Below, piece by piece: positions 1 through 64,000 of a stretch of DNA of 64,000 nucleotides. The first letter of the stretch is position 1; every line of letters begins with the position of its first letter. Position numbers and translations under genes: made by a program. The notes below the pieces were generated by a model. It was not told the origin of the DNA. It saw nothing but the letters and a program-made list of their open reading frames with translations, and searched no databases. The stretch comes from Halopseudomonas sabulinigri (GTDB lineage: Bacteria > Pseudomonadota > Gammaproteobacteria > Pseudomonadales > Pseudomonadaceae), in contig DRHT01000019.1 in assembly GCA_011053055.1 (NCBI GenBank), forward strand, positions 1 to 64,000, given 5' to 3'.

Positions 1-93
1 GGTACAGTGGCCTGGATGGCCGAAAAGGGGCTGCAACGCGCTGAAAACGCGACTGAGGGCGATGAAATCGTTCCTGAAATGTTTTTTTTGTGA
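1..93 (+). CDS. 3' end of an unrecognised gene (partial)
   Basis: An open frame enters from the left edge and stops with TGA at 91-93, giving about 30 C-terminal residues that end in a hydrophobic MFFL. I do not recognise the family. A run of eight T (82-89) lies just before the stop. A -1 slip on it would enter the frame of the AraC-type gene starting at 90, so this could be either a separate upstream gene or the displaced N-terminus of that regulator. Coding status is uncertain because so little is visible. Confidence 0.3.
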   Translation, partial: GTVAWMAEKGLQRAENATEGDEIVPEMFFL

Positions 94-950
94 GCCGAGG
101 TCATAATCGCCGCCCATATGGCCGGTATTTCAGACCTTCCTTAGCAGAAATACAGGGCGAAACAGTCATTGGCCCACTGTGGTTTTTGCTTAGAAATTCA
201 GCCACCATCAAAGAATTCATCGATAATATTCTGATAAACTACCCCGCTCACACTGACGTCTCTTTCTTTTCCACCGAATCAAACCGCGACGGCACGATCT
301 TATCTTATGATATCAACCCGGATATAACGGGAAATCATACTCAAATAATCGATTTAGGCTTGGGTATACTGAGCCTATCTTTCAGACGCTATATTGACGA
401 AAGCTGGAAACCAAAGTCCGTATATCTAAAAGTTTCCGAGCCCTATGAACTGGAACCCTATATCAAAGTATTCGGCAAAAACATCCAGTTTAACCAAGAG
501 ATGAACGGAATACTCATCACCAAGGAAGAGCTGAAATTGCCGCTTCGAACGGCCAGCCGCTTACGACAGACCTTTTTTGAACACGAAAGATTGATACATG
601 ATGACTTCAACCCTCGCTCTACACTTGTACAAGTTGAACACATCATACATTCGAGTTTGACCCGGCATCACTGCAGCCTCGAGTTCACTGCAAAATGTCT
701 TAATATGAAACCCCGCACGCTTCAATATCATTTACGACATCAGAACACGACTTTCATAGCATTGCTCAATAAGGCGAAACTCAATCTAGCATTACGTTAT
801 CTGCAGCATTCTGAAATATCTATTACCGAGATATCACAGCGTTTGCACTTTTCCGACTCGGCTGTATTTACTCGATTTATTACCCGGCATACCGGTAAAT
901 CACCAAAGCGACACAGACCAAAGCGACTACCAGTTATGCAAGACTCTTAA
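90..950 (+). CDS. AraC-family transcriptional regulator, N-terminally short
   Basis: 286-residue DNA-binding regulator. The C-terminal third has the two helix-turn-helix motifs of the AraC/XylS family, including the typical second-helix stretch 'SDSAVFTRFITRHTGKSPK'. The N-terminal part resembles the AraC-type ligand domain of Pseudomonas regulators of about 340 residues, but its first 50-70 residues appear to be missing. The only upstream start in frame is GTG at 90, with no clear ribosome site; the next in-frame ATG lies far inside. The gene is visibly richer in A+T than its neighbours, which suggests transfer or decay. It faces the acyl-CoA dehydrogenase/thiolase/MFS block and could control it, which is inference. 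Confidence 0.8.
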   Translation: MSRGHNRRPYGRYFRPSLAEIQGETVIGPLWFLLRNSATIKEFIDNILINYPAHTDVSFFSTESNRDGTILSYDINPDITGNHTQIIDLGLGILSLSFRRYIDESWKPKSVYLKVSEPYELEPYIKVFGKNIQFNQEMNGILITKEELKLPLRTASRLRQTFFEHERLIHDDFNPRSTLVQVEHIIHSSLTRHHCSLEFTAKCLNMKPRTLQYHLRHQNTTFIALLNKAKLNLALRYLQHSEISITEISQRLHFSDSAVFTRFITRHTGKSPKRHRPKRLPVMQDS

Positions 951-1013
951 ACATCCTGCAAGACCTCATCAGAACGATTGAAAGGCCTTCCCGCTTCATG
1001 CCAAAAAAATGCA

Positions 1014-1042
1014 AAAAAACCGGGCCCAAAGCCCGGTTTTTC
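1014..1042. terminator. bidirectional intrinsic terminator
   Basis: Stem CCGGGC / GCCCGG flanked by A-rich sequence on the left and T-rich on the right. It can therefore end transcription of the AraC-type gene rightward and of the acyl-CoA dehydrogenase leftward. Confidence 0.85.
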
Positions 1043-1057
1043 GTCACACCAACCGAA

Positions 1058-2866
1058 TCAGAAACAATCCAGCGGCATATCCAGCGTGGTGCGGTCTGCG
1101 CTGCGCAGCACCTCTGCCAGAGCCAGCGGCTTGGGCAGTTCGTAGCGTAGGAAGTACTCGCAGGTGTTCAGCTTGCCCTGGTAGAAAGCAGGCTGACTTG
1201 GGCCGCTTTCTTTCAGGCCTTTGAGTGCAGCTTGCGCCTGGCGCAGCCAGAGCCAGCCGACGACGACGTGACCAAAGCACTCCATGTACAGGTAAGCGTT
1301 GGCCAGGGCGCGATCAGGTTCAGTTTTCTTGATGGCGAGCAAGGCGGTGGTGGTTTCTTCCAACGTGGCTACTGCGTTAACCAGCAGCTGCGCGCTGGAC
1401 TTCAACTCTTCGCTGCCCGCCGCGGCCTTGATGGTCGTGCCAATGCGTTGCAGTAGCGCCTGGTAGTGCTGCCCGCCTGCCATGCTGACCTTGCGGCCCA
1501 GCAGGTCCTGGCCCTGAATGCCGTGCGTGCCTTCGTGAATCGGGTTGAGGCGGTTGTCGCGGTAGAACTGCTCGACCGGGTATTCGCGGGTATAGCCATA
1601 GCCGCCGTGTACCTGAATCGCCAGACTGTTGGCTTCAAGACAGAACTGTGAAGGCCAGGATTTGACGATGGGCGTGAGCAGATCGAGCAGGCCAGCAGCG
1701 GCTTCGCGTTCTTCTGCGCTGGGTGCGTGCTTCTTCTCGTCTACCAGAGTGGATGAGAACAGGCACAGCGACAGGCCACCTTCTACAAAGGCTTTCTGCG
1801 CCAGCAGCATGCGGCGTACGTCGGCGTGCTGGATCAGCGGGATCATCGGGGTGGCCGGGTCACGCTCAGTCATTGAGCGACCTTGGGTGCGATCACGGGC
1901 GTAATCCAATGCGTGCAAGTAACCCGTGTAGCCCAGCATGACCGAACCCAGACCAACACCAATGCGCGCCTCGTTCATCATATGGAACATACCAGCCAGG
2001 CCGTTGTGCGGCTCGCCCACCAGATAGCCTACCGCCCCGCCCTTCTCACCAAAGTTGAGCATGGTAGAGGTGGTACCGCGATAGCCCATCTTGTGGATCA
2101 GGCCAGCCAAGATCACATCGTTGCGCTCGCCGAGGCTGCCATCGTCGTTAACCATAAACTTGGGCACGATAAACAATGAGATACCTTTGGCGCCGGGCGG
2201 TGCGTCGGGCAGCTTGGCCAGCACCAAGTGAACGATGTTCTCGCTCAGCTCGTGATCACCGGCAGAGATAAAGATCTTGTTACCGCTGATGCGGTAGCTG
2301 CCGTCATCCTGCGGGATGGCGCGGGACTTGATATCGCCCAAGGATGAGCCAGCATGCGGCTCGGTCAGGCACATGGTGCCGAAGAAGCGGCCGGCCATCA
2401 TCGGCTCGGCAAAGCGCTGTTTCTGCTCGTCGCTGCCATGCGCCATGATCAGGTTGCAGGCGGCGATGGTCAAACCGGCGTAGGCCTGGGTGCTGACGTT
2501 GGCGCCCTTGATCAGGCCGATGCAGGTTTGCGATACCGCAGCAGGCAACTGCATGCCACCCCGCTCGTAATCCTGCGAGGCGGCCATCAGGCCGGTTTCG
2601 CGCAGTACCTTAAGGGCTTCCGCCACTTCCGGGCGAATCACGACCTTACCGTTCTCGAAGCGCGGCTCGTCTTCATCACAGGCGTGGTTGTGCGGGGCAA
2701 AGGTTTCGCTAGCAACTTTCAGGGCCAGTTCGATGGCGGCATCAAAGGTGTCGCGGCTATGGTCTTCATAGCGGGGGAACTGGGTCAGGCGTTCAATATC
2801 CAGCAGCTCATAGAGCAAAAAGGCCAGATCTTCGGTATTGATGATTTTTTGGGACACGTAGAGCAT
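1058..2866 (-). CDS. acyl-CoA dehydrogenase, large form (about 602 aa)
   Basis: FAD-dependent alpha,beta-dehydrogenation of an acyl-CoA, the first step of a beta-oxidation-type pathway. The FAD/substrate stretch 'MCLTEPHAGSSLGD' is near residue 165. The catalytic Glu lies in 'NPIHEGTHGIQ' near residue 445, and the C-terminal extension is that of the 600-residue acyl-CoA dehydrogenases (phenylacyl/medium-chain-like). The frame opens at 2887, but the Met at 2866 (MLYVSQ) fits the family better. The next gene upstream is a thiolase in the same direction behind a terminator, so it may have its own promoter. The chain-length or aromatic specificity cannot be read. Confidence 0.92.
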   Translation of the reverse strand: MLYVSQKIINTEDLAFLLYELLDIERLTQFPRYEDHSRDTFDAAIELALKVASETFAPHNHACDEDEPRFENGKVVIRPEVAEALKVLRETGLMAASQDYERGGMQLPAAVSQTCIGLIKGANVSTQAYAGLTIAACNLIMAHGSDEQKQRFAEPMMAGRFFGTMCLTEPHAGSSLGDIKSRAIPQDDGSYRISGNKIFISAGDHELSENIVHLVLAKLPDAPPGAKGISLFIVPKFMVNDDGSLGERNDVILAGLIHKMGYRGTTSTMLNFGEKGGAVGYLVGEPHNGLAGMFHMMNEARIGVGLGSVMLGYTGYLHALDYARDRTQGRSMTERDPATPMIPLIQHADVRRMLLAQKAFVEGGLSLCLFSSTLVDEKKHAPSAEEREAAAGLLDLLTPIVKSWPSQFCLEANSLAIQVHGGYGYTREYPVEQFYRDNRLNPIHEGTHGIQGQDLLGRKVSMAGGQHYQALLQRIGTTIKAAAGSEELKSSAQLLVNAVATLEETTTALLAIKKTEPDRALANAYLYMECFGHVVVGWLWLRQAQAALKGLKESGPSQPAFYQGKLNTCEYFLRYELPKPLALAEVLRSADRTTLDMPLDCF

Positions 2867-2913
2867 TCTCCGGAATGTCGGCGCCAAGCTTCAAGCGATA
2901 CGCAAACCGCAAA

Positions 2914-2944
2914 AGCAAAACCCGAGACGGACTCGGGTTTTGCT
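2914..2944. terminator. bidirectional intrinsic terminator
   Basis: Near-perfect inverted repeat AGCAAAACCCGAG / CTCGGGTTTTGCT with a short loop and T/A runs on both sides. It lies between the thiolase and the acyl-CoA dehydrogenase and probably ends the thiolase transcript. Confidence 0.85.
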
Positions 2945-2976
2945 TGCAGCTAACCGCTTATGGCTTGCAGCTGAAT

Positions 2977-4161
2977 TTAAACGATTTCAAACAGGCCAGC
3001 AGCACCTTGGCCACCGCCAATGCACATGGTCACAACCACGTACTTGACGCCACGACGCTTGCCTTCGATCAGCGCATGGCCAACCAGACGTGAACCGGTT
3101 ACGCCATAAGGGTGGCCGATAGAGATAGAACCACCGTTAACGTTCAAGTTTTCCATCGGAATGCCCAGACGCTCGGCGCAGTAAACAACCTGTGAAGCGA
3201 AAGCTTCGTTCAGTTCCCACAGGCCGATGTCGTCCATTTTCAGACCGTTACGCTCCAACAAACGGGGGATCGCAAAGACTGGGCCAATGCCCATTTCGTC
3301 TGGCTCGCAACCGGCAACCGCAAAGCCACGGAAGATACCCATGGGCTTGATGTTCAGTTGCTCGGCAACCTTGCTATTCATTACGGTGCAGACAGAAGCG
3401 CCATCAGACAGCTGGCTGGCGTTACCCGCAGTCACGAAGTTGCCGGGGCCACGTACTGGCTGCAGGCCAGATAGGGCTTCCAGCGTGGTGCTTGGACGGT
3501 TGCACTCGTCCTTGACCAGCTTGACTTCCTTATCGGTAATCTCGCCGGTCTCTTTGTTCTGCACCTTCATGATGGTGTTATAGGCGACGATTTCGTCGTC
3601 AAACTTGCCGGCTTCCTGGGCTGCTGCGGTACGCTGCTGGCTCAGTAATGCGTACTCATCCTGCGAGGCACGGCTGACGTTATAACGCTGGCCCACGATG
3701 TCGGCGGTCTCGATCATCGACATGTACAGCTCAGGCTTGTTCTTCATGATCCATTCATTGGTGCCATGGAACATGTTCAGCTTGTCGTTCTGGCACAGGC
3801 TGATGGACTCAACGCCGCCGGCCACAATCGCGGGGATCTTTTCGCTGATAACACGCTGCGAAGCGATGGCGATGGACTGCAGACCGGAGCTGCAGAAACG
3901 GTTGATCGACATACCAGCGGTTGTGACCGGCAGGCCGCCACGGATTGCCGCCAGGCGAGCCATGTTCTTGCCCTGCGCACCCTCATGGAAGGTAGCGCCC
4001 AGGATGACGTCTTCAACCAGTGAAGGATCGATACCGGCGCGCTTGACCGCGTGCTCGATAACGTAACCAGCCATGTCGACACTGTGCGTGTTGTTCAGCG
4101 CACCGCGATAGGATTTGCCCAAAGCCGTACGGGCCGTGGATACGATAACTGCGTCAGTCAT
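2977..4161 (-). CDS. thiolase (acetyl-CoA C-acyltransferase)
   Basis: 394 residues, the usual thiolase length. It catalyses thiolytic cleavage or condensation of acyl-CoA. The acyl-enzyme Cys90 lies in 'NRFCSSGLQ', His350 in '[12 protein letters not shown]' and the second Cys380 in 'TMCIGGGQG', so all catalytic residues are intact. A good AGGAG site precedes ATG 4161. Its neighbours, an acyl-CoA dehydrogenase and an MFS transporter in the same direction, suggest a small degradation module for an imported acid or lipid. The direction (degradative or biosynthetic) and chain length are not determined by the sequence. Confidence 0.93.
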
Positions 4162-4215
4162 GTTGATTGCTCCTGTTGAAATAAATAAATCCGCTGGCTA
4201 CTCCGAGTCAGATAC

Positions 4216-5550
4216 TCAACCAGGCTGGCCTTGCTTTGTACTCCAGTTTTCCAGCGTATCGCGGGCGTCTCGATAGGGCTTGAGCCCCATCCAGAGCAGC
4301 ACGATAGAACCTAAGGTAATTACGCTGGCCACAATGAAGATGGAATAACGAATTGCCATGTCGTCCATAAAGACATAATCGGTCACCACCGCTACGGCAG
4401 TTGGCCCGATACCCAAGCCAATCAGCGTAATGGTAAACAGGTAAATAGCCGAAGCCTGCCCGCGCATGGAGTTGGGCATGATTTCCTGAATAGCGGCCGG
4501 CGCTACGCCAAACGGCATTGCAACAGTAAACACGTTGAAGAACATGATAGCCCACAGCAACGGCATATTATCGACAAGGTAGACCACGTTACACGCCAGC
4601 GTCAGCACTGCAGCCAACAGCCCTACCCGCATGTTCGAATCGCGATAACCACGACGAGCCAAATAATCCGCCAAGCGGCCACCAAAGACAATACCCGTGG
4701 AGCCGGCGACCATCACCAGACTGCCATAGTAAATACCCACCTCACCAGGCGTGAGACCGTGGGTCCGGATGAAGAAGGTCGGAATCCAGGCAGAAGCACC
4801 ATAAGAGGCAAACGACAGACAGGCAAAACCGAGGTTGTGGCACATCACTGCTTTGCGAATGGTCAAAAGGTAGGCACCTACCTGCTTCAGCGGCACGGCC
4901 ACACCAGCGCCTATACCCTTACGCGTTGGCTCCTTGATGGCCAGCAGCACCAAACAGAACATCAAGCCCACTGCGCCGAGCACCAGGAAGATCAGCTGCC
5001 AAGGGCGTACCGCACCCACAATTGGCAGTGTCATCGGGCCTTGCGCGTTAGCCCAGGTAACCACGATACCCCCTAGCAGGAAGGCCATACCGGCGCCCAG
5101 GTAGATACCCATGGCGTAGACGCTGATGGCAGTCGCCCGGCGATCAGCAGGAAAGCTGTCGGCAATCAAGGAGTAAGCCGCAGGCGACAATGCCGCCTCA
5201 CCTGCACCCACACCAATGCGGCAAAGAATAAACTGCCAATACTGCTGCGCTAAGCCACAGGCGGCGGTCATCAGACTCCAAAACGCGACACCCCAGGCGA
5301 TCAGCCCGCGACGGCTTTTGCTGTCCGCAATCCGCCCAAGAGGGATACCCGCGATTGTGTAGAAAATGGCGAAGGACAGCCCCATCAGCAAGCTCATTTG
5401 GGTATCGTTGATACCCAGATCAGCGCGTATCGGGCCAACCAGCAGATTGAGAATCTGCCGATCAATAAACGAGAGAACATAGGCCACCAGCAAGATACTA
5501 ACGGTACACCAAGCTCGAGCGGATGTTGGATAACGAATCTGGTCGTTCAC
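4216..5550 (-). CDS. MFS transporter, spinster-like
   Basis: 444-residue inner-membrane secondary transporter with about 12 hydrophobic segments. The early motif 'DRQILNLLVGPIRADLG' and the loop motif 'GRIADSKSRR' are characteristic of the spinster/organic-anion branch of the major facilitator superfamily. The start is GTG at 5550, preceded by GGGAG at good spacing. It is probably the first gene of a leftward set with the thiolase, 54 bases away. It may import the substrate oxidised by the two downstream enzymes, but the substrate is unknown. Confidence 0.88.
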   Translation of the reverse strand: MNDQIRYPTSARAWCTVSILLVAYVLSFIDRQILNLLVGPIRADLGINDTQMSLLMGLSFAIFYTIAGIPLGRIADSKSRRGLIAWGVAFWSLMTAACGLAQQYWQFILCRIGVGAGEAALSPAAYSLIADSFPADRRATAISVYAMGIYLGAGMAFLLGGIVVTWANAQGPMTLPIVGAVRPWQLIFLVLGAVGLMFCLVLLAIKEPTRKGIGAGVAVPLKQVGAYLLTIRKAVMCHNLGFACLSFASYGASAWIPTFFIRTHGLTPGEVGIYYGSLVMVAGSTGIVFGGRLADYLARRGYRDSNMRVGLLAAVLTLACNVVYLVDNMPLLWAIMFFNVFTVAMPFGVAPAAIQEIMPNSMRGQASAIYLFTITLIGLGIGPTAVAVVTDYVFMDDMAIRYSIFIVASVITLGSIVLLWMGLKPYRDARDTLENWSTKQGQPG

Positions 5551-5786
5551 ACTATGCTCCCTTCTAGATTTAGTACTTAGAATTATCAGCCTTGGAGACT
5601 AGCAGGTTCGCACAGCGAAAGTCGATTTCGAAATACGCGCATCAGCTAGCACAATGCGCGCTTATCAGTGGGGGCTATGTGTGTATCCAATTGCTATCGG
5701 ATTAACTGCTGAAATGTGCAGCGCAGACGCGATCTGACCCGTTGTTCAGGCTTCCCCAAATGCGTCTTAACCGCTAGTCTGCGGCC

Positions 5787-6878
5787 ATGCAAACAAACAT
5801 TCGGAACGCACCTCTAGTATTAGTCGGTGCCGGACACGCTCACTTGGTTAGCCTGCGGCATTGGGTTACCCAGGGCTATCGCGCGCCCGCCGGCAGCCTG
5901 ATGATCAATCCTGAACCACAGGCGTGGTATTCCGGCATGATGCCTGGCCTTATTGCTGGGCGCTTTCAATCCGAGCAATGCCAAGTGCCGCTAGCGGGGC
6001 TCTGCGCGGCCGTCGGCCTTGAACTGGTCTGCAGCAAACTCAGCGAACTCAACGCCGATACCGGTTTGCTTGAGCTGGCCGACGGTCAGACCATCGAATT
6101 CGAGACACTATCGCTGAACAGCGGCGCTGCCGCTCCAACGCCTTTTGAACACGACCAAAGCTTGCAATTGCTTGGCGCTAAACCCTTTCCAGGCTTTATC
6201 CACCAGTGGCAAAGCTGGCTATCTAGCCCACCCAGGCAATTAGCCATATTAGGCGGCGGCGCAGCGGGTTTTGAACTGGCGGTGGCGCTGCGTATCAGTT
6301 TTCCGGACACGCTGCTCGATTTGTTCAGTAGTCGTACGTTACTTAGCGGGCACCCGCCGAGGCTGGCACGCTTGGCTAGAGCCAGACTAAAACACGCGCA
6401 GGTGACGCTGCACGAAAATCAGCCTATTGACAGCATAACCGACGGTCAGCTTTATGTGCAGAGCAGCGCAGTGTTGCAACCACAGGCCGTGATACTGGCG
6501 ACGGGGACAGCCGCGCCAGCGTGGCAACGGCGCTGTGGTCTAGATTGCGACGCTGATGGCTTCATTCGCATCAACCCGCAGCTGCAGAGTCTTAGCCATC
6601 CCAGTATCTTCGCCAGTGGCGACTGTGCCAGCCTTCCCGACACACCTCATTCTGGTGTGTATGCCGTGCGTCAAGGCGGCGTGCTCGGAGACAATTTGAT
6701 GGCGCAAATAAAAGGCACAGCGTTAAAGACTTACCAGCCGCAACCTTCCGCTCTGGCGCTACTAGCCTGCGCGGACGGCAGCGCCCTGCTGAGTTATGGC
6801 TCACTCGCCACTGAAGGCCGGCTAGCCGGAAAGTTGAAGGACTGGCTTGATCTGCGTTTTATGCGACAAATGACATAG
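5787..6878 (+). CDS. FAD/NAD(P)-binding oxidoreductase, SelD-N-terminal-partner type
   Basis: 363-residue pyridine nucleotide-disulfide oxidoreductase-like flavoprotein. The first FAD dinucleotide-binding motif is 'LVLVGAGHAHLVSL' near residue 10, the second glycine motif 'LAILGGGAAGFELA' lies near residue 150, and the terminal 'IFASGDCA' FAD motif near residue 273. The family resembles type II NADH dehydrogenase and is often fused to selenide water dikinase (SelD). Here it stands alone with no selenium gene nearby, so the electron acceptor is unknown. No redox CxxC pair is evident. It is divergent from the MFS transporter; no strong ribosome site was found. Confidence 0.8.
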   Translation: MQTNIRNAPLVLVGAGHAHLVSLRHWVTQGYRAPAGSLMINPEPQAWYSGMMPGLIAGRFQSEQCQVPLAGLCAAVGLELVCSKLSELNADTGLLELADGQTIEFETLSLNSGAAAPTPFEHDQSLQLLGAKPFPGFIHQWQSWLSSPPRQLAILGGGAAGFELAVALRISFPDTLLDLFSSRTLLSGHPPRLARLARARLKHAQVTLHENQPIDSITDGQLYVQSSAVLQPQAVILATGTAAPAWQRRCGLDCDADGFIRINPQLQSLSHPSIFASGDCASLPDTPHSGVYAVRQGGVLGDNLMAQIKGTALKTYQPQPSALALLACADGSALLSYGSLATEGRLAGKLKDWLDLRFMRQMT

Positions 6879-6985
6879 CTCCGCCACTATGTTTACCCGG
6901 TGGAACCACGCGCATTTCAGCCGTCAGACCAAACAAATCGGCTCTGTCTTAGGCCGTATTTGTTTTGTTCAGCACCCGCAGAAAA

Positions 6986-7013
6986 TGAACTGCCAACGCT
7001 ATTTGGCCTCAAA
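6986..7013 (+). promoter_or_regulatory. candidate AlgU (sigma-E-type) promoter
   Basis: TGAACTG at 6986-6992, then 16 bases, then TCAAA at 7009-7013. The known Pseudomonas AlgU pattern is GAACTT-N16/17-TCtgA, so the -35 is close and the -10 partial. It would start transcription near 7020, just before a good ribosome site for the small membrane protein. Confidence 0.4.
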
Positions 7014-7045
7014 CAGTGCAACCTAGAAAAAAGACGAGGTATGCC

Positions 7046-7132
7046 ATGTTGAAATTTCTTGCGAGTACTGCCGGTATCATTTTCCTGATTGGCCTGCTTG
7101 TGGTTATCGGCTTTTTTATGCTGATTTTCTGA
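7046..7132 (+). CDS. 28-residue membrane microprotein
   Basis: ATG at 7046 is preceded by GAGG (7036-7039) with 6-base spacing, an excellent ribosome site. The 28-residue product starts MLKFLAST and is almost entirely hydrophobic (one transmembrane helix), ending in LIF. The strong ribosome site, dense hydrophobic codons and upstream promoter-like element support a real gene. A role in envelope stress is only suggested by the possible sigma-E-type promoter. Its function is unknown. Confidence 0.65.
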   Translation: MLKFLASTAGIIFLIGLLVVIGFFMLIF

Positions 7133-7200
7133 TCCTGGTTGCCTGAAAGCAGGACCGCCATGTTGCTTCTGGGCATGGTCCTGCTGGGCGCCGTACAGAC

Positions 7201-10646
<3,446 letters not shown>

Positions 10647-10692
10647 TCAGGCGACAAATACGCGGAGAAAGTGAATGCAGGGAGTCAAAACA

Positions 10693-10719
10693 ACAAAGCC
10701 CGGCATAACCGGGCTTTGT
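10693..10719. terminator. intrinsic terminator between zipA and ligA
   Basis: Ten-base stem CAAAGCCCGG (10694-10703) / CCGGGCTTTG (10709-10718) with loop CATAA. It probably ends zipA transcription leftward, with leakage or a separate promoter feeding ligA. Confidence 0.8.
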
Positions 10720-10728
10720 GGATGCGCT

Positions 10729-11565
10729 TCAGCGGCGCTGGCTGTAATGCCGCCGTTCAAACTCGGCAATACGCTGGCGGTAGTGCTCGATGGTTTGCGC
10801 CGTTAGCACACTCCGCTGATCGTCTTTCAAGTCGCCACCCAATTCGTGGGATAGCTTACGTGCAGCGGCAATCATCAGATCCAACGCTTGCTTAGGGTGC
10901 CGCGGGCCGGGCAGCCCCATGAAAAAACTGACCGCACGCACGTTGCCTTGATCCATTTCTGCCAGATCAAATACGCCGGGCTTGAGCGCGTTAGCCATGG
11001 AGAACAAAACGTCTCCGTTGCCGCTCATGCTTTCGTGGCGATGAAAGATATTCATATCGCCGAAGCGCAATCCGCTTTCGAGAATGCTCTGATGCAGCGC
11101 CGAACCAACAAAGCCCAGCTCATCCCGGGCGACGACGTTGATCACCAACACCTCTTCCACGGGCAACGATTCCTGCTCTGGCTTTGGCGCGGTATCAGGC
11201 TTGCGCTGCTTGGCGGGTTTACTGGTTACAGGCTCTTTACGTGCGACTGGATCAACCAGTACCGGTGGCTCTTCGAGGTCCAAACCTGCTTGCTGCGGCT
11301 CATGCCAGTCAGCAGCCGACTGCGCATCAGCCACATCATCCAGCGCGGAGCCGAACGAAGGTTCTTCGCGCTCGTGCTTGCCGATGATCCGTGGCGGACC
11401 AAGCAAATCGTCCTTGTCTGCCTCTTCTGGCAAATCGCTGAGGTTGCGCTCTAACTTAAAGCGGATGCGCGAACGCCCGCCCATACGGCGCCAACCATCA
11501 AACAGAATGCCTGCGATGACAAGAAGCCCAAAAATGAAAAGCCACTCACGCAAACCGAAATCCAT
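10729..11565 (-). CDS. zipA: cell division protein ZipA
   Basis: 278-residue inner-membrane anchor of FtsZ. It has an N-terminal transmembrane helix ('WLFIFGLLVIAGILF'), a charged and proline-rich linker (roughly 30-140), and a C-terminal FtsZ-binding domain with 'NVVARDELGFVGSALHQSILE' and 'FFMGLPGPRHPKQALDLM'. An AGGAACAGG stretch precedes ATG 11565. It lies immediately downstream of smc, the standard pseudomonad order. Confidence 0.95.
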   Translation of the reverse strand: MDFGLREWLFIFGLLVIAGILFDGWRRMGGRSRIRFKLERNLSDLPEEADKDDLLGPPRIIGKHEREEPSFGSALDDVADAQSAADWHEPQQAGLDLEEPPVLVDPVARKEPVTSKPAKQRKPDTAPKPEQESLPVEEVLVINVVARDELGFVGSALHQSILESGLRFGDMNIFHRHESMSGNGDVLFSMANALKPGVFDLAEMDQGNVRAVSFFMGLPGPRHPKQALDLMIAAARKLSHELGGDLKDDQRSVLTAQTIEHYRQRIAEFERRHYSQRR

Positions 11566-11651
11566 GAATACCTGTTCCTGTTCTTACAATTCTGTTTGAG
11601 GCCAAGGCCCCGCTGTTATCTGGCCGGATGCTAGCACGCCCGTCGGAAACT

Positions 11652-14600
11652 TTACACTGCCGCCAGTGCTACGGCCTCTTCTACGTCTACTGTGACCAGT
11701 CTTGAGCAGCCAGGTTCATGCATGGTTACGCCCATTAACTGATCTGCCATCTCCATCGCAATTTTGTTATGCGTGATGTAGATGAACTGAACCCGCGCCG
11801 ACATTTCCTTGACCATGCGTGCGTAACGCGCCACGTTAGCGTCATCCAGCGGGGCATCTACCTCGTCGAGCATACAGAACGGCGCCGGATTGAGCTGGAA
11901 TATGGAGAACACCAGGGCAATGGCGGTCAACGCCTTCTCGCCACCGGACAACAGGTGAATAGTACTGTTCTTTTTGCCAGGCGGGCGCGCCATGATAGTC
12001 ACGCCGGTATCCAGCAAATCATCTCCCGTCAGTTCCAAATATGCATTACCGCCGCCAAATATCTTCGGAAACAGCGCCTGCAAGCCTTGATTGACCTTGT
12101 CGAAGGTCTCCTTGAAGCGAGCGCGGGTCTCACGGTCGATTTTGCGGATGACCTGTTCCAGCGTATTAAGTGCTTCGTCCAGGTCAGCGTTCTGCGCATC
12201 CAGATAGCGCTTGCGCTCTGACTGTTGCTCGTACTCTTCAATAGCGGCCAGGTTAATTGCGCCGAGACGCTGAATTCGCGCATCCAACTGAGCTAATTGT
12301 TGCTCCCAATCAGACTCGGTTGCACCTTCGGGCAGGGTTTCGATCACGCCGTTGAGGTCATAACCTGCCTCCAGCAACTGCTCTTGCAAGCCCTGACGGC
12401 GGGTTTGCAGATCGCGGGCGTCCAGCCGTTGCTCATCCAGCTGCTGGCGCAGTACCTGAGCTTGCTGTTCGGCTTGTACGCGGCGGGTCTCTTGCGCACG
12501 CATCTGTTGATCAACACCTTCCAGCGCCTGCCGTGCGCTGGTCAGCTGTTGCTCGACCTCGACACGCTGCTCCAGAAGGGTCTCCAGCTCAATACGCTGA
12601 TCGTCTTCCGGCGCCTGGCTTTCTTCCAGTGTCATGCGTAACTGCTCACGCCGCTCGCCGAGACGCTCCGCCTGCATTTCCTGGCGCTCCAAGCCCTGCG
12701 ACGTGCTGTTTTGCTGCGCTTTGAGTGACTGCACACGCAGTGCTAACTGATGCGAGCGGTCTTTCTGCTGGCGACCGTGTTGACGCGCCTGATCCAATGC
12801 CTCACGTGCCTGATCACGTTGGCGCAGCAGCTCTTCACGCTGGCCGGTGTCTTGCTCCATGCTGTCGAGCGCCGCCTGCAATGTCAGCCGCGCTTCGCCT
12901 ATCTGCTCCAGCTCATCGCTGCGCTGCTGCTTGATGTCTTGCAGGTCGTCACCAATGCGTTGGCGCCGCGCGGTGATTTGCTCCAGCCGCACCTGCTTGG
13001 CTGACCACTGTGCTTTTAGATCGCCTTGTTGCCGGCCTAACCCGGAGATGGCCTGCTGCAGCGCTTCGCGTTGCTGCTCAAGGCTGCGAATTCGCTCACG
13101 CAGATCACCGAGCCGCTGTTGGCTGCTGTCGAGCGCCAGTTCCTGCTCGCTGAGCAGCGCCTGCAGCTGCTCCATTTCCTGTTGGCGCGCCAGCACACCG
13201 GACTCGCTAGCCTCACCACGCCGGTAGCGCAGCCAGTTAGGGCCAAGCCAGTGGCCTTGCGGCGTAATCAACGATTCATGCGCCGCCAGCTGTTCACGCT
13301 GCGCTAGAGCCTCAATCAGGTTTTCAACCGGGCGAATACTGCCCAGCCAAGAGCTCAAATCAATCTTTGATGTGACCTTGTCGAGCAAACTGCCTGAGCT
13401 GCGCTGCCCGGCGCTGCGGGTATCCAACAGGCGCAGATTGCCCTGTTCAAAATCAGCCAGCGCTGCGCTCAACGCACCCACATCGTCCAAACAGACTGCT
13501 TGCAGATCATCCGCGAGAACAGCTTCCACCGCCTGTTCCCAACCACTTGCAACCTGGATCTGTTCGGCCAACTGGCGGCCACCGGCCAGCCCTTGGGCGG
13601 CCAGCCAATCGCCCACGTCGCCACCCTGATCCAACGCCGCCTGCTGCAACGCTTCCAGCGAAGCGAGGCGGCCGCTACCGCGTTGCATTTCACCGCGGCG
13701 AATATCTTGCTCTTGCTGCAGGGCATTAAGATTGTCGCGTTCGTGTTGCAGCGTCTCAGTAACATCCACTAGCGCCAGCTGATCGCCCTCGCCGCGCATC
13801 TCCAGCTCGGCCAACTGTTCGCCCAGCTCCGCCAACTCGTCCTCTAGTGGGCCAGAGTTCAAGCTGCTGCGTTCTTCTTCAAGACGCTGAATGCGTTCGC
13901 CGAGGCGCTCAACGGCCTGTTCGATGTGCCGAATACGCGACTGTTCAACTTCCGCCTGCTGACGCGGCACTGCGGCCTGCTGATTGAACTGCTCCCAGGC
14001 CTGCTGCCAGCTCTGCATTGTTTCTTCGGCAGTTTGCAGCTGCATGGCTGTGTCTTCGTCAGCAGCGCCTGCTAATTCCAGCTCTGGTTCCAGCTGGCCA
14101 AGCTCATTCTGCAGATCGGCCAACAAGGCCTGATCCTGAGTCAGGTGGCTTTGCGCTTCCTGCCAGGCCTGCTCGGTTTGCTCGATATCATCGTGCAGCT
14201 GTCGCTGACGGTCGCGATTGAACTGCAATATCTGTTCAATCCGGCTGATATCGGCGCCCAAACTATAGAAGCGCGCCTGCACCTGATTAAAACGCTCATT
14301 GAGATCGCTGTGTTGGTCGCGCTGCTTTTCAATTTCGCTATCGGCGTTGCGTTGTTCGGCAATCAGCGCTTCGAGCGCCACTTCCAGATCACGCACACGA
14401 TGCTCACGGTCGCCTGTCTGCGCGTTCAGGCCCTGCCAACGCAGCGCCTGCAGCTGTGCCTTGAGTTGGCGTTCTTCGGTTTTGTATTCCTTGTACTTCT
14501 CTGCGGCTTGCGCCTGGCGGTGCAGGTGGGTGAGCTGCCGCTCGAGTTCGTCGCGCAGATCGGTCAGCCGCGACAGGTTCTCGTGGGTGCGGCGAATTCG

Positions 14601-15146
14601 ATTCTCGGTTTCGCGGCGACGTTCCTTGTATTTGGAGATCCCCGCCGCTTCTTCGATAAACAACCGCAGCTCATCAGGCTTGGCCTCGATCAGCTTGGAG
14701 ATCATGCCCTGCTCGATGATCGAGTAGCTACGCGGGCCTAGGCCGGTGCCCATAAAAATATCAGTGATGTCGCGGCGACGGCACTTGGTGCCATTAAGGA
14801 AATACTGATTCTGTGCCTCGCGGGTGACGCGGCGGCGAATGGATATCTCGTTGTAACCCGCGTACTCACCCTGCAAGGTGCCATCGCTGTTGTCGAACAC
14901 CAGTTCGATCGACGCCTGCCCTACTGGCTTACGCGTATTGGAGCCGTTAAAGATGACGTCGGTCATCGACTCGCCACGCAGGTTCTTGGCCGAACTTTCG
15001 CCCATCACCCAGCGCACCGCATCAATAATGTTGGACTTGCCACAGCCGTTCGGCCCCACTACCGCTCCCATGTTAGTTGGGAAGTACACGGTGGTCGGGT
15101 CCACGAAGGATTTGAAGCCTGCCAGCTTGATGCATTTCAATCGCAT
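11652..15146 (-). CDS. smc: chromosome segregation ATPase SMC
   Basis: About 1164 residues when started at MRLKCIKLAGFKSF (ATG 15146). The open frame reaches 15203, but the family begins here. Walker A 'GPNGCGKSN' is near residue 35, followed by long coiled coils rich in Gln, Glu and Leu on either side of a hinge near the centre. The C-terminal signature is 'LLSGGEKALTAIAL' and Walker B is 'FCMLDEVDAPLDD'. It organises chromosomes with ScpA/ScpB, which are not in this window. It heads the smc-zipA-ligA-dusC direction and is divergent from an MFS gene. Confidence 0.96.
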   Translation of the reverse strand: MRLKCIKLAGFKSFVDPTTVYFPTNMGAVVGPNGCGKSNIIDAVRWVMGESSAKNLRGESMTDVIFNGSNTRKPVGQASIELVFDNSDGTLQGEYAGYNEISIRRRVTREAQNQYFLNGTKCRRRDITDIFMGTGLGPRSYSIIEQGMISKLIEAKPDELRLFIEEAAGISKYKERRRETENRIRRTHENLSRLTDLRDELERQLTHLHRQAQAAEKYKEYKTEERQLKAQLQALRWQGLNAQTGDREHRVRDLEVALEALIAEQRNADSEIEKQRDQHSDLNERFNQVQARFYSLGADISRIEQILQFNRDRQRQLHDDIEQTEQAWQEAQSHLTQDQALLADLQNELGQLEPELELAGAADEDTAMQLQTAEETMQSWQQAWEQFNQQAAVPRQQAEVEQSRIRHIEQAVERLGERIQRLEEERSSLNSGPLEDELAELGEQLAELEMRGEGDQLALVDVTETLQHERDNLNALQQEQDIRRGEMQRGSGRLASLEALQQAALDQGGDVGDWLAAQGLAGGRQLAEQIQVASGWEQAVEAVLADDLQAVCLDDVGALSAALADFEQGNLRLLDTRSAGQRSSGSLLDKVTSKIDLSSWLGSIRPVENLIEALAQREQLAAHESLITPQGHWLGPNWLRYRRGEASESGVLARQQEMEQLQALLSEQELALDSSQQRLGDLRERIRSLEQQREALQQAISGLGRQQGDLKAQWSAKQVRLEQITARRQRIGDDLQDIKQQRSDELEQIGEARLTLQAALDSMEQDTGQREELLRQRDQAREALDQARQHGRQQKDRSHQLALRVQSLKAQQNSTSQGLERQEMQAERLGERREQLRMTLEESQAPEDDQRIELETLLEQRVEVEQQLTSARQALEGVDQQMRAQETRRVQAEQQAQVLRQQLDEQRLDARDLQTRRQGLQEQLLEAGYDLNGVIETLPEGATESDWEQQLAQLDARIQRLGAINLAAIEEYEQQSERKRYLDAQNADLDEALNTLEQVIRKIDRETRARFKETFDKVNQGLQALFPKIFGGGNAYLELTGDDLLDTGVTIMARPPGKKNSTIHLLSGGEKALTAIALVFSIFQLNPAPFCMLDEVDAPLDDANVARYARMVKEMSARVQFIYITHNKIAMEMADQLMGVTMHEPGCSRLVTVDVEEAVALAAV

Positions 15147-15335
15147 GGATGAAGCATGTCCTTGCTTTACTCGGCGGCTGTTGCGGCCAGAAAGGGTCGG
15201 CAACAGGATAAACCCGCATTTTTACGCACTCTGCCGGGCAAAGAGAAGCCCCGAACGGCAAAACAGCCGTGATTGGCGCCAGTAGCCAAGCGCGGACAAC
15301 TGCGGCAAACTCCTCCGCCAACGCTATCAGCCACC

Positions 15336-16670
15336 ATGAGATACCTGCAAACCATGCGCCTGGACCCCGACCTGAACGGCTTGTACAGCAAGCTGATGAA
15401 TGAAGAGGACGCCCGCGTCTGCAAGGACATTCCCGACGGCGCCTGCACCGATGTACCGCAAAACTTCTTCCGCCAGGTACTGGCCACCACGCTGACCAGC
15501 CTCGGCGACACCCTGACTAACCCAAAAACCACCTTGGCCTGGTTGCTGGGCGTGGTGGGTGCGCCTGTCGCACTGGTTGCGTGGCTAGTGCCCATTCGCG
15601 AGTCCGGTTCCATGTTGCCGCAGCTGTTTATCGCTTCCTACGTGCGCCAGTTCAAATATCGCAAGGGAACCTGGATTCTCGGTAGCCTGTTACAGGCCGC
15701 TGCTCTAATGGCGATGGGTGCTGCGGCTTGGCTCACCGAAGGTACCTTGGCGGGCTGCCTGATTATTCTCTGCCTGATTGTTTTCAGTTTGGCGCGCGGG
15801 CTGTGCTCGGTAGCCAGCAAAGACGTGATTGGCAAAACTGTACCCAAGACACGGCGCGGCCGCCTGAACGGTTTGGCTAGCAGCCTTTCCGGCTGGCTCG
15901 CTCTGGCCTTTGGTGTGTACTGTCTGATCTGGCCACCGCAGGACGACGACATGCTGTTCTACGCTGCGCTGCTGGTTGGCTCCGCACTGCTCTGGGTATT
16001 GGCTGCTTGGGTGTATCGCAAGATAGATGAAGCGCCCGGCGCCACTGACGGCGGCGGTAATGGCCTGAGAGAAGCCCTTGGGCGCATTAGCCTGCTGCGC
16101 GACGACAAACCCTTCCGCCGCTTTGTGATTACCCGCGCGCTGCTGCTCTGCTCGGCATTATCTGCGCCTTACTACGTGATCCTCGCACAGGATTTGGACA
16201 CCAGCTTTGGCATGCTCGGCGCCTTTCTGGTCGCCAATGGACTGGCCAGCAGCTTGAGCGCCATGGTCTGGGGACGCATGTCGGACAAGTCGAGCAAGCA
16301 GGTGCTGATTCGCGCGGCCTTTATTGCCAGCCTGTTAGGGCCGGTGGTAATTGCGCTACATGCTTTCTCGGTACTGCCGGAGAGTCTGCAGGTATGGCTT
16401 TTTCCGGTCGCGTTTTTCATTCTGGGGATAGCCCACAGCGGCGTGCGAGTGGGCCGCAAAACCTACGTTCTGGATATGGCCGGCGGCAGCAAACGTACCG
16501 ATTATGTCGCCGTAAGTAACAGTGTCATCGGATTGATTTTGCTGGCGACGGGGCTGTTTGGCCTGCTCAGCTCACTGATTGGCGCAGCCGGCATGCTGCT
16601 GTTGTTGTCGGGCATAGGACTGCTGGGCGCGCTACTGGCTTTCAGCCTGCCAGAGGTACAGCAAGACTGA
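15336..16670 (+). CDS. MFS transporter
   Basis: About 444 residues from ATG 15336. The frame opens at 15273, and a later Met at 15354 is also possible. A soluble N-terminal stretch of about 60 residues (acidic, two Cys) precedes some 10-12 hydrophobic segments. The MFS loop motif 'GRMSDKSSKQVLIR' lies in the second half. I cannot name the substrate. It ends 10 bases before the convergent STAS-like gene, with no obvious terminator between them. Confidence 0.75.
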   Translation: MRYLQTMRLDPDLNGLYSKLMNEEDARVCKDIPDGACTDVPQNFFRQVLATTLTSLGDTLTNPKTTLAWLLGVVGAPVALVAWLVPIRESGSMLPQLFIASYVRQFKYRKGTWILGSLLQAAALMAMGAAAWLTEGTLAGCLIILCLIVFSLARGLCSVASKDVIGKTVPKTRRGRLNGLASSLSGWLALAFGVYCLIWPPQDDDMLFYAALLVGSALLWVLAAWVYRKIDEAPGATDGGGNGLREALGRISLLRDDKPFRRFVITRALLLCSALSAPYYVILAQDLDTSFGMLGAFLVANGLASSLSAMVWGRMSDKSSKQVLIRAAFIASLLGPVVIALHAFSVLPESLQVWLFPVAFFILGIAHSGVRVGRKTYVLDMAGGSKRTDYVAVSNSVIGLILLATGLFGLLSSLIGAAGMLLLLSGIGLLGALLAFSLPEVQQD

Positions 16671-16680
16671 CTTCGGACTC

Positions 16681-17043
16681 TCAACTGGCCTGCACCCAAT
16701 CTCGCGCTGCGTCGGTCTGATCTGAGGGAAACACACGTACGTCGATGGAGCTGAACAGCTTGTCGGCTAGGCTGGCCATCTTTTCCATCCAGTGTCTGTC
16801 GGTAACGACAGCTTCACGCTCAAAACGCCCCCAGTGACTGAGGCCGAACTTCATATCCTTGTAAAAGGCTTCCACGGAAATACCATCGAAACTCGGCATC
16901 TCCACGTACATCCGAATTTTTTCGTGCTTCTGCAAAGCGACTTCTATCAAGACGATTGCCTGATCCAACACGTCAGTGGTGATCTTGCCTTCGATACGAA
17001 AGCCCACCACACGGTCGTCGGCAAAGGGAATGGAGGTCAACAT
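16681..17043 (-). CDS. STAS/SpoIIAA-like protein
   Basis: 120-residue small soluble protein of the SpoIIAA-like family. Its alternating hydrophobic strands and 'VGFRIEGKITTDVLDQ' resemble bacterial proteins that adopt the STAS/CRAL-TRIO-like fold. No catalytic motif is visible. Members are usually annotated as STAS/SEC14-domain proteins of unknown role. It is monocistronic, lying between the MFS gene and the ccm terminator. Confidence 0.75.
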   Translation of the reverse strand: MLTSIPFADDRVVGFRIEGKITTDVLDQAIVLIEVALQKHEKIRMYVEMPSFDGISVEAFYKDMKFGLSHWGRFEREAVVTDRHWMEKMASLADKLFSSIDVRVFPSDQTDAARDWVQAS

Positions 17044-17159
17044 GGTTTGCCTCGCTTGCCTGCGGAGCAGGCGTCATTGATGCAGCTACTACGCAGGCAC
17101 CAGCATGGCGCCCGTCTAGTTGTTTCGACACGCAAGAGGCAATCGGGTTCAGCACAAAA

Positions 17160-17192
17160 AACGCCCCGCCAGCGATACCGCCGACGGGGCGT
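17160..17192 (-). terminator. intrinsic terminator of the ccm operon
   Basis: Inverted repeat AACGCCCCG (17160-17168) / CGGGGCGTT (17184-17192), with A-rich DNA to its left, which reads as T-rich on the minus strand. It lies 28 bases past the ccmI stop codon. Confidence 0.75.
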
Positions 17193-17220
17193 TGAGCGAT
17201 ATCCACAAAATGACTGTGGA

Positions 17221-18426
17221 TCAGTCAGCGGCGCGGTCGATGATCAACTGCAGCTGCTCGTCACTGCCGGCGTGTACGTTATCCAGCTGACCCAGGTGCG
17301 TGCCTTCGCGCGCGTCGCCAGTCGGTGAAACCCGTGCCACCAGCTGCAATGACTGCTCCGCACTCAGCGTGACGCCAGGCAGCATGGCATCGGCCTGAGT
17401 CAGGGTGATATCGAGCGGCAGCTGAGATAACGTCAGGCGCTTGGCAATCAAAGGCATCGGCGGGCCATTGGGCTCGCGGGCAAATACAAACACGCTCGAG
17501 TTTGGGTCAAGTTGCGCCATCAACTCAGGCGCAACGCTGACTGTGAGACGGATCGCCGGGCCCTGCTCTTGCTCTACAGGAGCCGTATCACCGGCAGCAG
17601 CCATACGCTCACGGGCCCGGTCTATGCCGCCTTGGATCGCTTGCGCGCCTTGACTGCCAGGCTCTGTGGCTTTCAGCAAGCGCTCCCAGTAACCGATGGA
17701 ACCGTTGTAATCACCCGCCTCGAAGGCAGCAATACCCAGCAGACCCAATGCCGTCGGATTATTGGGTTGCACCTCAAGCGCTTTATCCAGTGCCGCCACA
17801 GACTCGGGGTCCAGCTGGTTGCCGTTGGCGAAATAGCGCGCCTGCGCCAATTGCGCCAATACATCCGGCGCCTCGCCCATTTGATTCAAACTATTACCAA
17901 AAGCCTGCACCGCATCGGCTGGGCGCTGCGCACTCATATAGGCGCGACCCAGCATGTACCAGGATTCGCCATTGGTCGGCTGTACTTCAACCACGCGCTC
18001 GGTGCGGTCGATCAAAGCTTCCAAGCTGCTGAGCTGCGGGGTGTCCTGCATCTCGCGATACAGCGCCAGCCCTTCAGGATTACCCCAGAGCTGATATAGG
18101 CCGACCACCAGCAATGGCAGTACTAGAGCAGAGACCAGCAGTACGCCAGCGACGCGGCGGGTCAAAGGCGCCCGCTTAGCGTCTGCTGTGGCGGTATCCT
18201 CAAGCAACAGGCGACTCGCTTCTTGCTGAGCAGCTTGGACTTGAGACTCGGTTAACTCACCGGCGCGCTGCTGCGCCTGCAACTCGGCTACGCGCTCTTC
18301 ATAGAGGGCGACGTTCAACGCGGTACGGTCAACCCGTTCATTGCTGCGGCGACGCCATAGCGGCCAGACCACTACCACCACCGCCACCAACAACAAAGCA
18401 GCGGTACTCAACCAAAAATCAATCAT
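17221..18426 (-). CDS. ccmI: cytochrome c biogenesis protein CcmI
   Basis: 401 residues: two N-terminal transmembrane segments around a cytoplasmic leucine-zipper-like loop ('YEERVAELQAQQRAGELTESQ'), then a periplasmic TPR domain from about residue 120 ('NGESWYMLGRAYMSAQRPADAVQAF') and a C-terminal domain. The family binds apocytochrome c and presents it to CcmF/CcmH. It overlaps the end of ccmH by 8 bases and is last in the operon. Confidence 0.93.
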   Translation of the reverse strand: MIDFWLSTAALLLVAVVVVVWPLWRRRSNERVDRTALNVALYEERVAELQAQQRAGELTESQVQAAQQEASRLLLEDTATADAKRAPLTRRVAGVLLVSALVLPLLVVGLYQLWGNPEGLALYREMQDTPQLSSLEALIDRTERVVEVQPTNGESWYMLGRAYMSAQRPADAVQAFGNSLNQMGEAPDVLAQLAQARYFANGNQLDPESVAALDKALEVQPNNPTALGLLGIAAFEAGDYNGSIGYWERLLKATEPGSQGAQAIQGGIDRARERMAAAGDTAPVEQEQGPAIRLTVSVAPELMAQLDPNSSVFVFAREPNGPPMPLIAKRLTLSQLPLDITLTQADAMLPGVTLSAEQSLQLVARVSPTGDAREGTHLGQLDNVHAGSDEQLQLIIDRAAD

Positions 18427-18898
18427 CTCGTTTCTTCTTTTCTTCCAGCAGTTGATCCAGCTGTTGCTGCTCTTCGCTGGTCAAAATGGTTTCCAGCGGG
18501 TCTTTGGCAGCCCGCTGCCGCCGGCGTACCAGCATGAACACGGCGAGAAAACCCGCCAGCAGGAAAAACAACGGACCAAACCAGAGCACCAGTGTTTCGG
18601 CGTTCAGCGCGGGGCGATAACGCACAAAATCACCGTAGCGCGCGACCATGTAATCGACGATCTCGTCGTCACTGCGTCCATCTTCGAGTAGTCGAAAAAC
18701 TTCATTGCGCAGGTCATGGGCAATCGGTGCATCGGAATCGGCAATATTCTGGTTCTGGCACTTGGGACAACGCAGCTCGGTACTGATCGAGTAGAAGCGC
18801 TCTCGTTCCTGCTCAGACTTGAACTCAAAGGTATCCACGGCAGCCTGAGCACTCAGCAGCACCGCGCCCAGCGTTAACCCTACTAACCAACGCTTCAT
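18419..18898 (-). CDS. ccmH: cytochrome c maturation thiol-reductase CcmH
   Basis: 159 residues with a signal peptide ending near 'LLSAQAA', the CcmH active site LRCPKCQ (Cys44 and Cys47) and a C-terminal transmembrane helix. It reduces or resolves the apocytochrome CXXCH disulfide with CcmG. It overlaps ccmG by 4 bases and ccmI by 8 bases, so translation is coupled. Confidence 0.96.
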   Translation of the reverse strand: MKRWLVGLTLGAVLLSAQAAVDTFEFKSEQERERFYSISTELRCPKCQNQNIADSDAPIAHDLRNEVFRLLEDGRSDDEIVDYMVARYGDFVRYRPALNAETLVLWFGPLFFLLAGFLAVFMLVRRRQRAAKDPLETILTSEEQQQLDQLLEEKKKRDD

Positions 18899-19449
18899 GG
18901 CTTGGCTTCCTCAACTAGCGCTTGATATTGCGCAGCGAGTTCGCGTTCCCATACCTGCTCGTCGATCACACCGATAAACTTGTAACGCACTACACCTTCC
19001 GCATCGATCAGGAAGGTTTCAGGCGCACCATATACGCCCAGATCAAGGCCAAGACGGCCCTGCGCATCACTGATGTTCAGCTGATAGGGGTTATGGAAGT
19101 CTTTCAACCACTTCTGCGCAGCGATGGTTTCGTCTTTGTAGTTAACGCCGTGAATCACCACGCCTTGCGCAGACAGCTTATTCAGCACCGGATGCTCGAC
19201 CCGGCAGGCGACGCACCAGGTCGCCCAGACATTGACCAATGCCGGCTTGCCCAGCAAATCGGCACGCGTAATGGTCTGCTGCTCGTCCAGTACCGACGCC
19301 AAACTGAACTCGGGGAACGGCTGGTTAACCAGCGGTGAGGGCAACGTCAGTTCGTTCTTGCCCTCCTCCTTGCTCAGCAGGTCGCGCAGAAAGAAGCCGG
19401 CCAGCAATAGAAAAATCAACAACGGTACAACCAAAAGTACCCGGCGCAT
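18895..19449 (-). CDS. ccmG: thiol:disulfide interchange protein CcmG/DsbE
   Basis: 184 residues: N-terminal membrane anchor, then a periplasmic thioredoxin fold with active site WCVAC (Cys79, Cys82) in 'NVWATWCVACRVEHP' and a cis-proline region 'YGAPETFLID'. It keeps the apocytochrome thiols reduced for heme attachment. It overlaps ccmF by 1 base and ccmH by 4. Confidence 0.96.
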   Translation of the reverse strand: MRRVLLVVPLLIFLLLAGFFLRDLLSKEEGKNELTLPSPLVNQPFPEFSLASVLDEQQTITRADLLGKPALVNVWATWCVACRVEHPVLNKLSAQGVVIHGVNYKDETIAAQKWLKDFHNPYQLNISDAQGRLGLDLGVYGAPETFLIDAEGVVRYKFIGVIDEQVWERELAAQYQALVEEAKP

Positions 19450-21416
19450 CAGACTGCCTCCTCGGCATTAAGCGGAGCTGCTTTACGCTGCCGCGCCTTT
19501 AGGCGGTAACGTTTGTCGCTGGCCGCCAGCAAACCACCGAACATCATCATCAAACCGCCGCCCCATACCCAGCGCACGAAAGGTTTGATGTGTACGCGAA
19601 TCGCCCAGGCATCGCCTTCGAGTGGCTCGCCCATGGCAACAAAAAGATCACGGGTGATGCCGGCATCGATGCCTGCCTCAGTCATCAGCTGATTTTTGAC
19701 CTTATACAGGCGCTTCTCCGGATACAGCATGCTGACCTGACGGTCGCCCTTCATAACGCGCACACGACCCTGATCTGACACCCAGTTGGAGCCTTCGCGG
19801 TGCTGTACCCCCTCGAAGATGAATTCATATCCGCCCAACTCAAGCGTATCGCCCGGCGCCATGCGCAGATCGCGTTGATTGTCGAACAGACTGGCGCCGA
19901 TGACGCCCACCGCGCACACGGCAATACCCAAGTGCGCAAAAGTCATACCCCAGTAACTGCGCGGCAAGGCACGTAAGCCCTTGCTCAAGCCTTTGTTGCG
20001 GGTTTTGTGCAGGATGTCGCGAATACTTGCACCGGCAACCCAGAACACCAGCAGCAACATGCTGCCGACCGACACCACGTGGTCACCGATCCACAGCGCA
20101 AGACCCAAGGCGCCAACGGCGGCCAGTGCCAGCACCCACTTCAGTTGGCCAGTCAGCCAGGTTAGAGGCGTTTCTTTCCAACGGCTGAGAATACCCACAC
20201 CCATCGCCGCCATCAGAATCGCCATCAGCGGCAAGAACATGCCGTTGAAGTACGGCGGGCCGACCGACACCAGCGTATCGAACGCCGACATGATCAGCGG
20301 GTAAAGCGTACCCAGCAACACCATGAGTGCCGCCACTACCAGCACTAGGTTGTTGACCAGCAAAAGTGCTTCGCGCGAGTTCCAGGCGAAACCAATCTGG
20401 CTCTTGACCACAGGTGCGCGCAGCGCATAAAGCAGCAAGGAGCCGCCCACCACAACCAGCAGAAAGCCGAGGATAAATATCCCGCGCTCAGGGTCTGTCG
20501 CAAATGCGTGCACCGAGGTGAGCACACCGGAGCGCACCAGAAAAGTCCCTAACAAGCTAAGCGAGAAAGCCGCAATCGCCAGCAGTACTGTCCAGCTTTT
20601 GAACACGCCGCGCTTCTCGGTTACCGCCAATGAGTGAATCAGTGCAGTGCCAACCAGCCAGGGCATAAATGAGGCATTTTCTACCGGATCCCAGAACCAC
20701 CAACCGCCCCAGCCGAGCTCGTAATAGGCCCACCATGAGCCCAGCACGATGCCAAGACTGAGAAACGCCCAGGCAACAATGGTCCAGGGGCGTGACCAGC
20801 GCGCCCACGCGGCATCCAAACGACCGCCCAGCAGGGCGGCAATCGCAAAAGAAAAGGCAACCGAGAAGCCGACATACCCCATGTAGAGCATCGGCGGGTG
20901 CACGATCAGACCAAAATCCTGCAGCAAGGGATTGAGATCGTTGCCGTTAGCCGGATGGAAAGGCAGTTGACGATCAAAGGGATTGGAGGTCATCAGCATA
21001 AACAACAAAAAGCCAACGCTGATCATGCCCATAATCGCCAGCACGCGACTCAGCATGTCCTCCGGCAGGTCGCGCGAGAAGATCGCTACCGCAAAGGTCC
21101 AAGCCGAAAGAATCAACGCCCACAACAACAGAGAGCCTTCGTGGCCGCCCCAGACTGCACTGACCCGGTAATACCAGGGCAACGCCGAGTTGGAGTTCAT
21201 TGCGACGTAGGTCACGCTGAAATCGTTAGTGACAAACGCGTGCACCAGACAAAGGAAGGCGAAGAGCACAAACAGGCACTGCGCCATCGCTGCAGGCTGG
21301 GCAAAGCTCATCGCCAGGGAGTCGCCGCGCCACGCGCCGTACAGCGGCACCGTCGCCTGCAATAGCGCCAGACAGAGGGCAATAATCAGGGCTATTTGCC
21401 CAAGTTCCGGAATCAT
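19449..21416 (-). CDS. ccmF: heme lyase subunit CcmF
   Basis: 655-residue polytopic membrane protein with the WWD heme-handling motif in 'WGGWWFWDPVENASFMPWL' near residue 235, flanked by conserved His-containing loops ('IVHPPMLYMGYVG'). It is the core of the CcmF-CcmH-CcmI holocytochrome synthetase that transfers heme from CcmE to apocytochrome c. Its length is typical. Confidence 0.97.
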   Translation of the reverse strand: MIPELGQIALIIALCLALLQATVPLYGAWRGDSLAMSFAQPAAMAQCLFVLFAFLCLVHAFVTNDFSVTYVAMNSNSALPWYYRVSAVWGGHEGSLLLWALILSAWTFAVAIFSRDLPEDMLSRVLAIMGMISVGFLLFMLMTSNPFDRQLPFHPANGNDLNPLLQDFGLIVHPPMLYMGYVGFSVAFSFAIAALLGGRLDAAWARWSRPWTIVAWAFLSLGIVLGSWWAYYELGWGGWWFWDPVENASFMPWLVGTALIHSLAVTEKRGVFKSWTVLLAIAAFSLSLLGTFLVRSGVLTSVHAFATDPERGIFILGFLLVVVGGSLLLYALRAPVVKSQIGFAWNSREALLLVNNLVLVVAALMVLLGTLYPLIMSAFDTLVSVGPPYFNGMFLPLMAILMAAMGVGILSRWKETPLTWLTGQLKWVLALAAVGALGLALWIGDHVVSVGSMLLLVFWVAGASIRDILHKTRNKGLSKGLRALPRSYWGMTFAHLGIAVCAVGVIGASLFDNQRDLRMAPGDTLELGGYEFIFEGVQHREGSNWVSDQGRVRVMKGDRQVSMLYPEKRLYKVKNQLMTEAGIDAGITRDLFVAMGEPLEGDAWAIRVHIKPFVRWVWGGGLMMMFGGLLAASDKRYRLKARQRKAAPLNAEEAV

Positions 21417-21428
21417 GCGATCTCCACC

Positions 21429-21893
21429 TCAGTAATTGCTGGCCGGGGCGCCGTCGGCGGCCTTCTTCGCCTTAGCGTCGTTCATGGCCTTGGCCACTTC
21501 AGGCGGCATGTATTCTTCATCGTGCTTGGCCAACACCTCGTCGGCCTGCAGTACACCATCGGCGTCCAACCGTCCCAGCGCTACTATTCCCTGCCCCTCA
21601 CGGAACAGGTCCGGCAGAATGCCGCTGTAGGCAATGGTCACAGCATGGGTGCCGTCACTGACGTCAAAGTGCACGTTGAGGCTGTCTTTTGACCGCTTCA
21701 AACTGCCTTCTACTACCATGCCGCCAGCGCGAATACGCGCCTGGTCTGGCACTTCTCCGGCGACAATTTGGCTGGGCGTATAAAACAGATTGATGTTCTG
21801 TTGTAGAGCCGATAGCGCTAGGGCTACCGCCGCCCCCACACCAAGAACGGCCAGCAAAATCAGAATCAGGCGCTTTCTGCGCAACGGATGCAT
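21429..21893 (-). CDS. ccmE: heme chaperone CcmE
   Basis: 154 residues: short cytoplasmic start, one transmembrane helix, then a periplasmic OB-like domain. The heme-binding His124 and axial Tyr128 are in '[13 protein letters not shown]'. CcmE covalently carries heme from CcmC to CcmF. Its ATG shares one base with the ccmD stop codon (TAATG). Confidence 0.97.
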
Positions 21894-22060
21894 TACAACT
21901 CCTCCCGCCGACGTCGGCGTGCTTCATCCTGCACCAGGCGGCGCTTTCCAAGCACCGGGGGCAGGAACAACAGAATCAGAACTGTCGCCGTAATCCCGTA
22001 GGCCGACCAGACATAAACACCATGACCGCCCATGGCCAAAAACGTGGGCAGGTTACTCAT
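21893..22060 (-). CDS. ccmD: heme exporter protein CcmD
   Basis: 55-residue membrane protein that falls under usual ORF length cut-offs. It starts [18 protein letters not shown], where the GGHG-YVW stretch is the family signature. One transmembrane helix follows, then a basic tail rich in Arg. It overlaps ccmC by 4 bases (ATGA) and ccmE by 1. CcmD is needed to release holo-CcmE from the CcmABC complex. Confidence 0.93.
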
Positions 22061-22800
22061 GCACTCTTCTCCAGAATCTCGCGGACCCAGCGCGCCTTGT
22101 GCTCGCGACGCAGCACTTCCAGGCGCATACGTAGCAACAGGTTAAGCGCAAACAGCCCATAAAAGGCCAGCACCATGACCAGCAAAGGCAACCACATTTC
22201 TGCTGGCATGGCTGGTTTCTCAGTCACGGTAAAGGTGGCTGGCTGATGCAGGGTATTCCACCAATCCACCGAGTATTTGATGATCGGAATATTCACTACC
22301 CCAACAATGGCCATGACTGCGGTGGCCTTGGCTGCAGTGTCGCGATTACTGATCGCCATACGCAGCGCAATGATGCCAAAGTACAGAAACAGCAAAATCA
22401 GCATGGACGTCAGTCGCGCATCCCATTCCCAATAGGTGCCCCAGGTCGGCTTACCCCAAATCGAGCCGGTAATCAGCGCAACAAACGTCATCCAGGCACC
22501 GATAGGCGCGGCGCATTGCAGCGCCACGTCGGCCAATTTCATGCGCCAGACCAGGCCGACAATGCCTGCTGCCGCCAACATCATGTAGCAGGACTGCGCC
22601 AAGATGGCGGCTGGCACATGGATATAGATGATCCGAAAGCTATTGCCCTGTTGATAGTCTTCAGGCGCAAACACCAAGCCCCAGACACAGCCAACAGCAA
22701 GCAGCAGCACACTGGCCACAGTTAACCACGGCAACAGTTTGCCGCTGATTCCGTAGAACCATTTTGGCGAGCCCAGTTTGTGAAAAAATGTCCAGCTCAT
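22057..22800 (-). CDS. ccmC: heme exporter protein CcmC
   Basis: 247 residues, six transmembrane segments, with the tryptophan-rich heme motif '[19 protein letters not shown]' near residue 125 and flanking conserved His residues ('YIHVPAAI'). It loads heme onto CcmE. It lies between ccmB (19 bases) and ccmD (4-base overlap). Confidence 0.97.
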
Positions 22801-22819
22801 TCGCTGTTAATCTCCGCGC

Positions 22820-23494
22820 CTATTCACTTACGCTAATCCGCAAACCCGCTGCAATCGCCAAGGGTGCCAGACTCAAGGCCAGCAGCGCCAGACAGCCTAG
22901 CCAGAGCAGGTAGCCCAGCACAGGTAACCCTTGCAAAGCGGCGTCCATGGCACCAGTACCAAGAATCAACACCGGGATATACAGCGGTAGTATCAACAAG
23001 GCCAGCAACATACTGCCACTGCCCTTCAATCCAACGGTCAATGCAGCGCCTATTGCGCCCAGCAGACTCAAAACTGCGGTACCCAGTAACAGCGTAATAC
23101 AGAGCGTAGGCATCACCGACCAGGGTAACGCCAACATCAAACCCAATACCGGCGCCAACAGTACCAGCAACAGGCCACACATCAACCAGTGATGCAGCAC
23201 TTTGACCAATACCAGTAAGGTAAGCGGATGGGGTGACAACACCCACTGCTCCAGCGATCCATCTTCGAAGTCGCTGCGAAACAGGCCATCCAGTGAAAGC
23301 AAGGTCGCCAACAGCGCCGCCACCCAAATGATACCGGAGGCCATGCGCTGCAATAATTGCGGCTCAGGACCGACCGCAAGAGGGAACAGGGTAATCACGA
23401 TAGCAAAGAAAATCAGCGGGTTAAGCAAATCGCCGGGACGGCGCCAAGCCAGTTGCCACTCGCGCTGAAATAACAGCCAGATTATCTGCCGCAT
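22820..23494 (-). CDS. ccmB: heme exporter membrane protein CcmB
   Basis: 224 residues with six hydrophobic segments, starting 'LFQREWQLAWRRPGDLLNP', a family hallmark. It is the membrane partner of the CcmA ATPase. The ccmA stop overlaps its ATG by 1 base. Confidence 0.95.
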   Translation of the reverse strand: MRQIIWLLFQREWQLAWRRPGDLLNPLIFFAIVITLFPLAVGPEPQLLQRMASGIIWVAALLATLLSLDGLFRSDFEDGSLEQWVLSPHPLTLLVLVKVLHHWLMCGLLLVLLAPVLGLMLALPWSVMPTLCITLLLGTAVLSLLGAIGAALTVGLKGSGSMLLALLILPLYIPVLILGTGAMDAALQGLPVLGYLLWLGCLALLALSLAPLAIAAGLRISVSE

Positions 23495-24129
23495 CAGCTC
23501 ACCCGCCCCAACTCAAGCCGCCGCACGCCAGCCACATGCGCGAGACTGTGATGGGTCGTCAGCACGACCCTGCCGCCGGATGCGGCAAACGCCATAATGT
23601 GCTGCTCTAGCGTAAGCACGCCGGCCTGATCCAGAGCAGTGAAGGGTTCGTCTAAAATCCAAATGGGCGCGCCCGGCAGATACAAGCGAGCCAGCGCGAC
23701 GCGGCGCTGTTGCCCAGCAGACAGCTGCCGACAGGGCACATCTTCAAAACCACGCAAGCCAACCTGCCCAAGGGCTTGCCAGATAACTTCACGGCCGACA
23801 GGCTGGGTTAACGCACAGAGCCAGCTAAGATTTTCTTCCGCTGTCAGCGCCGCTTTGACCGCTGGGGCATGGCCGATATATAGCAAGTTGCGTCGCCAAT
23901 GCTCACGACCAGAACCCGCGAGTATCGACTTTTTAGCAAAATGAATATCACCAGCGGTAGCAGGCATCAACCCCGCGAGAATGCGCAGCAAGCTGGTTTT
24001 ACCGGCGCCGTTAGGGCCTGCGACCTGCAACACTTCACCCGCCTGCAGGCAGAAGGAGACCGCGGAGAAAAGCTCACGCTCATCCCGCTCACAGGCCAGC
24101 TCGATAACGTCGATCTGCTGCTTGCTCAC
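23494..24129 (-). CDS. ccmA: cytochrome c biogenesis ATPase CcmA
   Basis: About 211 residues, an ABC-type ATPase that releases holo-CcmE from CcmC/CcmD. Walker A 'GPNGAGKTS', signature '[12 protein letters not shown]' and Walker B '[12 protein letters not shown]' are all present. The frame opens at GTG 24144, but GTG 24129 is preceded by GGAG at 5-base spacing and is the better start. It is the first gene of the ccm operon, divergent from the FliK-like gene. Confidence 0.94.
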
Positions 24130-24308
24130 TACCACTCCAGACACAGGCTAATTCGCACCGATACCATTGGACTCATGATTCCGGCATGCTGGCCGCTATA
24201 CTCATTGAGATAGCCGCCAAATGCGGGCTTTAAGGCCCGTTCTATGGGGCGCCATTATACATACCCCCCTACCCCGGGGGACCGCGATTTACATCAATAT
24301 GTGACAAC

Positions 24309-26045
24309 ATGAGCTCCGACTTTCGTCTGCCGCCGACCACTAGCATTCCGCCCAGCGCGCCAACCACGCCTGCTGCGGCGCCGAGTGCGCGTAGCGGCGA
24401 GGCTATTAGCCTGGCGCTGCAACTATTGCGGCCAATTGACGCACTGCAGCTCGGCACCGGCGAAAAGCTACCTGCTGAAGTGGTGCAAAGCAGCCCACGC
24501 GCTAACAGCGGCGGTCAATTCGACGTACTACTGCGTATTGCTCGCGCTGATACCGGGGCCCCGGTAAACGTACAGGCAACCAGCCCACAGCCGGTTAGCA
24601 CCGGCACACAGATGGTAGTCCAGGCGCTCAGCCAGACGCAGTTGATGGCAATTCTACAACCAGCCAGCAGCGCACCCACCGGCGACCCGCTGACCCGACT
24701 GGATCCAGCTCAGTTTCCTGCCGGTAGCACACTGCAGGCGCGTGTATTAAATCAACAGCCCATCACCGATACCGCCGGCAAGCAAATAGCTTTTGCACTG
24801 CTTGCAAAGATCGTACAGGGCGCGGGCAACGGCAGCCTACTGCAACTTACCAGCAGCCAGCCAGTTGAACCCGGCAGCCGTCTCAATGCCAGCGTGGGTG
24901 CGCAAGGCGAACTGCGGGTCCTCGCTAGCGGCGCACAACAACGTCAGCTGGATTTGTTACAGGGCCTGCGAACCACGCTGCAAAACCAGGCTTCCAGCGA
25001 GCCACTGCTCAATCGTCTCGATCAGTTGCAGGCCAGCCCGCGTGCCTTGCCCGCCGTACCGGCATTACAGCAGGCGGTGGCGCAGGTACTGCAACAAATC
25101 GCCACACCGCAACAGCTCACCACCGCTACCGGCGTCGCCAACGCGATCAAGCAGAGCGGACTATTTCTAGAGCCGAATCTGGCCAAACTAGCTGACTCAT
25201 TTATTGCCCAAGCCGGCGCCAAGCAAGCCGGTAACGCTACTCCAGCAGGTACAGCAGAAACAGGTACGCACCAAAGCGCAATAGCACAACGCGCTATGCC
25301 GGCACTGGACAAACTGCTACCGCTACTTGCCAGTCTCTCAACACCCGGCGCCCCAGAACCTTTGGCAGGCGTCGATCTCAAGGGCACCCTGGTCAACCTA
25401 TTGATCACCCTGCAGCAACAACTACCACCCGGCAGCCTCAACGCCTTGAACCTGCCGCCCGGTCCATGGCAACAGGCCAGCCAGGCCGCCGCACAACAAC
25501 AGCTCAAACCCGGTATGTTCCCACTGCCCACCCGTGCACTGCAGGCACTGGGCGACAACAACGATCTGGGTAGCCTGCTGCGCCTCACAGCGGCTTTACT
25601 ATCACGAATTCAGCACCACCAGTTTCAGAGCTTGGGTCAAACCCAAAGCTTCGCCGACGGCAGTACACAGACCACTTGGCAACTGGAAATCCCCATGCGC
25701 GACGGCCATCAATTCAGCCACGTACAAATGCGCATTCAGCGCGACAACGCTCCACCCAACGCCAAACAGGCCGAACCCGTGCCGCAATGGGAGGTAAGAT
25801 TATCTTTCAACCTGGATGAGCTTGGCAGCCTGCAAGCCATTGCCAGGCTGCGCAAGGACAAGGTCAGCAGCGAGTTTTGGGCCGAGCGCGCCAACACCCT
25901 GAGCCTGGTGAACACACAGTTGACCGAGTTACGCGACCGTTTGCTGGCCAAAGGGCTGGACGTTGGTGAGCTCAGTTGTCACCGCGGCACCCCACCACCG
26001 CCGCGCCAAGCGCTGCAGCAAACATGGATTGACGAGGTAACCTGA
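24309..26045 (+). CDS. FliK-like hook-length-control C-terminal domain protein
   Basis: 578 residues. It has a long low-complexity Ala/Gln/Pro/Thr-rich region (about 1-430), then a hook-length-control C-terminal domain ('TQTTWQLEIPMRDGHQFSHV' ... 'ELRDRLLAKGLDVGELSCHRG'). Pseudomonads usually carry the true fliK near fliJ/fliL and a second FliK-like gene beside ccmA; this is probably the second one. Its stop and the start of the FlhB-like gene share a base (TGATG), so the two are coupled. A role in switching flagellar export specificity is inferred. Confidence 0.8.
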   Translation: MSSDFRLPPTTSIPPSAPTTPAAAPSARSGEAISLALQLLRPIDALQLGTGEKLPAEVVQSSPRANSGGQFDVLLRIARADTGAPVNVQATSPQPVSTGTQMVVQALSQTQLMAILQPASSAPTGDPLTRLDPAQFPAGSTLQARVLNQQPITDTAGKQIAFALLAKIVQGAGNGSLLQLTSSQPVEPGSRLNASVGAQGELRVLASGAQQRQLDLLQGLRTTLQNQASSEPLLNRLDQLQASPRALPAVPALQQAVAQVLQQIATPQQLTTATGVANAIKQSGLFLEPNLAKLADSFIAQAGAKQAGNATPAGTAETGTHQSAIAQRAMPALDKLLPLLASLSTPGAPEPLAGVDLKGTLVNLLITLQQQLPPGSLNALNLPPGPWQQASQAAAQQQLKPGMFPLPTRALQALGDNNDLGSLLRLTAALLSRIQHHQFQSLGQTQSFADGSTQTTWQLEIPMRDGHQFSHVQMRIQRDNAPPNAKQAEPVPQWEVRLSFNLDELGSLQAIARLRKDKVSSEFWAERANTLSLVNTQLTELRDRLLAKGLDVGELSCHRGTPPPPRQALQQTWIDEVT

Positions 26046-26386
26046 TGAGCAGCACACGTGAAGCCATAGCGCTGGTGTATGACGGCGCGCAAGCACCGAC
26101 CTTAACCGCCAAGGGCGAAGGTGAATTGGCCGAGCAGATCATTCAGTTGGCCATCGATTATGAAGTGCCGATTTACGAGAACGCGGATCTGGCCCGCATG
26201 CTGACTCAGCTGGAACTCGGCGATCAGATACCCGAAGCCTTGTATCGCACCATCGCGGAAATCATTGCGTTCGCCTGGTACTTAAAAGGCAAACGCCCGG
26301 ACGGATTCAACCCGGATGGCGACCAACCACAACCGAAACGACTGGAACAAGATAAGCCAGGTCAGGATTCAGCGTCAGAGGCGTAA
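26045..26386 (+). CDS. FlhB C-terminal-domain homologue (EscU/YscU/HrcU-type, FlhX-like)
   Basis: 113 residues matching only the part of FlhB that follows the NPTH autocleavage site: 'REAIALVYDGAQAPTLTAKG', then 'VPIYENADLARML' and 'IPEALYRTIAEIIAFAW'. The NPTH motif and the four transmembrane helices of FlhB are absent. It is translationally coupled to the FliK-like gene, so the pair mimics the FliK-FlhB substrate-switch interaction. Its exact role is unknown. Confidence 0.83.
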   Translation: MSSTREAIALVYDGAQAPTLTAKGEGELAEQIIQLAIDYEVPIYENADLARMLTQLELGDQIPEALYRTIAEIIAFAWYLKGKRPDGFNPDGDQPQPKRLEQDKPGQDSASEA

Positions 26387-26427
26387 AGAGAAAGGAGCGT
26401 AAGCCAACAGAGCGCCCGTTAAGAAGC

Positions 26428-26835
26428 TCAGTTACGCCGAGTACCATGCAGTTTGACGAACAACTCGGCTTCTGATTTGGACAGGCCACAAGATTGCGTC
26501 AGGTCTTCGATACTCGCCCCCATACCAACCAAACGCGCCGCTTGACTGTAGGGCAGTGATTGCGGGTCTTGGGTTTCCAGCTTGAGCTGTTTGTCTTCCA
26601 AGCGCTTGAGTTGGAGTCGCAGCGAAGTAAGCTCTTCCCCCATGCGAATGCTGCCTTGCTGGAAGGTCGCGAGATCTCTCGACAGCTGCTCCTGCCGCAC
26701 GCGTTGCAGCTCAGCCTGCTGCTGCAACTCACCCGGCAGACGGCGAACCTGAGCGAACAACACGATCAGTGCCGCCACAATCAACCCCATCACACTACCG
26801 AGCAGCAGCAACAGCGAAGGCTCGTTCATCGCCAT
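26428..26835 (-). CDS. DUF2802 membrane-anchored coiled-coil protein
   Basis: About 135 residues: an N-terminal transmembrane helix ('LLLLLGSVMGLIVAALIVLFAQV'), a coiled coil rich in Gln, Leu and Arg, and a C-terminal helix-turn-helix-like segment ('GMGASIEDLTQSCGLSKSEAE') typical of DUF2802. The frame opens at a TTG (26838), but ATG 26835 sharing a base with the cheW stop is more likely. It is conserved as the last gene of pseudomonad chemotaxis clusters. Function unknown. Confidence 0.82.
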   Translation of the reverse strand: MAMNEPSLLLLLGSVMGLIVAALIVLFAQVRRLPGELQQQAELQRVRQEQLSRDLATFQQGSIRMGEELTSLRLQLKRLEDKQLKLETQDPQSLPYSQAARLVGMGASIEDLTQSCGLSKSEAELFVKLHGTRRN

Positions 26836-27314
26836 CAAAATCCGGACAATTCAGCCCACTCATCCTCGGTCATCATCTTTTCCAGATCGACCAGAATCAG
26901 CAGTTCATCGTTTTTGTTACAAACACCCTGAATAAACTTGGCAGACTCATCGGTGCCTACGTTCGGTGCGGTTTCGATTTCTGACTGGCGCAGATACACC
27001 ACTTCGGCCACGCTATCGACCATAATACCAACCACCTGTTTGTCAGCTTCAATGATCACAATACGGGTGTTATCGGTTATCGGGGCAGGTGTAAGACCAA
27101 AGCGTTGCCGGGTATCAATGACAGTCACCACGTTGCCACGTAGATTGATGATACCCAACACGTAAGAAGGTGCGCCCGGCACAGGTGCAATTTCGGTATG
27201 ACGCAATACTTCCTGCACCTGCATCACATTGATGCCATAGGTTTCGTTGTCCAGGCGGAACGTCACCCATTGCAGGATCGGATCTTCAGCGCCTTGTCCC
27301 GAATTATTCTTCAT
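26835..27314 (-). CDS. cheW: chemotaxis coupling protein CheW
   Basis: 159 residues, a single CheW (SH3-like) domain: 'WVTFRLDNETYGINVMQVQEVLRHTEIAPVPGAPSYVLGIINLRG' and 'VVGIMVDSVAEVVYL'. It couples chemoreceptors to CheA in polar arrays. It is followed by DUF2802 with a 1-base overlap and lies 92 bases from parP. Confidence 0.95.
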   Translation of the reverse strand: MKNNSGQGAEDPILQWVTFRLDNETYGINVMQVQEVLRHTEIAPVPGAPSYVLGIINLRGNVVTVIDTRQRFGLTPAPITDNTRIVIIEADKQVVGIMVDSVAEVVYLRQSEIETAPNVGTDESAKFIQGVCNKNDELLILVDLEKMMTEDEWAELSGF

Positions 27315-27406
27315 TATCTTGCTTCCCGATCATCGTTGATAGCAGTCCAGCGGCCTGGGACGCTGAAGATGAGCTCTGACCACGAGGTCAGACGCCCTGT
27401 TTGTAG

Positions 27407-28156
27407 TTATCCTAATGCTGGCGTTGGGGCATTACCAGACGCCTGACTTGCCACACCCTTGACTATCAGGCTAGCTAGCGCGGATACATCCAGCAAGGCG
27501 CACATGTGATCTATCACAGTACCCGCCAGCCAAGGTCGTTTACCCTCCTGCGAGCGCCACTTAACTTGCTCTGGCTGCAGCCGAATGGATTCGTGCACCC
27601 CATGTACCGCCATACCCCAGTCATAGCCTTCTACCGAGATAACAAAAGACAAGCGCTCTTTCAGGTCATCGCTGTAGCGCTCAGGCATCACCCAACGGGC
27701 GGTATCAAGCACTTTTAAATTACCCGCCTGCGTCGGCATTATGCCAAGAAACCAGTCGGGCTGACCGAACAAGGGTGTGATTTCGGAATCCAGCGGATAG
27801 ATAGTTCCCAACGATACCAGCGGTACCGCCAGCTTCAACCCACCTACATCAAACAGCAGCGCTTCAAATGACTGTTCGCGCCACACCGGGTTGATTGCCG
27901 GAGCAGGTGCAACAAGTTCTTGCTCAGCAGTTTCCAGCACAGGCTCAGCTACCGCTGGTTCAATTACCGGTGGCAGAGCAACCCGCAATACCGGCGCAGG
28001 CGGCGGCTCAGCAACGGGCGCAGCTTCAAGCTGCACCGCTGGCTCAGTTTCGACGCGCGCCAGCTCCTCGGTCGCATCCTGCAGCAGCGCATCCAGATAA
28101 TGCTGAATGGTTTGTTCCGGCACGAATTCTTGTACCGGTAATCTGGATTTACTCAT
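27407..28156 (-). CDS. parP: ParP-like CheW-domain protein
   Basis: 249 residues. The N-terminus is short and acidic ('QEFVPEQTIQHYLDALLQDA'), followed by a Pro/Ala/Glu-rich linker (about 35-95) and a C-terminal CheW-like domain from about residue 100 ('EALLFDVGGLKLAVPLVSLGTIYP'). In Vibrio and Pseudomonas, ParP links the ParC ATPase to CheA and tethers arrays at the pole. Its place directly after a ParC-type ATPase supports this identity. A sigma-28-type promoter lies 58-84 bases upstream. Confidence 0.85.
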   Translation of the reverse strand: MSKSRLPVQEFVPEQTIQHYLDALLQDATEELARVETEPAVQLEAAPVAEPPPAPVLRVALPPVIEPAVAEPVLETAEQELVAPAPAINPVWREQSFEALLFDVGGLKLAVPLVSLGTIYPLDSEITPLFGQPDWFLGIMPTQAGNLKVLDTARWVMPERYSDDLKERLSFVISVEGYDWGMAVHGVHESIRLQPEQVKWRSQEGKRPWLAGTVIDHMCALLDVSALASLIVKGVASQASGNAPTPALG

Positions 28157-28180
28157 AACACCCGCGCCATGTTGGTTTAA

Positions 28181-28202
28181 CTGTGATGCACATCAATCAC
28201 AG
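28181..28202. repeat. inverted repeat in the parP leader
   Basis: Perfect 7-base arms CTGTGAT and ATCACAG separated by 8 bases. It lies between the predicted sigma-28 start site and the parP ATG, so it could form a hairpin in the leader or bind a regulator. The half-sites resemble CRP/Vfr arms, but the spacing is wider than the usual 6 bases. Confidence 0.5.
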
Positions 28203-28213
28203 ATCTTGAATCT

Positions 28214-28240
28214 ATATCGGCGGCCGCCGTTAAAGCATTA
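28214..28240 (-). promoter_or_regulatory. FliA (sigma-28) promoter for parP
   Basis: On the minus strand, TAATGCTT (28240-28233), 11 bases, then GCCGATAT (28221-28214). The enterobacterial sigma-28 consensus TAAAGTTT-N11-GCCGATAA is matched at 6 of 8 and 7 of 8 bases with exact spacing. It lies in the gap between parC and parP, and FliA itself is encoded at 35.8-36.6 kb. Confidence 0.7.
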
Positions 28241-28258
28241 GCCAGACAAAGGCCGCGT

Positions 28259-29053
28259 TCACGCGACCTGCTCGCGGCGGGACAGGCTCTGCGCCAGCAG
28301 ATAACGCAGCAAGGCCCGGTAGGCCAAGACGCCGCGTGCGCCGTTATCCAGCTGCGACGGTACCACCCCAGCCAGGCTCGCATCGCGCAACTTGGTATCA
28401 ATCGGAATATACGCCTGCCAGAGATGGTCAGCGTAGTCACGACGCAACATGCGCAGGGTGCTTAATGACGCCTGAGTACGACGGTCAAACAAGGTGGGCA
28501 CTATGGTATAGGGCAGTGCCTGCTTGCGCGATCGGTTAACCATGTTCAGGGTGTGCACCATGCGCTCCAGCCCTTTAAGAGCGAGAAACTCCGTCTGTAC
28601 CGGTATCACCAGCTGCTCGCAGGCAGCCAGGGCATTGATCATCGAAACGCCAAGCAGTGGCGGGCTATCGATAATCACGAACTGAAAGTCATTCCACAGT
28701 TGCGCCAGCGCCCGTGACAACACCAGGCCATAGCCACCCTGAGAGGCCGATTGCCGCTCTAACGTGGCCAGAGAAGTACTTGAGGGCAGTAACTGAATAT
28801 TGGGGTGCGACGTATCAAGCAGTAGCGCCGCCGCCAGCCCCTCGGGTACCTGGCCATTGTGCTGAAACAGGTTAAATACGCTGCTGGTGAGTTGGTCGGG
28901 ATCATGCCCGAAATAGCTGGTCATGGAACCATGCGGGTCCAAATCCACCACCAGCACGCGCTGACCCTGGTCCGCCAGCAGGCCAGCCAATGCCACAGCA
29001 GATGTCGTTTTACCCACACCGCCTTTCTGGTTGGCTACCGCCCAGACTCTCAT
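28259..29053 (-). CDS. parC: ParC-like ParA-family ATPase of the chemotaxis cluster
   Basis: 264 residues with a deviant Walker A 'KGGVGKTT' near residue 10, 'VVDLDPHGSMT' and the Walker B-like 'FVIIDSPPLLG'. It belongs to the MinD/ParA family that positions chemotaxis arrays at cell poles (ParC in Vibrio and Pseudomonas). The ribosome site GGAGG precedes ATG 29053. It is followed by parP and preceded by the motCD stator genes, the known order. No topoisomerase function is implied by the symbol. Confidence 0.88.
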   Translation of the reverse strand: MRVWAVANQKGGVGKTTSAVALAGLLADQGQRVLVVDLDPHGSMTSYFGHDPDQLTSSVFNLFQHNGQVPEGLAAALLLDTSHPNIQLLPSSTSLATLERQSASQGGYGLVLSRALAQLWNDFQFVIIDSPPLLGVSMINALAACEQLVIPVQTEFLALKGLERMVHTLNMVNRSRKQALPYTIVPTLFDRRTQASLSTLRMLRRDYADHLWQAYIPIDTKLRDASLAGVVPSQLDNGARGVLAYRALLRYLLAQSLSRREQVA

Positions 29054-29139
29054 GGCTTACCTCCGGGAGCATTCCTACACGGACATACTCCACTACACGT
29101 GATAAACGACAACATTTTGACAGCTAAGACCTGTTACAG

Positions 29140-29997
29140 CTAAGGAGTTGAATTCGATGCAGAACCCGTGCCAGACGGCTCAGCCGTAACTGGAGGGGTG
29201 GCTGATTCACTACGCGCTTCGCGCATCACGTCGACCGACTCCGGCTCTCCGCTAAAGGCTTCATGTCGCTTATCCACAAAACGTGACACCAGCAGTACCA
29301 CTCGACGATTGGCCTTACGGCCCGCAGCAGTAGTGTTGTCCGCGACCGGCCTGAACTCACCATAGCCTACTGCAGCCAAACGGTCAGGATTGACTCCGCC
29401 AGTGGTCAACATACGTACCACACTGGCAGCACGCGCGGCAGACAACTCCCAATTAGTTGGATAGTTACCTGAACGCATGGGCACGTTGTCGGTAAAGCCT
29501 TCAACATGCACCGGGTTATCGTAGGGCGCCAGTATCTCGGCGATGCGGTCAACCAAGCCAAAAGCTGCGTCCAGCGGTAAAGCATCGCCACTGGGGAATA
29601 GCAGCCCAGAACTCAGTTCAATTTCCACCCAGAGTTCGTTGCCGCGCACCTCCAGATCGCCAGCTTGAATCAGATCGCCAAAGGCTGCCTGCATTGCCTG
29701 GGTAATATCCTGCAAAGCGTCACTGCCGCCGTCCTGCTGACCTGCTTGCGCGCCAGCGTCATCTTGCTTGCCAATACCACGCGGCTGTTCCTGACCAATC
29801 TGAATCGGATCTATCGATCGCTGCGGCTGATTGAATGCGCCCTCAAGCGTATCGGACAGGACTTTGTACTTGCCTTCGTTGACCGAAGAAATTGAATACA
29901 TGACAACAAAGAAGGCGAACAGCAAGGTGATGAAGTCTGCGTAGGACACCAGCCAGCGTTCGTGGTTTTCATGCTCTTCATGGCGACGTCGCCGCAT
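29140..29997 (-). CDS. motD: flagellar stator protein MotD (MotB-type)
   Basis: 285 residues: a cytoplasmic 'RRRHEEHENHERWLVSYADFITLLFAFFVVMYS' start whose transmembrane helix carries the proton-conducting Asp ('YADF'). A linker follows, then a C-terminal OmpA-like peptidoglycan-binding domain ('VEGFTDNVPMRSGNYPTNWELSAARA'). It pairs with MotC as the second stator used in Pseudomonas swarming and viscous media. Confidence 0.93.
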   Translation of the reverse strand: MRRRRHEEHENHERWLVSYADFITLLFAFFVVMYSISSVNEGKYKVLSDTLEGAFNQPQRSIDPIQIGQEQPRGIGKQDDAGAQAGQQDGGSDALQDITQAMQAAFGDLIQAGDLEVRGNELWVEIELSSGLLFPSGDALPLDAAFGLVDRIAEILAPYDNPVHVEGFTDNVPMRSGNYPTNWELSAARAASVVRMLTTGGVNPDRLAAVGYGEFRPVADNTTAAGRKANRRVVLLVSRFVDKRHEAFSGEPESVDVMREARSESATPPVTAEPSGTGSASNSTP

Positions 29998-30023
29998 GCC
30001 GCTCTCCCCAGGTTCTGTCGACG

Positions 30024-30764
30024 CTAGTCGAGGAAGCCCTCGAGCTTCATTTCAATAGAGCGCGGATTCTCACCTTCGGCGATCGACAGTAAGCCTTCCA
30101 GCATCATTTCACGGTAACGCGACTGCTGCAGCACCACCGCTTTGAGCTTATGTGCTACTGGCAGTAAAAATAAATTGGCCAGCGCTACGCCGTAGATAGT
30201 CGCGACAAAGGCAACCGCAATACCCGACCCCAGCATGGACGGATCGGCCAAATTACCCATCACGTGAATCAACCCCATGACTGCGCCGATGATACCTATG
30301 GTCGGCGAATAGCCGCCCATACTTTCATAGACCTTGGCGGCCATCAGGTCGTGGTTTTCACGGGTCATCAGTTCGACCTCGAGAATACCGCGCAGCGCTT
30401 CAGGCTCGCTGCCGTCGACCAACAACTGCAGTCCTTTGCGGGCATAAGCATCAGGCTCCAGCTCGGCGATAGCCTCCAGCCCCAGCAGCCCATCCTTACG
30501 CGCAATGGTGCTCCAGTTGATAATTTGACCAATCCCTTCGCGCAAACGGTTTGAAGGGGGGAAAATAATCCAGCGCAAAATGACCAGAGCACGTTTAAAA
30601 ACCGTCAACGGCGTCTGAATAAAAGCCGCGCCTAACGTACCGCCAATCACAATCAGCGCTGCAGGCGCGTTTAACAGCGCAGAAGCGTGCCCACCCTCTA
30701 GATAATTGCCACCCATAATGGCCACAAAGGCCAGAATGATGCCGATAATACTGAGAATATCCAT
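30024..30764 (-). CDS. motC: flagellar stator protein MotC (MotA-type)
   Basis: 246 residues, four transmembrane segments; begins 'DILSIIGIILAFVAIMGGNYLEGG'. The segment 'YSPTIGIIGAVMGLIHVM' contains the conserved Pro of the MotA pore region. Its ATG shares one base with the cheB stop (TGATG), and motD follows after 26 bases. It forms the MotC-MotD proton-driven stator. Confidence 0.94.
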   Translation of the reverse strand: MDILSIIGIILAFVAIMGGNYLEGGHASALLNAPAALIVIGGTLGAAFIQTPLTVFKRALVILRWIIFPPSNRLREGIGQIINWSTIARKDGLLGLEAIAELEPDAYARKGLQLLVDGSEPEALRGILEVELMTRENHDLMAAKVYESMGGYSPTIGIIGAVMGLIHVMGNLADPSMLGSGIAVAFVATIYGVALANLFLLPVAHKLKAVVLQQSRYREMMLEGLLSIAEGENPRSIEMKLEGFLD

Positions 30765-31879
30765 CAGCCTATCTCTGCCAGATAACGCCCAATTTCATCA
30801 AGGCTGTAGATACCATCGGCCAAATTGGCCTTGGCTATCGCCATGGGCATGCCATAAATTACACAACTTGCCTCGTCCTGCGCCCATATGGAGCTGCCCG
30901 CCTGCTTAAGCATTCGGGCGCCTTCGCGGCCATCTGCGCCCATGCCGGTCAGCACGACCGCCAGCACTTTATCCTGGAAGGCTTTGGCCGCCGAACCGAA
31001 AGTAACATCGACACAGGGCTTATAATTGAGCCGCTCATCACCGGGCAAAATGCGCACCACGCCCCGACCATCCAGCATCATCTGTTTGCCGCCGGGCGCC
31101 AGCAGCGCTACGCCGGGACGGAGAACGTCACCGTCTTCCGCTTCTTTTACCGATATCCGACATAGCTTGTCGAGTCGCTCCGCAAAGGCTTTGGTAAAAG
31201 CGGCGGGCATGTGTTGAATCAGCAGCAGGGGCGCTGGGAAATTACTCGGCAGCTGTGTCAGTACTTTCTGCAGCGCTACTGGACCGCCAGTCGAAGTGCC
31301 TATTGCGACCAACTTATAGCTGCGCTTGCGCGGCGCCGGGCTATTACGGGGCGCCGTTGCTGCCGGCTTGCTGACGGGAGATGCGGTGTTACCGGCCACT
31401 GCGGCAGGTCGCGGCGCGCTACTGCCGAGATGGGAGGCTGGCTGCGCCGCCGGACTGGCGCTCAGCCCAAGCGAGCGGCGATTGGTGCGCGCCAACGCGT
31501 TGACGCGTTCGCAAAGCAACTGTCGCACCTTATCGGGATTGCGAGAAATATCTTCAAAGTTTTTTGGCAGGTAATCAGCGGCACCAGCATCCAGTGCATC
31601 CAGGCTAACGCGGGCGCCTTCATAGGTAAGCGAGGAAAACATGATGACCGGCGTGGGGCAGCGCTGCATGATCTGCTTTACCGCCGTGATGCCATCCATC
31701 ACCGGCATCTCGTAATCCATAGTGATTACGTCCGGACGTAGCGACAGCGTCTGCTCGATAGCTTCTTTGCCGTTGGTTGCCGTGCCGACAACCTGAATCT
31801 GCGGATCACCCGCCAGAATTTCGGTTACCCGGCGGCGAAAAAAACCCGAGTCATCAACCACCAGAACCTTGACCGCCAT
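30764..31879 (-). CDS. cheB: protein-glutamate methylesterase CheB
   Basis: 371 residues when started at ATG 31879, which follows AGGAGAAGGT; the frame opens further up at 31954 without support. The receiver domain has phospho-acceptor Asp55 ('[13 protein letters not shown]'). After a Pro/Ala linker comes a methylesterase with the Ser in '[12 protein letters not shown]', His in 'IQHMPAAFT' and Asp in '[11 protein letters not shown]'. It demethylates or deamidates receptors for adaptation. It lies between cheA and motC. Confidence 0.95.
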
Positions 31880-32030
31880 ACCTTCTCCTGAACCCGCATC
31901 GCCATTCGGCGCAGCGCACCATGCGCCCATTTCCAAGTGACTCTTGCGAGCCACTTTCCCCGCCTACCGCGTCAGTTCAGCATGGCAACAGCAGTTGGCA
32001 GATGCGTCTGATACAGCATGGTACAACCTA

Positions 32031-34253
32031 TCACACCCGTCGCGCGTACCGCTTGAGCAGACTGGGTATATCCAGAATCAAGGCGATACGGCCGTCGCCG
32101 GTGATAGTCGCGCCAGCCATACCCGCCGTGCCCTGGAGCATCCGCCCGAGTGGTTTGATAACCACTTCTTCCTGGCCGACCAATTGATCAACCACAAAGC
32201 CCACTCGTTGCGTGCCGACCGAGACGATCACCACACTAGCCGCAGAATGATCGCTGGTATCTTGCACGCCGGGCATCAGCCAGCGCTTGAGATAGAACAA
32301 CGGCAACGCTTTTTCGCGCACGATAATGACTTCCTGGCCATCGACGATATTGGTGCGCGACAAATCGAGGCTATAGATCTCGTTAACGCTTACCAGCGGC
32401 AACGCGAACGCCTGGTTCGCCAACATGACCATCAAGGTTGGCATAATCGCCAGCGTTAACGGCACTTTGATGGCGATGCGCGAGCCTTGCCCTTTGGTTG
32501 ATTCAATATTGATGGTGCCGTTGAGCTGGGAGATTTTGGTTTTCACCACATCCATACCCACACCACGGCCGGACACATCGGAAATTTCGGTTTTTGTAGA
32601 GAAGCCGGGCTCGAGGATCAAATTAAAGCACTCGGCTTCGCTCAGGCGATCCGCAGCGTCTTTGTCCATCATGCCTTTTTCGACTGCCTTGGCACGCAGC
32701 ACGTCTGGATCCATACCGCGGCCGTCGTCGACAATAGTCAGCAGAATATGATCGCCTTCCTGCTGCGCGGCCAATACGACTTTACCCGTACGTGGTTTAC
32801 CCGCGGCCTCTCGTTCGTCAGGCAGCTCAATACCGTGGTCTACCGAATTACGCACCAAGTGAACCAGTGGATCGGCCAGCGCTTCTACCAGGTTCTTGTC
32901 GAGATCGGTTTCTTCACCAACCAGCTCTAGGTTAATTTCCTTTTTCAAGCTCCGCGCCAAATCACGTACCACGCGCGGGAATCGCCCAAATACTTTTTTG
33001 ATCGGCTGCATGCGGGTTTTCATCACCGACATTTGCAGATCAGCGGTAACCACATCCAGATTACCAACCGCTTTGTTCAGTTCTTCATCGCCACTGCTCA
33101 AGCCCAGACGCACCAGTCGGTTGCGCACCAACACCAGCTCGCCAACCATGTTCATGATTTCATCAAGACGTGCGGTGTCTACGCGTACGGTGGTCTCAGC
33201 TGTGGGAGCAGCTTCTGCCGCTTGTGCCGGCTTTACGACACTTGGGGCGGCCACAGGCGCAGCTTGTGGCTTGGCAACAACCTTGGGCTGAGGCTTTGGC
33301 TCGGGCTTACTGTCTGCCTTGGTAGCAGGTGCAGCAACCGACGCAGAAGTCGGGGTAGCGTCTACAGCCTCCTTACCCGGTGCAGAACCTTTGCCATGCA
33401 GTTCATCGAGCAGCGCTTCAAACTCATCGTCGGTAATTTTGTCTGCAGTGTCTGCGGCGCTTTGTGGCACAGACGCCTCAACAGGCACGTCGTCTTCGAT
33501 CTTGCCTGGCGCGCTGCCCTTACCGTGCAACTCATCCAGCAGCGCTTCAAATTCATCATCGGAGATATCGTCGCCGGAACTAGCGGCCGTGGTTGTGGCG
33601 GGGCCACTTCCAACTTGGCCACTGCCATGCAACTCGTCCAGCAGAGCATCGAATTCATCATCGCTGATTTCATCACTGCCGGCGGTTGCTGACGCGGCCG
33701 GCTCGGCTGTTACAGCGGGAGTTGCATTGCCATGCAGCGCATCGAGCAATAGCTCGAACTCGTCATCGGTTATATCGCCATCACCGCTGGAGATACTTTT
33801 CACAGCAGCCAGAGCCGGTGCGGTCGGCGCAGCTGCAGCGACAGGCTCAACAATATCGGCACTGGCTGGTTGCGCTAACGCGGAAAGTGCAGCTAGCAAA
33901 GCTGGCGTGGCAGGGGTGAGTTCTTGTTGGTTGCGCACCTGATCAAACATACTGTTGACCGTATCCAGCGCCTGTAGAACTACATCCATTAAATCGGAGG
34001 TAACCGGGCGCTCGCCCTTGCGCAGAATATCAAACACGTTCTCGGCGATGTGGCAGCAAGCTACCAGGGCATCGAGTTGCAGGAAGCCAGCACCGCCTTT
34101 AACGGTATGAAAACCGCGAAAGATAGCGTTGAGCAGATCCATGTCATCGGGACGGTTCTCCAGTTCGACCAACTGTTCGGACAACAGCTCGAGTATCTCA
34201 CCTGCCTCGACCAGAAAGTCCTGGAGAATCTCTTCATCCGCATCGAAACTCAT
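32031..34253 (-). CDS. cheA: chemotaxis histidine kinase CheA with four linker repeats
   Basis: 740 residues. The Hpt (P1) domain has phospho-His49 in 'FRGFHTVKGGAG'. A long linker (about 110-350) follows, then dimerisation ('EIMNMVGELVLVRNRL'), a kinase domain (N box 'HLVRNSVDHGIE', G1 'DDGRGMD', G2 'GRGVGMDVV') and a C-terminal CheW-like domain. The linker lacks a recognisable globular P2 domain. Instead it holds four copies of a 15-residue acidic motif, (I)(T/S)DDEF(E/D)xLLDxLHG, at residues 161, 196, 230 and 273. These resemble the CheY-binding tail of CheZ. A Pro/Lys/Ala stretch at 315-350 may be the ParP/ParC interaction region. Confidence 0.96.
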   Translation of the reverse strand: MSFDADEEILQDFLVEAGEILELLSEQLVELENRPDDMDLLNAIFRGFHTVKGGAGFLQLDALVACCHIAENVFDILRKGERPVTSDLMDVVLQALDTVNSMFDQVRNQQELTPATPALLAALSALAQPASADIVEPVAAAAPTAPALAAVKSISSGDGDITDDEFELLLDALHGNATPAVTAEPAASATAGSDEISDDEFDALLDELHGSGQVGSGPATTTAASSGDDISDDEFEALLDELHGKGSAPGKIEDDVPVEASVPQSAADTADKITDDEFEALLDELHGKGSAPGKEAVDATPTSASVAAPATKADSKPEPKPQPKVVAKPQAAPVAAPSVVKPAQAAEAAPTAETTVRVDTARLDEIMNMVGELVLVRNRLVRLGLSSGDEELNKAVGNLDVVTADLQMSVMKTRMQPIKKVFGRFPRVVRDLARSLKKEINLELVGEETDLDKNLVEALADPLVHLVRNSVDHGIELPDEREAAGKPRTGKVVLAAQQEGDHILLTIVDDGRGMDPDVLRAKAVEKGMMDKDAADRLSEAECFNLILEPGFSTKTEISDVSGRGVGMDVVKTKISQLNGTINIESTKGQGSRIAIKVPLTLAIMPTLMVMLANQAFALPLVSVNEIYSLDLSRTNIVDGQEVIIVREKALPLFYLKRWLMPGVQDTSDHSAASVVIVSVGTQRVGFVVDQLVGQEEVVIKPLGRMLQGTAGMAGATITGDGRIALILDIPSLLKRYARRV
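33393..33773 (-). repeat. four 15-residue coding repeats in the CheA linker
   Basis: Copies lie at 33729-33773, 33624-33668, 33522-33566 and 33393-33437, spaced by roughly 100-130 bases. The last two also share a following KGSAPGK. Between copies the sequence is Ala/Thr/Ser/Gly-rich and unconserved, so the motif itself appears selected. Confidence 0.85.
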
Positions 34254-34426
34254 GCACCCACTCCCCTCGGGCGTGTTAACAGTAAACGGTAATGCGTTGG
34301 GCTAGTATCGCTGCTTGGGCGCAGTCCGCTGTTATTAGTCGCTAATCCGGAACCAGCAAGCCTGACTATTTCACAACTAGTCTGGCCGTTGCCGTCACAC
34401 TCGGTGCCGGCGATTTTTTGCAGGAG

Positions 34427-35221
34427 TCAGAACCCCAGGCTGGACAAAAGATCGTCGACTTCGTCCTGCCCGGATACAACGTCTTCTCTTGTATCGGCAT
34501 GAATTTGCGGACCTTCACCCCTGGGTGAGGTTTTTTTTGTCTCGCTGGCGGTTTCTGCGTGGTTGATGCCAGTAATTCGATCCACCTGGCCCGCCATGCG
34601 AACCAAGCTGAGCAAACTTTCTTCAACATCGTGCACTAGCGTAATGACGCGTTTGATCACCTGACCGGTAAGGTCCTGATAATCCTGCGCAATCAAAATA
34701 TCGTTAAGATGGCCCGATACGTCATTGCTGGTATTTTCGGCTTTCTCAAGAAAGTCACCCATACGCTTATACAGTTCACGAAACTCGTCGGCCGCCATCT
34801 CACGCCGCTGCAAACGCTGCCAGTCGCTACGCAAGGCCGCCGCTTCACCGCCCAGTTCAGATATCTTTGGCGCGCTGATTTCTACCAGGTCCATAGTGCG
34901 ATTGGCTGCCTTATCGGTCAGCTGCACCACATAATCCAGGCGATCCGAGGCATCAGAAATTTTCGAGGTTTCAGTTTCATCACCCAGGGCGTGGGTGGTG
35001 TCTATCTGAAAGTTGACAATGGAGTTGTGCAACGCACGGGTGAGCTGCCCCACCTCATGATAAAGACCGCGATCACGGGCTTGATTTATTGCGTGAATCA
35101 CCAATAGAGCTTCGGCGAAGTCACCCTGCTCCAGATGATCGACCAATTGGCGCGCATTGTCCTTGAGGGAATGTTCAAATTCCTGAGCAGTCGCCTGGCC
35201 GGGATCCTTACTTAACGCCAT
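34427..35221 (-). CDS. cheZ: CheY-P phosphatase CheZ
   Basis: 264 residues, mostly long helices, with the catalytic region 'DILIAQDYQDLTGQVIKRV' (acidic and Gln residues of the CheZ active site). The C-terminal CheY-binding peptide 'QDEVDDLLSSLGF' ends the protein. It accelerates CheY-P dephosphorylation at the pole. It lies 21 bases downstream of cheY. Confidence 0.95.
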   Translation of the reverse strand: MALSKDPGQATAQEFEHSLKDNARQLVDHLEQGDFAEALLVIHAINQARDRGLYHEVGQLTRALHNSIVNFQIDTTHALGDETETSKISDASDRLDYVVQLTDKAANRTMDLVEISAPKISELGGEAAALRSDWQRLQRREMAADEFRELYKRMGDFLEKAENTSNDVSGHLNDILIAQDYQDLTGQVIKRVITLVHDVEESLLSLVRMAGQVDRITGINHAETASETKKTSPRGEGPQIHADTREDVVSGQDEVDDLLSSLGF

Positions 35222-35242
35222 AACCTGTACCCCGGTTGATTA

Positions 35243-35632
35243 TTATTTTGCTTGCACTCGCTCAAAAATCTTTTCGATTTTTTCTTTCAAAGCCTGAGCA
35301 GTAAAAGGCTTCACAACATAACCGTTAACACCCGCCTGGGCTGCTTCGATGATCTGGTCCCGTTTGGCTTCAGCGGTCACCATCAGCACCGGCAGGTGCT
35401 TGAGACGCTCGTCAGCACGGACTGCACGCAGCAGGTCGATGCCACTCATGCCGGGCATGTTCCAGTCAGTCACCAGAAAATCGAAGTTACCACTCTGCAG
35501 CATCGGCAATGCGGTATTGCCATCATCGGCTTCAGCCGTGTTGGTAAAACCCAGGTCGCGCAACAGGTTTTTGATAATGCGCCTCATCGTTGAAAAATCA
35601 TCAACGATGAGAATTTTCATATTCTTGTCCAA
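35243..35632 (-). CDS. cheY: chemotaxis response regulator CheY
   Basis: 129 residues counted from TTG 35632, or 125 from ATG 35620. Receiver domain with the acidic pair 'VDDFST', phospho-acceptor Asp56 ('[10 protein letters not shown]'; 52 from the ATG), the Thr in 'VMVTAEA' and the Lys in 'YVVKPF'. GGAGG sits 5 bases before the TTG but 17 bases before the ATG usually annotated in pseudomonads, so the TTG deserves consideration. It binds FliM to control flagellar rotation. Confidence 0.95.
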
Positions 35633-35842
35633 GTCGACCTCCGTACAAACCAGGGAAAGTGCAGGCCTGCACCCCGAAAACCCATTGCAATGGCCAAACT
35701 AGCCGTATAAAGAAACTCTGAATAGCCTGCTGCTGCGCAACCGGTTGTTCACAATATCTTCAGTTTACAGCCATCAAAACAGGATCAGGCACAGTGCTAC
35801 TATTTGCGCAATTCGAGCATTGTCCGGATGTTGGCGACAAAA

Positions 35843-36580
35843 TCAATCATTTCGCCAACTTGATAGACGGGCGCGCAGTCGTGCGGCACATTGACTATGC
35901 AGCTGACTTACCCGCGATTCACTTACTCCCAACACCGCGCCGATCTCCTTGAGGTTCAGTTCTTCATCGTAATACAACGACAGAAGCAGACGTTCCCGTT
36001 CAGGTAAACCGTCGATTGCTTCCGCCAACGCGCCGCGAAAACGTTCATCTTCCAGCCCAGAGAAAGGCTCGAAATCACCCTGTACATCGGCCGGCGCACC
36101 ACTTTCCAACAGGTCATCAAAGCTAAAAAGCTTGCTCCCCGCTGTGTCGTTGAGAATCGCGTAATATTCTTCAAGACTCATATCAAGTTCGGCAGCAATC
36201 TCGTGATCTTTAGCGTCACGCCCCAAACGAGATTCAACAGCGCGCATCGCATCACTGACCATGCGTGTATTTCGATGCACTGAACGTGGCGCCCAATCAC
36301 CTTTGCGTACTTCATCAAGCATGGCGCCACGAATGCGGATACCAGCATAGGTTTCAAAACTGGCACCTTTGCCGAAGTCGAACTTACGAGAAGCCTCTAA
36401 CAGGCCAATCATGCCGGCCTGGATCAGATCATCAACCTGCACACTGGACGGCAGCCGGCCTAACAGATGGTAAGCAATGCGCTTCACTAGCGGAGCATAT
36501 TGCTCAACGAGTCGATCCTGGTCATTCGCAGAACGTTGTGCTCGTGTATACATGCTTAGTCCGCCAGCCGATGCAATCAT
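35843..36580 (-). CDS. fliA: flagellar sigma factor FliA (sigma-28)
   Basis: 245 residues. Region 2 'YAPLVKRIAYHLLGRLPSSVQVDDLIQAGMIGLLEA' and 'GASFETYAGIRIRGAMLDEVRKGDWAPRSV', and region 4 'LNLKEIGAVLGVSESRVSQLHSQ', are those of sigma-28. It transcribes late flagellar and chemotaxis genes; two sigma-28-type promoters in this window (parP and the chemoreceptor at 57 kb) are likely targets. Its ATG overlaps the fleN stop by 4 bases. Confidence 0.96.
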   Translation of the reverse strand: MIASAGGLSMYTRAQRSANDQDRLVEQYAPLVKRIAYHLLGRLPSSVQVDDLIQAGMIGLLEASRKFDFGKGASFETYAGIRIRGAMLDEVRKGDWAPRSVHRNTRMVSDAMRAVESRLGRDAKDHEIAAELDMSLEEYYAILNDTAGSKLFSFDDLLESGAPADVQGDFEPFSGLEDERFRGALAEAIDGLPERERLLLSLYYDEELNLKEIGAVLGVSESRVSQLHSQCAARLRARLSSWRND

Positions 36581-37404
36581 AGGCCCGAGCCGGTAGGCCG
36601 TACCAGACGCTCGACGAAGAATTCCAGGTGTCCGCGTGGATTAGCTGGCAAAGGCCATGAATCCACCTTCTGCGCAATTGCTCTAATGGCCATGGCCGCT
36701 TTGCTGCGCGGGAAAGCCTCATAGACTGCACGTTGCTTCTGTACGGACTTGCGCACCGCTTCATCGAAAGGTACCGCCCCGACGTATTGCAGTGCTACGT
36801 CGAGAAACCGGTCAGTTACTTTAGACAGCTTAGCAAATACCATGCGACCTTCCTGCGGGGTGTTCACCATATTGGCCAAAATTCGGAAACGCGTCATGCC
36901 GTGATCACGGTTTAGCAGCTTGATCAGTGCATAAGCATCCGTAATAGAGGTAGGCTCATCACAGACGACGACCAGTGCTTCCTGGGCTGCCCGTACGAAG
37001 CTGACCACCGAATCGCCGATACCGGCGGCAGTGTCGACAATCAACACATCGATATTGTCACCAACCTCGCTGAATGACTGGATCAGACCTGCATGCTGTT
37101 GAGGGCTAAGGTTAACCATGTTCGCCGCGCCGGACGCAGCAGGCACGACGCGGATACCACCGGGGCCGGGGATCATCACGTCGCGCAGATCACACTTGCC
37201 TTCCAGCACGTCAGCCAGCGTAGCCTTGGGTTTTAACCCAAGCAATACGTCAACGTTGGCTAGCCCCAAGTCGGCATCCAACAGCACGACACGGCGCCCC
37301 AACTCCGCCAGCGCAAGGCTAAGATTGACCGACACATTAGTTTTGCCGATACCACCCTTGCCGCCGGTGACTGCGATAACCTGAACCGGATGATTGCTAC
37401 CCAT
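36577..37404 (-). CDS. fleN: flagellar number regulator FleN (FlhG, MinD-type ATPase)
   Basis: 275 residues with deviant Walker A 'KGGIGKTNVSVN' near residue 15, 'LLDADLGLANVDVLLG' and 'LIVDTAAGIGDSV'. FleN restrains flagellar number by acting on FleQ and counterbalances FlhF. It lies between flhF (32 bases) and fliA (4-base overlap). Confidence 0.96.
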   Translation of the reverse strand: MGSNHPVQVIAVTGGKGGIGKTNVSVNLSLALAELGRRVVLLDADLGLANVDVLLGLKPKATLADVLEGKCDLRDVMIPGPGGIRVVPAASGAANMVNLSPQQHAGLIQSFSEVGDNIDVLIVDTAAGIGDSVVSFVRAAQEALVVVCDEPTSITDAYALIKLLNRDHGMTRFRILANMVNTPQEGRMVFAKLSKVTDRFLDVALQYVGAVPFDEAVRKSVQKQRAVYEAFPRSKAAMAIRAIAQKVDSWPLPANPRGHLEFFVERLVRPTGSGL

Positions 37405-37436
37405 CTACGATGATTACCTTGAATTATTGATTTCGC

Positions 37437-38795
37437 TTAGCTTGCCCGCTGGCCATGCATCATACCGGCAAACACATCTGCCATCGCCTGATCTTCCGGC
37501 GCTTCATTACCCGCCATACTGACCGCGCGACTTACCAACTGGTGCCCTAACGCACGATTGATATCGTCTGGAATTCGCTGGCCATCTGCCAGATAGGCTA
37601 CCGGCAAACCCTGTTCCATAGCCAGCCCTAATGACTCACCCAGCGTTGCGGCCTCGTCGACCTTTGTAAGAACGCACCCACTGAGCCCACAACTCTTATA
37701 GTTGTGATAAGCCGCCTTCATTACACGGTACTGACTGGTTGCCGCCAGTACCAACAATTTACGTACTTGCTGCCCCTGCTGCGCCAGTGCGTTCAACTGA
37801 CCGCGCAGATAAGGGTCCTGCGCTTGCAAGCCGGCCGTATCTACCAATACCAAACGCTTACCGGAAAAATCAGCCAGCACATCCTGCAAACTATTCTGCT
37901 CATCAACTACTCGCACCGGCACGTCAAGAATGCGGCCGAGGGTACGCAGCTGTTCATGCGCGCCAATGCGATAGGTATCCATAGTTACCAGGGCCACATG
38001 CTGGCTACCGTGCTTAAGCACGTAGCGTGCTGCTAACTTACCCAGCGTGGTGGTTTTGCCTGCGCCGGTTGGGCCGACAAGGGCGATAATACCGCCTTGA
38101 TCCAGCATATCTTCACGCAAAGTAGGAATGCGGTGCGATAGGTGTGCAAGTACCAGGCGCCAAGCTTGGCGAACGTCAGTCACATCAGCGACTTGGCTCA
38201 GCAGGTTCTGGCAGATTTCTGCCGGCAGACCGATCTGTGTCAGCCGGCGCCACAAGCCAGCCTGTTTAGGCTGACGCTGGCTGAGTTGGCCCCAAGCCAT
38301 ACCGCCCAACTGCGACTCCAACATCTCACGCAACCCTGCCAACTCGGCGCGCATAGCACTAAGCCCAGTACTTTCAGCCGCGTCAGCGACAGGGACTGCA
38401 GCACTTACCTTGCGCTGCACCGGCGGCTCTTCGCTTGGCTCTTGCACCAGACGATCAAGCAGGTCGCGCGCAACTGGCGAGCCTTGCTCGGCCGCCGCGC
38501 GCATGCTGTCCCCGAATAATTGACGGTTAACCGTTGGCTGGTTACGCGAAACCATCTGGCCTACCTCAAGCTCAGCGCGGGCGGCAACGATTCGCTCCTG
38601 GGTCTTTTTCAGTTCCTGATCCAGCCCTGGCGTCGGCGGCGTGATGCGCGGCGCAACATAGTCCAGCGCTGCGGTCAGCTCTACCCCACCAGCCACACGG
38701 CGGTTAGCGATAATCGAGGCGTCAGCGCCCAGCTCATCACGCACCAGTTTCATCGCTTGGCGCATATCGGCGGCAAAGAAACGTTTGACTTTCAT
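37437..38795 (-). CDS. flhF: flagellar placement GTPase FlhF
   Basis: 452 residues from ATG 38795, which follows GAGG at 6-base spacing; the frame opens at 38807. The N-terminal basic domain 'MKVKRFFAADMRQAMKLVRDELG' is followed by a variable linker and an SRP-type GTPase domain: G1 'GPTGAGKTTTLGKLA', 'VTMDTYRIGAHEQL', 'LVDTAGL' and 'TKVDEA'. It recruits the first flagellar components to the pole. Confidence 0.96.
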   Translation of the reverse strand: MKVKRFFAADMRQAMKLVRDELGADASIIANRRVAGGVELTAALDYVAPRITPPTPGLDQELKKTQERIVAARAELEVGQMVSRNQPTVNRQLFGDSMRAAAEQGSPVARDLLDRLVQEPSEEPPVQRKVSAAVPVADAAESTGLSAMRAELAGLREMLESQLGGMAWGQLSQRQPKQAGLWRRLTQIGLPAEICQNLLSQVADVTDVRQAWRLVLAHLSHRIPTLREDMLDQGGIIALVGPTGAGKTTTLGKLAARYVLKHGSQHVALVTMDTYRIGAHEQLRTLGRILDVPVRVVDEQNSLQDVLADFSGKRLVLVDTAGLQAQDPYLRGQLNALAQQGQQVRKLLVLAATSQYRVMKAAYHNYKSCGLSGCVLTKVDEAATLGESLGLAMEQGLPVAYLADGQRIPDDINRALGHQLVSRAVSMAGNEAPEDQAMADVFAGMMHGQRAS

Positions 38796-38869
38796 GGCTG
38801 ACCTCATCAGTTACCGGTGCCCCGCGCATCGCGCCAGGCTGCGTTTAATCTGCGTTCTTGAGCCTTGGC

Positions 38870-40996
38870 TCAGTTCTGTCCGACCGTGGCGACTATGGTC
38901 ACCTGCTTGCTGTCCGGAATTTCCTGGTAGGACAACACATGGGCTCCGGGGGCGGCGTAGCGGACAAACTTGGCCATCATCATCCGAATCGGCCCAGCCA
39001 CCAGCAGGATCGCTGGCTTGCCCTGTACTTCCTGACGCTGCACCGCTTCTGACAACGAGCGTTGCAGTTTTTCTGCCATCCCGGGCTCCAGCAACATGCC
39101 ATCATCGACACCCTGCCCAGCCTTCTGAAGACTCTGTAGCAACATCTGTTCCAACCTTGGTTCCAGAGTGATCACAGGCAGCTCGGAGTCAAGCCCCACA
39201 ATGCTTTGCACGATCGAGCGCGACAGCGCAACGCGCACTGCCCCAATCACAGCGCCAGTATCTTGACTCTTGCCCGAGCTGTTAGCGATAGACTCAGCGA
39301 TGGTCCGAATGTCGCGCACCGGCACCTGCTCCTGCAGCAGGCCCTGCAACACTTTGAGCAGATTGGAGACTGAAATAAGCCCTGGCACTAGCTCCTCAGC
39401 CAGCTTTGGCGAAGCCTTGGCCAGCACTTGCAGCAGCTGCTGCACTTCCTCATGGCCAATCAGCTCATGTGCGTGCTTGTGCAGAATTTGGTTGATGTGG
39501 GTGGCCACCACGGTGCTGGCGTCGACTACCGTGTAACCAAGCGACTGAGCCTGGTCTTTCTGCATCGGCTCGATCCATACCGCATCCAACCCAAAGGCAG
39601 GATCTTTACCCGCCAAGCCTTTGATTTCGCCAAATACCTGGCCTGGGTTGATTGCCAGCTCACGGTCTGGGTAAACCTCAGCTTCAGCTACGCCAACACC
39701 CATCAGCGTCAATCTATAGGCATTGGGTGCCAGATCGAGGTTGTCGCGGATGTGTACCGAGGGCATCAAAAAGCCCAAGTCCTGTGACAGTTTTTTACGC
39801 ACGCCCTTAATCCGCGCCAGCAACTGCCCACCCTGGTTCCGGTCGACCAGCGGAATCAAACGGTAACCTACCTCCAACCCCACCATGTCGACCGGGGTGA
39901 CGTCATCCCAGCCCAGCTCACGGGTTTCTGGCGACTGCACCGCTGGCGGCAGCGCCTGCTTGCGCTCAACCTCAGCGTCCTCTTCAACCTTGACCTGCTG
40001 TCGTTTGGCAATCACGTAGGCGCCACCGGCTGCCAGCGCACCCAAACCAATAAAGGAAAAGTGTGGCATGCCGGGAATCAGGCCCATGATGATCATGATC
40101 GCCGCGGCAATAGCCAGCGCCTTGGGCGAGGTGAACATCTGACGCTGCACCTGCGCGCCCATGTCTTCAGAGGTGGAGACCCGCGTCACCATAATGGCGG
40201 CAGCGGTAGACAGCAGCAGCGACGGAATTTGCGCCACCAAACCGTCACCAATGGTCAACAGCACGTAGATTTTGCCGGCTTCTGCGAATGGCAGGCCGTG
40301 CTGCGCCATACCGATGGCTAAACCACCAATCACGTTGATGAACAGAATCAGCAGACCGGCAACCGCGTCACCGCGTACGAACTTACTGGCACCGTCCATG
40401 GAGCCGTAGAAATCCGCTTCCTGCGACACCTCCATCCGCCGGGTCTTGGCCTGTTCCTGATCAATCAGACCCGAATTCAAATCGGCGTCGATTGCCATCT
40501 GTTTGCCAGGCATAGCATCCAGGGTGAAGCGAGCGCTCACTTCTGAGATACGCCCAGCACCCTTGGTAACTACCACAAAGTTGATAATCATCAGGATGGC
40601 GAACACCACCAGACCCACAACATAGTTACCGCCGATCACCACTTCACCGAAGGCCTGAATAACCTTACCCGCCGCGTCACCACCCTCATGACCATAGAGC
40701 AGCACCACTCGCGTAGACGCTACGTTGAGCGCCAAGCGCAGTAAGGTGGCGACCAGCAATATGGTGGGGAACACGGCGAAATCAAGCGGGCGCAAGGCGT
40801 AAGCGCCGACCAACAGCACCACCAAGGCCAGCGCGATATTGAAGGTAAAGAGCACGTCGAGTATGAAGGGTGGCACCGGCAACATCATCATGCCGAGCAT
40901 CACCAGCAATAGAATAGGCACACCCAGACTGCCGTGGCGCAAGCCGGCCAGATTGGTCCGCATGTTACCCATCATTTGTGTGCGATCGACAGCCAT
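38870..40996 (-). CDS. flhA: flagellar type III export protein FlhA
   Basis: 708 residues from ATG 40996; a TTG at 41014 opens the frame. Eight transmembrane segments occupy the first 330 residues, including the FHIPEP-family stretch 'FPTILLVATLLRLALNVASTRVVLL'. A large cytoplasmic domain forms the nonameric ring. It is the export-gate protein of the flagellar secretion system. A sigma-54-type -24/-12 element lies about 60-75 bases upstream. Confidence 0.96.
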   Translation of the reverse strand: MAVDRTQMMGNMRTNLAGLRHGSLGVPILLLVMLGMMMLPVPPFILDVLFTFNIALALVVLLVGAYALRPLDFAVFPTILLVATLLRLALNVASTRVVLLYGHEGGDAAGKVIQAFGEVVIGGNYVVGLVVFAILMIINFVVVTKGAGRISEVSARFTLDAMPGKQMAIDADLNSGLIDQEQAKTRRMEVSQEADFYGSMDGASKFVRGDAVAGLLILFINVIGGLAIGMAQHGLPFAEAGKIYVLLTIGDGLVAQIPSLLLSTAAAIMVTRVSTSEDMGAQVQRQMFTSPKALAIAAAIMIIMGLIPGMPHFSFIGLGALAAGGAYVIAKRQQVKVEEDAEVERKQALPPAVQSPETRELGWDDVTPVDMVGLEVGYRLIPLVDRNQGGQLLARIKGVRKKLSQDLGFLMPSVHIRDNLDLAPNAYRLTLMGVGVAEAEVYPDRELAINPGQVFGEIKGLAGKDPAFGLDAVWIEPMQKDQAQSLGYTVVDASTVVATHINQILHKHAHELIGHEEVQQLLQVLAKASPKLAEELVPGLISVSNLLKVLQGLLQEQVPVRDIRTIAESIANSSGKSQDTGAVIGAVRVALSRSIVQSIVGLDSELPVITLEPRLEQMLLQSLQKAGQGVDDGMLLEPGMAEKLQRSLSEAVQRQEVQGKPAILLVAGPIRMMMAKFVRYAAPGAHVLSYQEIPDSKQVTIVATVGQN

Positions 40997-41014
40997 TGCC
41001 CGGAGCTTCCCCAA

Positions 41015-41394
41015 TCAATAATTTGACGCAATTTGCGTGCTAACAGACTCTAGGCAAGAAGCGTTCCAGCTTAGCGAAAAGAGCGCCAATCAGGATAATG
41101 TCGAAGTGCCATACACTAAACCTGAAAACCAGTGCTATGCTTTGCTGGTGCGGACACTCTGATACACTGCGCTAGCGACAACGGCAACGGATGGCCCGGT
41201 TTAGAACAAGGCTATCGGCTAACCGGCGAACCTGCGTAAAGGCGTCTGAATCAGTTATTCGCGCAGTTTTCCGGTCAAGACTCTGATAGACCGAAAAACG
41301 CTGAAAGACACTGCGAGCAGTTAGTGACCGCTGTTATTTTTACGCATTTTCAATAGCCATACTCAGTGGTTCCTGGCCATCACAGAGAGAATTC
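41015..41394. other. divergent intergenic region flhA / Sel1 lipoprotein
   Basis: 380 bases. The left part holds the sigma-54 promoter for flhA. From about 41196 three inverted repeats follow: 41196-41204 with 41219-41226, 41232-41236 with 41262-41266, and 41272-41276 with 41292-41296. They would fold in the leader of the lipoprotein gene. No ORF with a ribosome site was seen. Confidence 0.5.
41053..41070 (-). promoter_or_regulatory. sigma-54 (-24/-12) promoter for flhA
   Basis: On the minus strand CTGGAACG, then CTTC, then TTGCC: GG at 41067-41066 and GC at 41055-41054, with exactly 10 bases between. It matches the RpoN pattern tTGGcacg-N4-TTGCw with one change in the -24 block. A start near 41042 would leave about 45 bases to ATG 40996. 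FleQ/RpoN control of flhA is established in P. aeruginosa. Confidence 0.7.
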
Positions 41395-42603
41395 ATGCGC
41401 GTACTTGTTGTTTTGCTGCTCATCGTTACAGCGGCCCTAACCGGCTGCGAGAGCCTATCTCAGCCTGACAGTCTGTTGGCACGTTCCAGCGAAGCATTAA
41501 AAAATCAGCGCCAACGCCTGGCCGACCTCGCCGCCAGTTTGACCAGCGATCCAAAGGAGCAAGAGCGCCACGCTGAAGTGCAGGCGCTGTTTGATCAAGA
41601 ATATATAGACCCACTCACTGTCTACTTGCAGCGGCACGGCGAAGACTCGAACTACGCTCCCTATGCAGAGTTGGTCCGTGCCGAACGCAGCGAACGTTGC
41701 GGCGTGGTTGCCGCCCGTTATGCTCCACAGGATCCCAACGCTGCAACGCTACAACGCCTTAAGCGCGGCTATGTATTCTCTTGTCCTGCGGTGATTGATG
41801 CCTTCGCCCTACGGGTGAGCGCGGCGCAGTCGGCGGTTGCTACTCAAACTAACGCCACACCCGTTACGCCAACCGCCAAAGCCGACACGCCCGTCAGCCA
41901 ACGCGCTGCCAGCAGCAATAACGCAAAAGATTGCTACCTGTTGTTTAGCATTAAAAACTTTCAGCAAGCTCAACCCTCTTGCTCTGCCGCTGCCGCGAAG
42001 GGCGATGGCAAAGCCCAGCATCACCTTGCGGTGATTGCACAAACAGACGGGGATCAGTCTGAGGCGCTGCGCTGGGCACGCGAGTCGGCTGGCCAGGGCG
42101 ACGCCAACGGTCAGCTGTTACTGGCTCAACTACTCGCCGCACAAGATCAACAAGAAGAAGCCGCTACCTGGCTGAAGGCAGCAAGTGATCAGGACCAGCG
42201 CGAGGCCAACTTTTTACTGGCCCAGGCTTACCAGCAAGGCACGGGGCTCGCCAGGAACTTTCCGCAATCGCAGGTCCACCTGCATCGCGCCGCCAGCGCC
42301 GGTTATGTGCCCGCTATTTTGCAGCTGGCCAACCAGCAAAAAGGTTCAGCTAGCGCTCGTCATTGGCTGCGAGAGGCAGCAAAAAAGAACTCGGCCACCG
42401 CCCAATATGAGCTAGGCATGGATTATCTGCAGGGCACCAGTGGCGATACCGACCTGATAGAGGCTTACGTCTGGCTGAGCTTGGCGTTGGTTAACGGCGA
42501 AAAACGCGGCAAACGGCATGTAGAACAGCTATCGTCCCAACTCAGTCCGGAAGAGTTGACTCAGGCCCAAGGCCGCGTCCATTCTGGGCTTAACGGACTC
42601 TAG
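41395..42603 (+). CDS. Sel1-repeat (TPR-like) lipoprotein
   Basis: 402 residues. The signal peptide ends in the lipobox LTGC (Cys18 lipidated); the residue after Cys is Glu, so outer-membrane sorting is likely. From about residue 180, Sel1-type repeats appear ('AQHHLAVIAQTDGDQSEALRWARESAGQGDANGQLLLAQLL', broken here across several units). Such proteins usually act as scaffolds. The following phosphodiesterase gene starts 13 bases later, so the two are probably co-transcribed. Confidence 0.8.
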   Translation: MRVLVVLLLIVTAALTGCESLSQPDSLLARSSEALKNQRQRLADLAASLTSDPKEQERHAEVQALFDQEYIDPLTVYLQRHGEDSNYAPYAELVRAERSERCGVVAARYAPQDPNAATLQRLKRGYVFSCPAVIDAFALRVSAAQSAVATQTNATPVTPTAKADTPVSQRAASSNNAKDCYLLFSIKNFQQAQPSCSAAAAKGDGKAQHHLAVIAQTDGDQSEALRWARESAGQGDANGQLLLAQLLAAQDQQEEAATWLKAASDQDQREANFLLAQAYQQGTGLARNFPQSQVHLHRAASAGYVPAILQLANQQKGSASARHWLREAAKKNSATAQYELGMDYLQGTSGDTDLIEAYVWLSLALVNGEKRGKRHVEQLSSQLSPEELTQAQGRVHSGLNGL

Positions 42604-42616
42604 CCAAGGAATGCCC

Positions 42617-44974
42617 ATGCTCCCGGTCAAGCCAGCAATCATGTTTCTGCTCAGCCTGCTGGTGTGCATCTTCATGTTTGGTACTTGGCTGATGTCCAGC
42701 TTGAATCTGGAGTACGCGCAAAATGCCATGGCTGAGTTGCGGCAGCGACAAATTACCGACACTTTCTACGCCAACCTGGACCGCATCAACGCCCACCATC
42801 GGCAGATGGAATACAACACTCATGGACTGGCCCGCACCGGCAGCCTGTTTGATAGCCTGGAGGACAACTCTGCGGTTACGGTGCAGCGCTTGCGCCAGAG
42901 CCTGCAACAGACGTTGCGAGACTTTCCCGATAGTTACGGCAGCAGCCTATGGTTCGCAGACGGCAGAACCGAGAAGGCGCTTTATGCCTATCGTCAGGAG
43001 AGCAACATTCTGGTCGAGGCCATTCCGGCAGCCGACCAGCAAATGATACGGCAGTGGTATCAGCGCCTGACTGAACTTGAGCAACAATCCAACAGCAATA
43101 TCGATCCCGCCAATAACTGGATGCCCGCTTACTACAAAGCCAGCATCGACAGCGCCGTGATCAGCCACGCGGTTTTAATTTTCAACAACCAGCAACAACC
43201 CATTGGGTTAGCGATTACCGATTGGCGAGCGGAAGATATTGTGCGCACGGTCAGTCGGGTTGAGGTCACCCCCGGCACTTTCTCGTTTTTGCTGGATACC
43301 GAAAACCGCAATCTTTCCAGCCTCTCAGAAGCTAAAAATGTGGCGCAGGCGCAAGAGCTGATCAACGCTATCGTCGACCTGAATCTTTATGAACAACTGA
43401 AACCACAATCCACCACCCGAATACTCAGCACGCGTCAGCTCGCCTCACCCATGCAGCACCTGCAACTTGACTTAAGTCAGCGCGAATATGCGCTGTTCTT
43501 CTCTCGTACCCAGGCTGGCATGCTGTTCGGCATTGGCGTGCCTCAAGCCGAGATTGATGCGGTGCTGGAGCCTATGCGGCAAAGCAACTTCCGAATTGTT
43601 AGCCTGACCGGGCTGATACTGCTGCTGATCTCCGCTCTCATTCTTTATCTAGTGGCAGGCATCCTGCGCCAACTGCATAACCTCTACACCGACAGCCTGA
43701 CAGAGCTACCTAATCGCGAGCGCCTGCTGGTTGATTTAAGAAAGCGTCGTACCGCGTCACTGATCCTGCTCAACATTGACTCTTTCAAAGAAATTAACGA
43801 TTTTTACGGCCACGAATGTGGTGACCACGTCATTATCGAGCTAGCGGATGCACTGGATGACTACCTGGGGAGTCAGCCCGATTGGCAGCAAAGCCGCCTA
43901 TATCGCATGCCCGCAGATGAGCTCGCCGTTTGGTTGCCAGGCGAACACAGCGAAGGACAACTGCAAAAGCAGATCAACCAGCTGCTCGAGTTCATCAGCG
44001 CACTGCGCATCACATGGCACAACCAGGATATACCCGTGAATGCCAGCCTGGGCGCTGCCAGCAGCGCCCAGCGCGGCAGTGAAGATCTGACCAGCGAAGC
44101 CCTGTTGCCTGGCGCAAACATCGCGCTGGAGCTAGCGCGCCTGCATAAAAACAATTACGTCATTTACGATGAGCGCCACAAAGTTCGTGAAAGCTACGAG
44201 CAAAATTTGATCTGGGCCAACCGCTTGAAAGGGGCATTGGAAACAGGTCGTATCGTGCCCTTCTTTCAACCCATCATGGACCTCAAAACCAATCGAATTG
44301 AGAAGTTTGAGTGCCTGGTAAGACTGCTGGATGACCAGGGTGAACCCATCAGCCCTTCACAGTTCCTCGATCTGGCGAAGAAAGTCCGCCTCTATCGCTC
44401 CATTACCCGCTGCATGGTAGAAAGCAGCATGCGGCAATTTGCAGATCTGCCATACACCTTCTCGCTGAACCTATCCTGTGAAGATCTATTGGATCAGGAA
44501 CTATCGGATCACATCATCGCCACTGTTGAACAAAACGAAATCGGTTCCAGGGTGATATTCGAGATCCTCGAATCAGAAGGTATTGAAAACTATGCTGCGG
44601 TGCGTCAGTTCATTGACCGTGCCAAGGCGCTCGGTTGCCGCATCGCGATTGACGACTTCGGCACTGGCTATTCCAACTTCGAGCACCTGCTACGTCTGGA
44701 TGTAGACCTGATCAAGATCGATGGCAGCCTGATTAAGCAACTGGACACCAACGCTACCGCGATGACCATCTGCAAAGGCATAGTGCAGTTTGCAGAGGAG
44801 CTTGGCATGTTGACGGTCGCTGAGTTCGTCCATAGCCCAGCCATTCTGGCGAAGGTGCGCGAACTGGGAGTGACCTTTGCACAGGGTGCTGCCATCGGCA
44901 TGCCATCGGCCAGTTTGATTACCAAGGTCACCATGACCGGCACCGAGCCCGAAGTGAACCGTGCCAAGAGTTAA
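42617..44974 (+). CDS. membrane GGDEF-EAL protein, probable c-di-GMP phosphodiesterase
   Basis: 785 residues from ATG 42617, which has AGGA 6 bases upstream; ATG 42611 is the alternative. Order: transmembrane helix (about 8-28), a Cache-like periplasmic domain (about 30-320), a second helix ('VSLTGLILLLISALILYLVAGIL'), degenerate GGDEF ('RMPADELAVWLPG' replaces GG[DE]EF), then EAL. EAL residues are kept: 'FECLVRLLD' (ECL for EAL), 'SLNLS', 'FEILESEG', 'DDFGTGYSNF' and 'LIKIDGS'. It probably hydrolyses c-di-GMP but does not make it. Confidence 0.88.
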   Translation: MLPVKPAIMFLLSLLVCIFMFGTWLMSSLNLEYAQNAMAELRQRQITDTFYANLDRINAHHRQMEYNTHGLARTGSLFDSLEDNSAVTVQRLRQSLQQTLRDFPDSYGSSLWFADGRTEKALYAYRQESNILVEAIPAADQQMIRQWYQRLTELEQQSNSNIDPANNWMPAYYKASIDSAVISHAVLIFNNQQQPIGLAITDWRAEDIVRTVSRVEVTPGTFSFLLDTENRNLSSLSEAKNVAQAQELINAIVDLNLYEQLKPQSTTRILSTRQLASPMQHLQLDLSQREYALFFSRTQAGMLFGIGVPQAEIDAVLEPMRQSNFRIVSLTGLILLLISALILYLVAGILRQLHNLYTDSLTELPNRERLLVDLRKRRTASLILLNIDSFKEINDFYGHECGDHVIIELADALDDYLGSQPDWQQSRLYRMPADELAVWLPGEHSEGQLQKQINQLLEFISALRITWHNQDIPVNASLGAASSAQRGSEDLTSEALLPGANIALELARLHKNNYVIYDERHKVRESYEQNLIWANRLKGALETGRIVPFFQPIMDLKTNRIEKFECLVRLLDDQGEPISPSQFLDLAKKVRLYRSITRCMVESSMRQFADLPYTFSLNLSCEDLLDQELSDHIIATVEQNEIGSRVIFEILESEGIENYAAVRQFIDRAKALGCRIAIDDFGTGYSNFEHLLRLDVDLIKIDGSLIKQLDTNATAMTICKGIVQFAEELGMLTVAEFVHSPAILAKVRELGVTFAQGAAIGMPSASLITKVTMTGTEPEVNRAKS

Positions 44975-45083
44975 GCTGTATTGGCTGGCTTACGCTTGAT
45001 CAATATCGCGCCGGCGCCCTAGCCAGCCAGGCCGCATACAACCTGAACCGGCAAACCTTCGGGTGAGGGAAGATCAACCCACT

Positions 45084-45524
45084 CTAGCGATAGATGATAT
45101 CTCCGCGCATGGGCGCGAGTCGTTTTAGTAGTCGATTCTGTACGCGTACAGACAGACCTTCATCGTCCATCGCCGCAATCAGATCCTCCACCAATGCGTT
45201 AAAATCGCCTTGGCTGATATCAAAACCCGCGTGCACGTCAATCATGCTGTCACCGGTATATTCACAAGGACCGCCAGCCTCGACGCAAATCTGCTCCTGT
45301 AGCTTTTCTTGCAACCGGAGTATGTCGGTATCGGCGAAATGGTGCACGATGCGTGCGTCATCAGCAATGCGGTACAACAGGCCTTCCACCACCCGATTGA
45401 TACCCGCCTGCTCACCCATAGCCTGATACAGACTGTCATCCGCCGGCGTTGTATTGGTGGCGCAGCTGGCTACCCCCATGACAACAATACCCGTGCAGAT
45501 AATCTTAACTAATGGTTTGAACAT
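45084..45524 (-). CDS. group 1 truncated hemoglobin lipoprotein
   Basis: 146 residues. An N-terminal signal with lipobox VASC (Cys21) is followed by a group 1 truncated globin: 'VVEGLLYRIADDARIVHHFADTD', 'GGPCEYTGDSMIDVHAGFDIS' with proximal His98, and the usual C-terminal helices. Most truncated globins are cytoplasmic; this one is predicted to be lipid-anchored in the envelope. Residue +2 is Ala, so outer-membrane sorting is expected. It is the last gene of a four-gene operon, 8 bases after the DUF3034 gene. It probably binds O2 or NO. Confidence 0.87.
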   Translation of the reverse strand: MFKPLVKIICTGIVVMGVASCATNTTPADDSLYQAMGEQAGINRVVEGLLYRIADDARIVHHFADTDILRLQEKLQEQICVEAGGPCEYTGDSMIDVHAGFDISQGDFNALVEDLIAAMDDEGLSVRVQNRLLKRLAPMRGDIIYR

Positions 45525-45532
45525 GAACCGCC

Positions 45533-46390
45533 TCAGTAACTCAGTTGCAATGACAAATACAGGCCCTGCTGGCCTTCCAGCGTCGCGATTTCGCCCATAT
45601 CAGCCCACGAGGCGACTACCGCCACACGCTTGCTAGGAAAGTAGCCGACAAATAGGTCTTGCCAGTCGCTTTCTCCAGCGAAGGACAGATTATCCGGTTT
45701 CTCACGGTATTCGACGCCGACTATCCATTGCGGGCTTAACAGCAGACCGACACTGCCTTCCTTCAACAAACTACGGGTGTCGCGGCGATCACCACCAAAA
45801 CCGAGCAGGCCCGTTTCATTTGCCCGTGAGTAACGCAAGGTGCCATTGAGCAGCAGGTTATAGCCACCTACAGCGCCCAGAAACAGGCGCGAAGCTGCAA
45901 GATAATAATCGGTATCTGAATCACGCTTGGCGCCAACCAGTGATGGCACCAGGAAGTTACGTTGGCGCTTATACTGCGCACCAAACGAGACCTGCGGCAG
46001 TTGGTCGTAAATCAGATCACCGAACAGGCGCACTTTCAGCCCGTAGATATCTTGATTTAGGGTTTTTTCGGGCAGGCCTGCGGCTTTGGTCAGCGCATCT
46101 ATATCCAGACGCTGACGAGCAATCGACAGCTCCACGCGATTACCTAAGCTGAGCGCGGCGCCGAAGCTATCCAGCCGATAATCTCCGGTATCGACCCGCG
46201 TCGCAAAAACATCGCCGCCCCATTCATCACGGGTACCGTAGCCAGACAACACCGCCCAAGGCACTATGCCACCACCAGCAGCACCCTCAATACTGGTCGC
46301 ACCGCCCGTCGCGAGCATACGACCACCGGGCTCGGCCATCGCGCCGCTTGCACAAGCCACCAGCAAAGCGGCTATTGCAGCTTTTCTCAT
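45533..46390 (-). CDS. DUF3034-type outer-membrane beta-barrel protein
   Basis: 285 residues: a signal peptide ending 'ASGAMA' (cleavage before EPGGR), then many short amphipathic strands ending in an aromatic C-terminus (LQLSY), which is typical of outer-membrane barrels. The N-terminal 'LATGGATSIEGAAGGGIVPWAVL' is characteristic of DUF3034. Function unknown. Its ATG overlaps the preceding GGDEF-EAL gene by 4 bases, so synthesis is coupled. Confidence 0.78.
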   Translation of the reverse strand: MRKAAIAALLVACASGAMAEPGGRMLATGGATSIEGAAGGGIVPWAVLSGYGTRDEWGGDVFATRVDTGDYRLDSFGAALSLGNRVELSIARQRLDIDALTKAAGLPEKTLNQDIYGLKVRLFGDLIYDQLPQVSFGAQYKRQRNFLVPSLVGAKRDSDTDYYLAASRLFLGAVGGYNLLLNGTLRYSRANETGLLGFGGDRRDTRSLLKEGSVGLLLSPQWIVGVEYREKPDNLSFAGESDWQDLFVGYFPSKRVAVVASWADMGEIATLEGQQGLYLSLQLSY

Positions 46391-48690
46391 GCAGACTCCA
46401 CTACTCCGAAGGTACCACGGGTATCCTCAAGCCATTGCTCTAAAGCTGCTGCAGCCAACGGCCGACTAATGAAGTACCCCTGAGCCACATCACAATGACG
46501 CTCTTTCAGCCAGTTCAGGCTGTCTATGCTCTCTATTCCCTCGGCAATCACTTTCAAGCCCATATTGTGCGCCAATTCGATGGTCGACTTGACGATAACG
46601 GCATCGTCGCTGCCCTCCGCAAGCTGCAGCACAAAAGACTTGTCTATCTTCAAGTCTTGCACCGGCAGACTCTTCAGCGTAGCCAACGATGAATAGCCTG
46701 TCCCGTAATCATCCACCGCCAATGCGATACCCAGGTCACGCAGCACACGCAGACTATTCAGGCTGCGCTCAGGGTTTATCATCACTGCACTTTCGGTGAC
46801 TTCCATCGACAGATACTCAGGGCTGATCTGTTGGGCGCGCAGCAGATGCTCGATGCGCTGGGGAAATTGCGGGTCGTCCAAATCACGAGCAGATATATTC
46901 ATCGCTACCTGAAGATGAATACCACGATCTATCCAATTGCGTAACTGCGAGGCAACCGCGGCCATCATCCATTGCGTCAGCATGCCAATGCTGCCGGTCT
47001 GCTCGGCCAAAACAATGAACTCATCAGGAGTGATCGGACCAAGTTCGCTGTGCGTCCAGCGCATCAACGCTTCAACCTGCCGCACTTCGCCGCTGGCCAA
47101 ATCCAATTTCGGCTGAAACACTACCGCCAGCTCTTTGTACTCCGGGGCATAACGAAGGTCCCGCGCCAATCGAATACGTCGTTGGTACGCTTGATCACGC
47201 TGCGCCTGATACACCGCAATGCGTTCCGGGCCGGGAGCAGCGTCTCCCAGTGCAATACTGACTTGGCGTAACAGCTCACCCGCGTCACGCCCTTGCAACG
47301 GCCACTCCACTACACCGGCCATCCATTGCGAGCGGAGCTTGATATCCTCAACCTGCATCTTCTCGCCGAGCTGAGCCAGCATCGCGTCGATAACCACCAC
47401 CGCCTCATCCAGATCACGGCGCTCCAACAACAACAGAAAGCCCACCCCTGGTTGCCAAGCCAGCAATGAATCGGCCGGTAGCTGGCCTCCCAAACACGCT
47501 ACTGACTGGCGTACCAAGGTATCCATGAAACTCTGTCCACGGGCCTTAACCATCAATTCTGCGGTCACCAAATTGCATTGCGCAAGCACACCGCTTTGCC
47601 CACTGACAATCGAGCTATTCAGTCGCTCACGCATCACGCCAACGTTAGCCAATCCGGTCAGTGGGTCATGCAGCGCGTTATGCGCAATCAAACTTTCCCG
47701 CTCGGCGATACCGATCCGCATGGCATCGATGCTTTCGGCCAAGAGCCCTAACTCATCATTGCGGGCAAGCGTGACTTTGTGGGTGTAGTCGCCCCGACCA
47801 ATACGCTTGGCTGCCTCCGCCAACAAGGTGACCGGACGCGCTAAACCGCCGGATAAACGCACCGCCAAAAACGAGGAAGCCAATAGCGCGATCAGCGTGA
47901 TAATCAACAGTTCGCGCTTGAGATCATCGAAGCTCGCCAGCGCATCGCTCAGCGGGCTGGCCATCTGAGCCACCACACTGTAAGGCGCCTGATCCAGAAG
48001 GGTAATGGCGGTAGTCAGATAGCCTTCCCTCTCGAGCCTCTGCGTGCCCTGCTGCAGGCTCATATCCTGCTGTGCATATGGGGTGGTCGAAAAGGTGCTC
48101 ATGACCTCTTTGTCTCGGCTGCTGACAAAGCGAATTTCCAGGCCAGTCAACTTCTGCATTTCGCGGGCCAGCGCAGCGTCCAGGCTGAATGCCATCGCAA
48201 CCTGCCCCACTGGAACGGGCGCGTGCACCACCGCCTCTACCAACAAATAGGGTCGATGATCAATCATCGCAATCAACGCTTGCTCGGAAAATGCTTGCAG
48301 TGACTCCACCTGCGCGGTGTCTGAGCCTGGCATGGTCGCCGACGAAATACGCAGGTCACCCTGCGCATCAAAAAACAATGCCTGGTCAGCACCAATGCGG
48401 CTTGCCTGATTTAGCAAGGCCGAGCGAATGGTCGCTAAATCCCCCGTGGCAACCGCCTGACGGAAGCCGAAGTCTGCTACCAGAATCTGCGTTGCGTTGG
48501 TTAACTCACGCGCTCGAGCTTCCAGCAGATTTCTGAAAACGTTGCTACCTACCTCTAGTTGCCGTTGCGCCTGTCGCTCCGCTGAGAAGTCTGTGCTGGT
48601 ATAAACCGCAAAAAACACAGCCCCCAGTACCAACGACAGCAAGCAGACAGACGTAACTATCAGCCTGGTACGCAGATACCGAATACGCAC
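46387..48690 (-). CDS. Cache-HAMP-GGDEF-EAL protein, probable c-di-GMP phosphodiesterase
   Basis: 767 residues from GTG 48690 (GGAG 6 bases before). Order: transmembrane helix (10-30), a large periplasmic double-Cache-like sensor (about 35-245), a second helix ('LLIITLIALLASSFLAVRL'), HAMP (about 280-330), degenerate GGDEF ('LLAWQPGVGFLLLL' in place of the signature), and EAL. EAL residues appear complete: 'VEALMRW', 'AMNISARDL', 'MEVTESAVM', 'DDYGTGYSSL', 'DLKIDKSF' and 'AEGIESI'. Phosphodiesterase activity is therefore more likely than cyclase. It sits between a periplasmic cupredoxin and DUF3034. Confidence 0.9.
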   Translation of the reverse strand: MRIRYLRTRLIVTSVCLLSLVLGAVFFAVYTSTDFSAERQAQRQLEVGSNVFRNLLEARARELTNATQILVADFGFRQAVATGDLATIRSALLNQASRIGADQALFFDAQGDLRISSATMPGSDTAQVESLQAFSEQALIAMIDHRPYLLVEAVVHAPVPVGQVAMAFSLDAALAREMQKLTGLEIRFVSSRDKEVMSTFSTTPYAQQDMSLQQGTQRLEREGYLTTAITLLDQAPYSVVAQMASPLSDALASFDDLKRELLIITLIALLASSFLAVRLSGGLARPVTLLAEAAKRIGRGDYTHKVTLARNDELGLLAESIDAMRIGIAERESLIAHNALHDPLTGLANVGVMRERLNSSIVSGQSGVLAQCNLVTAELMVKARGQSFMDTLVRQSVACLGGQLPADSLLAWQPGVGFLLLLERRDLDEAVVVIDAMLAQLGEKMQVEDIKLRSQWMAGVVEWPLQGRDAGELLRQVSIALGDAAPGPERIAVYQAQRDQAYQRRIRLARDLRYAPEYKELAVVFQPKLDLASGEVRQVEALMRWTHSELGPITPDEFIVLAEQTGSIGMLTQWMMAAVASQLRNWIDRGIHLQVAMNISARDLDDPQFPQRIEHLLRAQQISPEYLSMEVTESAVMINPERSLNSLRVLRDLGIALAVDDYGTGYSSLATLKSLPVQDLKIDKSFVLQLAEGSDDAVIVKSTIELAHNMGLKVIAEGIESIDSLNWLKERHCDVAQGYFISRPLAAAALEQWLEDTRGTFGVVESA

Positions 48691-48693
48691 CCG

Positions 48694-49368
48694 CTACTCC
48701 GCCGCTTTCTTGAAGCGTTGCTGCAACGGAGATAGCACTGGTGTCGGCGCCTGCTTAGCTGAGGACACTGGCAGGCTCAGAACCTGGCCCGCTTGATTCA
48801 GGTCCAGCTCACCGAGTGCGACGGGCGGCTGCTCAAGCTGTGATGGATGCCACCACGAAACCGGCCAGTTGCCAGCCGGCAAATCAGGCAGCGACACAAT
48901 CCCCTGCGCATCGCTCACGGCAAAGCGGGGGCTTTGGGTGACCAGAATGTAGCCAATCATGGAGTCGTGAATATTGCAGCCAAGCACCACTACACCGGCG
49001 CGATCAAAAGCGACCGGAGGTGCCTCAGCGCCCTTGAAAAGACGCAGCTCAAACGGCTTGGCAGAAGAGAAAGAATAGACGTGATGGCGCACATCATCAC
49101 TATTTGGAAAGTCCACCAGGGTGCCAACAGGCGCAACCAATACGCGTGGCACAAACTGTATATCGACCTGATCCATCACATACTGCTGAGACTGCAACGC
49201 GGGTATGCCATCCACGAGCAACACGGCATTGGACAAAGGCGCGCCAGCCTTATCAGTCAACATGACCTGCGCAGCATTACTTTGCACAGTCCAGAGTAAA
49301 GAGACGGCCGCGGATAAGAGGGTAAACATGGCGTAGCGCATTTTCTTGCCGTTCGAGTACTGATACAT
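48694..49368 (-). CDS. periplasmic cupredoxin-like (methylamine-utilisation-type) protein
   Basis: 224 residues from ATG 49368; ATG 49341 (MRYAM) gives a cleaner signal peptide ending 'VQSNAA'. The cupredoxin fold has a full type 1 copper set: His95/His96 in 'DDVRHHVYSF' and Cys131, His134, Met137 in 'LGCNIHDSMIGY'. A beta-sandwich extension follows ('DAQGIVSLPDLPAG'). Such proteins are often labelled methylamine utilisation protein, but no methylamine dehydrogenase is present. It probably carries electrons or senses redox state. It is the first gene of the operon, 3 bases from the next. Confidence 0.82.
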   Translation of the reverse strand: MYQYSNGKKMRYAMFTLLSAAVSLLWTVQSNAAQVMLTDKAGAPLSNAVLLVDGIPALQSQQYVMDQVDIQFVPRVLVAPVGTLVDFPNSDDVRHHVYSFSSAKPFELRLFKGAEAPPVAFDRAGVVVLGCNIHDSMIGYILVTQSPRFAVSDAQGIVSLPDLPAGNWPVSWWHPSQLEQPPVALGELDLNQAGQVLSLPVSSAKQAPTPVLSPLQQRFKKAAE

Positions 49369-49547
49369 GGGCTGTTCGCTCTATAAAGAAGTGATACGGC
49401 AGCCTGCGTACTGCTCCGATCCTCCGACGCTCAAGCTCCAATTGGTGGTCACAGCTGAGATTCGTTGCCCAGTCGTGATTAGCTATGTTGCCTGACATCA
49501 TTCGACGTTAGCATAGCCTGATTGCAAACTGATGTGCAGGAGCGAAG

Positions 49548-50546
49548 ATGACAACCTCGGCCATAAAGCTGTCCATACTGGATTTGTGTTCCGTTACTGA
49601 AGGCGCAACACCCGCAGACGCCCTGCACAACGCCCTAGCGTTGGCAAAACTGGCCGAAACACAAGGCTACAATCGCTTCTGGGTCGCAGAGCATCACAAT
49701 ATGACCGGCATAGCCAGCGCCGCCACCTCGGTGGTTATGGGTTACCTTGCTGCCGGCACCAACAATATCCGCATCGGCTCCGGCGGCATCATGCTGCCAA
49801 ACCACGCTCCGCTGCAGATTGCAGAGCAGTTCGGCACCCTTGAATCGCTTTACCCTGGCCGCATTGATCTGGGTTTGGGCCGCGCGCCCGGCACAGACCA
49901 ATCCACTGCTCAGGCATTGCGTCGTGGCCGTACCGATGGCGAAGATTTCCCGTTGATGCTGGATGAACTGCGCAAGCTGTTCGCCACGCCTACGCCCGAA
50001 CAGCGCTTACGCGCAGTGCCAGGCGCCGGTCTCAACGTGCCTATTTGGCTGCTCGGCTCCAGCACTTTTAGTGCACAGCTGGCGGGGCGCCTCGGCCTAC
50101 CTTTTGCCTTTGCCGGACAGTTCTCGCCAGACTATCTATTCAGCGCACTGCGCCTGTATCGCGAACACTTCACTGCATCAGAACAACTTGCAGAGCCCTA
50201 CGCCATGCTTGGCATCAACGCCTACTTGGCCGATGACCGAGAGCAAGCACATTATCTAGCAACCTCTCACCAGCAAGCGTTTCTCAACTTGATTCGCGGT
50301 CGCCCAGGTCAGATGCCCGCGCCTACTCACGATATGGAAAGCCTCTGGCAGCCCCACGAACGCCACCAGGTAATGTCTACCCTATCCGGCAGCTTAATCG
50401 GCGACCCAGAAGCCGCAGGCGAGCAAATGGAGCAGTTGCTGGAGCGTACCGGCGTAAACGAATTGATCGTCAATAGCCCAATCTTCGACCAGCAAGCTAG
50501 ACAGCACAGCTATGAACTACTGATGCAACTCAACCAACAACGCTGA
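49548..50546 (+). CDS. LLM-class flavin-dependent oxidoreductase
   Basis: 332-residue luciferase-like monooxygenase of the MsnO8/'group 1' type: '[20 protein letters not shown]', '[20 protein letters not shown]' and '[15 protein letters not shown]'. It probably uses FMNH2 and O2; the substrate is unknown. AGGAG lies upstream of ATG 49548. It is divergent from the cupredoxin operon and ends before a hairpin. Confidence 0.87.
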
Positions 50547-50559
50547 AGCAAAATTGTAT

Positions 50560-50590
50560 GGCGGAGAAAACAAATATCTCCGCCCTCTTC
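50560..50590 (+). terminator. probable terminator after the LLM oxidoreductase
   Basis: Perfect 8-base arms GGCGGAGA (50560-50567) and TCTCCGCC (50577-50584), followed by a pyrimidine-rich CTCTTCC rather than a pure T-run. It lies 14 bases past the stop codon. Confidence 0.55.
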
Positions 50591-50626
50591 CCCAGCGTCA
50601 GCGACTCTGGTACAAAGACCGCCTGT

Positions 50627-50700
50627 GCGGGTGTAGCTCAATGGTAGAGCAGAAGCTTCCCAAGCTTACGACGAGGGTTCGATTCCCTTCACCCGCTCCA
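50627..50700 (+). tRNA. tRNA-Gly (anticodon CCC)
   Basis: 74 bases with encoded CCA. Acceptor arms GCGGGTG / CACCCGC, D stem GCTC / GAGC, anticodon loop TTCCCAA with CCC at 50659-50661, and T loop TTCGATT with stem GAGGG / CCCTT. It closely resembles the bacterial tRNA-Gly(CCC). One mismatch closes the anticodon stem (G-A). It reads GGG codons. Confidence 0.96.
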
Positions 50701-51010
50701 GAATTACGGCTAAGCAATTGATTTAAATAGAATTAAATCACCCTTCCCGCTTTTCCTCGCTGCCCTTAGCTATCTCCAGCGTTGTTCTTTTCCGCGAGCC
50801 GCCACTACACTCAGGGTTAGCCGTTGTTAACTTACTGGCTTGTATGAAAACCAATGCAATCAAGAAGTACTTCCATCACGCTTTTCAACACCATCAAAGT
50901 AAACATAACCTATTGTAAGTATTGAAATTTTATTTACTCATAAGATGGCAATTCGAATCCAATTTAGGCACAATCCGAAGATCGTCAAACAGTCGCAGGA
51001 GTAACTCAGC
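50701..51010. other. AT-rich intergenic region between tRNA-Gly and the ferritin gene
   Basis: 310 bases. It contains a perfect 8-base inverted repeat (TGATTTAA / TTAAATCA, 50719-50740) just after the tRNA, of unknown role, and an AT-rich stretch at 50890-50945 where a promoter for the ferritin gene is likely. I could not fix -35/-10 hexamers. No ORF with a ribosome site was seen. Confidence 0.5.
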
Positions 51011-51475
51011 ATGCAGGGTCAACCAGAGGTCATTAATTGCCTGATCGAACTACTGCGTGGCGAGCTGGGCGCGCGAGACCAGTACTTCCTGCATTCACGC
51101 CTGTACGACGACTTTGGCTACAGCAAGCTGTACGAGCGCATCAATCACGAAATGGAAGAAGAGACGCAGCACGCTGATGCGATTCTAAAGCGCATTCTCT
51201 TTCTGGAAGGCAAGCCGGATATGCGTCCGTCGGAGATCACACCCGGCTTCACTGTGCAGGCAATGCTGGAGTCCGATCTCAAGCTGGAATATGAGGTACG
51301 TGAGAACCTAGCCAAAGCCATTGCGCTATGTGAACAACACAGCGACTACCCCACCCGCGAAATGCTTGAAATACAACTCAAGGATACCGAGGAAGATCAC
51401 GCCTACTGGCTGGAGCAGCAGCTGCGTTTGATCAAGATGGTTGGCGAGCAAAATTACCTGCAGTCGCAAATGTAA
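51011..51475 (+). CDS. bacterioferritin-family ferritin without the heme Met (BfrA/FtnA-like)
   Basis: 154 residues, the four-helix iron-storage fold. Ferroxidase ligands are present (Glu18, Glu51, His54, plus Glu and His in '[11 protein letters not shown]'). The position of the heme-ligating Met52 of E. coli bacterioferritin is Thr here ('EEETQHAD'). It should therefore store iron with a working ferroxidase site but not bind heme in the usual way. It resembles the P. aeruginosa protein named BfrA and later FtnA. AGGAG precedes ATG 51011; no ferredoxin partner lies adjacent. Confidence 0.9.
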
Positions 51476-51496
51476 GGCTACGCGCAGCTGCTTGAA

Positions 51497-51534
51497 CAAT
51501 GCCCCGACAGCTTCGATTGTCGGGGCATTGTTGT
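51497..51534 (+). terminator. intrinsic terminator after the ferritin gene
   Basis: Thirteen-base stem CAATGCCCCGACA (51497-51509) / TGTCGGGGCATTG (51518-51530), followed by TTGTTTGT. It lies 21 bases after the stop codon. Confidence 0.9.
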
Positions 51535-51780
51535 TTGTGCTCTCGGTTCCTCAGCACCTATGGCCATTCTTCAACCAAGCCAAGTACCCCCTCCCAACCT
51601 TTACGAAATCTTTACATTCTTGCGGCGCCGACTGACACAACGATAGATACGCTAGGCACAGATGGTTAATCTGCCCGGCGCCAGCAATACCGCCCCTGAC
51701 AGAAGTCCCATTGTTTCCTTTTCGACCTCCCAGGATGGCGGTCATTGGCCTGACGTGGATGTCTCTTTCAGGGTTGCCAC
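51535..51780. other. regulatory region upstream of the glycine-zipper lipoprotein gene
   Basis: About 245 bases without a convincing gene. It contains the direct repeat CTTTAC-N5-CTTTAC (51599-51615, 11-base period, the spacing used by OmpR/PhoB-type response regulators). A possible sigma-70 element follows (TTGCGG near 51620, TAGATA near 51644). The leader would be about 125 bases. Confidence 0.35.
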
Positions 51781-52320
51781 ATGCCGCATTCCGGTATCGC
51801 CTCACCATCACTGCCCCGCCTTCGTGCTCTGGCTGTGCTATTGCCCATTTTGCTCAGTGCCTGCGCATCAACTGTGGCGATGCCAGCAACTGACTCCGTT
51901 ATGTATTCACGCAGTCCACTTGCCGTCTATCCGTCGCAAGGACAAAGCGCCGAACAGCTCAACTACGACCGCTATGACTGCCACCAATGGGCAGTTCAAC
52001 AATCGCATTTCGACCCAGCCACCATGAGTGGCAACAACAGTCTTGAACCCGTCCCCAGCACGCCTGGCGAAGGTACTGCCACCGGAGCGGTATTCGGCGG
52101 CATTACTGGAGCCGTGCTCTCGGGCCCGCACCACGGTGGCGAAGGTGCACTGGTGGGAGCCGTTTTGGGTGCGGCCATCGGTGTGGCCTCGGACGCCCAA
52201 AAGGCAGAACAGATAAACAGCATCAACGCCGACCGCAGCGCTCAGCAGGGCTTGGTCGAAGACAGCTACCAACGCGCTCTGGAAGCCTGCCTGATTGGGC
52301 GTGGCTACAGCGTTCGTTAA
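51781..52320 (+). CDS. glycine-zipper lipoprotein with a split Cys-His-Gln-Trp module
   Basis: 179 residues. The signal peptide ends in lipobox LSAC (about Cys28). A short module with 'YDRYDCHQWAVQQSHFDP' is followed by a glycine-zipper membrane segment ('GAVFGGITGAVLSG' ... 'GALVGAVLGAAIGVASDA') and the module's end 'SYQRALEACLIGRGYSVR'. The same two half-modules occur in the next gene. It is likely an envelope-located protein; function unknown. Confidence 0.75.
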   Translation: MPHSGIASPSLPRLRALAVLLPILLSACASTVAMPATDSVMYSRSPLAVYPSQGQSAEQLNYDRYDCHQWAVQQSHFDPATMSGNNSLEPVPSTPGEGTATGAVFGGITGAVLSGPHHGGEGALVGAVLGAAIGVASDAQKAEQINSINADRSAQQGLVEDSYQRALEACLIGRGYSVR

Positions 52321-52335
52321 AGAGAGGAAGACAAT

Positions 52336-53064
52336 ATGCACAACATTGGCGTCATCATCCCCAAACAGCTGGCACTCCTGGTCGCTGCGAGCCTGCTCAC
52401 CAGCACGGCGGTCTTCGCCGGTCCGGGGGATCAGGACCGACGCGACAACGCCGGCCAGAACTCCCGGTATGATCAAAGCAAGCACAACCAGCAACCTCAG
52501 CATCAGCCCGCCCAACAAGCGCAGCGCGCGCCAGTCCGAGTAACTTCGCAGCCGCACATGCGGCCCGGCAGCAGTGTGGCCAGGTTGCCCAGCGGCTACC
52601 GACAGATACACCATCGTGATCACGACTATTACTATGTAAGAGGCGGCTGGTATCGCCCACACGGCAACGGTTTTATCGTCGTGACCCCACCCATAGGGCT
52701 ATCTATTCCAGTTTTGCCCGGCGGCTACATTAGCCTGATGATTGGTGGTCGCCCTTACTACCGTTACAACAATATTTATTACGTGCAACGCGGCAATAAC
52801 TACGTAGTAGTCGACGCACCGAGCCAATCCAACGTCAGTACACCCGCGCAGGATGAGCTCTTTATTTACCCCACCAGTAATCAGTCTGCGGGCCAACAGT
52901 CAAAGGATAAGTACGAATGCCATCAGTGGGGTAATAGCCAAACGGGCTACGATCCTACACAACCTTATGGCGGAGTTGCTGCTAACGCGGCCAGTGCTAC
53001 ACGAGCCAATTACCAACGCGCGATGACGGCCTGTCTTGAGGCACGGGGTTACACCGTTCGCTAA
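52336..53064 (+). CDS. DUF6515-like secreted protein with the same C-terminal module
   Basis: 242 residues. The signal peptide ends 'STAVFA'. A Gln/His/Arg-rich stretch follows, then a Tyr-rich core typical of DUF6515 ('HHRDHDYYYVRGGWYRPHGNGFIVV', 'IGGRPYYRYNNIYYVQ'). The C-terminal module 'YECHQWGNSQTGYDP' ... 'YQRAMTACLEARGYTVR' also occurs in the preceding gene. GAGGAAG precedes ATG 52336, and the gap of 15 bases indicates an operon. Function unknown; probably periplasmic or outer membrane. Confidence 0.75.
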   Translation: MHNIGVIIPKQLALLVAASLLTSTAVFAGPGDQDRRDNAGQNSRYDQSKHNQQPQHQPAQQAQRAPVRVTSQPHMRPGSSVARLPSGYRQIHHRDHDYYYVRGGWYRPHGNGFIVVTPPIGLSIPVLPGGYISLMIGGRPYYRYNNIYYVQRGNNYVVVDAPSQSNVSTPAQDELFIYPTSNQSAGQQSKDKYECHQWGNSQTGYDPTQPYGGVAANAASATRANYQRAMTACLEARGYTVR

Positions 53065-53108
53065 CGCTGTGAGATCGTACTTGCGAGCTACACATTTACA
53101 GACCAAAC

Positions 53109-53136
53109 GGTCAGCTTTTATAAAAAGCTGACCTTT
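53109..53136 (+). terminator. intrinsic terminator after the DUF6515-like gene
   Basis: Eleven-base stem GGTCAGCTTTT (53109-53119) / AAAAGCTGACC (53123-53133) with a 3-base loop, followed by TTT. Confidence 0.85.
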
Positions 53137-53324
53137 CAGAGAACAAACCCTGAAATTATTCTCAATCCCAGCGTTTTTATGCGCACCATAAATATGCACT
53201 ATTTAAGCGTTCGCACCGTCATTTAGCTTCCCTACTCGCACTTTCTACCTGACTCTAACAGCCCATGCCTTTTAACTGACCAATCAGACAGCTATTCAAA
53301 GCTACGACACCAAAACACACAAAA

Positions 53325-53340
53325 TGGCACTTTTCCTGCA
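53325..53340 (+). promoter_or_regulatory. sigma-54 (-24/-12) promoter of the molybdenum hydroxylase operon
   Basis: TGGCAC at 53325-53330 and CTGCA at 53336-53340, with GG (53326-53327) and GC (53338-53339) exactly 10 bases apart. This closely matches the RpoN consensus TGGCACg-N4-tTGCA. The predicted start, near 53351, lies only about 10 bases before ATG 53361, so translation may begin further in. A matching activator site could not be identified. Confidence 0.75.
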
Positions 53341-53360
53341 TCAATCAATAGAACCCACTA

Positions 53361-54260
53361 ATGGAGCCCGCAAGTGACACTGATCAGGCCAGCAAAGCAA
53401 TTCCTATCGTGCCCATCAAGCCCATGACGATAGCCGTGACCGACCGCACTCAAACGCATATTCTGTTCCCACAGAGCGCTTCTGAAGCGGTTGCTTTGGC
53501 AGTACGCCATCAAGCGCCCTATATAGCTGGCGCGACCGCTCTTCAGCTGAGCTGGAACAAAACGGCGAACTGGCCCACTCAAGCCATTGCACTCAGCGGG
53601 CTGAGCGAGTTGATCGGATGCAAGCGCTTGGTAAGCAGCTGGCAGCTCGGCGCCTTAACCTCATTGGCGGAGCTAGCCAATAACAGCGCGCTAGCCGAAG
53701 ACATGCCACTGCTTTCTCAGGCAGCCGTTAGCGTTGGCGCTGCCGGCGTACGTCAACTCGGAACGCTGGCTGGCAACATCGGTTTTGCTGGCGATCTACT
53801 GCCTTCGTTACTGGTGCTGGATACCCAGGTTCTCTGGATTGATCGACATGGCAGGTCGCAACAACAACCGCTAACGCAGTGGCTTGAAGCGCCGCAGTCG
53901 CAAGGTTTGATCACCGCTTTGCAAATACCCGTCCCCCTAGCCGGTAGCCTCACCCGCATGGAAAAGCTCGCCAGCCGCAGCGCTTTCAACCCGCCATTGT
54001 TGAACGTAGCTAGTCTGCAATGTTGGCAAGAAGGTCAACTGCAGAAACTGCGACTGGCCATTGGTGGCAATGCTATTCAGCCTTGTCTGTTACCGATCAG
54101 CCCTCATTTTCTTCCGCTCCAGGACAGTCGTCGCGTGCTGAACACTGCCTTGCGCGCCACCCTCGACAGCATCCTGCCGCTCGGCTGCGCGCAGCGTGAC
54201 TACTTGATATCAGCCGGCGCCAACCTGCTGTGCGACCAACTGAGTCCAGACTTGTCATGA
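53361..54260 (+). CDS. FAD-binding subunit of a molybdenum hydroxylase (xanthine dehydrogenase family)
   Basis: 299 residues from ATG 53361; ATG 53424 (MTIAVTD) is an alternative given the very close sigma-54 promoter, and neither has a clear ribosome site. It resembles the FAD domain of molybdopterin dehydrogenases: 'PYIAGATALQLSW' (GAT where GGT is usual), 'WQLGALTSLAELANN', 'GAAGVRQLGTLAGNIGFAGDLLPSLLVLDT'. The FAD loops are shorter and less canonical than in XdhA. It is expected to pass electrons from the Fe-S subunit to NAD+ or another acceptor. It overlaps the Mo-subunit start by 4 bases. Confidence 0.85.
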   Translation: MEPASDTDQASKAIPIVPIKPMTIAVTDRTQTHILFPQSASEAVALAVRHQAPYIAGATALQLSWNKTANWPTQAIALSGLSELIGCKRLVSSWQLGALTSLAELANNSALAEDMPLLSQAAVSVGAAGVRQLGTLAGNIGFAGDLLPSLLVLDTQVLWIDRHGRSQQQPLTQWLEAPQSQGLITALQIPVPLAGSLTRMEKLASRSAFNPPLLNVASLQCWQEGQLQKLRLAIGGNAIQPCLLPISPHFLPLQDSRRVLNTALRATLDSILPLGCAQRDYLISAGANLLCDQLSPDLS

Positions 54261-56548
54261 ATAACGTCCCAACCGCCGTACCGCTGGACCAAGCGCACTT
54301 TGCCGAACGCTGGAGCGCCCGTCCTGACAGCACCGAGAAAGTTTACGGACTCCAGCAGTATCCCACCGACGAATTGCACTGGCCCGGATTACTGCACGGC
54401 CGGATCCTGCGCAGTGCCTGGCCGCACGCGCACATTTTGCATATCGACTTGAGCCAAGCTCGCAGCCTGCCCGGTGTACGCGCGGTCGTTTGCGCTGAAG
54501 ACATTCCAGGCACCAACAGCTACGGCATCATCTTTCGGGATCAGCCCGTGTTCTGCACTGACAGAGTTCGCTTTCTCGGCGATGCTATTGCTGCAGTGGC
54601 AGCGGATAGCCCCGAAATTGCAGCTCACGCACTCACCCTTATCAAGGTGGTTTATGAACCACTACCCAGCATCGGCGATAGCCAACAAGCTCTGGCCTCA
54701 GGCGCTCCCCTGCTGCACCCCGATGGAAATCTGCTGGATAGCTCACAACTGAGTCACGGCGATATTGACGCAGGTTTTGCTCAGTGCAGCTATATCGTCG
54801 AAAGCCGCTACAGCACCCCGCGTCAGATGCACGTATTCATGGAGACCGAAGGCGGCGTGGCCATTCCCGAGCAAGACGGCAGCCTGACCTTTCGAGTCGG
54901 CTGCCAAAGTGGCCATCGCGACCGCGATCAGCTCGCCGACATCCTCGGCTTACCGCAGAAAAAGGTGCGGGTTATTGGCCTTTCTACCGGCGGTGGCTTT
55001 GGTGGCAAAGACGAGCTGACCATGCAGCCTGCTGCCGGCTTGCTGGCCCTGAAAACCGGCCGCCCCGTGCGCATTCATTACGACCGCAAAGAGTCCACGC
55101 GGGCCGGCATCAAGCGCCATCCGATACAGATGTTTGCGCGTACCGGCTGCGACGCCGAGGGCCGCCTGATTGCCCATCAGCTGCATGCTGTGCTGGATAC
55201 CGGAGCCTATGCTTCTCTGGGTCCCGCAGTGCTGACCAACTTCAGTGATCACGCAGCCGCGCCCCTGTATCGCATCCCGCACGTTGAGGTACAGGGCCAG
55301 CTGGTCTACACCAACAACAGCGTTGCCGGTGCCTTTCGCGGATTCGGTGGCAACCAGGCGACCTTCGCGGTGGAAAGCCAGCTGGACAAACTGGCGCAGG
55401 CTGCTGGGCTATCGTCCGCGGAGCTACGCCGCCGCAATCTGCGCACCCCGGATGATGACGGTGTAGAAGGCCAAAGCCAGCAAATGCCCTGTCACCCTGA
55501 CACGCTGCTGAACAGTGCTCTCGCATCACCACTATGGCGACTCAACACTGCTGACCAAGAGCGCGGACGCTGGCTGAGCGGCGTGGGCATGGCATTAGGC
55601 GCGCAGGGCAACGGCTTGGGCAACGGCTTGCCTGATGCGGGCGGCGCCAGCCTGCGCCTGACCGAACAAGGCACCATTCAATTAGCATTTGGGTTTATCG
55701 AGTACGGACAAGGCGTGGTTGCCGCCGTTCAGGCTTTGGCCTGCGAAGCGCTTGGCTGCAGCGCGGCGGATCTGGAAATTCGCTTAGGTGATTCCAACGG
55801 GCCAGACTCAGGACCAACCAGCGCCTCACGCAGCACAGTGATTGCCACAGAAGCACTGCGGCGGCTGCGCGACGACTGGCAACAGCAGCTGATCCAGCTA
55901 GGCAAATCCTTATTGGGCGATCAGCGGGCATTACGCACCGGTGCCGGTGGGCTCTGGCACGACGAGCCACAGGGCGAGCGTGCTATCAGCTATCAAGCAT
56001 TGGCAAGCCGAAGCAAAGGCGAATCACTGCCGACGCTAAAAACCCATTTTGACTTTCCCACTGGCCCCGACGCTCAGCCCAGAGGGCGCTACCTGCAATT
56101 ATTGATTGCCACTGTTGCCCGCGTCAGGGTGGATCGCTTCACTGGCCGCGTGAAGGTGACCCATCTGCACCACATCACCGCCGGCGGTAAGGTCATTCAC
56201 CCGCCGAGCTATCTAGGTCAAATCGAAGGGGCGGCCGTCATGGGTATGGGTATGGCGTTGCTGGAAGATGTGCCTATGCACAACGGCGAGTACCAACTCG
56301 ATAACCTCGATGCCTATCTGATCCCAACCCTGGCCGATGCACCTGTACAGCAAGTTGATGTGATCGAAACCATCTTCGCCGGCGATCAATACCCTGTGCG
56401 CGGTATCGGCGAGCTGGGCATTGAAGCCATCAGTCCCGCATTGATGGCCGCGATTCAGGATGCCACTGGTGTACGGCCATGCGACCTGCCCGCTCGCCCT
56501 GCTGTACTACTAGCCGCTATGACCGCAGCCGAGGGAAACCTGCCATGA
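54257..56548 (+). CDS. molybdopterin-binding catalytic subunit, xanthine dehydrogenase family
   Basis: 763 residues from ATG 54257, which overlaps the upstream stop by 4 bases; the frame opens at 54230. Conserved Mo-domain motifs: 'STGGGFGGKDELTMQPAAGLLAL', 'AGAFRGFGGNQATFAVE' and the C-terminal catalytic-Glu region 'RGIGELGIEAISPALMAAI'. It is the hydroxylating subunit; the substrate (purine, N-heterocycle or aldehyde) cannot be settled from motifs alone. The order FAD, Mo, 2Fe-2S resembles the Bacillus PucC-D-E arrangement rather than two-subunit XdhAB. Confidence 0.9.
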   Translation: MNNVPTAVPLDQAHFAERWSARPDSTEKVYGLQQYPTDELHWPGLLHGRILRSAWPHAHILHIDLSQARSLPGVRAVVCAEDIPGTNSYGIIFRDQPVFCTDRVRFLGDAIAAVAADSPEIAAHALTLIKVVYEPLPSIGDSQQALASGAPLLHPDGNLLDSSQLSHGDIDAGFAQCSYIVESRYSTPRQMHVFMETEGGVAIPEQDGSLTFRVGCQSGHRDRDQLADILGLPQKKVRVIGLSTGGGFGGKDELTMQPAAGLLALKTGRPVRIHYDRKESTRAGIKRHPIQMFARTGCDAEGRLIAHQLHAVLDTGAYASLGPAVLTNFSDHAAAPLYRIPHVEVQGQLVYTNNSVAGAFRGFGGNQATFAVESQLDKLAQAAGLSSAELRRRNLRTPDDDGVEGQSQQMPCHPDTLLNSALASPLWRLNTADQERGRWLSGVGMALGAQGNGLGNGLPDAGGASLRLTEQGTIQLAFGFIEYGQGVVAAVQALACEALGCSAADLEIRLGDSNGPDSGPTSASRSTVIATEALRRLRDDWQQQLIQLGKSLLGDQRALRTGAGGLWHDEPQGERAISYQALASRSKGESLPTLKTHFDFPTGPDAQPRGRYLQLLIATVARVRVDRFTGRVKVTHLHHITAGGKVIHPPSYLGQIEGAAVMGMGMALLEDVPMHNGEYQLDNLDAYLIPTLADAPVQQVDVIETIFAGDQYPVRGIGELGIEAISPALMAAIQDATGVRPCDLPARPAVLLAAMTAAEGNLP

Positions 56549-57039
56549 GCACCCAAAATACTGCTGCGAGCATGCAGCTAAACTTTACCTTGAACGGGCA
56601 GTTGCTGAATATGAGGGTCGGCCCGGCCCGCCGCCTGCTGGACATACTACGCCTAGACCAAGGACTCACTGGCCCCAAGGAAGGCTGCAGCATTGGGCGC
56701 TGCGGGGCCTGCACGGTTCAGCTCGACGGCGCTGCAGTGCCAGCGTGTTTACTGCTGGCCTATCAGGTGCAGGGCAAAGAAGTGAGTACTGTTGAAGGGC
56801 TGAGCTCCCAACCGGTATTTCAACGGGTGGCGGACAGCTTGATCGAACACGGCGCGCTGCAATGCGGCTACTGCATCCCGGGGATAGCCACTAGTTTAAC
56901 CGCCGCCCTGACGCAGAAACCGCACGCCAGCGCAGCCGAGCTGGAGCAAGCAATGTGCGGCAATCTATGCCGCTGTACCGGTTATAGCGGCTTACAGCAG
57001 GTAATCAACGACTTGGCGAGCCCTGATCAACATATCTAA
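56545..57039 (+). CDS. 2Fe-2S subunit of the molybdenum hydroxylase
   Basis: 164 residues from ATG 56545 (4-base overlap with the Mo subunit). Two [2Fe-2S] clusters are indicated: plant-type '[16 protein letters not shown]' plus a later Cys, and the helical 'LQCGYCIPG' ... '[12 protein letters not shown]'. It transfers electrons from Mo to FAD. Its TAA stop overlaps the TAG stop of the convergent chemoreceptor gene by 4 bases, with no space for a terminator. Confidence 0.94.
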
Positions 57040-58904
57040 ATACGGAAACTGCCAACCAACTGACGCAGACGCGCCACTTGTTGTTCCAGCGAGGTACAGG
57101 CGCGCAGTGTTGCCTGCAAATTGTCGACGCCTTCCTGGTTAAGCATATTGATGTCGTTGATATCCACGTTGAGGCTTTCAATCACCGATGTCTGCTCTTC
57201 GGTCGCGGTGGCGACTGACTGATTCATATTGTCGATCTCGCCAATGCCCAGCGTAATCTGCTGGAGCCGCTCGCCAGCTTGACCGGCAACGCTTACGCTG
57301 TGCTGGCTGTATTCCTGACTGTCGCTCATTAGGCTGACGGCCGAACTAGCGTCGCCGCGCAAGCCTTCAATCATCACGTGGATTTCCTGTGCGGAGCTTT
57401 GCGTGCGGTGCGCGAGGTTACGGACCTCATCCGCCACCACGGCAAAACCGCGGCCCGCTTCGCCAGCGCGCGCGGCTTCAATTGCAGCATTCAGCGCCAG
57501 CAAATTGGTCTGTTCAGAAATGCTCTGAATCACCTCCAAAATGCGCCCGATATCGGCGGTTTTGTGACTCAACTGCTGAATGGTCTGACTCGACTCACTG
57601 ATCTTGCTAGACAACTCCTGCATCGCCACTATGGTCTTACTGACCACCTCACTGCCCTGCTCTGCGCCATTACGCGCGTCACTGGCTTGCTTGGACGCAT
57701 CGGCCGCATTGCGAGCGATCTCCTGCGCTGCGGCACCCAGTTCATTGATCGCCGCGGCCACACTGTTGGTGCGCGCCGCCTGCTGGTCTGAGCTGGCCAT
57801 ATTGGCGTTGGAAGCATCGACCACGCGCAGCGCCACATCATTCAGCTCACTACTGGTTTGCGCGACCTGGCTGATGGAGTCGTGAATGCGCTCGACAAAC
57901 TGGTTGAAAGCGCTGGCCAAGCGTCCGAATTCGTCGTCGCTGTTCACCGGCAGGCGCTTGGTCAAGTCTCCCTCACCCTTGGCGATGTTGTCCAGCGCGA
58001 GGCCCAGGGAATTGAGTGGCCGCAACAGGTAACGCATCAGCAGGCTGAGCAGCAGTACTATGGCAGCCAATGCAATCAGCGCAGCAATCAAAGCTGAAAT
58101 CCGGAAGCTGGTCAGGCTGGCAAAAGCCTTGTCTCGATCTACCGACAGCCCCACATACCATTCCACCCCAGGCAGCCCACTGACCGGCACAAAAGTCAGC
58201 AGCCGTGGGTGCCCATCCAGTTCGGTTTCACTGAGGCCGCTACTGATCTGCGGCGTATTCTGCGGGTATATATCCCGCAGCGTCTTCATCTGCAGGCTGC
58301 TGTCGGGATGCACCAATATGCTGCCATCACGGCTGACCAAGAAGGCATAACCCAGACCGTTGAAGTCGAGTGCGTTAATAATCTGCGAGATCGCCTTCAA
58401 GTTCAGATCACCCGCGGCCACCGCAGCACCTGCTGGCGTGGCGATGGTCATGGTTAGATCACCGGTGGCAGCATCGACGTAGGGAGCAGTCAAGATAGTT
58501 TCGCCTGCGGCGCGAGCATCCTTGAACCAGGGACGGGTACGCGGATCATAGTCAGCCGGCATCTCCGACTCCGGGCGCATGGTGAACTCGCCATTGGCCC
58601 CACCCAAATAGCTAAAGTCAAAGGTTTGCGCCAGCGTGCGCTGCTCCAGCAAGGGCACCAACCGGTCTGGCGCTTCGCTTTGAGTGTTGGCAGCCAGATT
58701 TTCCAGCAACAGAATCCGGCCGGATAGCCAGTTGCTGATATTCTCGGCCGTCAGGCTACCGGCATCGGCCAAATAGGTTTGCAGGTTGTCTTGCAGTGTC
58801 TTGCGCTGCAGGTAGTCGTTGTAAACGGAAAAAGCCGCGAAGGCGGCGATAACCACCACACATGCCGCACCAACAATTTTCTGATTGAAACTGAGTTGCG
58901 CCAT
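57036..58904 (-). CDS. methyl-accepting chemotaxis protein with amino-acid-type dCache
   Basis: 622 residues: transmembrane helix (10-27), periplasmic double Cache (about 35-270), a second helix (about 275-297), HAMP, and a cytoplasmic signalling hairpin with the tip '[35 protein letters not shown]'. The dCache carries the amino-acid motif as Tyr119, Arg124, Trp126, Tyr142, Asp144 and Asp166, as in PctA-type receptors. It therefore probably senses amino acids or close analogues. No C-terminal CheR-docking pentapeptide is seen (it ends VGSFRI). A sigma-28 promoter lies upstream. Confidence 0.93.
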
Positions 58905-58938
58905 GCCGGTCGCCTCGCGAAAGGGTTGTTACCCATTC

Positions 58939-58965
58939 TTGTCGTCCACGGCGGGCAAAACTTTA
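58939..58965 (-). promoter_or_regulatory. FliA (sigma-28) promoter for the chemoreceptor
   Basis: On the minus strand a perfect -35 TAAAGTTT (58965-58958), 11 bases, then GACGACAA (58946-58939; 6 of 8 to GCCGATAA). The predicted start is near 58932. A GAGGCG ribosome site precedes ATG 58904. Confidence 0.7.
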
Positions 58966-59021
58966 TTCGCTGCGGCGCATTTAGCTATAAATATGCCCGG
59001 CGGGCCTACCGCAGCGACTGA

Positions 59022-60239
59022 TCACTCAATCAACGGCTTACGCAGCCGCTGGGACGCGCCTAGCCAAGGCTGCAGTTCTAGCCGCCAGATTGCCCGTAAG
59101 CCTTTAATCAGCAGATACAAAAATAGCAGCGGTAAAATCAGCGTACGCAAAACAAAGAGCGTCATCGCCCGCAGCACCGTATCCACTGCGCCGTCCAGCG
59201 CCTGCTTGATGGCAACATAGGTTTGCGGATCGCCTGCGCGCGCGAGCTGCTCGCCGAGGCCGGTAAACCCGTCACCCAGTGCATCCCAAAATGCCGGATC
59301 GCTGTCGGCTTTGGCCTGCTGCAAGGCTGCCCGCTCCTGCTCGACAGTAGCCAAATGCTGAGCAACTGTCGCCAACTCGCGCGCAATACGTTGCAGCTGT
59401 TCATCCATGCGCTGAATCTGCAGTTTCAAAAATTCGTAATCCGCATCCCGATCGAAAGGATTCAAGCGCTGTAGGCCGCCCATTTGCTGTTCCATGTTCT
59501 CCAGCGCGCGCTGGCTTTGCTGCCGTGCGCGTCCGATGCGCTCACGGTCGGACACCAGCTGTGAGCGTTTCTGCTGTAGTTGGAGCTGACGCTTACCCAG
59601 TGCCGTCAACGCCGGCTGGCCATCCAGCACCTTATCGGCTGCGCCTAGGGTTTCCACCTGGGCGGGTAGATTATCCAGCAAAGCTACTTCCTGGCGTGTC
59701 TCTTCGGCCAAGAATTGGTTATCCACCACGGCATTCATTAACACCACTGCGGCTAACGCAAACCGCAAGAACAGCAATGCCATAAATAACCGCAGACACT
59801 TGGGAGCCCAGCGCCCCTGACGCCAGAACAGACTCAATGCCAGCAGCAGGCCGCTGATACTGATCAGCACCTTGAACATCGAGTGGGAAACCACGCCAAG
59901 TAGAATTTTCTGGGTTAGCAGCGAACCGATAGCCCACTGCATCAGGGTGCCATATTGTTCGATCAGATCATTGAAGGGATCCAACAGCTCGCCGAGCGTC
60001 ACCGCTACGCCGCCGAACAGGCTGAAGCTCAGGGTGGTCGATTGTAATACTGAAATCAGCGCGTTAAGCGCGCGGGCCGATGCAAAGGCGACAGAGGCTT
60101 GCAGCAAGGCACCATCGATATATTCTATCGACGCCCGGTCTGCGCTGCCCAGCCAGGACAGCAGCACCACCAAAGCAGCGAAAACGAGTACTCCAATACG
60201 AAGCCAAAATGACCGCTGTCTGCGTAGGTCGCTCTGCAT
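59022..60239 (-). CDS. membrane protein with central coiled coil, function unknown
   Basis: 405 residues, not recognised. An N-terminal transmembrane helix (about 13-30), further hydrophobic segments at about 105-180, a predicted coiled coil from about 205 to 310 rich in Gln, Arg and Leu ('RQLQLQQKRSQLVSDRERIGRARQQSQRALENMEQQMGG', broken up here), and a last helix near 365-385. GAGGTG precedes ATG 60239. It is monocistronic between the chemoreceptor and hemN. It may be a structural envelope protein, but that is a guess. Confidence 0.8.
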   Translation of the reverse strand: MQSDLRRQRSFWLRIGVLVFAALVVLLSWLGSADRASIEYIDGALLQASVAFASARALNALISVLQSTTLSFSLFGGVAVTLGELLDPFNDLIEQYGTLMQWAIGSLLTQKILLGVVSHSMFKVLISISGLLLALSLFWRQGRWAPKCLRLFMALLFLRFALAAVVLMNAVVDNQFLAEETRQEVALLDNLPAQVETLGAADKVLDGQPALTALGKRQLQLQQKRSQLVSDRERIGRARQQSQRALENMEQQMGGLQRLNPFDRDADYEFLKLQIQRMDEQLQRIARELATVAQHLATVEQERAALQQAKADSDPAFWDALGDGFTGLGEQLARAGDPQTYVAIKQALDGAVDTVLRAMTLFVLRTLILPLLFLYLLIKGLRAIWRLELQPWLGASQRLRKPLIE

Positions 60240-60305
60240 GAAACACCTCTGGCCGCCTGCTGGAGGGACTCAGCATAACAGCACTATCGCAGACACAGCA
60301 TTACG

Positions 60306-61688
60306 CTAAATGATGCGTGAGAACCGCTGCGCGCTCTGCTCGTTCTGATAGACATCAAATAGCATACAAATGGAGCGGATCAGCAACCGTCCCGCAGGCT
60401 GCACCCTGATACTACCCGGCGTCAAAATAAGCAGACCATCGCGTGCCATTTGCTCTAGCATCGGCAGGCAATCGGCAAAATAATCATGAAAGTCGATCTG
60501 AAAACGCTCCTCAATCACCCCGAATGAGAGGTTGCAGTGGCAGATCAACTGGGCGATTACGGCGCGACGAATATGATCATCGGTATGGCACACCAAACCA
60601 CGACGGGTAGCCAGCTCATCGTCCTGCAGCGCTTGTTGATACAGCTTCAAATCACTACTGTTCTGGCTGTAAAGATCGCCAACCTGGCTTATCGATGACA
60701 CACCCAGACCAATCAGGTCGCAATGGCCGTGGGTTGTGTAACCCTGAAAGTTCCGCTGCAGCTCATTGCTGTCCTGCGCGATGCTTAGGCTGTCGTCCGG
60801 GAGTGCGAAGTGATCCATACCGATGTAGCGATAACCCGCTGCCAACAGCTGCTGAATGCTGTTCTCGAACATCCGCAATTTGTCTGCAGGTGACGGCAGA
60901 TCGGCACTATTGATACGCCGCTGCGGCATAAATCGCTCAGGCAGGTGCGCGTAGTTAAACACCGAGAGCCGATCAGGCTTGAGCGCGATGATGGCATCTA
61001 CCGTTTGTGCAAAGCGTTCTGGCGTCTGCTTGGGTAGGCCATAGATCAAGTCGATATTGATTGAGCGGTAAGCCAGAGTGCGCGCCGCGTCCATTACGGT
61101 CTGGGTTTGCTCGTGGCTCTGCAATCGATTGACTGCGCGCTGCACTTCCGGGTCCAGGTCCTGCACGCCGAAACTAACCCGGTTGAAGCCCAGTTCGCGC
61201 AATAACCCCATGGTCGCCCAATCAGCTTCGCGCGGATCAATCTCAATACTGTAATCGCCGCCGTCGTCGTCATGCAGCACGAAGTGCTTACGCAAACACG
61301 CCATCAGCTCGCGCAGCTCGGCGTGACTAAGAAAGGTCGGCGTACCGCCGCCAAAGTGCAATTGCTCCACGCGTTGCTCAGCCCCCACATGCTGGCTGAC
61401 CAATTCAATCTCACGCCGCAGCGCGGCAAGGTATTCCCGTGCGCGACTGCGATCCTTGGTGATCACTTTGTTGCAGGCACAGTAATAGCAAATATTGGCG
61501 CAGAACGGGATATGCACATATAACGACAACCCGCGCTGCTGGGACCGACTCTGATCCAAGGCGTGCAGGAAGTCCGACGGACGAATGCCTTCGTGGAATT
61601 GCACGGCGGTAGGATATGAGGTGTAGCGCGGACCGGCATGATCGTAGCGACGAATCAGGTTAGCGTCCCAACGAATAGAACTAAGCAT
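60306..61688 (-). CDS. hemN: oxygen-independent coproporphyrinogen III dehydrogenase HemN
   Basis: 460 residues, radical SAM enzyme of anaerobic heme synthesis that oxidatively decarboxylates coproporphyrinogen III. The 4Fe-4S motif CxxxCxxC is Cys63, Cys67, Cys70, with Cys72 following ('PFCANICYYCACNK'), and 'LHFGGGTPTFLS' is the SAM-binding glycine motif. GGAGAG precedes ATG 61688. A perfect ANR box lies 61-74 bases upstream, so low-oxygen induction is likely. Confidence 0.96.
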   Translation of the reverse strand: MLSSIRWDANLIRRYDHAGPRYTSYPTAVQFHEGIRPSDFLHALDQSRSQQRGLSLYVHIPFCANICYYCACNKVITKDRSRAREYLAALRREIELVSQHVGAEQRVEQLHFGGGTPTFLSHAELRELMACLRKHFVLHDDDGGDYSIEIDPREADWATMGLLRELGFNRVSFGVQDLDPEVQRAVNRLQSHEQTQTVMDAARTLAYRSINIDLIYGLPKQTPERFAQTVDAIIALKPDRLSVFNYAHLPERFMPQRRINSADLPSPADKLRMFENSIQQLLAAGYRYIGMDHFALPDDSLSIAQDSNELQRNFQGYTTHGHCDLIGLGVSSISQVGDLYSQNSSDLKLYQQALQDDELATRRGLVCHTDDHIRRAVIAQLICHCNLSFGVIEERFQIDFHDYFADCLPMLEQMARDGLLILTPGSIRVQPAGRLLIRSICMLFDVYQNEQSAQRFSRII

Positions 61689-61707
61689 GAGGCTCTCCGG
61701 CGTATTA

Positions 61708-61725
61708 AGTCTGAGTATTCAGACT
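61708..61725. repeat. palindrome over the predicted hemN start site
   Basis: Perfect 7-base arms AGTCTGA / TCAGACT around GTAT. With flanking GGCGTA / TACGCC the structure can extend. It covers the expected -10 to +6 of the ANR-dependent hemN promoter, so it could be an operator or a leader hairpin. Confidence 0.5.
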
Positions 61726-61748
61726 ACGCCGCCGCCTCACTTCAGGTG

Positions 61749-61762
61749 TTGATCCGGATCAA
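61749..61762 (-). promoter_or_regulatory. ANR/FNR box upstream of hemN
   Basis: TTGATCCGGATCAA, a perfect match to the FNR/ANR consensus TTGAT-N4-ATCAA. Placed at -41.5 it would start transcription near 61714, about 26 bases before the hemN ATG. This is the classical position for ANR activation. Confidence 0.9.
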
Positions 61763-61803
61763 TAGAGCTAATGGAAGGCTCACCAACCAGCACTCGGAGC
61801 AGC

Positions 61804-62799
61804 TCAGCCACCCGTGGCGTTCATAAAGCGCAGCACCTGCACCTCGCCATCCACGGCAAACTCGTGACGCGCGGGCTTGTGTTGCAGAGCACGTTCAAGC
61901 GCGTCCCGAATAGGCTCGTCGGTATCAGGATGGCGGCGCACCAATTCGCGCATATCAAGTGCGTTCTCATGCCCCAGACAGAGCAACAGCCGACCCTCGG
62001 TGGTCAAACGCACGCGGTTACAGGTATCGCAAAAATTATGGGAATGCGGAGAAATGAAGCCGATGCGGCTCTCTGGATAGCCTTCAACCCGCAGGTAGCG
62101 CGCAGGTCCGCCGCTGGTTTCGCTGCTCTCGATCAAACTATGGTGCTGACTGATCATCTCGCGCACTTCAGCACTGGAGCAAAAAGCCTCGCCGCGCTCA
62201 CGGCCCACGTTGCCCAAGGGCATTTCTTCAATAAAGGTGATATCCAGCCCGCGCTGTAGCGCAAAGTCAGTCAGTGCATTGACCTCATCGTGGTTGCGGC
62301 CCTTCATGACCACCACATTCAGCTTGGTGCGCTCAAAGCCCGCCTTGCGCGCCGCCTCTATACCGGCCAGCACCTGACTCAATTCGCCGGTACGCGTGAT
62401 GGCCTTGAATTTATCAGCCTGCAGGCTATCCAGGCTGATGTTCAGGCGTTTGACCCCGGCATCGGCCAGCGGCTGAGCCAGCTTGTCGAGTTGCGAGCCG
62501 TTGGTGGTCATCACCAGTTCATCCAGCCCGTCTATGGCGCTGATACGCTCACACAAATCAACGATGCCCCGGCGTACCAGCGGCTCGCCACCCGTCAGCC
62601 GAATCTTGCGCACGCCCTGCGCAACAAACAGACGAGCGATGCGCTCGAGCTCTTCGAGGCTGAGGATCTGCGCGCGCGGCAGAAAGGTCATGTCTTCGGC
62701 CATACAATAGACACAGCGAAAATCGCACCTGTCGGTCACCGAGAGGCGCAAATACTCAATGCGGCGTCCTTGACCGTCCTGTAAACGACCTTGTGTCAT
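61804..62799 (-). CDS. moaA: GTP 3',8-cyclase MoaA
   Basis: 331 residues from ATG 62799 (GGAG 7 bases before); the frame opens at 62844. Radical SAM enzyme of the first step of molybdenum cofactor synthesis. The N-terminal cluster is Cys25, Cys29, Cys32 ('[16 protein letters not shown]'). The C-terminal cluster is in '[21 protein letters not shown]', and the terminal Gly-Gly needed for activity is present. It lies downstream of moaE in the same direction. Confidence 0.96.
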
Positions 62800-62844
62800 G
62801 TGCTGCTCCGCTTGCTGCTTGTATGCCACTTTAGCACGGCCCAA

Positions 62845-63303
62845 TCATGGCTGGGACGACCAACGCTCCAGCGCCTGCTCATCACTCTCGCGCGATTCCA
62901 CCCAACGTTCGCCTTGCGGCGTCGTTTCGCGCTTCCAGAAAGGCGCGCGGGTTTTCAGGTAATCCATGATGAATTCGGTTGCTGCAAAAGCGGCCTGCCG
63001 ATGCGCCGAAGCGGCGCCGACAAAAACGATCGGCTCGCCCGGATCGAGTTGTCCGACCCGGTGAATCAGTTGCACATCCAACAGCGGCCAGCGCTCAGAG
63101 GCTTGGTCGGCGATGCCCTGCAATGCCTTTTCGGTCATCCCGGGATAATGCTCGAGCCACATGCCAGCGACCGGATCGCCGTCGTTGTAATCACGCACGT
63201 AACCAACGAAACCCACTACCGCACCGGTGCCCTGATTGTCGCCCTGCAAGCGATTCAACCACTCGCCTGGATCAAACGCCTGCTGTTGCACTGCAATACG
63301 CAT
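62845..63303 (-). CDS. moaE: molybdopterin synthase catalytic subunit MoaE
   Basis: 152 residues from ATG 63303 (GGAGG 5 bases before); the frame opens at 63354. Conserved 'GAVVGFVGYVRDYN', 'LEHYPGMTEKAL', 'HRVGQLDPGEPIVFVGAASAHR' and 'KTRAPFWKRE' with the active-site Lys. It converts cPMP to molybdopterin with MoaD. One base separates it from moaD. Confidence 0.95.
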   Translation of the reverse strand: MRIAVQQQAFDPGEWLNRLQGDNQGTGAVVGFVGYVRDYNDGDPVAGMWLEHYPGMTEKALQGIADQASERWPLLDVQLIHRVGQLDPGEPIVFVGAASAHRQAAFAATEFIMDYLKTRAPFWKRETTPQGERWVESRESDEQALERWSSQP

Positions 63304-63304
63304 C

Positions 63305-63553
63305 TTAGCCTCCGGTAACGGGCGGAAAGAAAGCCAGCTCGTCGCCGTCGGCAATCAGCGCCTCCAAAGAGCAGAGCTCCTGATTACGCGCACACATAAT
63401 GCGTGGCTCCGCCAGCACCTGCCATTGCTCGCCGCGCGCCAACAGGTGCTGGCGTACGTCTGCCAAGGTCTGCAAGCTGGCATCCCAGGGCAACTGCTCT
63501 GCCTCACAGTCCAGTTGCTCACGGTAACGGGCAAAGAACTGCAGATTGATCAT
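63305..63553 (-). CDS. moaD: molybdopterin synthase sulfur-carrier subunit MoaD
   Basis: 82-residue ubiquitin-like protein ending in the Gly-Gly tail ('FFPPVTGG') that becomes a thiocarboxylate. The core '[24 protein letters not shown]' is family-typical. It overlaps moaC by 4 bases and is 1 base from moaE. Confidence 0.94.
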
Positions 63554-64000
63554 GCCGACGCCTCGGCTTGAAAGTCACCGCTCTTGCCGCCGGATTTCTG
63601 CAACAAGCGGGTGGCCTCTATCACCATGCTTTTATCTACCGCTTTGCACATGTCATACAGGGTCAGCGCGGCGATACTGGCGGCCGTTAGGGCTTCCATC
63701 TCCACGCCCGTCTGGCCGGCGAGCTTGCAACGCGCCTGGATCCGCACTGCATCCGGTGCTTCGAGCAGCAGCTCGACCTTGACGCTGGTGAGCATCAAGG
63801 GATGACACAGCGGGATCAAATCAGAGGTTTTCTTGGCAGCCTGAATACCAGCAATGCGCGCTACCGCCAGCACATCACCTTTTGGATGGCCGCCGGATTG
63901 AATCAGCTCAAAGGTCTCCGGGCGCATGCGCACCAGTGACTCCGCCAGCGCTTCACGTGAGGTAACGGCCTTTTCGGTCACATCGACCATGTTGGCACGG
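63550..64000 (-). CDS. moaC: cyclic pyranopterin monophosphate synthase MoaC (5' end beyond window)
   Basis: An internal Met at 63990 gives 146 residues, but the frame continues upstream with Arg-Ala-Asn before '[14 protein letters not shown]'. This matches the usual MoaC N-terminus, so the true start lies beyond base 64000. Conserved '[33 protein letters not shown]' (shown in part) and '[23 protein letters not shown]' are present. It acts after MoaA to form cPMP. Confidence 0.95.

Follow-up and report, generated by a model that had tools for sequence, protein, structure and literature searches.

Relation to described envelope systems

A single operon of the YfiBNR (TpbB) system encodes an outer-membrane part, a periplasmic regulator and a c-di-GMP enzyme of the inner membrane that has a HAMP domain, with YfiR as the periplasmic repressor, YfiB as an OmpA-like lipoprotein and an active GGDEF domain as the output. 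For many c-di-GMP enzymes, the signal to which they respond has yet to be identified. In the Hmr pathway of the Caulobacter envelope, copper is reported to repress biofilm formation, with an involvement of c-di-GMP (PMC11481889).

The locus studied here lies in a stretch of 64,000 nucleotides of Halopseudomonas sabulinigri DNA, the whole of which is called the window. Four co-directional genes on the minus strand encode a secreted cupredoxin (48694-49368, without a Pfam family at 0.001), a receptor with dCache_3, HAMP, GGDEF and EAL domains by Pfam (46387-48690, GTG start), a DUF3034 protein (45533-46390, Pfam 1.5e-111) and a truncated haemoglobin (45084-45524, Pfam Bac_globin 6e-13). Three bases separate the cupredoxin and receptor genes, the receptor and DUF3034 genes overlap by 4 bases, and 8 bases lie between the DUF3034 and globin genes. 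This arrangement supports one transcription unit of four genes, and our reading frames and spacings agree exactly with those of the first-pass annotation.

The unit shares with YfiBNR a trans-envelope layout in one operon, whereas it differs in its likely phosphodiesterase output, in having a copper protein as its periplasmic part and in the added haem protein. We know of no part that is homologous between the two. The YfiR and YfiB families are absent from the Pfam results of the four proteins and the GGDEF motif of the receptor is degenerate, which places the unit outside YfiBNR. With Hmr it would have in common an envelope pathway that ties copper to c-di-GMP; Hmr, however, is a phosphorelay, and the words cupredoxin and globin are absent from the text of PMC11481889. 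The best-supported description of the unit is a putative envelope-spanning input to a c-di-GMP phosphodiesterase, with a layout like that of YfiBNR. No description of the four-gene unit was found in the open-licence literature, a scope outside which most subscription journals fall, nor does one occur in the available parts of PMC3770913, PMC13101516, PMC11976967, PMC6515357 and PMC11481889; within that literature, the earlier statement that no characterised system combines these four parts holds.

The region upstream of the unit (49369-49547, divergent and assigned to neither strand) faces a luciferase-like monooxygenase gene, and the operon promoter should lie within it. A promoter scan (1 found versus 2.3 expected) and a terminator scan (4 found versus 3.8 expected) were uninformative. 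No FNR/ANR box was found in this region. Across relatives, such a box, which would point to an O2/NO-type operator before the cupredoxin gene, also gained no support, as the 126 upstream stretches contained no exact box and only one with at most one mismatch, against a mononucleotide-shuffle mean of 0.75.

Conservation of the gene set

We searched 398 genomes across the phylum for DUF3034 and examined the flanks in 38 genomes plus the window. DUF3034 is present in 39 of the 398, and a globin gene adjoins it in all 39. All four genes occur together in 30 of the 39 (29 of 38, plus the window), divergent and reordered arrangements included. The gene order of the window is collinear in 23 of these 30 complete loci, the cupredoxin-EAL pair is divergent from DUF3034-globin in six (L033, L035, L036, L038, L055 and L061), and at L053 the genes run DUF3034, globin, cupredoxin, EAL. 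In the nine incomplete genomes (L031, L032, L034, L037, L039, L045, L047, L062 and L065), one or both members of the cupredoxin-EAL pair are missing at that place. The DUF3034 match at L039 (G261:C8) is limited to profile positions 87-255, which may mean that the gene is truncated or disrupted; the globin beside it is intact. L040 (G078:C3), a broken second DUF3034-globin copy, was excluded from the counts.

A second set comprised the best 80 of at least 589 named matches, mostly from Pseudomonas and Xanthomonas and hence biased. The full gene order is found in 76 of these 80 loci, 12 of the 76 having one extra adjoining EAL gene; contig ends interrupt three others, and at L119 the position of the EAL gene holds no intact copy. 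Row counts from the two sets are not independent, as at least four named contigs are also sampled ones (L074/L049, L116/L042, L118/L041 and L141/L050). All four genes are also present on a Caballeronia plasmid (beta), where RefSeq names them 'DUF3034 family protein', 'group 1 truncated hemoglobin', 'methylamine utilization protein' and 'EAL domain-containing protein', and on a Novosphingobium plasmid (alpha), where the cupredoxin is named 'carboxypeptidase regulatory-like domain-containing protein'. Together with the named Pseudomonas and Xanthomonas loci, the unit spans alpha-, beta- and gammaproteobacteria. The DUF3034 protein of the window is 84% identical to that of Pseudomonas neustonica and 80% identical to that of Halopseudomonas aestusnigri. 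The gene set is therefore kept far outside the genus (30 of 398 sampled genomes), an outcome on which the first-pass annotation had made its reading depend.

The genes also co-occur at the level of whole genomes. The globin profile scores above 140 bits in 41 genomes, the next value being 94 if the broken second copy in G078 is set aside, and DUF3034 is found in 39 of these 41 (exceptions G154 and G328). Cupredoxin matches under about 80 bits were left aside. A full-length cupredoxin, defined as a match above 135 bits, is present in 38 of 39 DUF3034 genomes versus 13 of 359 others (Fisher ~1e-40); the Fisher values for co-occurrence, ~1e-40 to 1e-52, overstate the significance because the genomes are related and not independent. 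The 2.3 Mb genome G078 carries DUF3034-globin, and no cupredoxin of the family was found in it; DUF3034-globin can thus occur independently of the cupredoxin-receptor pair, a point against the sensing reading given below.

Two modules and a common cupredoxin

The first-pass annotation treated the four genes as one system. They are indeed joined in the window, but elsewhere they behave as two modules, cupredoxin with receptor and DUF3034 with globin, which are divergent, reordered or apart. The genomes G261, G225, G389 and G213 each carry the cupredoxin-EAL pair and DUF3034-globin at separate loci; in G246, one cupredoxin accompanies globin-DUF3034, and a further cupredoxin is paired with EAL at a different site.

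We examined 24 cupredoxin loci away from DUF3034-globin. A GGDEF-EAL gene lies next to the cupredoxin gene in 15 of them, 13 scoring above 600 bits; the EAL neighbours at L151 and L155 give a weak or partial match. At L162 the cupredoxin stands before a dCache_3-HAMP-Ser/Thr kinase, and no receptor adjoins it in the remaining eight (L152, L153, L154, L157, L167, L169, L170 and L172), L154 lying at a contig end. Outside the 24, two distant relatives (L176 and L177) stand before a hybrid histidine kinase that contains PAS but, by Pfam, no dCache domain. A MauG-type peroxidase (Pfam) is encoded between cupredoxin and kinase at L176, and L177 has a short reading frame that is MauG-like by eye.

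A secreted family of about 410 residues, here called B400, is encoded downstream of the cupredoxin-EAL pair in 8 of the 15 loci (L150, L156, L158-L161, L171 and L173). Its signal peptide, strand pattern and aromatic C-terminus, read from the sequence, suggest a barrel-like protein. Six members scanned with Pfam gave a single weak Porin_4 match below the cut-off, three scanned with NCBIfam gave no match, and the family had no match in the plasmid collection. Cupredoxin and B400 also occur together without a receptor (L153, L157, L167 and L170), and B400 is divergent at L172. Since units with different barrels and different outputs have the cupredoxin in common, it is probably the constant middle element, and at least two outer modules exist, DUF3034-globin among them. 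The cupredoxin-B400 loci without an adjoining receptor count against a role as messenger to the receptor, as the cupredoxin may have served the barrel first.

At L153 and L157 the cupredoxin-B400 genes lie downstream of genes whose sequences look sensor-kinase-, TonB-receptor- and PiuC-oxygenase-like, a hint of iron supply. A DUF4394 gene precedes the cupredoxin-EAL genes at L181, on a Comamonas aquatica plasmid, and may encode a further outer partner.

The receptor and the cupredoxin

The receptor is an inner-membrane protein whose dCache_3 domain matches Pfam at 1e-13. When nine of the EAL receptors were re-scanned, eight had dCache_3 at E<=0.001, seven of them above the curated cut-off. Nine positions of the catalytic set of active EAL domains are intact in 118 of 118 rows. 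The GGDEF motif of the window reads PGVGF, which departs from the GG[DE]EF expected of an active diguanylate cyclase; an intact GG[DE]EF is present in 15 of 118 rows. Pfam and the residue check thus bear out the annotated Cache-HAMP-GGDEF(degenerate)-EAL(intact) architecture. The receptor is a predicted c-di-GMP phosphodiesterase, and because the EAL catalytic set is intact, lowering c-di-GMP is its likely output.

An AF2 model of the cupredoxin (pLDDT 88.9) has structural matches to cupredoxins within residues 47-146, including the cupredoxin domain of NirK (Z 12.7), plastocyanins (Z about 12) and amicyanin; the search hardly probed the C-terminal part. A plastocyanin/amicyanin-like domain (about 60-144) is followed by a beta-rich C-terminal part and a C-terminal helix (214-223), which is not universal among the relatives. 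The copper ligands are H95, C131, H134 and M137, and the His, Cys, His and Met are kept in 136 of 136 rows. These ligands on a cupredoxin fold identify a type 1 cupredoxin, as the first-pass annotation had read it. The fold and the Cx2Hx2M ligand loop, whose spacing we take to be that of amicyanin, are common to the window protein and amicyanin/plastocyanin, whereas additional C-terminal sequence and a tail that varies with the partner set it apart. Most plasmid relatives are labelled 'methylamine utilization protein' in RefSeq; methylamine dehydrogenase (PF02975) had no match in G000, and the control genomes were likewise without a match.

The tail was compared between barrel classes. At B400 loci, a Tyr occurs among the last four cupredoxin residues in 12 of 12 cases (8 with EAL, 4 without), versus 0 of 32 sampled and 0 of 77 named cupredoxins at DUF3034 loci. 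Among 12 other loci it occurs in six, namely two of five cupredoxin-EAL loci without a recognised barrel and four (L151, L155, L162 and L172) of the remaining seven (L151, L152, L154, L155, L162, L169 and L172). For 11 of the 12 cupredoxins with B400, the terminal 16 residues are acidic (mean charge -4.25 over the 12; L150 has +1). At DUF3034 loci the mean is +0.2 in 23 loci and +1.9 in nine others, a mostly alpha-/beta-like group made by hand; three rows reach -2 or -3. The tail at L152, one of the seven other loci, is also acidic; acidity is nearer to being B400-specific than the Tyr. In a tree of cupredoxin cores with the tails removed, the B400 group is not one clade: four changes are needed, at least three of them forced by supported branches, a suggestive result in a tree that is weakly resolved and leaves out L176-L179 and the named loci. 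We infer that the tail docks the outer-membrane partner, and the C-terminal helix 214-223 may be what docks the barrel.

A proposed trans-envelope sensing unit

These features are best explained by a trans-envelope sensing unit that sets c-di-GMP, a reading to which we give a probability of just under one half. The gene set, the residue conservation, the pairing pattern and the tail difference between barrel classes are observed, and from them we infer the contacts, the electron transfer, the ligand and the direction of signalling. The outer membrane would house the DUF3034 barrel, and the haem lipoprotein would be bound at the periplasmic face of the barrel; a small molecule, either redox-active or a gas, would reach the two there as the signal. 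The type 1 copper protein of the periplasm would act as the messenger that relays the state of the barrel-globin pair, its tail docking the barrel side and its body docking the dCache domain of the inner-membrane receptor. Hydrolysis of c-di-GMP by the EAL domain would then favour dispersal or motility. The first-pass annotation had proposed a unit that senses redox state or gas and lowers c-di-GMP; the intact EAL domain and the redox and haem proteins of the envelope fit that proposal, which is thus partly supported.

A bolder and more tentative proposal is that such loci form a new tripartite class of envelope signalling, with a blue copper messenger, a barrel-specific tail and exchangeable outputs (phosphodiesterase, Ser/Thr kinase and perhaps histidine kinase), the haem lipoprotein supplying gas or redox sensing in the DUF3034 branch. 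A conserved, metal-bearing periplasmic partner linked to an outer-membrane barrel would give a testable input for many dCache receptors, DUF3034 and the globins named only 'group 1 truncated hemoglobin' would gain a function, and the redox or NO state of the envelope would be linked to the biofilm-motility switch in Pseudomonas, Xanthomonas and many environmental bacteria.

The globin and a possible electron-transfer chain

The globin matches Bac_globin at 49.5 bits (cut-off 21), which assigns it to group 1 truncated haemoglobins, and a profile match to HbN chains (E ~1e-24) supports the residue register. Proximal (F8) His98 and CD1 Phe63, which are common to the window globin and HbN, are kept in 118 of 118 relatives. 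HbN-type NO dioxygenation uses polar distal residues, B10 Tyr and E11 Gln. In the relatives, by contrast, B10 is L, V, I or M in 117 of 118 (one Asn) and E11 is L or F in all 118, so that membership of the HbN-type NO dioxygenases was rejected. Cys80 and Cys87 (Cys-x6-Cys), each kept in 117 of 118, and a secreted or lipoprotein form further distinguish the window globin from HbN. The lipobox of the window, read from the sequence as VASC with Cys21, agrees with the earlier annotation of a lipoprotein globin; it is not universal, since a crude test with uncertain start codons detects it in 21 of the 38 sampled rows and in 69 of the 80 named ones. Bound O2 is not stabilised by an apolar distal pocket; this speaks against a dioxygenase of the HbN kind and makes NO, CO or redox state likelier inputs. 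Taken with the Cys pair, the pocket would point to NO or thiol/redox state and away from carriage of O2.

The same two redox cofactors could instead form an envelope electron-transfer or detoxification chain, in which globin and cupredoxin convert NO, peroxide or O2 admitted by the barrel and the phosphodiesterase is a co-expressed bystander reporting respiration. The MauG-like genes beside the cupredoxin at L176 and L177 would fit such a chain, as would truncated haemoglobin domains fused to cytochromes in cable bacteria, for which PMC11976967 reports a proposed role as a periplasmic terminal oxidase. We nevertheless consider it unlikely: the distal B10/E11 positions lack the polar residues of HbN, none of the four genes encodes a reductase, and a phosphodiesterase gene adjoins the cupredoxin gene in 13 strong cases without local globin and DUF3034 (some of these genomes carry DUF3034-globin elsewhere).

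The barrel and its structural relatives

The DUF3034 protein matches PF11231 at 372.5 bits (cut-off 25) over profile positions 1-255 of 255, and a model (pLDDT 73) predicts a 12-stranded outer-membrane barrel, in line with the barrel annotated at first pass. A conserved N-terminal segment precedes strand 1, where model confidence is low. The best fold match is FapF (Z 19.6 over 219 residues, 3.1 Å, 11% identity), followed by KdgM (17.9), a COG4313 channel (17.5) and NanC (17.5); PcoB is also among the matches (12.4). FapF, KdgM, NanC and the COG4313 channels share the 12-stranded barrel, the FapF alignment starting at residue 23; identity to DUF3034, however, is at most 11% and the operon is different. 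A PDB sequence search with DUF3034 gave no match to FapF at E<=10, and matches to Ika8 (4e-5) and Ika4 (0.016) were dismissed as chance, as no stretch passes alone. Two papers that mention DUF3034 give no sign of a barrel in the passages concerned: in one it is an actinobacterial 'integral membrane protein', and in the other the term stands beside DUF3037 in the legend of a retron figure.

PcoB among these matches, and the link of the cupredoxin to B400 even without a phosphodiesterase, bring to mind uptake or efflux of copper or a small molecule, with the barrel as a channel, the cupredoxin as a copper carrier and c-di-GMP adjusted to the copper supply. A type 1 copper site serves electron transfer and not the carriage of copper, PcoB (Z 12.4) falls far below FapF (Z 19.6), and the conserved haem globin is left unexplained; we judge this reading quite improbable, even with the Hmr pathway of Caulobacter as a precedent for envelope copper, biofilm and c-di-GMP acting together (PMC11481889). 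FapF leads the structural matches, which would fit a secretion or matrix function with DUF3034 as a FapF-like exporter and matrix release tuned by the phosphodiesterase. This reading is very improbable, since identity is 11%, KdgM, NanC and COG4313 channels score nearly as high (17.5-17.9), no amyloid-like secreted protein is encoded among the four genes, and fold alone gives no function.

Additional EAL genes around the unit

A second EAL receptor gene lies before the cupredoxin gene in 10 of the best 80 named loci, all from Pseudomonas (L095, L101, L102, L110, L114-L116, L118, L126 and L128), giving the order EAL, cupredoxin, EAL, DUF3034, globin. In the window, a second GGDEF-EAL gene (42611-44974, plus strand) is convergent with the unit, 109 bases separating the 3' ends, and its product has a weak PDC-like sensor match by Pfam. 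A gene matching the EAL profile also occurs shortly after the globin gene at L043, L066 and L067, and one gene further at L059.
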